This document shows, one piece after another, positions 1-36,731 of a stretch of 36,731 nucleotides of DNA. This DNA comes from Bdellovibrionales bacterium (GTDB lineage: Bacteria; Bdellovibrionota; UBA1018; CAIMNF01). The stretch lies in assembly GCA_018969905.1 (NCBI GenBank), contig JAGWXK010000015.1, positions 1 to 36,731 of the forward strand. The letters run 5' to 3'. The notes below the pieces were generated by a model. It ran no database searches, was not told the DNA's origin, and saw only the letters and a list, made by a program, of their open reading frames with translations. Position 1 is the first letter of the stretch; each line of letters starts with the position of its first letter. Made by a program: the position numbers and the translations under genes.

Positions 1-6
1 GGACCG

Positions 7-963
7 GTGCTGATGCAAAGCGATCAATTTTCGGTTCCTGTCGCACAGGCCCCAAAAATCGATGTTCTTTTTTGCGTCGACAATTCCGGATCCATGAATG
101 ACAACCAGAAGATTCTTGCTGAGTCATTCAGTGGATTCATCAATGGCTTCATGAATGCAGGACTTGATTTCCATGTCGGGATCGTTACCTCGGATGTCGA
201 CAGTAACAATGCAAGCTACTGGCGCTCACGTCTTCCTGACTATCAGGGAGCCAACAGAGGTCTTCTTCTGACCCGCTATTCATCGGATCGATATCTGACC
301 CAGAACACCTCCGGCCTTGTCTCGAAGTTTGAGGACAATGCAAGGGTTGGAATCAAGGGAAGCGGTCGCGAACAGTGTTTGAACTCCTTCCTGTTCGCAA
401 TGGAAGACTCGGCCCTTCGATCTGGTGGTTGGAATCATGGATTTTTCCGTGAAGACTCCCTGCTCTCATTCGTCATTGTATCGGATGAAAATGAAGACAT
501 TCAGAATGGTGAAACAATCGAGGCTCGCGTGGAACGATTGAGGGCACGAGTCGCCGCGATTTCGGGTTCATCATCCCGAGGATCACGCTTTGATTTCATC
601 ATCAACAAAAACTATCCCGCTCCGGCCGTAGCGCCGAAGGCCGGACAAATCCAGTACTATCCTGCTCGATATCTGAAGGCAGCCCAAATCCTGAATGCTC
701 AGACCTTTGACATTGCCAGGAATTTTTCGTCCGATCTTCTGACGATTTCAGATGGAATGGTCAAGCAGGCTACTCGCGAGTTCACGCTCTCGAAGAGGCC
801 ATCTTCGGGTAGTGCTCTTACTGTCAAGATCAACGATCAGGTGATCTCTCAGGATGCGATCAACGGATACATCTATCACTCGGATCGGAATACGATCGAG
901 ATCGTCGGATCCGCCGCAGACTTGCTTCCTGGTAGTGATCTCCAGATTTCCTACCAGATCTAG
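7..963 (+). CDS. VWA-domain (von Willebrand factor A) protein, probably 5'-truncated by the window edge
   Basis: MIDAS-like motif DVLFCVDNSGSMNDNQ; the ORF is open to the edge, so the true start may lie upstream. Confidence 0.8.
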   Translation: MLMQSDQFSVPVAQAPKIDVLFCVDNSGSMNDNQKILAESFSGFINGFMNAGLDFHVGIVTSDVDSNNASYWRSRLPDYQGANRGLLLTRYSSDRYLTQNTSGLVSKFEDNARVGIKGSGREQCLNSFLFAMEDSALRSGGWNHGFFREDSLLSFVIVSDENEDIQNGETIEARVERLRARVAAISGSSSRGSRFDFIINKNYPAPAVAPKAGQIQYYPARYLKAAQILNAQTFDIARNFSSDLLTISDGMVKQATREFTLSKRPSSGSALTVKINDQVISQDAINGYIYHSDRNTIEIVGSAADLLPGSDLQISYQI

Positions 964-969
964 GATAGA

Positions 970-1036
970 AAGTCCCTGACCCAAATCCCCCCTCCCTCCA
1001 TGGCCTTTGGCTTTGGGGGGAGGGTTGTTTTTCCCC
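970..1036. terminator. Possible rho-independent/bidirectional terminator between convergent genes
   Basis: C-rich arm (aatccccccctcc-like) opposite ttggggggaggg arm, followed by ttgtttttcc; lies between convergent stop codons; stem imperfect. Confidence 0.45.
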
Positions 1037-1038
1037 GG

Positions 1039-1857
1039 CTAGTGTTTTTCATCGAAAACAAGAAAGGGAAACTCGATTTTCGAATGGCCCGGAAAAAACC
1101 ATTTTCGATGGGAGCGAATTTCAAGGGGCAGATCAATCGGCTGAAAACCCCTTGGTCTTCTCATGACCAGCACTGTATCCGCGGAGATAAAGGGATCAAG
1201 ATCAGGGTTCTCAAACGGAACTGTTCTGTTTTTTCGCACAGAAAAAATTTTTGGATACTTTCGGCTCAAATAGGCTTCAAGTGGAATCATCTCGACACCT
1301 ACCTTTACAAAACTGACCGGGGGACATCTGAAATAGGCGATGCCTCCAGGTTTCAGTGCTCGAAAGGCGCTGTTGAGGATATGAATTCGTGCAGGAGAGT
1401 AGGTGAAAGCTCCGTAATTATCGACAATTACGTCCGCCGTATTGGGATGGCGAAGAAGGGCTGCCTCGGCGGAGTCTTCTTCGAAGCGGATTTTTGATTT
1501 GGTTTTGTCACTCACATAGTCCCAGTGTTTTGCATTCGAATGATCTGAAAAATCAATTGCGATTGCTCGAGTGAAGGTGCCACCTTCCAGGGCATCCCGG
1601 ACGGCGATCCCTTGCCCCGATCCAATATCGATCACTGTTTTTGCGAGAAAAAAATCATTCCATCGGATCGCAAGGTTTTCCTGATAATCCTTCCAGCTTC
1701 GGAAGTTGGTGGCGGCCGGAGGATTCTTCAGGTACGCATTGTCCTCGATCAGTGTTTTCAGGCTCTCCGAGCACTCCTTCGGATCCGCATGACTGGAAGA
1801 AGTCTGGACGGAAACCGAGAGAAAAATCACGACGAACAGTGCACTGAAGAGTTTCAT
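1039..1857 (-). CDS. Class I SAM-dependent methyltransferase with predicted N-terminal signal peptide
   Basis: Motif I VIDIGSGQGIAVRDAL; N-term MKLFSALFVVIFLSVSVQTSSSHA looks like a signal peptide; starts 3 nt after the upstream ALDH stop. Confidence 0.72.
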   Translation of the reverse strand: MKLFSALFVVIFLSVSVQTSSSHADPKECSESLKTLIEDNAYLKNPPAATNFRSWKDYQENLAIRWNDFFLAKTVIDIGSGQGIAVRDALEGGTFTRAIAIDFSDHSNAKHWDYVSDKTKSKIRFEEDSAEAALLRHPNTADVIVDNYGAFTYSPARIHILNSAFRALKPGGIAYFRCPPVSFVKVGVEMIPLEAYLSRKYPKIFSVRKNRTVPFENPDLDPFISADTVLVMRRPRGFQPIDLPLEIRSHRKWFFPGHSKIEFPFLVFDEKH

Positions 1858-1860
1858 GAA

Positions 1861-3225
1861 TCATCCCCTGATGTGCCAACCGCGGGGCCGGGTAAAGGCA
1901 AGTATGCCTAGAGTGGAGAGGGTCGCGCCGAGCCCGGAGTTCTTGCGCCCGGCCCAGGGAAGGTAGGGACTTACGCGGTCACAGCAGTTCACATAAGCGG
2001 TGCCCGAGTCGACCTTTGAAAGAATGCTTTTTGCCCTTTCTGTGTTGAAGGAATACACTGCCGCGGTAAGGCCATAGTCGGTATCGTTCATAAGTCTGAT
2101 CGCCTCTTCATCGTGATTCACTTTCATGACGCCGATGATCGGCCCAAAGCTCTCCTCCCGCATCACAGCCATGTCATGGTTTACATCGATGAGAAGGGTG
2201 GGCTCGAAAAAAGCTCCGGGCCCTGGAATCCGTTTCCCCCCGACCAACACCTTGGCTCCCTTCTTAACGGCATCCTCGATCTGGGACTCAAGAAATTCGA
2301 TCTGTGAGGGTCTTGTCAGCGATCCCTGTTGAAATCCGCGATCCATTGGATTTCCGGCCCGAAGAGCAAGTGTTTCGCCCCTAAGGTGCTGAATGAATTC
2401 ATCATAGACCCGCGCGTGCACATAAACCCGCTCCACAGCGCAGCAGCTTTGACCATTGTTGTAAAAGCAGCCTTCTGCCACCGAATTGGCGGTCTTTTTA
2501 AGGTCTAAAACTTCATCGGTTACATAAAGGGGATCTTTGCCGCCGAGTTCCAGTCCCACGGGAACGAGCTTCGAGGACACTTTTTCCGCAATCAAACGAC
2601 CCGTTTTGTAGCTGCCGGTAAAGAAGTACCCCTGAAGCGGCAGGTTCAAGAGTTCCTCTCCCGCTTGTGCACCTCCAATCACGGCGGTGAAGAGCTCCTT
2701 TGGAATCCCTGCCTCATGAAGAAGGCGTTCGATGTGAAGTCCGGTAAGGGTCGCGAACTCGGAGGGTTTGTACAAAACCCCATTGCCTGCGAGGAGTGCC
2801 GGAATGAAAACATTAACGCCCACAAGGTAAGGGTAATTCCAGGCCGAGATGTTCGCGATCACGCCCAAGGGGTCATGGGTGATGATCTCCTGCATTCCGC
2901 CATCCGTGCGCACCGGGTTTTCCGCAAGAGTGGCTTCTGTTTGTTCAAGGAAAAAGCGAATGCGATTCCGGGCGCCACTCAGTTCATTGATGGATTCCTG
3001 AATCGGCTTTCCCACTTCCAGGGTCAGATCGCGGGCAAGGATTTCGCGCTCTTTGTCGAGAAGTTCATGGAAATTTTTGATGCACTTTAGGCGTTCCTCC
3101 ATTGAGGTCTTCTTCCAAGCGCTTTGGGAAAGGACCGCGCGATCAAGCTTGGCTTTGATTTCAGTGGCGTTTGTTTCAGGGATTTCGCGAAGAAGGGTTC
3201 CGGTTGCGGGATTGATGATTTTCAT
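1861..3225 (-). CDS. NAD(P)-dependent aldehyde dehydrogenase
   Basis: ALDH motifs: NISAWNYPYLVGVNVFIPALLAGNGVLYKPSE, ELGGKDPLYV, NNGQSCCAVERVYV, REESFGPIIGVM. Confidence 0.95.
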   Translation of the reverse strand: MKIINPATGTLLREIPETNATEIKAKLDRAVLSQSAWKKTSMEERLKCIKNFHELLDKEREILARDLTLEVGKPIQESINELSGARNRIRFFLEQTEATLAENPVRTDGGMQEIITHDPLGVIANISAWNYPYLVGVNVFIPALLAGNGVLYKPSEFATLTGLHIERLLHEAGIPKELFTAVIGGAQAGEELLNLPLQGYFFTGSYKTGRLIAEKVSSKLVPVGLELGGKDPLYVTDEVLDLKKTANSVAEGCFYNNGQSCCAVERVYVHARVYDEFIQHLRGETLALRAGNPMDRGFQQGSLTRPSQIEFLESQIEDAVKKGAKVLVGGKRIPGPGAFFEPTLLIDVNHDMAVMREESFGPIIGVMKVNHDEEAIRLMNDTDYGLTAAVYSFNTERAKSILSKVDSGTAYVNCCDRVSPYLPWAGRKNSGLGATLSTLGILAFTRPRGWHIRG

Positions 3226-3956
3226 TTGAGTTGCTCCAAAAAATAATCAAGTAGGGGATTCGGGTCAATGACAGTCCCGCGCAAGGTATGAGAGAACTCC
3301 GGATGCCATTGCACTCCGAAGACCGGGAGCGCAGTGTGATGAAACGCTTCAATCAGTCCGTCTTGCCGGGAGCGGGCATCGACTTGAAGATCCTTCCCCA
3401 GGGTTTTGACCCCTTGGTGGTGAACCGAGTTCACGGTGAGGCGTTCCTGCTGGTAGATTTTGGCAAGCAGTCCGTCTTTGGTGCACTCAACTTCATGAAA
3501 AACGTGATCGTATTTTTCCGCGTTCCGGTGTTCCACGGGGGTTCCGGTTTGAAGGAGCAGATCCTGATAGAGGGTTCCGCCAAAATAAACATTCAGGAGC
3601 TGAAAGCCGCGACAAATTCCAAAGACCGGCTTTTTGTTCTCTACCGCCCAATCCAGAATCGAAAGCTCGTACGCGTCACGATGCGGATCCCCGGGCCAGC
3701 GGCCGTTTTCGATCGGGGTTTCTCCGTAACTTGAGGGCGCAAGGTCGGCTCCGCCCTGAAACACAAAGCCCTGCATCTCGGAAAGAAAGGGCACAAGCTG
3801 ATCCTTTGGCAAATCCGGAATCAGGACCGGCATGATGCCCTTTCTTGAAAGAAAGCGGCTCATGTCGTGTTCAAAGTAGCTCAGTTGCTTGTGTCCGAAC
3901 ACCACACGTGCGGGATCCGGATACATGAAACAAGCGCTCACCCCGATCCGGATCAT
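3222..3956 (-). CDS. Gamma-glutamyl-gamma-aminobutyrate hydrolase-like class I glutamine amidotransferase (PuuD-like)
   Basis: Nucleophile elbow PVFGICRGFQLLNVYFGGTLYQDL; C-terminal VQWHPEFSH; 4-nt overlap with the ALDH gene. Confidence 0.9.
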   Translation of the reverse strand: MIRIGVSACFMYPDPARVVFGHKQLSYFEHDMSRFLSRKGIMPVLIPDLPKDQLVPFLSEMQGFVFQGGADLAPSSYGETPIENGRWPGDPHRDAYELSILDWAVENKKPVFGICRGFQLLNVYFGGTLYQDLLLQTGTPVEHRNAEKYDHVFHEVECTKDGLLAKIYQQERLTVNSVHHQGVKTLGKDLQVDARSRQDGLIEAFHHTALPVFGVQWHPEFSHTLRGTVIDPNPLLDYFLEQLK

Positions 3957-5110
3957 GAAAGAGCCTTTCGATAGATCTGTTCAAAATCAGTGCGGGTGAC
4001 CGGGCGCTCGTTTGAGCCGTGGCAGGGATCGGCTGCGGCGAGATCGGAGAGTTTTGAAAGGTGGCTTTCATTTACCTTGAGATCCTTCAAGGATGCAGGA
4101 ATCCCAAGCTTCCGGTTGAGTTCCCGCAGCCAGGCGATGAAGGATTCAGCGCTCGGGTTTGCAATCCCGATGGTTGCCGCAATCGTTTTCATTCGGGCGC
4201 CTGAGACTGAAGAATTGAACTCCATTCCAAAAGGAATCATTACGGCATTCGCAAGACCGTGGTGCATGTCCACAACCGTGGAAAGCGGGTGGGCAAGCGA
4301 GTGGACGATGCCAAGCCCTTTTTGAAATGCGGTCGCACCCATGAGGGCGCCCATCATCATGTCCGCGCGCGACTCAAGTGTCGGAGCAAGGGTTGCTGTT
4401 TCAAGGCTTCTTGCAATGAGGCGGATTCCCTCAAGGGCAACTCCATCACAAAGAGGCGAGTAACCTTTTGCAAGGTACGCCTCAACGCAATGGGTGAGCG
4501 CATCCATTCCCGTGGTCGCCGTCACCATCGCTGGAAGTCCCATGGTGAGCTCCGGATCCGCAAAAACCTTTTTGGCCATGAGTTTGGGTGAAAACAGGAT
4601 TTTTTTTTCGTGGGTCACATCATCTGAAATCACGGTCGAGCGCCCGACCTCGGAGCCTGTGCCGGAAGTGGTCGGAGCGGTCACAAAATAGGGAACAGGA
4701 CCTGTGACAAACCGGTCGCCACCCTTGGCATCATCATATTCGAACAAATCAAGTTCATGATGGGCTTTCAACGCGATTGCGCGGGCGACATCCATGCTGG
4801 CGCCTCCTCCGAACCCCACAATGCAATCGCACTTCTTTGCATGAAACAGATCAACGCCCCTCATCACATTCGACTTCACCGGGTTCTTTGCGATATCAGA
4901 AAAAACTTCAACGCCGATGCCTGAGGCCTTGATTTTTGAGACCACCGATTCAAATACCGGAAGCTTCACGAGGCCTGGGTCTGAAACGATGAGTGCCCGG
5001 GTGAGCCCCTGTTCTTTTAGGTGTGGACCCAGTTCATCGATCACGCCGCGACCGAATCGGACGGAGGTGGGGAAGTTGTACTGATATCGAAGATTTTGCT
5101 GAAAGCTCAT
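3953..5110 (-). CDS. Iron-containing alcohol dehydrogenase
   Basis: CIVGFGGGASMDVARAIA, TSGTGSEVGRSTVIS, GIVHSLAHPLSTVVDMHHGLANAVMIP; 4-nt overlap with the next gene. Confidence 0.94.
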   Translation of the reverse strand: MSFQQNLRYQYNFPTSVRFGRGVIDELGPHLKEQGLTRALIVSDPGLVKLPVFESVVSKIKASGIGVEVFSDIAKNPVKSNVMRGVDLFHAKKCDCIVGFGGGASMDVARAIALKAHHELDLFEYDDAKGGDRFVTGPVPYFVTAPTTSGTGSEVGRSTVISDDVTHEKKILFSPKLMAKKVFADPELTMGLPAMVTATTGMDALTHCVEAYLAKGYSPLCDGVALEGIRLIARSLETATLAPTLESRADMMMGALMGATAFQKGLGIVHSLAHPLSTVVDMHHGLANAVMIPFGMEFNSSVSGARMKTIAATIGIANPSAESFIAWLRELNRKLGIPASLKDLKVNESHLSKLSDLAAADPCHGSNERPVTRTDFEQIYRKALS

Positions 5111-5127
5111 TTGTTTCTCCTAAAAAC

Positions 5128-6468
5128 CTAGATGATTTCAAAATACCGTTTGTATTCCCAGTCGGTAACAGCCTTTGCATGCTGACGACACTCCCACTCG
5201 CGGGTTGCAGCGTAATGATCTACGAAGGTCTCTCCGAAAAGCTCTTTTGCCACTTCGGAATTCTTGAAGGCCTGGGTTGCGTTCCAAAGATTTCCGGGGA
5301 GCGTGCCGTTTGAAAGATCGCGATACCCATTGCCGATGGTGGGTTTTACGGAAAGTTTCATCTTCTTTTTGATGCCGTAAAGTCCGGAGGCAAGGGATGC
5401 CGCGTGCGCAAGATAAGGGTTTGCGTCACTTCCGACGACCCGAAGCTCGATCCTTGTGGACTTGGAACCGCCCGGAAGTGCCCGGATGCAGGTGGTGCGA
5501 TTGTCAATCGCCCAGGTGATCGTGGTCGGAGCCCAGGCTCCTTCAACCAATCGTTTGAACGAGTTGATCGTCGGCGCATACATGGGGAGCACATGAGGCA
5601 TGCAGTGCAGCTGGCCTGCGATGTAGCTTTCCATGAGGGGACTCATTTTGGTTTTGGATTTTTCATCAAAGAAGAGGTTCTTTTTCTCATCCCAAAGACT
5701 CTGGTGCAAATGGCCTGAGCATCCCGGCAGGTTTTGATCGGTCTTCGCCATGAAGGTCGGCATGATCCCGTGACGAAGGCCGATCTCTTTTACTCCGGAC
5801 TTGAAAAGCACTGCGCGATCCGCGGATTCCAAAACATCCGCATACAGGATCGCAGCCTCAAGAACTCCAGGTCCTGTTTCGGTGTGCAATCCTTCGAGCG
5901 GTACCCTGAACTTCATCATGAGGTCATAGATTTCATTCAAGAACTCCGAGTTCTTTGACATTCGAAGAAGCGAATATCCGAACATGCCGGGCGTAAGGTG
6001 TACGGGTTTGTTGAAGTTTCGTGCATTCAGTTCTTCGGTGGTCTCGCGGAAATTGAACCATTCAAACTCCTGTCCGAAGTAGGCCTGGAAGCCTGCTTTT
6101 TCCGCCTGGGAGTTCACGCGCTTCAAGAGGCTTCTTGGACAGATCTCAAGGTCAAAGTCGCCCAAGAAAAACGACACATCCTGATCCCAGGGGATCGTCC
6201 GATAGGTTCCAAGGTCAAGCTTTGCCACGGCATCAGGGTAGCCGGTGTGCCATCCCGTGTACTTCATCCCTTCATAGGCAAGATCGCTGGAGTCCCAGCC
6301 GAAGACCACATTGCAAAACCCGAAGCCCCCGTCGAGCAGACTCGTGAATTTGTCCTTGTGGAGGTATTTGCCCCGCAGGATTCCGTCGATGTCGGTGATT
6401 GCGACTTTTACTTTCGGATTTGGGGACTTTTTCACAGCTTCCAGGATGTCTTTCGGTTTCAGATTCAT
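5128..6468 (-). CDS. Glutamine synthetase-family ligase (PuuA/GlnA4-like gamma-glutamyl-amine synthetase)
   Basis: Start reassigned from the 529-aa ORF to MNLKPKDILEAVKK (ATG 6466-6468), giving a 4-nt overlap with the permease; GS motifs GHLHQSLWDEKKNLFFD, SFKRLVEGAWAPTTITWAIDNRTTCIR, RIELRVVGSDANPYLAHAASLASG. Confidence 0.92.
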   Translation of the reverse strand: MNLKPKDILEAVKKSPNPKVKVAITDIDGILRGKYLHKDKFTSLLDGGFGFCNVVFGWDSSDLAYEGMKYTGWHTGYPDAVAKLDLGTYRTIPWDQDVSFFLGDFDLEICPRSLLKRVNSQAEKAGFQAYFGQEFEWFNFRETTEELNARNFNKPVHLTPGMFGYSLLRMSKNSEFLNEIYDLMMKFRVPLEGLHTETGPGVLEAAILYADVLESADRAVLFKSGVKEIGLRHGIMPTFMAKTDQNLPGCSGHLHQSLWDEKKNLFFDEKSKTKMSPLMESYIAGQLHCMPHVLPMYAPTINSFKRLVEGAWAPTTITWAIDNRTTCIRALPGGSKSTRIELRVVGSDANPYLAHAASLASGLYGIKKKMKLSVKPTIGNGYRDLSNGTLPGNLWNATQAFKNSEVAKELFGETFVDHYAATREWECRQHAKAVTDWEYKRYFEII

Positions 6469-7835
6469 GTTGCCTCCAAACGGGTACGAAGTTTGAGTAG
6501 AAAAAACGCGACCATTAAAATTCCAAGGTAAAACAATCCAAGGTTCAAATTGAATACAAACATCGAAATCAGAGCCGTGATCGCAATCAGGAGCGCAAAG
6601 GCCTGGGATGCGGGATAAAGCGGCGCCTTGAATGGGCGATGCAAATTTGGCTCGGACCACCTCAGTTTGAAAAAAGACAAAAGAGATAGAGCGTAGAGCG
6701 TAATTGCGCCAAAGCAAGCGATGGTGATGATCTCGGCCGTTTTTCCGGAATAAAGGGCGATCAGTCCGATCCCGGCGTTTGCGAGAAGTGCAAAGGCAGG
6801 CGTTTTGAATTTCGGATGGATTGCGCGCAAAGCCCCCGGCAAATGACCTGCGCGTGAAAACTCAAGGGTCACACGCCCCGCAGCTAGGATGAGTCCGTGA
6901 AAAGAGGCGATCAATCCAAAAAGGCCGATGGTCAGAAGCAGGTGATAGAGAAGGTGGTCTTTTCCCACAATGTGCGAAAGCGCAAGCGGGAGTGGCGAGT
7001 CAGACGTGGTGTCGGATCCGGTCACCGGATAGACGATGGCCTCCCATCCTGCGACTCCGATCGACGAGACAAAGGTCAGAATGCAGAGCACGACTAGGGT
7101 TGCGATTGAGCTTCCAAATCCAAACAGAATGTTACGCTGAGGATTTCTTGTTTCTTCAGCGACGTTTGCCACTCCCTCGATTCCAAGGAAGAACCAAATC
7201 GCAAAGGGAATGGATGCAAAGATTCCCGTAACTCCGGCAGGCAGTGCGTTCCGGGCAAGGTTCTGCGCTTCAAAGTGAGGGAGGGTGACGCCGGAGAAAA
7301 TCAAAAGCTCAAGCACTGCAAAGATCGTAATAAAAAGCTCAAAGCGCGCGGCAGCCCGGACCCCTACAATGTTGAGCCCGGTAAAGAGGAGAAAGGCGAG
7401 TGTTGCGATGAGGAGGATCGGAAGGGCAGGAAAGAACTCGTGGAAATAGGCTCCGATTGCAAACGCGATTGCAGGTGGTGCAAAAAGGAATTCGATCAGT
7501 TGGGCAACACCCGCAAGATAACCCAAGGTGGGGCCCAGAGCGCGGGTTGCGTAGTCAAATCCTCCGCCGGCTTTTGGGATTGCACAGGCAAGCTCGGTGT
7601 AGCTGAAGGTGAAGAACACATACATCAGCATGATAAAGAGAGTGGAAACCGCAAGCCCTACTGTCCCGCCTATCGGGAGGCCAAGGTTCCATCCGAAATA
7701 CATTCCAGAGATCACATAGCCTACCCCTAAGCCCCAAAGCATTACGGGACCGAGGCTTTGCGAGAGCACATGCGAAGATGTAATCGTTTGATTCTCTGTG
7801 AGATTTTGTCCTGAGGTCATGAACTCCCCTGTCAT
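6465..7835 (-). CDS. APC-superfamily amino acid/amine permease, ethanolamine permease-like
   Basis: N-term LGPVMLWGLGVGYVISGMYFGWNLGLPIGG plus about 12 hydrophobic segments; track start is GTG 7853 but in-frame ATGs at 7835 and 7820 have better Shine-Dalgarno context. Confidence 0.85.
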   Translation of the reverse strand: MTGEFMTSGQNLTENQTITSSHVLSQSLGPVMLWGLGVGYVISGMYFGWNLGLPIGGTVGLAVSTLFIMLMYVFFTFSYTELACAIPKAGGGFDYATRALGPTLGYLAGVAQLIEFLFAPPAIAFAIGAYFHEFFPALPILLIATLAFLLFTGLNIVGVRAAARFELFITIFAVLELLIFSGVTLPHFEAQNLARNALPAGVTGIFASIPFAIWFFLGIEGVANVAEETRNPQRNILFGFGSSIATLVVLCILTFVSSIGVAGWEAIVYPVTGSDTTSDSPLPLALSHIVGKDHLLYHLLLTIGLFGLIASFHGLILAAGRVTLEFSRAGHLPGALRAIHPKFKTPAFALLANAGIGLIALYSGKTAEIITIACFGAITLYALSLLSFFKLRWSEPNLHRPFKAPLYPASQAFALLIAITALISMFVFNLNLGLFYLGILMVAFFLLKLRTRLEAT

Positions 7836-7862
7836 GAACTGCCCTACCGTCACTGCATGCTA

Positions 7863-7940
7863 TGGCGTCCTCTAGAGGATTCGAACCTCTGACCTTTAGC
7901 TCCGGAGGCTAACGCTCTATCCAGGCTGAGCTAAGAGGAC
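7863..7940 (-). tRNA. tRNA-Arg (anticodon CCG), CCA encoded
   Basis: Minus strand GTCCTCTTAGCTCAGCCTGGATAGAGCGTTAGCCTCCGGAGCTAAAGGTCAGAGGTTCGAATCCTCTAGAGGACGCCA: 7-bp acceptor stem, TTAGC-CTCCGGA-GCTAA anticodon arm, GGTTCGAATCC T arm. Confidence 0.96.
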
Positions 7941-8075
7941 AAAAAAAATCAGCCGTTGCCGGAGGCTAGCATTGTTTGGTTCAACGGTAAAGGAAGCGAG
8001 TTGCTCAGCTAAAAAGTTCGGTTCCAACAATGAATCTCATTTACAATCAGTTCGCATTCCGATAGCTACAAGCGC

Positions 8076-8879
8076 ATGAAAAATGGGTTCCTTTCGTTTC
8101 TCATTCTCCAGTTCCTCAATGTTCAAATCCAAAGCGCGTTTGCTACCGAGGGTGTCAGCCAGTTTCAAGCAGCGGAAGCGGGTGCCCCGATCGCCCTTCT
8201 CCAGGCAAAACTCGGAGAGCGTTTACAAGGAATGGGGGAGCGGGCCCAGATGCGCCTTGCATACCGTTTGTTTAAGATCAACATTGCACTTCGAAATCGC
8301 CTCGCTGCTATGAGTGAGGAGACCTTTCAGGAGCGAATGAGGGGGGCGGAGGTTTCAGAAACTCAGCATGCGATGGAGGATCAGGAAATTGCAACGGAGA
8401 TGAGTGAGATCGAAGGGGTTGATTCTTTGGCCTCAGGACTGGAATCATTTGCTGCAGTGATGAGCGAGAAAAGTTCGTCTTCTTCCTATTCGAAGTCCGA
8501 GATTCTTCAGGGAGCGGATGCTCTTTTGATCTCATTGGGCGCAAAAACAAATGAGTCTGATCGACTTGAGAAAATTTCATTTAGAGATTTCAAGGAATCA
8601 CTCAATCGAGATGTAGGGACCGTAATCCTGAAGATTATTTTGTCATTGATCGTCTTGATGATGGGGCTTGCGGTGATCACGGTTGCATTTGCATACCTCC
8701 TTGCCTATGCCCTAGCGGGTGTACTGGTGAGTGGGGCTTGGTTCTATTTTGTCCTTTTCGCAACTTTGGCTGGAGTTTTCTTCGGAATTCGCGCGATCAT
8801 TCGGGCCTCTGTGGAAAAGAGAGACGGGCGAGGTGTGGATTCGTCAGCTTGGGGTTTGCCGCAAACTAGCTTCGTTTGA
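8076..8879 (+). CDS. Hypothetical protein with signal-like N-terminus and two C-terminal hydrophobic segments
   Basis: Complete ORF; N-term MKNGFLSFLILQFLNVQIQSAFA; C-term VILKIILSLIVLMMGLAVITVAFAYLLAYALAGVL and WFYFVLFATLAGVFFGIRAI. Confidence 0.7.
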   Translation: MKNGFLSFLILQFLNVQIQSAFATEGVSQFQAAEAGAPIALLQAKLGERLQGMGERAQMRLAYRLFKINIALRNRLAAMSEETFQERMRGAEVSETQHAMEDQEIATEMSEIEGVDSLASGLESFAAVMSEKSSSSSYSKSEILQGADALLISLGAKTNESDRLEKISFRDFKESLNRDVGTVILKIILSLIVLMMGLAVITVAFAYLLAYALAGVLVSGAWFYFVLFATLAGVFFGIRAIIRASVEKRDGRGVDSSAWGLPQTSFV

Positions 8880-9003
8880 CGAGAGTAAGGTTGTTCTTGA
8901 TCATTAACTAAAATAAATGAATCGGCCCAGCCTTTAGTAATTTTTCTACAAACTTAGAATAAAGTCTGCTAATACTGACCCTTCCTTTTTCGCCTAAAGG
9001 AGG

Positions 9004-12000
9004 GTGAAGTTGTCCACTACTAGAGTTCGAATCCAGTCTTTTCTGTATCGTTTGATCGCAAGTGTATTGATCGCCCAGTCGGTCTTCATGCCGCTTGCAA
9101 GGGCTCAAAGCATTCCCGGCGGACCAGTCAATTCCGAGGAGAGTTTTTCAACCCCGAATGGGATGTCTGGGGAAGATCCTTCTCTTCCTGGCAGCGAGGC
9201 AGAAGCGCTTCAAGACGCAGAGGACCTTCGAAATGTAATTGAAGGTACCAGCGATCGAGTACGTCTTCGAATCGACACTTATGGATTTTATGACCTGATA
9301 CCCGACCCAGATTTTGCGGAGAGTCGAACGGTGGTTTCCGTAGCCGGATTGGAAGCATTCACGCGGGAAGATCGACATTTCGAGCTTAGGTTTCGGAATC
9401 GAAAAATCCTAGAGTCGAGATTTCCGGTGCAGGCTCTTTCTCGTTTTGGCGATTTTTTGGTCTTCATTGAAGACGGAGCTTATCTTTCCTCCATTCCCGA
9501 AGCAGATCGTGCAAAGGTGGGAGTGGAGAAAGGCATTCAATATCTTTCTTTCATCGATCTGAAGCAGTATTCGATGATGTTTGGGCATTCCAAAAGTACA
9601 CCGCCAATCTTTACTGTTCCGATTGCCGCAACCGCAGGAACTACATCGATTTCTGGAAATGGGGTCGAGCTGGTTTTGCAAGGTTCCGACGGAAACTCAG
9701 TACGTGTTCCAAAGGTGATTCTCGAGACCTGGTCTCGAAACATTTACGGTTTGGCGATTGATGTGACTGCAAGAATTCTTACTCCCGGTAGCTATGCGAC
9801 TCTTGGAGGGGTGGTTGAAGAGCTGGAGGCCTATTTCAAGCAAGCAATGGATGAAGCAGCGATGGTTGAGGCCCCGGAGCAAGTTGCTGCAGCCCAGGAA
9901 ATTCGTAAACAACTGGTGGAGAAAATCAAGGCCCGCAAGTTTTCGCCCGAAACCATCAAGAATGATGAGGTAGTGCGTGCCGGAATTGAGCAAACTGGAA
10001 AGTCTTTGGTGTTGCAGCGAAAAGTAGCGACTCGACTTCGAATGATCTGGCAACGTCTTAGCTTTCCTGCACCGATCGAGTCAGCGAAGACGGTAAAGGA
10101 ATCACTTGCACTTACCGCCTACGGGCTTACCCATTGGAATCACGCCGGCGCATCCGCGTTGAAGGAAGGATCACTTCAGCTCCTTGATCATAAATATGCA
10201 GGAATTGCGATTAAATTTGGGGTTCCAGTTGCAGCGGCGGCAATGTTGGGAGCGGCGTACCCCGTCGAGTTTTCTCAGTTTGCATTTCAAGCACTCAATC
10301 AGGGTTCGATTGCGATCCATGGGACCATAGGATTTACGCGGAATCTATTTGATCTCGGAGTGGATTCGGTGGTTGAAACCCTGAAGGGATTGAAGCCTGC
10401 GAACTTCTATCAGGCGTACATGGCGGATGGGAAGGCTCCCAAGTTCGCCGTGGGCGTAGGAGCGATCTTCGCAACAGGAGTGGCGATCCTCGCAACTCCG
10501 CTTCTGGTGGTAAATTCGTGGATGCTGGTGAAGGATTTGAAGAAAATGGGATCCTTCAGTGTAGACGCATTTATTGAGCGCCAAAGAAAACAGCTTGTAA
10601 GTTATTTGGATGTTCAGGCAGAGACGCAGAAGAAACTTTCTCTTCGATTTGGAGTGGAGGCCAATACGGAATTCACCTCGGAGGATCATGAAGAAGTCAA
10701 ACGCATCTTGGCTGAGGTAAAAGAAAGAGATCGGAGTCTCCTACGGAAGGTATTTGATTCAGCAAGAGATCGTTCTCTTGAGATCCGCGAAAAGTTTCTG
10801 GAGCGAGTTTCGAAGTGGAGGGTGTTTCGAAAGAAAACCTGGGATCAGGATCCAACTCCTGTCACGGCATCGACAGAGGAAACGAGCTCAGTGGCGCCCC
10901 TTTTGGATTCGGAGTCCATAGCAAGATCAAGGATTCACAGTTTTGGCACAGCACTTCAATCGTTTTTGATTAGTTACCCCTCCATCACTGAGGGTTTCTC
11001 TGCTTTGGTTCGCGGATGGAATGGATTCACAATCTTCCGAGCTGTGTTCTGGAGCCCGACGCTTTGGTGCATTCAGACCCTTTACCCAAATTTTACAAAT
11101 GTTGCTCTTGGCGATGGTTCAAGTCGAGAGGTCAATGTTCCCAGTCGTGCCAATGGAGGCCTGGATCCGACTCCGATTGCGATGAAGAGAGTGTTTCAGT
11201 TTCTGACTCATAGCTCGAACCTTCAGTTGATTCGCGCATGGGAACACAAGGTCCTTCCCATTGAACGTGCACTCTTTCAAAAGGCAATGGAGAAGGGTTT
11301 TGGTGCTCTTGCAGGCGAGGTCCGTGCACAAGGGGCGGATCTGAAGCCTTTGTTTCAAAACGTGACTTCGCTCACGGACAAAAGGTTTCAGGAACTGAGC
11401 TTTAAACAAAAAGTTTTCTTCATGCGCTATGTGGAGTCGCTCACTGCCCGTGGATTGCAAAAGCTGCTTACTGAGACCTTAGCGCAGAACTCAAATCTCG
11501 AGGTTCTCGGAGACGGGTTGGCCGACCTATCCATGTCGGAGCTGAAGGAAAGAACACTCACTCTGATTGACAAAGTTCAGATGGATGAGGCAACAGCTGC
11601 ACGTCTCATTGAAGCAGAGGTTCAGGCCGGGCTTGCCCTTGAGGATGCCCGAAAGTCGGTAAAAGGTTTAAATCCGGAACAGCTTTTGGATCGCTTGCGA
11701 TTGGGAGCGCTTGGAGTGGTTGATCCAAAAAACACCCCTTCATTCAAACGAGTCCAGGTGGTTTTGGAGATGATGCAAAAGCCTGAGTCCATGCCTAGGG
11801 CAGTAAGAGCCACTCTTTCCTCGCTCGTGATGGCAAAGCTTCTTGGAGTGGGCATGACCCTGGTCGCGCTCTCCTCCATGACTGGATCGATTTTGCAGCC
11901 ATTTTATCCAGACGCGATGTTCGGCCCGGACAGTTATTTTTACATGGGGAAATACCCTTTTGTGAACGGAATCCTGCTGGGTCTTGCCACTTCGATGATG

Positions 12001-12720
12001 GCAAATTCCTGGGTGAAATTGCAGCAGGATGCCTCGCATGCCGATCATTTCGGCGAAGTCCCGAGCGGTGAGGATGCCAAGAAGGGGTATCTACACTGGT
12101 TCTACAAGCAGAGTTTCAAGAACAAGGAGAACACCTTCTGGGGAAATCAGAAAACCTACTGGACGATCATTTGGGGCAACATGAAGCCCGCATTTGTTTT
12201 GATTCTGTTCACCAACATGATCGGCCTTGGGCGCTTCGATCTGGACGGCTACATCAGTGGATATTTGCTCTCGTTTGGAGTGATCAACAGCGGTTTCAAT
12301 ATGATGATGGAACAGGGGAGCGAGTTTGCCTCTTATTATCCGCTGAAGGATTTCCCGGAGCGTTTGCGAAGTCACCCTTCGGTTCAGGAGTATCTTGCCA
12401 AGAAGCAGCAGGTGTACCGTTTCTATTTTGCTCTCCTTGAAAAGACCTTTGTGGATCTTCAGGAAATGATCATCGGAAACTTCCAGCGGATGGGTGGGAC
12501 GCTTGCGACCGTGACCTATAAGAACGAGGCTCTCTCAAGGTTGATGTTTGGCGGTTTCACTCCGACAGAACTGGTGTATTCCGGAATCGAGTGGTTGAAG
12601 GAAAAGACGGCGGGAATTCCGGTGATTGGCGATGCGGCCATGACAATGGGGGAGGCCTGCAAGCGGTTCCTGCTTCCCAATTACACCTCCTGGGACAAGG
12701 TGAAAGGGCCCGGGCCTTGA
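9004..12720 (+). CDS. Large (1238 aa) uncharacterised exported/membrane protein
   Basis: GTG start preceded by AAAGGAGG; signal peptide FLYRLIASVLIAQSVFMPLARAQS; several scattered hydrophobic segments; no domain recognised. Confidence 0.85.
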   Translation: MKLSTTRVRIQSFLYRLIASVLIAQSVFMPLARAQSIPGGPVNSEESFSTPNGMSGEDPSLPGSEAEALQDAEDLRNVIEGTSDRVRLRIDTYGFYDLIPDPDFAESRTVVSVAGLEAFTREDRHFELRFRNRKILESRFPVQALSRFGDFLVFIEDGAYLSSIPEADRAKVGVEKGIQYLSFIDLKQYSMMFGHSKSTPPIFTVPIAATAGTTSISGNGVELVLQGSDGNSVRVPKVILETWSRNIYGLAIDVTARILTPGSYATLGGVVEELEAYFKQAMDEAAMVEAPEQVAAAQEIRKQLVEKIKARKFSPETIKNDEVVRAGIEQTGKSLVLQRKVATRLRMIWQRLSFPAPIESAKTVKESLALTAYGLTHWNHAGASALKEGSLQLLDHKYAGIAIKFGVPVAAAAMLGAAYPVEFSQFAFQALNQGSIAIHGTIGFTRNLFDLGVDSVVETLKGLKPANFYQAYMADGKAPKFAVGVGAIFATGVAILATPLLVVNSWMLVKDLKKMGSFSVDAFIERQRKQLVSYLDVQAETQKKLSLRFGVEANTEFTSEDHEEVKRILAEVKERDRSLLRKVFDSARDRSLEIREKFLERVSKWRVFRKKTWDQDPTPVTASTEETSSVAPLLDSESIARSRIHSFGTALQSFLISYPSITEGFSALVRGWNGFTIFRAVFWSPTLWCIQTLYPNFTNVALGDGSSREVNVPSRANGGLDPTPIAMKRVFQFLTHSSNLQLIRAWEHKVLPIERALFQKAMEKGFGALAGEVRAQGADLKPLFQNVTSLTDKRFQELSFKQKVFFMRYVESLTARGLQKLLTETLAQNSNLEVLGDGLADLSMSELKERTLTLIDKVQMDEATAARLIEAEVQAGLALEDARKSVKGLNPEQLLDRLRLGALGVVDPKNTPSFKRVQVVLEMMQKPESMPRAVRATLSSLVMAKLLGVGMTLVALSSMTGSILQPFYPDAMFGPDSYFYMGKYPFVNGILLGLATSMMANSWVKLQQDASHADHFGEVPSGEDAKKGYLHWFYKQSFKNKENTFWGNQKTYWTIIWGNMKPAFVLILFTNMIGLGRFDLDGYISGYLLSFGVINSGFNMMMEQGSEFASYYPLKDFPERLRSHPSVQEYLAKKQQVYRFYFALLEKTFVDLQEMIIGNFQRMGGTLATVTYKNEALSRLMFGGFTPTELVYSGIEWLKEKTAGIPVIGDAAMTMGEACKRFLLPNYTSWDKVKGPGP

Positions 12721-12752
12721 TTTTTTTGTGACCCATGTTATTCAGGAAATCC

Positions 12753-13619
12753 ATGAAGAAGATCATCATCGTTACTCTTGGCATTCTGGTTTTTGTTGCG
12801 GCTACCGGCTTTGTGGGTCTTGAGTTTGCTTTTCGAAGTGAAAGTGCCCGCACCTACACAGTTAAGGAGTTTTCGATTCACGAGGAAGTGGCGGTTGCAG
12901 ACATAAAACTCGGGCAGCGCATGTATGCGGTCCGGAACGGTTGCATTGATTGTCACGGGCCGGATCTTGCGGGCGCCGTGATCATGGAGAACGGGGCCAT
13001 GGGCTCGATCCGTGGTCCGAATCTTACTCCGGCCATGCTGAAGGATTGGACCGATGAGGAGATTGCCCGTGCGATCCGGTACGGAGTGGGCAAGAACGGG
13101 CGGACGCTTCGTTTCATGCCGTCTTTTGATTTCAAGGGGCTGAGCAAGGGTGACATTGCGGCCTTGATTGCGTACCTCCGGAGCGTTCCTCCTGTCGAAG
13201 CTGCGGGGGCGGAAAATCGCTTCGGACCGGTTGCCAAGGGGCTCTCGCTGGCGGGAAAAATGCCGATCATGTTTCCTGCAAAATACCTCGACCTGAATGA
13301 AGGGTTTGCCGGAAAACCTGCCGAGGCGGCGACGGTGGAATTCGGCCGTTATCTTGCCCAGTCTTGCACCGGCTGTCACGGTCAGGAGTTCCGGGGCGGG
13401 CCGATCGAAGGGGGCGATCCCTCGTGGCCGGAAGCTCCGGGCATCAGGTTTGGCGCAAGTGCGAATTGGAACGAGGCGGTGTTCAAGGAATCGATTCGTA
13501 CGGGGGTTTCACCCGGCACAAAGAAGGAAATGCGGGCTCCGATGCCGGTCAAGCTCCTGCAGCAGTGGGATGATACGGAACTCACCGCACTCTGGAGTTA
13601 TCTCAAAACATTGAATTGA
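12753..13619 (+). CDS. Di-haem cytochrome c family protein
   Basis: Two CxxCH motifs (CIDCHGPD, CTGCHGQE); start reassigned to MKKIIIVTLGILVFVAATGF, preceded by AGGAAA. Confidence 0.88.
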   Translation: MKKIIIVTLGILVFVAATGFVGLEFAFRSESARTYTVKEFSIHEEVAVADIKLGQRMYAVRNGCIDCHGPDLAGAVIMENGAMGSIRGPNLTPAMLKDWTDEEIARAIRYGVGKNGRTLRFMPSFDFKGLSKGDIAALIAYLRSVPPVEAAGAENRFGPVAKGLSLAGKMPIMFPAKYLDLNEGFAGKPAEAATVEFGRYLAQSCTGCHGQEFRGGPIEGGDPSWPEAPGIRFGASANWNEAVFKESIRTGVSPGTKKEMRAPMPVKLLQQWDDTELTALWSYLKTLN

Positions 13620-13663
13620 ATCCCATTGATTCTTCTTGGCTTGCGGGTTAGCTTGCTGGGCCT

Positions 13664-14282
13664 ATGAAGGTGCATTATGTCAAAAAAATCAAAGCCCTAC
13701 TGCTGCTGATTTTTTTTTCAGGGAAGCACGGCCTTTGCCGCGGATCTTGCGGCAATTCAGGCAAGATTTGAAGCCGAGTTTGTCAGTGGATACGCCGAAG
13801 GCAAGTGCGGTGAAAACATCAATGGTTTCCTTGCTCGCCTTTCCCGATCGAGGGTCGATTTTAGGTGTGTTGTTTCCTTCCTCGCCGATGGAGGAGGTGA
13901 TGTGAGCGTATATCATGCCAGAAATGCCCATGGCCTGCCCGAGCGCCGCACCTGGTTCCATCATTATTTTGCAGTGATTCCATCCCATTCCGACTGCCAT
14001 CGAGAGGCGTATCGTCCGCGGAATACGGATTACGTTTTGGATTTTGATTTCGGCAATCAGCCGCTGTTGGTACCTCTTCGCACCTATCTGGAAACCATGT
14101 GGTTGTCGAAACGGCTGCATCGAAATCCCGATGCTCTTCGTACCGATTTTTCCGCCGGAATCACGTCCTTTCAGGTTGTCGATGCCGTGCGAGCACTCCG
14201 TGCGGAAACTCCCGATGCACGTCGCAAGTCGGTGATCATCGAAAAGATCAGATTGCGGGATCTTTATCTTGGCCTGCTCTAG
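13664..14282 (+). pseudogene. Secreted hypothetical protein gene interrupted by a frameshift at a T9 run
   Basis: ATG 13664 encodes MKVHYVKKIKALLLLIFF, then leaves frame; the frame after the T run reads QGSTAFAADLAAIQARFEAEFVSGYAEGKCGENINGFLARLSRSRVDFRCVVSFLADGGGDVSVYHARN... through to 14282. Confidence 0.65.
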
Positions 14283-15361
14283 GGGCTCCGGGATTCACCA
14301 AACGGCTTGTCTCCAAGCGCCTTTTTCGCAAACCACTTCGAGAACTGAATTCCCGGGTGATCCACCCAGCGGTACAAAAAATAAGAAACTGAAATCAGCA
14401 GGGCTGTGGTCATCAGGAAGTTGATCGCAATTCCAGAGTTGGTTTCATGACTGCTCCAAATGCAACCCAACCACGAGGTGAAGGATACAAGAATCAGGAA
14501 GTGGATTGCATAAAGCGCGTAGGAGATCTTTCCCAGAAAATCGGGAACTCCTTGCGCAAGATAAGCGCGTACTCGCGGTGAATTCAGGAGGACATACATT
14601 AGGACCGCGGCACAGATTCCGCGAACATAATCCGCCGACTTTCCGCTCAAATCAGACAGGGCAAATGCCGGGAGCGTAAGGAGCGGCAGTAGCCAGCGGG
14701 GCGGGGTGTGAAGCGGAAGGCGGGTGAGCGCGGCGCCGAGGAAAAAAGGAAGAATCCCCTTCCAGGTTCCACACGCCAGGGCGATCAACGCAAAACCGAT
14801 CAGGGACTTGGTGCCATTCCGCAGAATCGCAATCGCGAAAAACAGAAGATAGGACGAAATCAACTCATAGCCGATGGTCCAAAGACTCGGATTGTAACTC
14901 GTGCTCGATTTGAATTGAAAGTACACCCCGTAAAGTGCCTGCCCGATCGCATCCGGGAGGTTTCCCTGAAATCGGAGATAGCCCCGGAGCCATTTGGAAT
15001 CCGTGATTCCGGCATAGACTCCGGAATGGATTCCCTGAAGCGAAAGCAGGAGCAGCGTGAGCAGGATGGAAACCAGCACGAGCGGCAGGAGTCGCAAATA
15101 CCGCCGCAGCAGGAGATCCAGAATGTGCTTCGGGAATTCCGAAGGTCCCATGTCCCGGCTCTTCCAGGCGAGGACGAATCCGGAGTGGGCGAAAAACCAG
15201 GAAACGGCAAGATTCGGGTTCAGTAGCAGGTGTCGCCAGTCGTGGGGACCGAAATAAAAGGGTGGGTGAAAAATCAACAGGAAGTGGTGAACGAAAACGA
15301 CAAACGCCGCAATTCCGCGCATGCCCTCGAGGCCCTCGACCCGAACCGTCTCCCGGCTCAT
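14279..15361 (-). CDS. Acyltransferase family 3 (OafA/YrhL-like) membrane protein
   Basis: RVEGLEGMRGIAAFVVFVHHFLLIFHPPF, SWFFAHSGFVLAWKSRD, LLLRRYLRLLP; start MSRETV at 15361 gives an ATGA overlap with speD. Confidence 0.9.
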   Translation of the reverse strand: MSRETVRVEGLEGMRGIAAFVVFVHHFLLIFHPPFYFGPHDWRHLLLNPNLAVSWFFAHSGFVLAWKSRDMGPSEFPKHILDLLLRRYLRLLPLVLVSILLTLLLLSLQGIHSGVYAGITDSKWLRGYLRFQGNLPDAIGQALYGVYFQFKSSTSYNPSLWTIGYELISSYLLFFAIAILRNGTKSLIGFALIALACGTWKGILPFFLGAALTRLPLHTPPRWLLPLLTLPAFALSDLSGKSADYVRGICAAVLMYVLLNSPRVRAYLAQGVPDFLGKISYALYAIHFLILVSFTSWLGCIWSSHETNSGIAINFLMTTALLISVSYFLYRWVDHPGIQFSKWFAKKALGDKPFGESRSP

Positions 15362-15714
15362 GCGGTGACTCCCCGTTCGAACTCGCGACCGGCACTGTGT
15401 TCGGCCTTGAATTTTTCTTTCAGGAAAGCCTCGATCCGTTCGGGCTTCATCGCTGCCCCGCAGCTGAATACATCCACGGATGCGCACCCGTGCTCGGGCC
15501 AGGTGTGGATGGCAATGTGGGATTCGGCGATCACCACCACCCCGCTCAGGCCGTGCGGATTGAAGCGGTGAAACACGTCGGTGACGATTTGTGCGTTTGA
15601 GAGTTTCGCAGATTCGAGCATGCACTCGCGGACATGATCGAGGCTGTTGATCAATTCACGGTCACAGCCCGAAAACTCGAGCAACAAATGGCGGCCCAAT
15701 GCAACCTTCTTCAT
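15358..15714 (-). CDS. speD: S-adenosylmethionine decarboxylase proenzyme (class 1B)
   Basis: Self-cleavage/pyruvoyl motif AESHIAIHTWPEHGCASVDVFSCG; LGRHLLLEFSGCD; 118 aa. Confidence 0.95.
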   Translation of the reverse strand: MKKVALGRHLLLEFSGCDRELINSLDHVRECMLESAKLSNAQIVTDVFHRFNPHGLSGVVVIAESHIAIHTWPEHGCASVDVFSCGAAMKPERIEAFLKEKFKAEHSAGREFERGVTA

Positions 15715-16826
15715 GCAACCCCTCCTTCATCGGCAAAGAGCGTCTCTCTCACCGGGCTTTTTTGATCCCTGATTCTCCAAATGAATCCATCCAGAATGTA
15801 GTGGGTTGCCTGGGGAAGCGCAAGCAGGGGAATGATCCAGGCAAGTGTCGCGCGGTCCTCCAAGCGGGGAAGCGCCGAAAAAAGTCCGAGGAAGTCAAAG
15901 TGTTCCCGCCAGACCAGTCCCGCCCAGAGGCCCTCCTCCAGATAAGCCGCGAGAAACAGGGCCCCCGCGAAAACCGGCAGAAGTGCGGGCTTGAAAAGTT
16001 TTCCCAGGTGGAATTCCGGATTCCCCCCGGAGGGGCGGGATGCCCTTCGGTTGCCAAAAATCCAGATCAGCGCAAGATACGGAATTCCGTGGCTTGCGAC
16101 ATTGGTCACCGTAAAGGCCATATCCCCGTTCATCCACACAATCCCCGTAAACCAGGAGAGGGCGGTTCCCGCCAGAATCAGCTGTTTTGGAACCAAGAGC
16201 GCGTGCCCTTTCCTGAGCAGGAGAATCTCCTTCACCCCGTAGGCCAGCAGAAGCAGCAGATAGAGCCCGAGGCTGATCCGTTCGAGAACCGGTGGCAGGA
16301 TCGCAAGAAAATCGCCCTGGATGAACCATTGGAAGTTCCGGGTCGGACTCGCATGCCAGTGAATCAGGGGATGGATCATGGAGTGATACAAAAGCAATTG
16401 ATCGATTCTGATGAACCGCAGCGTTTCGGGCGCGGCATTGCGAAGGTAGAGCATGAGAAATCCGTATTGCTGGCGGATGAAATGAAAAACCGCAAGGTAG
16501 GCGAGCGCCCGCCAGAACCACAACCCGTCAAGCGAATACAAAAACACCCCCGTGATCCAGGCCAAAAGCGGTGCCAGGATCAGAATTGCCCCCCTTTCCC
16601 GGATCTCGACCGGATCCAGATAAGTCCGAAAGAGGGTGCTGTACACGTGGGAGACATCAATTCCCAGGACAAAAACCATCCAGGCCCAAGGCGGAATTCC
16701 GGCACCATCCCCCCAGGAATCGCGAAACCACCAGGCCAAGGCCGAGGTCAGCACCCCGGGCCCCAGGATGAACAGCGAGTCGATGAGCGGTGAGTGAATC
16801 CATGCCGGGGCGGCCGCAGGTTTCAT
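15711..16826 (-). CDS. His-rich polytopic membrane protein, function unknown
   Basis: Multiple hydrophobic segments; conserved-looking His clusters DVSHVYSTLFRTY, AVFHFIRQQYGF, YHSMIHPLIHWHASP, SHGIPYLALIW, ATHYILDGFIWR; 4-nt overlaps on both sides. Confidence 0.8.
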   Translation of the reverse strand: MKPAAAPAWIHSPLIDSLFILGPGVLTSALAWWFRDSWGDGAGIPPWAWMVFVLGIDVSHVYSTLFRTYLDPVEIRERGAILILAPLLAWITGVFLYSLDGLWFWRALAYLAVFHFIRQQYGFLMLYLRNAAPETLRFIRIDQLLLYHSMIHPLIHWHASPTRNFQWFIQGDFLAILPPVLERISLGLYLLLLLAYGVKEILLLRKGHALLVPKQLILAGTALSWFTGIVWMNGDMAFTVTNVASHGIPYLALIWIFGNRRASRPSGGNPEFHLGKLFKPALLPVFAGALFLAAYLEEGLWAGLVWREHFDFLGLFSALPRLEDRATLAWIIPLLALPQATHYILDGFIWRIRDQKSPVRETLFADEGGVA

Positions 16827-18508
16827 GAATCCTCCCTTTGCGCGATTCCAAGTTCGCGAAGAACGGATTTTGCCGCCATTACGCCGCGGTATTGGGCCTC
16901 TTCAAAAATGGGAATGCCACTCATGTCGGAGTGGGCAAAGTGGATCTTTCCCACGGGTTTTGCCATGGCTTTGCGATCACTTCCGGTGATGAATCCGGGC
17001 TCCGGAATCGCCATGGCGTGTCCCCACACCCAGACATCGATGTTTTCGATCACCTCCGCAATTCCCGAATGCGTTTTGGAAAGGTCGGCAATGATCATCT
17101 CACACCACTCGGTGTGAGTGCGCTGATGGGCTTCCTTGCGCGCCGACACGGGATCGGTGTGGGAGAGGGGATGATAATAGGTGATCACGGTTTTCTTCGG
17201 ATGAAGATTGAGATTCTGATGGGTTGCGACCACGTAACCAAGAGCGGGGCTTGAGTAGCTGACATTGTCCCAGGAAAGCGGCGCCCCCCGGCCTCCGGGA
17301 AGTGAGCTCAGGCTGACATTGGCCACCATCCAGGGCGAATAGCCCACGGAAGCGGGGGTTCCCCGGGACGCGAGTTCGGGCACGATCCGGTTTGCCACGA
17401 ACCTCGGGGCTGCGAAGATCGCATGCTTTGCTTGAATGCGGGTCGTTTCTCCGGTGTCGGGATTGAAATGATCGGCAAGAACCTTTCCTCCCTCGTTTCG
17501 AACCGAGTGCACAAGTGCGCGCGTCCGGATTCGCGGTTCCACTTTTTTCCGAAGCTGCGAGACCAGCCAACCGTTTCCTTCGGGCCAGGTGAGCAAATGT
17601 TGGGGTTCCGCATTCTCCGCAATTCCTGCCCGCGCCGCAAAGTAATGGATCCCGGCCCATGCGGACACCCGGTCGTAGGTGGCTCCGTAGTCATCCCGAC
17701 AGCAGTAGTTCACATACCAATGCAGATAGTTGGAGTGCCAATTCCGCTCCTCAAGAAATGCTTTCATCGTGATCCGGTCGAGTGCGCGGTATTTGGCATC
17801 CGCGGACCCCAGCTCCAGCGGGATCGCAAAGTGCCGCTTGCCATCGCTTCCGCGCTCTTTCCGAAAGCGGTCCATAAGCGAGAAAAATTCCCGGTATTCT
17901 TCGCGGTCGCGGCTTCCGGCTCCGGTTTGCGGCACCAAGCCTTCCTGCCAGGATCCCTGTAAAAAAAGCCGCTCGCCCGGATCCGCACAGAGGTGGAACT
18001 CGTCGTAGACCGGAAGTCCCTTGCTTGAGTATCCACGGATGACTCCGACTTCTTCCAAAAGGGTCCGGACGTATCGGGCCTCGGGTCCCGGAATCGGGAG
18101 ATAGTGCGCACCCCAGGGATAGGCGCTGATCTGATTCCTACCGGAGCGGGAATTTCCTCCGGCCTCCTCCTCGAGTTCCAGAATCCGGTAGGAGGTTTGA
18201 TGATTCCGCTCCAGCCACCATCCGGCGGAAAGTCCCGAGATGCCACCCCCAATGATCACCGTGTCCGTGGTTTCCACCTTCGACGGCGCAGGGAACCGGC
18301 CCTCCCGAAGCAGATGACCGGTTTTTGCGGAGGCGCCGAGAATCCTTCCCGGTACGGGCTTCGGGCGGCGGTTGGTGAAATACCGAAGGGTCAGAGCTCC
18401 GGGCAAGGCGGCCCCAAGCGTCCAGAGTGCCGCCGACTTCAGGAAGGATCTGCGGGGATGGGGCGCGGGTTCCCCTTCCGGTTCAATGGATGTATTCGGA
18501 CCACTCAT
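16823..18508 (-). CDS. FAD-dependent oxidoreductase (amine-oxidase-like) with Tat signal
   Basis: Twin-arginine N-term HPRRSFLKSAALWTLGAALPGALTL; Rossmann motif TVIIGGGISGLSAGWWLERN...ELEEEAGGNSRSG. Confidence 0.88.
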   Translation of the reverse strand: MSGPNTSIEPEGEPAPHPRRSFLKSAALWTLGAALPGALTLRYFTNRRPKPVPGRILGASAKTGHLLREGRFPAPSKVETTDTVIIGGGISGLSAGWWLERNHQTSYRILELEEEAGGNSRSGRNQISAYPWGAHYLPIPGPEARYVRTLLEEVGVIRGYSSKGLPVYDEFHLCADPGERLFLQGSWQEGLVPQTGAGSRDREEYREFFSLMDRFRKERGSDGKRHFAIPLELGSADAKYRALDRITMKAFLEERNWHSNYLHWYVNYCCRDDYGATYDRVSAWAGIHYFAARAGIAENAEPQHLLTWPEGNGWLVSQLRKKVEPRIRTRALVHSVRNEGGKVLADHFNPDTGETTRIQAKHAIFAAPRFVANRIVPELASRGTPASVGYSPWMVANVSLSSLPGGRGAPLSWDNVSYSSPALGYVVATHQNLNLHPKKTVITYYHPLSHTDPVSARKEAHQRTHTEWCEMIIADLSKTHSGIAEVIENIDVWVWGHAMAIPEPGFITGSDRKAMAKPVGKIHFAHSDMSGIPIFEEAQYRGVMAAKSVLRELGIAQREDS

Positions 18509-19979
18509 GCTCGAAATATCTCACCAAAACCTGGTTGTTCAATTTGTTCACATCCGGAATCCGCGCGATCATGTCGTCCGGAAAATAAAGAAGGTTCTTC
18601 ACGGTGTCTGCGTTCACAAACCGGAGTCCCGCCGGAAACCGCTCGGGGGGCCGGAAATCGCCCCTCATTCCGATGACAAAACCCCATTCGCCAAAGGACG
18701 GCACCCACGCATGATAAGGGACGGTTTTCAGGCCGGTGGACTTCAGGGTGTTCTCCACGCACCAAAACGACTTTTTCGCGACATAGGGTGAGGTGCTCTG
18801 GATCACGAGGATTCCTTGCGGAGCAAGCGCTTCCTTCAAAACCCGGTAAAACGAGTTCGAATAAAGCTTCCCGATCGAGTAGTTGCTGGGATCGGGGAAA
18901 TCCACGGCGATGAAATCATAGGTGTCCTTTTGATCGCGTAGCCAGACAAATGCGTCTTCATTCAACACCCTGACCTTCGGATCTTTGAGGGAGTTTCCGT
19001 TCAGCGAGGTGAGGGAATCGTGGTTCCGGAACAGATCCGTCATGGAGGAGTCCAGATCGACGAGGGTGACGGATTCAACTGAGGGGTACTTCAGGATCTC
19101 GCGCACGGCAAGCCCGTCTCCGCCCCCGAGCACAAGTACCTTTCTTGGCGAGGGGAGTGCCGCAAGCCCGACATGAACCAGGGCTTCATGGTAGCGGTAT
19201 TCATCCCGCGAGCTGAACTGAAGGTTTCCATTCAAAAAAAGCCGCAAATCCCCGGGGGCCCGGGTGATCACGATCCGTTGATAGCGCGAGGACTTTGAAT
19301 AGATGACCTGGTCCTGATAACTCGCAGTTTCGGCAAAGCTCATGATTTTGTCCGAATAGACAAACCCAAAAACCAGCAGGATCAGGATCAGGATCGCAGA
19401 GCTGCGAAGCAGTCTCGCCCAAACCACTTCCCGTCCGAGCAGCACGAGCACCCACAGGGCCACGCCCGCATTCAGGATTCCGAAGAAGAACCCCGTGCGG
19501 ACCATGCCGAGGTGGGGTACCAGCACGAGGGGAAACAGCAGGGACGCAAGCAGGGCCCCGACGTAATCGAAGGTGAACACCTGGGAAACCAGATCCTTGA
19601 ATTCGAAGCGATCCTTGAGGATCCGCATGAGAAGAGGGATCTCGAGTCCGACCAGGGTTCCGGTGATGGTCACCAAAAGATACAACAGCACCCGGAAATA
19701 CCGGACGTGCTCGAAGGCGGTGAACAGGATTGCGGCAGAGCAACCGCCCACGAGCCCGACGAGCAGTTCCACCTGGATGAAGACGAAGACCAGGTTCCCG
19801 CGAACATATTTCGACAAGAAGGACCCGATCCCCATCGAAAACAGGTACACCCCGATGACCGTTGAAAACTGGGTGATTGAGTCCCCGAGCAGGTAACTGG
19901 CCAGGGCCCCCGAGATGAGCTCATAGATCAGCCCGCAGGTGGCGATTACAAATACCGAGAACAGCAGCAGGTACGGCAC
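18483..19979 (-). CDS. Spermidine synthase-like protein with N-terminal multi-TM domain
   Basis: About 7 N-terminal hydrophobic helices; VLVLGGGDGLAVREILKYPSVESVTLVDLDSSMTDL and DTYDFIAVDFPDPSNYSIGKLYSNSFYRVLKEAL. Confidence 0.92.
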   Translation of the reverse strand: MPYLLLFSVFVIATCGLIYELISGALASYLLGDSITQFSTVIGVYLFSMGIGSFLSKYVRGNLVFVFIQVELLVGLVGGCSAAILFTAFEHVRYFRVLLYLLVTITGTLVGLEIPLLMRILKDRFEFKDLVSQVFTFDYVGALLASLLFPLVLVPHLGMVRTGFFFGILNAGVALWVLVLLGREVVWARLLRSSAILILILLVFGFVYSDKIMSFAETASYQDQVIYSKSSRYQRIVITRAPGDLRLFLNGNLQFSSRDEYRYHEALVHVGLAALPSPRKVLVLGGGDGLAVREILKYPSVESVTLVDLDSSMTDLFRNHDSLTSLNGNSLKDPKVRVLNEDAFVWLRDQKDTYDFIAVDFPDPSNYSIGKLYSNSFYRVLKEALAPQGILVIQSTSPYVAKKSFWCVENTLKSTGLKTVPYHAWVPSFGEWGFVIGMRGDFRPPERFPAGLRFVNADTVKNLLYFPDDMIARIPDVNKLNNQVLVRYFEHEWSEYIH

Positions 19980-19984
19980 GCCAT

Positions 19985-20203
19985 CTACCCGTGAATCGCG
20001 GATGCGATGATGTGGGCAATGGCCAGGGTCATGGACCCGGCGGCCACCGCGAGCGCGATGTTGTGCTCTTCGACGATTTCCTTCCAGAGATTGCCCGGGG
20101 TCACCTTGTCAAAGATGAAAAAAGAAATCCAGAGCACCACCAGTCCGATGATTGAATACAGGATCGAGGCCAGTACCGTTTTCATATTGATCATTTGTTC
20201 CAT
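19985..20203 (-). CDS. DUF350 (YjfL-like) small membrane protein
   Basis: MEQMINMKTVLASILYSIIGLVVLWISFFIFDKVTPGNLWKEIVEEHNIALAVAAGSMTLAIAHIIASAIHG; start reassigned from 20428 to 20203 with AAAGGAGAA upstream. Confidence 0.85.
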   Translation of the reverse strand: MEQMINMKTVLASILYSIIGLVVLWISFFIFDKVTPGNLWKEIVEEHNIALAVAAGSMTLAIAHIIASAIHG

Positions 20204-20229
20204 TCGAATTCTCCTTTTTTTCAGTTTGG

Positions 20230-20367
20230 TTATTTGTGAAAGACGCTGCGCCCCTTCGGATTCCAGTTTCCGGTGCTGAGTGCATGACCCAACGACCAAC
20301 CGGAACGGTTTGCGATGAAAAGGGTGATACAGACCAGCGTGCCGAAAATCAGGTAGGGGGTTTTCAT
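20230..20367 (-). CDS. 45-aa single-TM small protein (not in ORF track)
   Basis: MKTPYLIFGTLVCITLFIANRSGWSLGHALSTGNWNPKGRSVFHK*; ATGA overlap with the stop of the DUF4178 gene and 26 nt before the DUF350 start. Confidence 0.65.
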   Translation of the reverse strand: MKTPYLIFGTLVCITLFIANRSGWSLGHALSTGNWNPKGRSVFHK

Positions 20368-21641
20368 TCTTCATCCTTATGGACGTGGTACGGCGAAAAG
20401 TCGCTTTGGGACCAACGGGCCATCTCAAACCTTTTTTGGCGCCAGATCAGGAGTAGGGGGAAAATCGAGATCAGAAAGAGTGCCATGAGGAAGTTGGACA
20501 TCGGAATCGCACCCCGTTTGACCGTAATCGAGTAAAGAATGTCGGGCATTGAGCTCGAACCCTCCAGGTTCAGGTGGTACTTGCCATCGGGAACGGCAGG
20601 AAGAATGGCAGAGGTGTACCTCGAGCCTTCGCTCCAAAGCCCCTCATCATCACGGCCCTCGTAATATTCGACCCCCAGTTCGAGTTCGTCGACATCTCCG
20701 GTGGTCTCATTGACCAGGTCCATCTGGGACTCAAACCAATGATTCAACACGGGGGCATGCAGTCCGATCTTAACTCCGGTTTCGCCGCCCGTGAGCTCGA
20801 AGGAGGGGCTGGTTTTGGTTTTGACGGGGTCCGTGCGATCGTACGAATACCCTCCGGAGTAGACCTCTTTTTCTCCGGTGATCACAATGGACAGGAATTG
20901 GATCATCATGATTGCGATGAGGAACAGCCCCCAAATCTTGAGGAGCTCCTTCACCCTGCCTGCCAGGAGATCGGGTTGGTTCGGCGCCACTCCGATCGCT
21001 ACCGGCATCGGGGTTGTGATCTTGAACCCTTCCCGGACTTCGTCAGGACTCAGGTACTCTCCGATCGAGTACGTGATTTCCGTTTTGCTTTTTTCGATCG
21101 AGAGCATTTCGGGAGGGCAGATCAGGTCCCGGGTGGCGACGGTTTCGCCCACGAAGACGAGCCAATAGAACTCGCCCACCACATATTGAACCGTGGCCCT
21201 TCCATTGTGATAAAGCCGGTAGGTGCGGCCCATGTGGAGAACGGACTCTCCTTTCGGGTTTTTCGGAGGGTCCTTCAGGGGCAACACGTAATTCCAATGA
21301 CCATCCGCTTCGGTGAGCCAGCGATACCCGCGCATCGGATTGTAAAGCAGGTATTCACTCCAGACAAAGTAGGATTCCACATCCATTCTCGTCATGAAGC
21401 CGATGACTTCCCAGAGTTGCCCGCGAATCCTGCCCCTTTGGCCCAAAGGAATCACCTGGGGAACATTGAGTCTGGAGGCCGCCTCGCTCAGGATCCGGTG
21501 GTTTTCATCACGGGCGTCGATCACTGACTTGCACGAAGTGCAAACCACGCTGATGGTGTCGCCGGGCACCCGGATTTGCACCGTGGAACCGCACAAGGGA
21601 CAATTGAAAACCTTTGCCTTCGGAGCGGTTTCACCAGCCAT
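20364..21641 (-). CDS. DUF4178-domain protein with N-terminal zinc ribbon and two TM segments
   Basis: CPLCGSTVQIRVPGDTISVVCTSC; LGQRGRIRGQLWEVIGFMTR...WSEYLLYNPMRGYRWLTEADGHWNYVLPL. Confidence 0.85.
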   Translation of the reverse strand: MAGETAPKAKVFNCPLCGSTVQIRVPGDTISVVCTSCKSVIDARDENHRILSEAASRLNVPQVIPLGQRGRIRGQLWEVIGFMTRMDVESYFVWSEYLLYNPMRGYRWLTEADGHWNYVLPLKDPPKNPKGESVLHMGRTYRLYHNGRATVQYVVGEFYWLVFVGETVATRDLICPPEMLSIEKSKTEITYSIGEYLSPDEVREGFKITTPMPVAIGVAPNQPDLLAGRVKELLKIWGLFLIAIMMIQFLSIVITGEKEVYSGGYSYDRTDPVKTKTSPSFELTGGETGVKIGLHAPVLNHWFESQMDLVNETTGDVDELELGVEYYEGRDDEGLWSEGSRYTSAILPAVPDGKYHLNLEGSSSMPDILYSITVKRGAIPMSNFLMALFLISIFPLLLIWRQKRFEMARWSQSDFSPYHVHKDEE

Positions 21642-22263
21642 CGATTTCCCTCAAGCCCGTCAGCTTCAACTCATCCAGATCCACATACTTCCCGGTGAAC
21701 AGTCTGACCCCGTCTTCCGAATAGTCGATGCAGGCGAATTCCCCGCCCTCCCGGCTCAGGTCCACACTCGTGCTGACCCGTCCTTTCGGACACTTCATCG
21801 GCAGTTCGCCCTCGCTTCCCGCACAGGTGGCCTCTTTGATGTCATCCACATGGAATTCGAGGTTTTTCAGGAGCTTCAGGGTCTGTCCGGCTTCCAGGGT
21901 CTCCCGCCGGGGAACCCCGGAGAGGTTGGATTCGGAAAAGCTCATCATGAAACTGCCCTGCGCTTCCGCAAGCCAGCCTTCTTTTGCATTTTCAAAAAGC
22001 ACGTACCACTCGTTCCAGGAGCCGCCCTCCCAGCGGACTTTCAGGCGTCCCACGATCTCAAAGGCGGAATTTTCAAATTTTCCGCGGGTCCCGATCTGAA
22101 GCGGACTCATGTCCGCGGGCAGCTCGGCCATTTTCCCGAGGGTTTCAAGGTTCAAGTCATGACGAACCACCATGGAGGAACAATAGGTACACACTCCGAA
22201 TACCGAGACCTTCGACTTGAAAATGATTTCCGCCCCGCAGGCGGGGCAGCCAAGCTTTAGCAT
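21631..22263 (-). CDS. DUF4178-domain protein with N-terminal zinc ribbon
   Basis: CPACGAEIIFKSKVSVFGVCTYCSSMVV; IGTRGKFENSAFEIVGRLKVRWEGGSWNEWYVLFENAKEGWLAEAQGSF. Confidence 0.85.
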   Translation of the reverse strand: MLKLGCPACGAEIIFKSKVSVFGVCTYCSSMVVRHDLNLETLGKMAELPADMSPLQIGTRGKFENSAFEIVGRLKVRWEGGSWNEWYVLFENAKEGWLAEAQGSFMMSFSESNLSGVPRRETLEAGQTLKLLKNLEFHVDDIKEATCAGSEGELPMKCPKGRVSTSVDLSREGGEFACIDYSEDGVRLFTGKYVDLDELKLTGLREIDGW

Positions 22264-22267
22264 GGGG

Positions 22268-23254
22268 TCAGGTGATCTTTTTCAGGAGTTCGGCTTTTTT
22301 GGCATCAAATTCGCTTTGGGTGATCACACCCTTGACGAGAAGGTCGTGCAATTTCTGGATCGTGACGACCGGATCTTCTCCACCCGCGGAAGAACCCTGG
22401 CCTTGCAATGCGCCCATCATCGCTTGTCCGATGGCGACGCCGGCCCCCATTCCGGCGCCGACTCCGGCGGCACCGCCTTCATTCGCGGCGGCAGTCGAGA
22501 TGCTTTCTGCCGCTTGAAACTTTGCGTAGGAGTTCAGGTCCCCGACCATTTTCATGGAAGCGGCCGTGTCGAGGCGCGTTTGGAGCTCTTCCGGAAGCGA
22601 TACGCTCTGGACGAGGAAGCTTTGAAGTTCGAGTCCGTACTCCGCGATTGCCGGCTTCAAGGCCTCCTTCAGCGATTCCGAGAATTTCATCTGATTTGCA
22701 GCCATGTCGAGGAAGGCGACCTGGGATGAGCCAAGGAAGCTTGCAATCGAAGTGAGAATGGTCGCACGCAGCTGGCCCTCGAGCTCCTCTGCCGAGTATT
22801 TTGAGCGGGTGCCGCTGATTTTCTTGAAAAACACCTTCGGATTTTTCAAGCGGTAGGAATAGGCACCGTGCGCGCGGATCCGGATCGGGCCGTATTCGCG
22901 ATCGCGGATGACGATGGCGTTCGGGGTTCCCCAGCGCTGGTCGATCTGCTCGCGGGTCGAAAAGAAGTAGACATCCGATTTGAAGGGCGATTTGAAAAGC
23001 TTGTCCCAGTTCTTCAAGCTGGTGAGAACGGGAAGGGTCTGGGTGGTCAGGGTGTGCAAACCGGGCTCGAAGAGATCGGCAATTTCACCTTCGTTCACGA
23101 ACAGTGCAAGCTGCGATTCCCGAACCGTAAGTTTCGCACCATTTTGGATCTCCTGGTCTTCCATGGGGATCCGGCAGGCAAGGATTCCGTTCTCTTCCTC
23201 ATTCCATTCGATGACATCAATGAATTGCTTTTTGAAAAGTCCGCCGATTCCCAT
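22268..23254 (-). CDS. SPFH-like (YdjI/virion-core-like) protein with C-terminal SHOCT domain
   Basis: MGIGGLFKKQFIDVIEWNEEENGILACRIPMEDQEIQNGAKLTVRESQLALFVNEGEI; C-term VVTIQKLHDLLVKGVITQSEFDAKKAELLKKI; start reassigned to ATG 23254 with GGAGAGGG upstream. Confidence 0.9.
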   Translation of the reverse strand: MGIGGLFKKQFIDVIEWNEEENGILACRIPMEDQEIQNGAKLTVRESQLALFVNEGEIADLFEPGLHTLTTQTLPVLTSLKNWDKLFKSPFKSDVYFFSTREQIDQRWGTPNAIVIRDREYGPIRIRAHGAYSYRLKNPKVFFKKISGTRSKYSAEELEGQLRATILTSIASFLGSSQVAFLDMAANQMKFSESLKEALKPAIAEYGLELQSFLVQSVSLPEELQTRLDTAASMKMVGDLNSYAKFQAAESISTAAANEGGAAGVGAGMGAGVAIGQAMMGALQGQGSSAGGEDPVVTIQKLHDLLVKGVITQSEFDAKKAELLKKIT

Positions 23255-23370
23255 AAATCCCTCTCCGCATGCCCGAAGACACTGCTTGCAATGGTGGGTT
23301 GTGTGGAAGGAATTTACCCGAAAAAAACGAATCAACGCAAGAAAAATGGTCGTGTTTCGGAGGAAAGGTG

Positions 23371-24147
23371 ATGGTAGCCTTTCCCTCCATGAACTCTAAC
23401 CGTCTTCCAGCCCCGCGACCGGGTGCCCCCGACCGGAAAATACGGGTTTGGTCCGCGTCCGCGGGAGGAATTCTCCTTGCGATCGCATGGTTTTCAGGCG
23501 TGGTCTCCACCCTCGTCGCCCTCACGGGTTTGATTTTGGGAGCGCTCCTGTTCTGGATTTTTCGATGGTACCGGAAAGCGGATCAGGCCGCCCGGGATGC
23601 GCTCCCCGATCCCGCCCGCGCGGAGCAAAAAGAGCGGATCCGGATGATCCGCAAAGTGCGTTATCTTGAAAATGTCGGAGATCTCGGCGAGAGGGTGGCT
23701 TCCCAGGCCGAGCAAATCCCGGAGCGCATGGATCACTTTGTGAAGATGCTCGGGCTCAAATTTGATTCCGGTGAACTGGCGTTCCAGAGGTACCTTTCCG
23801 CAGCCGAAACCACCCGCCTTGCGCTTTTGGATCAGCTCCAGTTGGCAGCGGCGGCGTTGGGGGCTCTTGGAGCCGCAAGGGTCGGAACCGAAGAAGATTC
23901 TCCTGCCATCCGGGAACGCCTTGAACTCAGGGCGGAACAGGAAGGAAAGATCCGCGGAATCCTCGAATTCAACGAAAGAGCGCTGACGGAACTCGATCGG
24001 GTTTCCGCCGCAATCAGCGAAGTACGGACCTCGCGCGGGCTTACGGATGTCGCACTTGAGGATGTGCTCAAAGAACTCGCGGAGCTCGCGGGGCGTGCAA
24101 AAAAGTATTCAAATCCCGAATCGGAAGGAAAATCGAAAGATGAGTGA
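23371..24147 (+). CDS. Membrane-anchored coiled-coil protein, XpaC-like by position and architecture
   Basis: Start at ATG 23371 behind GGAGGAAAGGTG; N-terminal hydrophobic pair GGILLAIAWFSGVVSTLVALTGLILGALLFWIF; immediately precedes and overlaps telA. Confidence 0.6.
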   Translation: MVAFPSMNSNRLPAPRPGAPDRKIRVWSASAGGILLAIAWFSGVVSTLVALTGLILGALLFWIFRWYRKADQAARDALPDPARAEQKERIRMIRKVRYLENVGDLGERVASQAEQIPERMDHFVKMLGLKFDSGELAFQRYLSAAETTRLALLDQLQLAAAALGALGAARVGTEEDSPAIRERLELRAEQEGKIRGILEFNERALTELDRVSAAISEVRTSRGLTDVALEDVLKELAELAGRAKKYSNPESEGKSKDE

Positions 24148-25351
24148 TAAAAAAACCAATGGTGATCCAACCCGTAATCTCGCAGTGATTTCGCAGGAGG
24201 AGGTAAAAAAAGAGCTTCAAACCGGCACCTCCGGTATGCCCGCGCTGGATCCGGGAGAGGAGAAGGATCTGGATGCGAAGGCGGATGGATTCGTAAAGCA
24301 GCTCATTGAGTTCTCACCCGGAGCGATGGATCAGGAAGTGGACCGGAAGCGCTCGGTTGAACAGATGGGAATTGAGGCCCAGAAAGATGCTGCAAGACGA
24401 AGCGAGATGCTGAAGCAGCCCCTGACCGCGCTTTCGCGCAGGGCCGAGGATGGCGGAGAGGTGGCCAATGCTTTGATCGGGCTCAAGATGAAGGTCGAGG
24501 AGCTTGATCCTGGCAAGTTCGACTTTGAGGCGGGCTGGTTTTCGAGGACACTTGGGCGGTTGCCCGGTGTTGGAACGCCGATCAAACGGTATTTTTCGAA
24601 ATTTGAGAGCGCTCAGACCGTGATCCAGTCCATCATCCGTTCGCTCAAGGATGGAAAAGAGAGACTGCTCAGGGACAATGTCACGCTCTCCGAGGACCAA
24701 AAGCTCATGCGGGAGTGCACCCACAAATTGGACAAGGCCATCCGCCTCGGACAATTGATCGATCAGAAAATCCAGCACAGGCTGGAGCGTGAGATCCCGG
24801 TGGACGATCCAAGGCACCGGTTCATTTCAGAGGAGCTTTTGTTTCCCCTGCGCCAGCGGGTGATGGATCTTCAGCAGCAGTTGGTGGTCAATCAACAGGG
24901 GGTTTTGGCCGCGGAAATCATCATTCGAAACAACAAGGAGCTCGCCCGCGGGGTGGACCGCTCCCTGATGGTGACAGTAACGGCCCTTGAAGTGGGGGCC
25001 ACAGTCGCCTTGGCGCTTGCGAATCAAAAGATCGTGCTCGAGAAGATCGATGCGGTCAGCAAGACGACTTCGGATCTGATCGCCGGAACCGCAGCCCGTC
25101 TGAAAACCCAAGGCGTGGAAATCCACAAACAGGCCTCCTCGGCCCAGCTGAACATCGAGTCGCTGAAGGCGGCTTTTGCCGACATCCGAACTGCGATGGA
25201 GGATATTTCGAATTTCCGGGTTCAGGCGCTTCCGGGCATGGCGGCCTCGGTTCTTGAACTCGACAAACTGAGCCGCGAAACCGAGAAGACCATTCGGAAG
25301 ATGGAAGAGGGCAATCAGGCCAAGCCCGCGCTCAAGATCGACGTGGATTGA
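24140..25351 (+). CDS. Toxic anion resistance (TelA) family protein
   Basis: FMRRR-like/IQSIIRSLKDGKERLLRDNVTLSEDQKLM and LMVTVTALEVGATVALALANQKIVLEKIDAVSKTTSDLIAGTAARL; start MSDKKTNGD at 24140. Confidence 0.88.
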   Translation: MSDKKTNGDPTRNLAVISQEEVKKELQTGTSGMPALDPGEEKDLDAKADGFVKQLIEFSPGAMDQEVDRKRSVEQMGIEAQKDAARRSEMLKQPLTALSRRAEDGGEVANALIGLKMKVEELDPGKFDFEAGWFSRTLGRLPGVGTPIKRYFSKFESAQTVIQSIIRSLKDGKERLLRDNVTLSEDQKLMRECTHKLDKAIRLGQLIDQKIQHRLEREIPVDDPRHRFISEELLFPLRQRVMDLQQQLVVNQQGVLAAEIIIRNNKELARGVDRSLMVTVTALEVGATVALALANQKIVLEKIDAVSKTTSDLIAGTAARLKTQGVEIHKQASSAQLNIESLKAAFADIRTAMEDISNFRVQALPGMAASVLELDKLSRETEKTIRKMEEGNQAKPALKIDVD

Positions 25352-26774
25352 ATCGCCAATCTTTTCGTGAAACGGGTCTTTCCCGCGGAAGGGGGAGCGC
25401 AGTGACCCCGTCATCCGCCCGGCAAAACGGGCGGGGCTTGCCTTGGTGATCATGCACGAGGGCCCAGGCTCGCTCGCGGAGCTCACCCGAAACCATCCGT
25501 GTTTTTACTATCTCCTGAAAGATTCCGAAGCTTGCTCGCGGCGTGCGCAGGAGGCCATTCTTCCGCTCCACCGACCAGAGCCCGAACTTCGGGCAATAGC
25601 CATCCGACCACTCAAGATTGTCCGAGAGCGTCCACACAAAGTATCCGCGCACCGGGATCTGTTCCTGAAGCGCGTGTTCCACCGCTTTCAAATGTTCGAT
25701 CAGATAGGCGGGTCTCAGCCAGTCCGTGGAGTCGGCAATGCCGTTCTCGGTGATCAGAATCGGAAGCCCTTTGAAGCGTTGGCTGATTTCGCGCAAAAGC
25801 TCAAGAAGGCCGTTCGGATCGATTGCCCGGCCCGCCTCCGAATACTCTTCCTCCGGATCGATGTCGATCTGTGAGCCCTTCATCCACTCCGCGCCGTAGT
25901 AATTGAAGCCGAAGAAATCCATGTGGTTGCGTGCCCGCTCCGGCATGTGCCAATTGAGAATCCGGTCCAGCGCAAACGCAGTGAGACGGTCCTTCCATTT
26001 TTTTGCCCGGTAACGGGCCATATTGTGAGCAAGACCGATCTTGATTCCTGGAAACTTCGAATGGGCCCAGGTGTGAAGCTCGTTGTGGGCATCGATCATT
26101 CGGTCCATGGCGTGAATCGCATCGCCACGGAAGGGACCCAGCGAAAAAAAGGACAATGGCGACCGGGTCTCTCCGGGTGGCCACAGGCCTTGGGTGTAGG
26201 CGAGGGACACAAAAATATTCCCCTCATTGAATGTCGCCCACCATTCGACCTCGTCGTGGAATTCCTCGATCAGTTTTTTCGCGAAAGCAAGAAAATGGAT
26301 CTTCATGCGGTCCGTGAGCCAGCCTCCCCCGACTTGCGCCCATTTCGGTATCGAGTGATGCATGATGCTGATCATGATCTTCAGCTTGCGGCCCCGGATC
26401 TTTTGGAGGAGTTTACGGTAGTGAAGAATGGCCCCCTCATCAAAGCGATCCTTTTCGGGCATGATCCGCTGCCAATCGAGTCCAAGACGGTAGACTGAAA
26501 TTCCCGATGCAGACACGGCATCGAGCTCAGGCTCCGGATTCGAGAAAAACCGAAGGCGCGCCGCTGCGTCCGGGGTTTCCTCGAAACCCGAGATTTTTCC
26601 TTGCTTTGCCCAATCACTCCAGATGTCATCCAGTCCATCTTCGGTTTGGGCGGGGGCGGTTGCGATTCCGAATTGGATGGAATCAAGTGGGGCCGAAAGA
26701 GAGGTAGAAGGAAATCCTGAGAATGCAGATGCAAAGATCAGAGACATGGTGTTGAGAAACAAAACGGCTCTCAC
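25332..26774 (-). CDS. Glycoside hydrolase family 1 (beta-glucosidase-like), predicted secreted
   Basis: Acid/base motif WWATFNEGN, nucleophile ILITENGIAD, VRGYFVWTLSDNLEWSDGYCPKFGLWSVER; signal-like N-term. Confidence 0.92.
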   Translation of the reverse strand: MRAVLFLNTMSLIFASAFSGFPSTSLSAPLDSIQFGIATAPAQTEDGLDDIWSDWAKQGKISGFEETPDAAARLRFFSNPEPELDAVSASGISVYRLGLDWQRIMPEKDRFDEGAILHYRKLLQKIRGRKLKIMISIMHHSIPKWAQVGGGWLTDRMKIHFLAFAKKLIEEFHDEVEWWATFNEGNIFVSLAYTQGLWPPGETRSPLSFFSLGPFRGDAIHAMDRMIDAHNELHTWAHSKFPGIKIGLAHNMARYRAKKWKDRLTAFALDRILNWHMPERARNHMDFFGFNYYGAEWMKGSQIDIDPEEEYSEAGRAIDPNGLLELLREISQRFKGLPILITENGIADSTDWLRPAYLIEHLKAVEHALQEQIPVRGYFVWTLSDNLEWSDGYCPKFGLWSVERKNGLLRTPRASFGIFQEIVKTRMVSGELRERAWALVHDHQGKPRPFCRADDGVTALPLPRERPVSRKDWRFNPRRS

Positions 26775-27421
26775 GGGCCGAGCCTCCAGGCTCTTGCGCA
26801 GACGAGGCCAAAAGCGCCGTAGTAGATCAAATTCGGGATGACCCGCACTGCAAACCCGAGATCATTCCAAGGGGGTGACAAACTCAGAATCAGGAGGTCT
26901 GCGACCACCCAAAGGGTATAAAATCCAAGCGAGAGGTTGCGGATCATTCTTGCAGCCGGTTCCTTGTTCAGGTTGGTAAATCGCGAATAAAGAAGAATCC
27001 AGACCAGAAACAAGGCTTCGTAAACCAAAAATAGAATACGGGGCTCTTGGCCGCGGGTCAGGATTCCGGCCAGAATCGGCACCACAAAACAAGCGGCCAC
27101 TCCGCGGGAAGAGAACTTCCGGGAATCCATGGCGAGGAAGATCCGGTAGTCCCCTGCCCAAACAAAAAGGAAAGGAACGATGGAGCTGTACGGTGCCGAG
27201 AGGACGCCAAGTCCAAAGACCTGATTCGCGGAAAGCCAGGCATCGAGCGCGGAAATCAGGGCCCAGAGAAGAATGAAATTTCGAAGCCCGGACCTTTTTT
27301 CCGACTCAAGGGTTCGAATCGAAACCAGCGCCAGGGTTGTGCCCAGAAGGTTTGAAAGCCAGAGCAGAACCGGATGCTGAATCGGACTTTGATAAAAGCT
27401 TTCAAAGAATCCTGCACTCAT
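26771..27421 (-). CDS. Polytopic membrane protein, unknown function
   Basis: About 6-7 hydrophobic segments; 4-nt overlaps with both neighbours. Confidence 0.75.
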   Translation of the reverse strand: MSAGFFESFYQSPIQHPVLLWLSNLLGTTLALVSIRTLESEKRSGLRNFILLWALISALDAWLSANQVFGLGVLSAPYSSIVPFLFVWAGDYRIFLAMDSRKFSSRGVAACFVVPILAGILTRGQEPRILFLVYEALFLVWILLYSRFTNLNKEPAARMIRNLSLGFYTLWVVADLLILSLSPPWNDLGFAVRVIPNLIYYGAFGLVCARAWRLGP

Positions 27422-28254
27422 GGACGTCCTCCGTTTTTCTCGGGAATGCGGCCGAGGTATTCGACCACATCACGCGCGATTTTTTTGCGTTCAGGATGCT
27501 CGGGAGCCAAAGGAGGCATCCCGTTTGGAATTCGAAATGAAGCCGGATTCAAGATCCACTCCACGAGCCGTGCTTTTTGCCAGTAGCCCGTTACGTTTTT
27601 CGGATAATGAAGCTCAGGCCCCACTTTTCCGCCGATTCCTCCAAGAGAGTGGCACTTCATGCAATGAATCTTGAAATGGGTGTACCCGCGAAGAGCCGAC
27701 CTGTTTGAGCCATTGCGCGGAATGGGAAGTGGATCGCCTTCTCCGATTTTTTGAAGAGATGCTTCCACCCATTGAAACGGCCAGCCGAAGTCACCTTCCG
27801 CCCGAATGGTACGGTCACGGATGTTTTCCCAAACGAGATAGGCGGGGCTGAGTTCCACTCTTTTTTCGGGAGTGACATCTTTTTTCAACAGATCAAACCC
27901 AGGTTTGTCCACTCTTCGGATGGCAACCAGCGCCTCATGTTCCAGAATTCGGCTGAGCGGTACCGAAACTTGATAGCCGTCCTGGCATTTCATCTTTAGT
28001 TCATGAGTGGGGCCTAGCTTTCGCCAGGAGGCTCCGAGTTTATGATCGAGCACAGCCTGAAGAGGGTAGCCTTCGAATTCGATCTCAACCCTCTCATATG
28101 GATCAAAAACACGAATCCTTCGAAAGTCCGGGGCTGAATCCGGAGCTGATTCCTGTAGTGCTCCCTCAAATCGAATCGGAATGGCCCCCTCTTTCGCAAG
28201 TGCAGAGAGAGAACAAAACAAAAGCAGGGAGATTCGGGCTTTCAGACGGACCAT
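27418..28254 (-). CDS. Exported mono-haem c-type cytochrome
   Basis: CMKCHSLGGIGGKVGPELHYPKNVTGYW...PNGMPPLAPEHPERKKIARDVVEYLGRI; signal peptide MVRLKARISLLLFCSLSALA. Confidence 0.82.
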   Translation of the reverse strand: MVRLKARISLLLFCSLSALAKEGAIPIRFEGALQESAPDSAPDFRRIRVFDPYERVEIEFEGYPLQAVLDHKLGASWRKLGPTHELKMKCQDGYQVSVPLSRILEHEALVAIRRVDKPGFDLLKKDVTPEKRVELSPAYLVWENIRDRTIRAEGDFGWPFQWVEASLQKIGEGDPLPIPRNGSNRSALRGYTHFKIHCMKCHSLGGIGGKVGPELHYPKNVTGYWQKARLVEWILNPASFRIPNGMPPLAPEHPERKKIARDVVEYLGRIPEKNGGRP

Positions 28255-28856
28255 GAGCCGGTTTCGTATTCGGTTCGCGTATATGCGCTTCCATCCGAAG
28301 GGCCGCGACTGCACATGCAGAGGTGTCGTCCGTCCGAAACCACGCGGACCGCGCGGGCATGTCCCGAGTCCATGATTTCTTCGGCAATTTCCTTAACAAG
28401 GTCCTCCTGGATCTGAAAGCGTCTTGCATAAGCCTGAACGAGGCGTGGAAATTTACCGAGACCCAGGATGCGATCCCCCGGAAGGTACTCGATGTCGATT
28501 TTTCCAAAAAAGGGCAGGAAATGATGAGCACACATCGAGTAGTAGGTGATGTCCGCAATGGTCACTTTGGATACCCGCTCGCCCAAGGCGACCTTGCGCG
28601 TGATTTTCAAGATCTTGGAGGGATCGATTTCGTAGCCGGATAGAAGCTCCCGGTATGCCTTTACCACCCGTTTTTCGCAAATGAGCTCCTCTTCCGGATC
28701 CGGACTCGGACCGCGTCCGAACCATTCGAGCGCACGGGGATCATTGGTGATGTTCTTTGAAATCCAATCAATCAAACGGACTTGAGATTCTTGCATGCGG
28801 TGAAGATAAACAGGGATCTTTAAAAACGCTAGCCTTGGATTCAGGAAATGGGTCAA
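28242..28856 (-). CDS. folE: GTP cyclohydrolase I
   Basis: Zn/catalytic motif YYSMCAHHFLPFFGKIDIEYLPGDRILGLGKFPRLVQAYARRFQIQEDL. Confidence 0.95.
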   Translation of the reverse strand: MTHFLNPRLAFLKIPVYLHRMQESQVRLIDWISKNITNDPRALEWFGRGPSPDPEEELICEKRVVKAYRELLSGYEIDPSKILKITRKVALGERVSKVTIADITYYSMCAHHFLPFFGKIDIEYLPGDRILGLGKFPRLVQAYARRFQIQEDLVKEIAEEIMDSGHARAVRVVSDGRHLCMCSRGPSDGSAYTRTEYETGSWSV

Positions 28857-29872
28857 TGTTGGGCATTTTTTACCGCATCTGCAAAAATCAGTCGAAACAC
28901 CGGGGTCGGGACAATCACGGCGAGTAGGTCGAGTTCCCCGTTTTCCATCCCCCGAAAGCCATGTTTCATCAGGATGTAGTTCGCCTGAGCCATGGCAATG
29001 GAATAGTTCACGCGCTCGAAGGGGAGTCCCGCAGCGAAAACCTGTATGTAGTCGGCCAGGTGCTCGATGAGTTCATCCTTCGGTCCATCCAAGGGGATCT
29101 TCCGCATTCGGGTCATCAAGTCCTCAAGTTTCTCTACGAAAACCCCGGTGTGCTGGCTTGGCGGATAGCGATAGCGGATAGAGTAGTTTTTGTACCCGCC
29201 GGGGGAGTGAAAAACGGAGAGCGCGCAAATGGGCCGTTGGTTTTCCGGGATCGAGGCAATGGCTACCGGATACGTCCTGCTGGAGTCGATCTCTTCCAAA
29301 AAAGAGCGCAAGGCGGGAGGGAGAGCGTCAGGCTTGAAATACTCCGACAAGTTGAAAAGGAGGTTAGGATCCAAAAACAGGCTCGATTTCTCATGACGGA
29401 ATCTGCCAATGCTTCGCGAACCAAGTGGTTGGTTCTTTGAGGTGGAAAGGTAGGGATGTCGTCCGTCCAAACCCATGGCAAGGATCGTGTGCTGAAGTTT
29501 CAGCATCTTTTGAAAGGAATCCGCACTCTGTCCCTCGAACCAAGGTGCGAAGGACTCCTGAATTGAGTCCTTGATGTTCTGAATGTAGTTTCGACTCAGC
29601 AGCTTTTCTTTCGGATGGCGGGTGAATAAACGAAGGATCTCTGGATCCCTGATCGAGTGAGTGTTGAAGAGTTCGATCATGGGCGACTGGATGATCACCT
29701 CTGATTTTTTCGGAACCGGGTGCCCGAAGATCAGGCTGCTCGCATGAACCAGGAGGTCGCGGCAGGAGAAGGAGGCAGAAAAGGCCGGATGGGAGAGGGG
29801 ACCTGAAAAAAGAGCGAAAAAGAAAAGAGCGCGAGACACTGCCAAACCGGTAGACTGACTTCCCGAACTCAT
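28853..29872 (-). CDS. Secreted protein of unknown function
   Basis: Start MSSGSQSTGLAVSRALFFFALFSGPLSHPAFSASFSC (signal peptide); 4-nt overlap with folE. Confidence 0.7.
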   Translation of the reverse strand: MSSGSQSTGLAVSRALFFFALFSGPLSHPAFSASFSCRDLLVHASSLIFGHPVPKKSEVIIQSPMIELFNTHSIRDPEILRLFTRHPKEKLLSRNYIQNIKDSIQESFAPWFEGQSADSFQKMLKLQHTILAMGLDGRHPYLSTSKNQPLGSRSIGRFRHEKSSLFLDPNLLFNLSEYFKPDALPPALRSFLEEIDSSRTYPVAIASIPENQRPICALSVFHSPGGYKNYSIRYRYPPSQHTGVFVEKLEDLMTRMRKIPLDGPKDELIEHLADYIQVFAAGLPFERVNYSIAMAQANYILMKHGFRGMENGELDLLAVIVPTPVFRLIFADAVKNAQH

Positions 29873-30139
29873 AGTTGATCGTTTTTGTATCATATGGTGA
29901 GTGTACATAGAATGAGTAAAATGCCGAGGGGATCTAAATTTTGAAAGAATATGCAATCGAAAGAATTGAAAGAGTGGAGATGCCATCTCAAAGTAGCGGT
30001 TGTTTTCTACTCATGAAGAGCCGCCTCCTCCAGTTCGAACCCGTCCTTGTTTGAGGAACTCGACTCTTTATTTTGTGCTTCAACGCTTCGGACTGTTATT
30101 GCGCTTTTGGCAAGAATAGTGGCAGACTCATTCATCAAA

Positions 30140-33100
30140 ATGACCGATCAGCGACCTCAGGGCAATCGACGCAGAAGGCATCGACCAAGAAGGCCCGAGA
30201 AAGTAGCTCCCACCGAATCCCAAGTACCAGAAGCCGCAAGCGGCGAGGCACCACCGCGTCCGGACCGCCCGGCCGGGAATCCAAACGGCTTGGAGCAACG
30301 GTGCATCCGCCAGTTCCCCAGGTCCGTTCTCGGGCGGGGCCGTCAGTATTTTCAGACCGGAAAGGTATCAGATCCGACGATGATGGGAGAGGCGTTTTCC
30401 CTCACCGTGGTCGGACAAGGCGAGCGCTACGCGATCTGGGTTGATTTCTCAAAGGCCGCTGAGGCCGGGACCGTTGAGGTAAGGTGCACTTGTCCCTATT
30501 TCGAAACCGCGGGGCTTTGTAAGCATCTTTGGGCTTCCATCATCAAGCTTGAACGCTCCGGCCTTTCAGCGAAGGTGCCCGGTACGGGACATTTGCGTCT
30601 GATTCGGGATGGCGGGCGCCCTGCAAACTCGGTTTCCAATGCGCCCAGACCCGTTTTCGGCCCAGTCGCCTCTCAGAGTGCAGGGGCCGCGGGGAGCATG
30701 TCCTGGAGCGAACGATTGGACCAAATTCAAGGAAGAAGCGGGCGCACCGTCAATGCTGGTAACATGAGTGCCGCATTCGTGATCAATGCGATTGAAACGG
30801 TAACGGCGGGAAAACTGGTCCTTGATTTTTGGAGCCGTCGACGCGGCATCGGGAGCGAGGTCGGGCCTCTTCGTCCGGATCGTGCGCCTGACCGGGATCT
30901 TCAGCTTCTTGCAGATCCTCGCGATCAGGAAGTGGTTGCGCTTTTGACCCGAACGAGTGATCCAAAAATGGTGAGTTCGTTTGGTCGCTCCTCCACCCGC
31001 TTTACGGTGGATCCCGTTTTAGAGACTCAGGTTCTGACCACCCTTACCGGATCAGGAAACGCTTTTCTTTCGCGCTCACCCAACGGATCTCCCGACAATG
31101 CGGATCGCCCGCTTCGGATGGACCGGGGCAAGCCGTGGGATATGGAACTGGAAGTTCAAGATGCGGGCGCCAGGTATCGTTTGAGCGGAGTGCTGAAACG
31201 CGATCAGGAAACCCGATCGATCGGTGATCCCATTGCAGTGTTAAGCTCGGGGCTGATTCTTTTTGGGGATCAGATCGGGCGTCTTGCCGAGCCCCGCCAC
31301 GCAAAGTGGATCAAGAATCTGCGCCAGGGCGAATTCTTTGTGCCACGCGAACAGGTCGATGCTTTTGTGAAGCGCATTTTCACAGATGCGGATGCACCCA
31401 CGGTGAATTGGCCCGAGGGACTTGCATGGGTGAGAAGCGTGATTGAACCGGTTCCTCAAGGCGTTTTCCTTCCACTCGGAAACGATCCTTCCACTGGACG
31501 CATGACTCTAACCGTAAGCTTTGATTACGCAGGCCATGTGGTTGCCCTGTCGGACTCCTCAAAAAGCGTGGTCGATGTGGAGAATCGTCAGGTTTACATC
31601 CGCAATTCCGAATTTGAGGAAGCCGCTCTTACGCAGGCCCTTGAAATTCTACGGGACTCGTCTGGTGCAGTTCCCATGAATGATCTGCAGCGCTCGGCCA
31701 CTGAACTCAGTCAAAACGGGTGGCGGATCATGATCGAAGGCCAGCGCGTGATTCTGGCCGAAGATCTGTCGTTGAACGTTTCGTCCTCCACCGACTGGTT
31801 TGAGGTGAGCCTCTCGGCCTCGTTTGCGGGGAATCCCTTTCGAAAAGAAGAGATTCTGGCACTCCTCGAGGCAAAGAACACAACCGTGCGACTGAAGGAC
31901 GGATCGATCGGATTTTTGCCTGAGGAATGGATTGCGCGTTATTCGACCTTGAAGGGTCTGGGTGATTCGTCCGAGCCGGGTACGCTTCGCTTTACAAAAA
32001 ATCAGGGATTACTTTTGAATGCAGCACTGGGGGATGATGATGATGTCCGGGGTGATAAGGGTTTTGAGTCGTTCCGGAGTCGGATACTGAAGTATGATCT
32101 GACAAAAACAGTAAAGGCACCGGTCGGATTCAAGGGTAAGCTCAGGAATTATCAAAAAGAAGGACTCACTTGGCTAACGTTTTTAAAGGACTTTGAGTCG
32201 GGTGGCGTTTTGGCCGATGACATGGGTCTTGGAAAAACCATTCAGGTGCTAGCCTTCTTGCTCTCCCGCCGAAAGGAATCGAAGCGTCCGTGTCTTGTGG
32301 TTGCTCCGAAGAGTCTGGTCTTCAACTGGATGGATGAAGCCGCCAAGTTTGCGCCAACGCTTAAGGTCGTCCGATACGTAGGGATGGGGCGCAAGAAGAT
32401 CAGCCAGGAAATTGGAGACGCGGATCTGGTGGTCACGACCTACGGAACGCTTCGGGCCGATATCGAAGAGCTCCGTACCCAGGAGTTTGATGTTGCGGTG
32501 ATCGATGAAGCCCAGTTTATCAAAAACCCGAAATCCCAGGCGGCCGTTGCGTGCAAGCAACTCCGGGCAAAGCATCGTCTTGCGCTTACGGGCACACCGA
32601 TCGAAAATTCGATTCAGGATTTGCTTTCGATTTTGGAGTTCACGAACCCAGGACTCCTCAACTTCCCGGCAGGTGCGGATGCACCGAAGGATGTGGAGGC
32701 GGCGCTTGCGCGCCTTCTTCGCCCGTTCATGCTGAGAAGAACCAAAGAGGCGGTGCTGACCGAGCTCCCTGAAAAATCAGAACAGGTGCTTTTCTGCGAA
32801 ATGAGTCCGGATGAAGCCGAGTACTATTCGGTGATTCGCGAGCGCTACCGAGAGTCGATTGAACAATCGGTTGAGAAGAACGGATTGGCCAAATCAAAAC
32901 TTCATGTGCTTGAGGCTTTGCTTCGTTTGCGGCAGGCGGCTTGTCACGCGGGCCTCATTGATGAGGCCAAGCGGGAAGTTCCGAGTGCGAAGCTCGAGTT
33001 GCTGTTGACTCAGCTAAAGGAAGTGATTGCAGAGGGGCACAAGGCGATTGTGTTTTCGCAGTTCACAAGTCTGCTTTCGATCGTAAAGACATCGCTTGAG

Positions 33101-33493
33101 GCCGAAGGAATTGCATACGAGTACCTAGATGGTCAGACGGTCGATCGAAAGTCTCCGGTGGATCGCTTCCAAACCGAAGGGGGAGCCCCGGTGTTTGTCG
33201 TGAGCCTGAAAGCAGGCGGCACCGGTTTGAATCTGACCCTTGCCGATTATGTGTTCATTCTTGATCCTTGGTGGAATCCCGCGGTCGAGGCGCAGGCGAT
33301 CGGGCGCGCACACCGGATGGGGCAGAAGAACACCGTATTCGCCTATCGTTTGGTTGCGCGGGGAACTGTCGAGGAAAAAATCCTCGAACTCCAGAAGAAG
33401 AAAAAAGGGATCGCCGAGTCGATCATTTCCGAAGACACCGATTTCATGAAGAAGTTGTCAAAAGAGGATTTGGCGAATTTGTTTGAGGCTTGA
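30140..33493 (+). CDS. SNF2-family DNA-dependent ATPase/helicase with N-terminal SWIM zinc finger
   Basis: SWIM CTCPYFETAGLCKHLW; SNF2 motifs LADDMGLGKTIQVLAFLL, VIDEAQFIKN, LTGTPIENSIQDLLSILEF, FVVSLKAGGTGLNLTLADYVFILDPWWNPAVEAQAIGRAHRMGQ; start MTDQRPQG assigned. Confidence 0.95.
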   Translation: MTDQRPQGNRRRRHRPRRPEKVAPTESQVPEAASGEAPPRPDRPAGNPNGLEQRCIRQFPRSVLGRGRQYFQTGKVSDPTMMGEAFSLTVVGQGERYAIWVDFSKAAEAGTVEVRCTCPYFETAGLCKHLWASIIKLERSGLSAKVPGTGHLRLIRDGGRPANSVSNAPRPVFGPVASQSAGAAGSMSWSERLDQIQGRSGRTVNAGNMSAAFVINAIETVTAGKLVLDFWSRRRGIGSEVGPLRPDRAPDRDLQLLADPRDQEVVALLTRTSDPKMVSSFGRSSTRFTVDPVLETQVLTTLTGSGNAFLSRSPNGSPDNADRPLRMDRGKPWDMELEVQDAGARYRLSGVLKRDQETRSIGDPIAVLSSGLILFGDQIGRLAEPRHAKWIKNLRQGEFFVPREQVDAFVKRIFTDADAPTVNWPEGLAWVRSVIEPVPQGVFLPLGNDPSTGRMTLTVSFDYAGHVVALSDSSKSVVDVENRQVYIRNSEFEEAALTQALEILRDSSGAVPMNDLQRSATELSQNGWRIMIEGQRVILAEDLSLNVSSSTDWFEVSLSASFAGNPFRKEEILALLEAKNTTVRLKDGSIGFLPEEWIARYSTLKGLGDSSEPGTLRFTKNQGLLLNAALGDDDDVRGDKGFESFRSRILKYDLTKTVKAPVGFKGKLRNYQKEGLTWLTFLKDFESGGVLADDMGLGKTIQVLAFLLSRRKESKRPCLVVAPKSLVFNWMDEAAKFAPTLKVVRYVGMGRKKISQEIGDADLVVTTYGTLRADIEELRTQEFDVAVIDEAQFIKNPKSQAAVACKQLRAKHRLALTGTPIENSIQDLLSILEFTNPGLLNFPAGADAPKDVEAALARLLRPFMLRRTKEAVLTELPEKSEQVLFCEMSPDEAEYYSVIRERYRESIEQSVEKNGLAKSKLHVLEALLRLRQAACHAGLIDEAKREVPSAKLELLLTQLKEVIAEGHKAIVFSQFTSLLSIVKTSLEAEGIAYEYLDGQTVDRKSPVDRFQTEGGAPVFVVSLKAGGTGLNLTLADYVFILDPWWNPAVEAQAIGRAHRMGQKNTVFAYRLVARGTVEEKILELQKKKKGIAESIISEDTDFMKKLSKEDLANLFEA

Positions 33494-33494
33494 T

Positions 33495-33566
33495 GGCCAA
33501 CCCCCGCTTTCAAGTCTTGGGAACAAGTTCGGAAATGGGTTTGGCCGATCAGAGCGTCTTTTTGTA
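33495..33566 (+). terminator. Possible terminator hairpin downstream of the SNF2 gene
   Basis: GGCCAA-CCC...GGG-T-TTGGCC long stem with inner CTTGGGAACAAG hairpin, followed within about 15 nt by a T5 run; imperfect. Confidence 0.35.
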
Positions 33567-33665
33567 GGCAAGGGCACGTGCTTGCCAGCCGTGGCGCGCA
33601 TCGATGGTTTTTTCCGCGAATCGGTCATCATACATGGTGCGGTGCCAGGAATCGTTGGGTTTCAT
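33549..33665 (-). CDS. Possible 38-aa small protein downstream of brnA
   Basis: MKPNDSWHRTMYDDRFAEKTIDARHGWQARALAYKKTL*; AGGA 8 nt upstream of the ATG; no homology recognised. Confidence 0.3.
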   Translation of the reverse strand: MKPNDSWHRTMYDDRFAEKTIDARHGWQARALAYKKTL

Positions 33666-33745
33666 GAATTTCATCCTGCGGGATGTTGGCGCAAAATTCC
33701 ACAATGGTCCCCGCGGGCGGCGACCGAAGGGAGTGAACTCACGAT

Positions 33746-33961
33746 TTACGCAGCCCAATCCATCTTCAACTTTTTCTTGTTCTTCACACAATCCAGCAGA
33801 TAAAGATCGATCAGATTCTGATAGGGCACACCTGTCTCGACAGAAAGTTTCTTGAAGTAATCGATGACCTCATGGCTGAGATTGATGCCTACCGCTTTCT
33901 TCTTTGAAGCATATGGGTTTTTTTCCGCCTTCATTTTTGAAAAATCATATTCCTTCTTCAT
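33746..33961 (-). CDS. brnA: BrnA-like antitoxin (ribbon-helix-helix/CopG-like)
   Basis: KKKAVGINLSHEVIDYFKKLSVETGVPYQNLIDLYLLDCVKNKKKL; start MKKEYDFSKMK at 33961, overlapping the brnT end by 17 nt. Confidence 0.85.
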   Translation of the reverse strand: MKKEYDFSKMKAEKNPYASKKKAVGINLSHEVIDYFKKLSVETGVPYQNLIDLYLLDCVKNKKKLKMDWAA

Positions 33962-34229
33962 AAATTTTGATCTCCTTTTTGGTCGCTTTCCGGGCAGAAA
34001 TGATCCGAATTTTGTTTTCACTTTCACGCTCGCAAAAGACCACGACTAAAGTTCGGCTTGAACCGCTCATCCCCAATAGTACAAACCTGTCCTCGTCATC
34101 TGAATGGAGCGTGTCGTAAAATCGAATTGCAGTAACATCATCAAAGACTTGCTGGGCTTCCTCGAACCAAATGCCGTGTTTCTGTCGGTTCGATCTGTTC
34201 TTTTTCTCGTCCCACTCAAAACGAATCAT
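33945..34229 (-). CDS. brnT: BrnT-family ribonuclease toxin
   Basis: FEWDEKKNRSNRQKHGIWFEEAQQVFDDVTAIRFYDTLHSDDEDRFVLLGMSGSSRTLVVVFCERESENKIRIISARKATKKE matches the BrnT pattern. Confidence 0.93.
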   Translation of the reverse strand: MIRFEWDEKKNRSNRQKHGIWFEEAQQVFDDVTAIRFYDTLHSDDEDRFVLLGMSGSSRTLVVVFCERESENKIRIISARKATKKEIKIYEEGI

Positions 34230-34241
34230 CTCAGATCAGGA

Positions 34242-34274
34242 TAATATAGATTTAATATAGTTTCAATCTAGATT
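34242..34274. promoter_or_regulatory. Candidate brnTA operator: three tandem 11-mers
   Basis: TAATATAGATT / TAATATAGTTT / CAATCTAGATT in exact 11-nt register, ending in palindrome AATCTAGATT; immediately upstream of brnT. Confidence 0.5.
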
Positions 34275-34628
34275 AAGCCCCGCGATGATCTACTCACGGG
34301 GAGTCATTCGCCACCTCCTGTGGGCTCACCCTTCGGGCAACCTCCGCTGACGCTGCGGTTGTGCAAAAATGACCTCCTGGCATTTTTGTGTGACTCCCAT
34401 CATGGTCGCCACCTTCGCGACCGAGGGTCGCTCAGGCATCGCTCGTTATCACTCGCTTTGCTCGCTCGGCCCTTCATGGGCCTCACGAATGAACCCCTCG
34501 AGCTCGCATTCGCAAGCGAACCCTCGCGCGTGCCTTCTAATCCTCCGTGGGGACGCCACTTTACTCTTCATCCGAATGATTCGTTGAGCAAGCAGGGCTC
34601 CTGTTTTGAATGGGATACGAGTTCCGCA

Positions 34629-34653
34629 GGACGAAAGGCTTAGCCTTTTGTCC
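34629..34653. repeat. Stem-loop (11-bp stem, 1 wobble, 3-nt loop)
   Basis: GGACGAAAGGC-TTA-GCCTTTTGTCC. Confidence 0.6.
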
Positions 34654-34810
34654 GAGGACTGTTTGAAGTAGACCATTCGAAACAGGCCCCTGTTTGCTAA
34701 AATTGGTTCTCCACACTGTGGAGTGGGTGTTGAATGAAAAAAGCATAAGTAGACGACTTTGATAGAGTTTTAGGTATCGAAACTGAAACTTCCATCGAAA
34801 GGACCTACTT

Positions 34811-35950
34811 ATGCCTCTAAAGACCCTATCAAGATTCATCCTCATTCCGGAACTGAAATTAGAGTACGTGGCCCGTGCGGCCCAGGGAGGCATGTGCATC
34901 CTGGTGTGTTCGAAGGCCCGGAAAACCGAGTACTGCCCCAGATGCGCCCATCCCAGTGACAGCACCTATGATCATCGGGAGGTGAGCATCAAGGACGCGC
35001 CCATTCACGGCATCATGATCAAACTTAAGATCAAGAAGCGTCGTCTTTGGTGCAAGCCCTGCGGAAAGCCCTTTACTGAACCTGTGCCTGGGATCCGGAA
35101 GAATTTCTGCCACACCGGAAGAATTTCTGCCACACCGAGCGCTATGGCCGTGCCCTTCGCCATGCCTGCGATACATATAGCGATCTTGCACGGGTCAGGC
35201 GGGACTTCCGGTGTTCTTCGGGCTTCCTCTACAAGGTCTATTATCGTCATCTTGAACTCCGGGCGAGGCGCCAGCAATATCCTTGGCCCAAGGTGATCGG
35301 GATTGATGAGCATGCATTTAAGCGCAATAAAACCTTCGGAAACACCGAGTTCGCATCCTTGGTGGTCGATTACAAAAACAAGCGAGTACTTGAAGTTGCA
35401 GAGGGCAAAACCCAAGCCGCTCTTGAGGAGCAACTCAAACACATCCCCGGACGTGAGAACGTGAACTGGGTCACGCTTGATCTCTGCGATCCCTTTAAAA
35501 ACTTTGCCAAAAGTTTCTTCCCAAACGCAAATCTCGTTGCAGACAAGTTCCATGTGATTCGATTGCTGACCCCTGCAATCCTGAAAAAACGACATGAGAT
35601 CACCGGAACTCGCGCTGATCTTCGTGCAAGAAAGCTTCTTCTGATGAGCTCAAAAAAACTGGGCTACTTCGAACGCCTCACCATCGAGCGCTACCTTGAG
35701 CAGTATCCCGAGTTAAAAGAGCTTTATCTTGCCAAAGAAAGTCTCCATCGCTTCTATCGGATCAAAGGATACAATAAGGCAAACTTCGTTCTGACTCGCA
35801 TCTGCGATGCCTTTGCGGTCTCAAAAATCAAAGCCATCCAAACCCTGCGCAGAACCCTCCTCAAGTGGCGCGATGAGATTCTGAACTACTTCAAAACCGG
35901 GCTGACAAATGCACGCGTTGAAGGCTATAATAACGTCGCAAAGCTTGTGA
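34811..35950 (+). pseudogene. ISL3-like transposase, frameshifted and 3'-truncated
   Basis: N-terminal zinc finger CPRCAHPSDSTYDHREVSIKD...LKIKKRRLWCKPCGKPFTEPVPG; second part VIGIDEHAFKRNK...DLCDPFKNFAKSFFPNANLVADKFHVIRLL...GLTNARVEGYNNVAKLVK in another frame. Confidence 0.88.
35095..35134. repeat. Exact 20-bp tandem duplication inside the transposase gene
   Basis: CCGGAAGAATTTCTGCCACA repeated twice with no spacer. Confidence 0.98.
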
Positions 35951-36403
35951 AAATTCAAAACCGAAGTCAACTCATCTTTAGAACAAGTAAAAACAGGCTT
36001 CAATCAAGATCTTTTCTTGCAACTAAAACCTCCTTTCATGCAGGTGATCTTGGATCGTTTCGATGGGTGTGAGGTGGGACATGAAGTTCATCTGAGAACG
36101 GGAATTCCAGGTTTGTTGCAACCTTGGGTAAGCTTGATCACCGAGGCGTCCGTTACCCCAGATTCTTGGTTTTTTGTGGATGAAGGAAAGCGTCTTCCGT
36201 TTCCACTTAAAAACTGGAGGCATCGGCATGAAGTTAAGAAGACTTCTAATGAAACCTCTGAGATTTTAGATGAGATCGAATACTCCTCGGGGATTCACCT
36301 TGTGGACTTGCTTCTTTATGCGCCGCTTTGGTCCATTTTTTCAGGGAGAGCCGCTGTCTATCAAAAAATTTTTGGATCGCCAAGTGACACGAACTCCAAG
36401 TAA
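35951..36403 (+). pseudogene. SRPBCC-family protein, 5'-truncated at the IS junction
   Basis: Frame reads KFKTEVNSSLEQVKTGFNQDLFLQLKPPFMQVILDRFDGCEVGHEVHLRTGIPGLLQPWVSLITE...FVDEGKRLPFPLKNWRHRHEV...EYSSGIHLVDLLLYAPLWSIFSGRAAVYQKIF; preceded directly by in-frame TGA, no ATG/GTG near the N-terminus. Confidence 0.6.
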
Positions 36404-36445
36404 TCGGAAAGAGTATTTTTAATCAGAAGCTAATCTAGAACCTAA

Positions 36446-36484
36446 TATTTACAATTATTACAGCCACTGTAAAAATTGTAATTA
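36446..36484. repeat. Long AT-rich hairpin (16/18 paired, 3-nt loop)
   Basis: TATTTACAATTATTACAG-CCA-CTGTAAAAATTGTAATTA. Confidence 0.7.
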
Positions 36485-36513
36485 GAGTGCAATTCATACA
36501 CCTGCAGTATTTT

Positions 36514-36731
36514 TCATGACTTAGCCAGTCCACACGGAACGGGTGCGAAAAAAGAAATACCGATTGTCATTTTCACGGTCACCCTAAATTCATTACCCGA
36601 CCACACAAAGGCAGTGCAACTTTTCTTCATCATAAGTTCGTAAGGGGTACGCCAGTCAAGACACTTCATGGGTCTGTTGTTGATTTCAAACTCTACCTTC
36701 TTCAATTGTTTCCAGTGCAGGTTTGAGAGGT
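36514..36731 (-). mobile_element. IS30-like transposase C-terminal fragment, continuing beyond the window
   Basis: Frame reads LSNLHWKQLKKVEFEINNRPMKCLDWRTPYELMMKKSC, resembling the IS30 C-terminal NNRPRK.LG.RTP.E motif. Confidence 0.65.

Follow-up and report, generated by a model that had tools for sequence, protein, structure and literature searches.

Which molecule accepts the aminopropyl group in the SpeD/7TM-SpeE systems found in bacteria of several phyla? We know of no acceptor for this pair, which to our knowledge does not serve spermidine formation; 7TM-SpeE fusions reportedly fail to rescue a spermidine synthase deletion, and another acceptor is said to have been suggested. The locus analysed here encodes both enzymes as well as a small ORF, for which the original prediction proposed a 45-aa membrane peptide. 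Here, we consider what this peptide is and whether it could be the acceptor. Coordinates refer to the window, i.e. the whole stretch of DNA that was analysed (36,731 nucleotides), and the features are as follows:

14279-15361, minus strand: acyltransferase-3 (AT3)-like membrane protein, overlapping the speD stop (from sequence; operon membership uncertain)
15358-15714, minus strand: SpeD, S-adenosylmethionine decarboxylase (TIGR03330, E 2e-38; PF02675)
15711-16826, minus strand: multi-TM His-rich protein with invariant His/Asp (no Pfam or NCBIfam family)
16823-18508, minus strand: flavin amine-oxidase-fold enzyme with a twin-arginine (Tat) signal (invariant R19-R20; Foldseek)
18483-19979, minus strand: 7TM domain plus spermidine-synthase-like aminopropyltransferase, Spermine_synth (NF002956, E 5e-204)
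19985-20203, minus strand: DUF350 two-TM protein (PF03994)
20230-20367, minus strand: 45-aa single-TM peptide (45 codons) with C-terminal His-Lys, the predicted aminopropyl acceptor
20233-20238, minus strand: His-Lys codons at the C-terminus of the peptide, the conserved element (Lys is terminal in every real equivalent)
20364-21641, minus strand: DUF4178 protein with a zinc-ribbon-like N-terminus and two TM segments, its stop overlapping the peptide ATG (PF13785)
20374-20378, minus strand: AAGGA Shine-Dalgarno sequence of the peptide, 6 nt 5' of the ATG (from sequence)
21631-22263, minus strand: soluble DUF4178 protein (PF13785)
22268-23335, minus strand: SPFH/band-7 protein (Band_7_1, PF13421, E 1e-74) with a C-terminal SHOCT domain (PF09851)

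The peptide gene lies midway along an operon on the minus strand, in which adjacent genes overlap or nearly touch. The names SPFH, DUF4178, DUF350 and SpeE given in the original prediction are correct (Band_7_1 plus SHOCT, two DUF4178 genes, DUF350 and Spermine_synth, respectively), and the peptide is indeed embedded among these genes, but the operon extends past SpeE to the flavin oxidoreductase, the His-rich membrane protein, speD and the AT3-like gene. The SPFH ORF is TTG-initiated and its true start may be internal, while the AT3-like protein did not match any NCBIfam model. The His-rich protein, present in only some of these operons, resembles a membrane metal-dependent oxygenase; residues H60, H115, H158, H246, H342, D57, D172, D235 and D346 are kept in ten relatives. 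A TelA (toxic anion resistance) gene (24047-25351) diverges from the operon, and a TelA gene is also found within the SpeE operon of Alteromonas (L119). In Myxococcota and Burkholderia (L105-L110, L115, L120), the operon consists of two divergently oriented parts: one contains the Lys-tail gene together with DUF4178/SPFH, the other SpeE and the flavin enzyme.

The minus-strand ORF (the strand had been left unstated) translates exactly as MKTPYLIFGTLVCITLFIANRSGWSLGHALSTGNWNPKGRSVFHK. Its ATG overlaps the stop codon (TGA) of the DUF4178 gene upstream in the sequence ATGA, and a spacing of 26 nt separates its stop from the DUF350 start, both as originally described. No Pfam or NCBIfam model matched the peptide, and BLAST with the peptide alone against 13 genomes of its family returned weak unrelated matches only, with no convincing relative. 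Since sequence alone yields no relatives, synteny was used to find equivalents. Starting from the two-TM DUF4178 gene, we gathered its relatives in 28 of the 369 genomes of the phylum and at 67 loci on contigs from other phyla. Nearly all of these loci contain an ORF of 43-80 aa with one hydrophobic segment between DUF4178 and DUF350, and these syntenic one-TM equivalents span Bdellovibrionota, Proteobacteria, Planctomycetota and Myxococcota. The closest share the pattern GT..C...YA...GW(S/T)...S..SGKWGP.GHS.YHK, and the Novosphingobium equivalent has already been annotated by PGAP as a hypothetical protein (WP_193828724.1). Among 16 independent pairs of equivalents, pN/pS is 0.29, which corresponds to purifying selection, with 110, 83 and 230 differences at codon positions 1, 2 and 3, respectively. 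Conservation in related operons and selection on the ORF, both put forward originally as checks, hence favour a gene. A chance ORF in the intergenic gap would agree with the lack of a database family and of a BLAST relative; it is ruled out by the syntenic conservation and the pN/pS value, stands at odds with the annotated equivalent, and is given virtually no credence here. At the level of comparative sequence analysis, the peptide ORF is confirmed as a genuine gene.

Comparison of the equivalents reveals a striking regularity at the C-terminus. In a set of 76 ORFs chosen by position and hydrophobicity, with the ends not inspected and a few duplicate loci included, 75 terminate in lysine (HK 62, GK 11, QK 1, CK 1). 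The single non-Lys ORF (L041) turned out to be a mis-picked internal start of DUF350. The CK ending (L056) stems from an ORF that appears frame-shifted, and the QK ending (L030) belongs to a contig-end copy, with a second contig of that genome (L158) displaying HK. Hence, the residue preceding the terminal Lys is His or Gly in nearly all equivalents. Other operon genes have a terminal Lys in 0-5% of cases: control counts from the same loci are 0/56 for DUF350, 1/70 for SPFH, 4/80 for SpeE, 1/37 for the flavin (FAD) enzyme, 1/22 for SpeD and 1/35 for one of the DUF4178 genes (DUF4178a). Following removal of near-duplicates and addition of later finds, 117 of 118 rows are Lys-terminal (62 HK, 51 GK); this enlarged set was gathered partly by ending, and the 76-ORF set provides the unbiased count. 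The remaining row, which ends in KT (L111), represents a mis-picked DUF4178 paralogue, and the tailed protein at that locus ends in FGGK.

The Lys tail is also found on carriers other than the small peptide. Comamonadaceae, Polyangium and others possess a fused DUF4178-TM protein with one TM segment and a Gly/Ser tail ending in HK, GK or SK. Proteins of 135-144 aa with a TM segment form another carrier class. Two Bdellovibrionota genomes contain an operon consisting of a hypothetical protein, DUF350, a TM protein and SpeE, in which the TM protein ends in SGGFRFGK or SGGFKFGK. The Ensifer carrier is a 78-aa TM protein that ends in GGGPESGK and overlaps the SpeE start. In gammaproteobacterial YjfI/PspA/DUF350/SpeE operons, the carrier is a lipoprotein with endings such as SFRGK, GGGGK or SRSGK, and Alteromonas has a 510-aa lipoprotein with the end RGPSSGK. 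All carriers have in common a polar tail with a terminal Lys and a 7TM-SpeE gene nearby. Judged from these protein ends, the one feature that unrelated carriers retain in common is a free Lys at the C-terminus, almost always after His or Gly, on a polar, often Gly/Ser-rich tail. The alphaproteobacterial operon L250 encodes two different Gly/Ser-rich proteins ending in GGK (9816-10421 and 11213-11467), which suggests that a single enzyme may act on two or more tails.

The association of the tail with SpeE was assessed by scanning 55 SpeE regions for proteins with an [HG]K end, a hydrophobic segment and a tail rich in G/S/R/N/Y/H/F, using the flanking DNA beyond the operons (about 426 kb) as background; the plasmid locus L121, whose SpeE match is partial and spans 41% of the query, was excluded from the counts. 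The scan gave 46 matches within the set operon boundaries and 4 outside, the latter being true tails located just beyond the boundary, and the flanks contained no further Lys-tail match. By this rule, 48 of the 55 SpeE loci possess a Lys-tail protein, or 49 if one VK ending is included. Six loci are without a match: four belong to three genomes that have a tail beside DUF350 elsewhere (L268-L270), and one (L239) ends at a contig edge. The sole exception left unexplained is L256 (genome G1132), where no Lys-tail gene was found within 16 kb of a complete-looking set of SpeE, DUF350 and flavin enzyme. Within our window, the peptide is the only match, and it combines the TM segment, polar tail and C-terminal Lys with linkage to 7TM-SpeE and DUF350. 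The negative controls are few in number: a single DUF4178/DUF350 locus without SpeE (L159) has no Lys-tail peptide, and neither do two remote SpeE-like proteins without DUF350. These controls and the E. coli DUF1190 proteins, which do not have a Lys tail, indicate that the tail goes with the SpeE-DUF350 combination; the tailless remote SpeE-like proteins further indicate that a SpeE fold is not in itself sufficient to predict a tail.

SpeD and SpeE are each encoded by a single gene in the genome, both within this operon. The SpeE gene is of the PRK03612 type, scoring 678.6 bits against NF002956 (curated cut-off 472). Its invariant residues include the GGGDG motif (G285-G289), D310, D342, D360 and D363, which correspond to the motifs that bind decarboxylated AdoMet (dcAdoMet) and supply the catalytic Asp. 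The AF2 model (pLDDT 89.6) contains a C-terminal domain with an aminopropyltransferase fold according to Foldseek, the closest structures being the Thermus triamine/agmatine, thermospermine and Pyrobaculum enzymes. The 7TM-SpeE protein is thus predicted to be a membrane aminopropyltransferase. For the flavin enzyme, the nearest PDB protein by sequence is spermidine dehydrogenase, and the top Foldseek matches are MAO A/B, putrescine oxidase and SpdH (TM-score 0.57-0.64 by query length). An enzyme of this amine-oxidase fold could act on a modified tail.

The seven TM helices of the SpeE N-terminal domain (from hydropathy and AF2), with Lys/Arg-rich loops 2-3, 4-5 and 6-7, indicate a cytoplasmic N-terminus, and this topology model predicts that the SpeE domain faces the exterior. 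The tail is likewise predicted to be outside, given that some carriers are lipoproteins and that fused carriers have one TM segment following a predicted cytosolic domain. This argument rests on the lipoprotein and fused carriers as the flanking charge of the single-TM peptides provides a weak signal (28 of 74 tail-outside, 12 opposite and 34 tied). The invariant twin-arginine pair R19-R20 of the flavin enzyme indicates it is Tat-exported. SpeD has no signal and dcAdoMet is made in the cytoplasm, so that an outside SpeE domain would need dcAdoMet to be transported across the membrane. This requirement counts against the proposal below; the most evident putative transporter is the 7TM domain itself.

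We propose that the peptide is probably a dedicated substrate of 7TM-SpeE, with the side chain of its terminal Lys aminopropylated outside the membrane; we regard the Lys-tailed peptide as the strongest candidate to date for the 7TM-SpeE acceptor. The peptide would be anchored in the cytoplasmic membrane via its single TM segment, with the flexible tail displayed outside. SpeD would supply dcAdoMet, and the SpeE domain would move the aminopropyl group onto the side-chain amine of the C-terminal Lys. Lysine is a plausible acceptor because its -(CH2)4-NH2 arm resembles putrescine, the usual acceptor. Furthermore, a slim polyamine pocket that admits only a free flexible chain end would account for the Lys always being last, often after Gly or His. 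The product, N-epsilon-aminopropyl-lysine, would constitute an envelope-anchored polyamine-like tail, which the Tat-exported flavin amine oxidase may trim, erase or activate. The SPFH, DUF4178 and DUF350 proteins may then employ this charged tail for maintenance of the membrane under stress.

The main rival to aminopropylation is an unmodified docking tail. The terminal [HG]K would represent a docking or localisation motif in which the Lys is never modified and the peptide acts as a structural subunit or sensor; binding partners could be the SpeE domain, DUF350, SPFH, or an exported protease or PDZ-type receptor that binds the free C-terminus. Free C-termini often serve as ligands, and the retention of the tail on different anchors, including its fusion to DUF4178 in some lineages, is readily accommodated. 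A purely structural role for the peptide is possible. We nevertheless consider the docking explanation unlikely: a docking motif is expected to keep more than one or two residues, and DUF350 with DUF4178 but without SpeE is tailless while the DUF350-type lipoproteins of E. coli have a Gly-Gly end, hence the Lys follows SpeE.

Modification of the Lys by another chemistry or enzyme, for example amine-oxidase oxidation, AT3-like acylation or conjugation at the terminal carboxyl, appears improbable. The operon does encode a Tat-exported amine-oxidase-fold enzyme, and ATP-grasp peptide-spermidine ligases occur in E. coli sister operons, yet the oxidase and AT3 genes are absent from many tail-bearing operons (e.g. 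L153, L154, L232-L246), in which SpeE is the constant neighbour. Less probable again, and in our view very doubtful, is a small regulator or assembly subunit of an SPFH-DUF4178-DUF350 complex with an incidental terminal Lys. Such a role would suit the position in the operon and the DUF4178 fusion; it does not explain why the terminal Lys is invariant even among unrelated carriers, and the tail persists in loci without DUF4178 (L153, L154). The original prediction had suggested a small regulator or subunit of the membrane system. Membership of that system is well founded, as the peptide is kept in place, is under purifying selection and has its tail fused to DUF4178 in some lineages. The suggestion overlooks the free terminal Lys, which fits a modification substrate better because the Lys tail accompanies the 7TM-SpeE gene whatever the carrier.

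Aminopropylation of the Lys tail would have partial parallels in known systems. In hypusine and deoxyhypusine of eIF5A, a lysine side chain bears a polyamine-derived aminoalkyl group, as proposed for the Lys tail; there, in contrast to the proposed Lys-tail chemistry, an unrelated enzyme transfers an aminobutyl group from spermidine to a lysine located within the chain of a cytosolic factor. Sortase and exosortase systems likewise combine unrelated carriers, a common short C-terminal tail and a nearby membrane enzyme, but in our proposal the free terminal residue is itself the target and no cleavage is proposed. The E. coli yjfIJKLMC operon is similar in that a DUF350-linked polyamine-transfer enzyme adjoins a membrane protein or lipoprotein with a Gly/Ser-rich tail. 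However, YjfC and YgiC are ATP-grasp peptide-spermidine ligases (RefSeq annotation) rather than aminopropyltransferases, and the DUF1190 lipoproteins YjfM and YgiB end in Gly-Gly where the peptide ends in His-Lys; a scan of the operon proteins found no ATP-grasp ligase gene. In E. coli MG1655, yjfM (L165:8388-9026) and ygiB (L166:1745-2416) adjoin YjfC and YgiC, respectively, with the Gly-Gly following a low-complexity tail. The YjfM and YgiB C-termini may be the natural substrates of the YjfC and YgiC ligases, in parallel to the Lys tails.

The operon class itself is already known. In the parts consulted, Ravi et al. 2024 (PMC11237479) describe PSP/SPFH-linked operons with a 7TM-spermidine synthase fusion, DUF350 and DUF4178, which resemble ours in the SpeE fusion, DUF350, DUF4178, band-7, AdoMet decarboxylase and polyamine-oxidase-like genes. 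That further substrates may be aminopropylated is already suggested there, with reference to Li et al. 2019. Searches of that text for lysine or glycine-rich gave nothing, and the portions concerned mention neither a Lys tail nor a short peptide; by comparison, a candidate substrate and an outside location are proposed here. A literature search for an aminopropyltransferase with a C-terminal lysine found no paper, nor did it find one on the tail or peptide. Relative to the literature found, including the portions of PMC11237479 above, the Lys tail and the peptide are new.

A 45-aa ORF without a detectable BLAST relative can still be a widely conserved pathway component. On balance we lean, cautiously, towards an extracytoplasmic system of many phyla in which 7TM-SpeE aminopropylates the free C-terminal Lys of membrane-anchored tails; this would be a dcAdoMet-driven counterpart of hypusine and would provide a role for SpeD/7TM-SpeE where the pair does not serve spermidine. 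The candidate acceptor is genetically linked to the enzyme, offers a single residue to mutate and carries a defined expected mass shift. If true, the proposal would mean a new protein modification and polyamine chemistry on the external side of the membrane, with a link to SPFH/PSP envelope stress.
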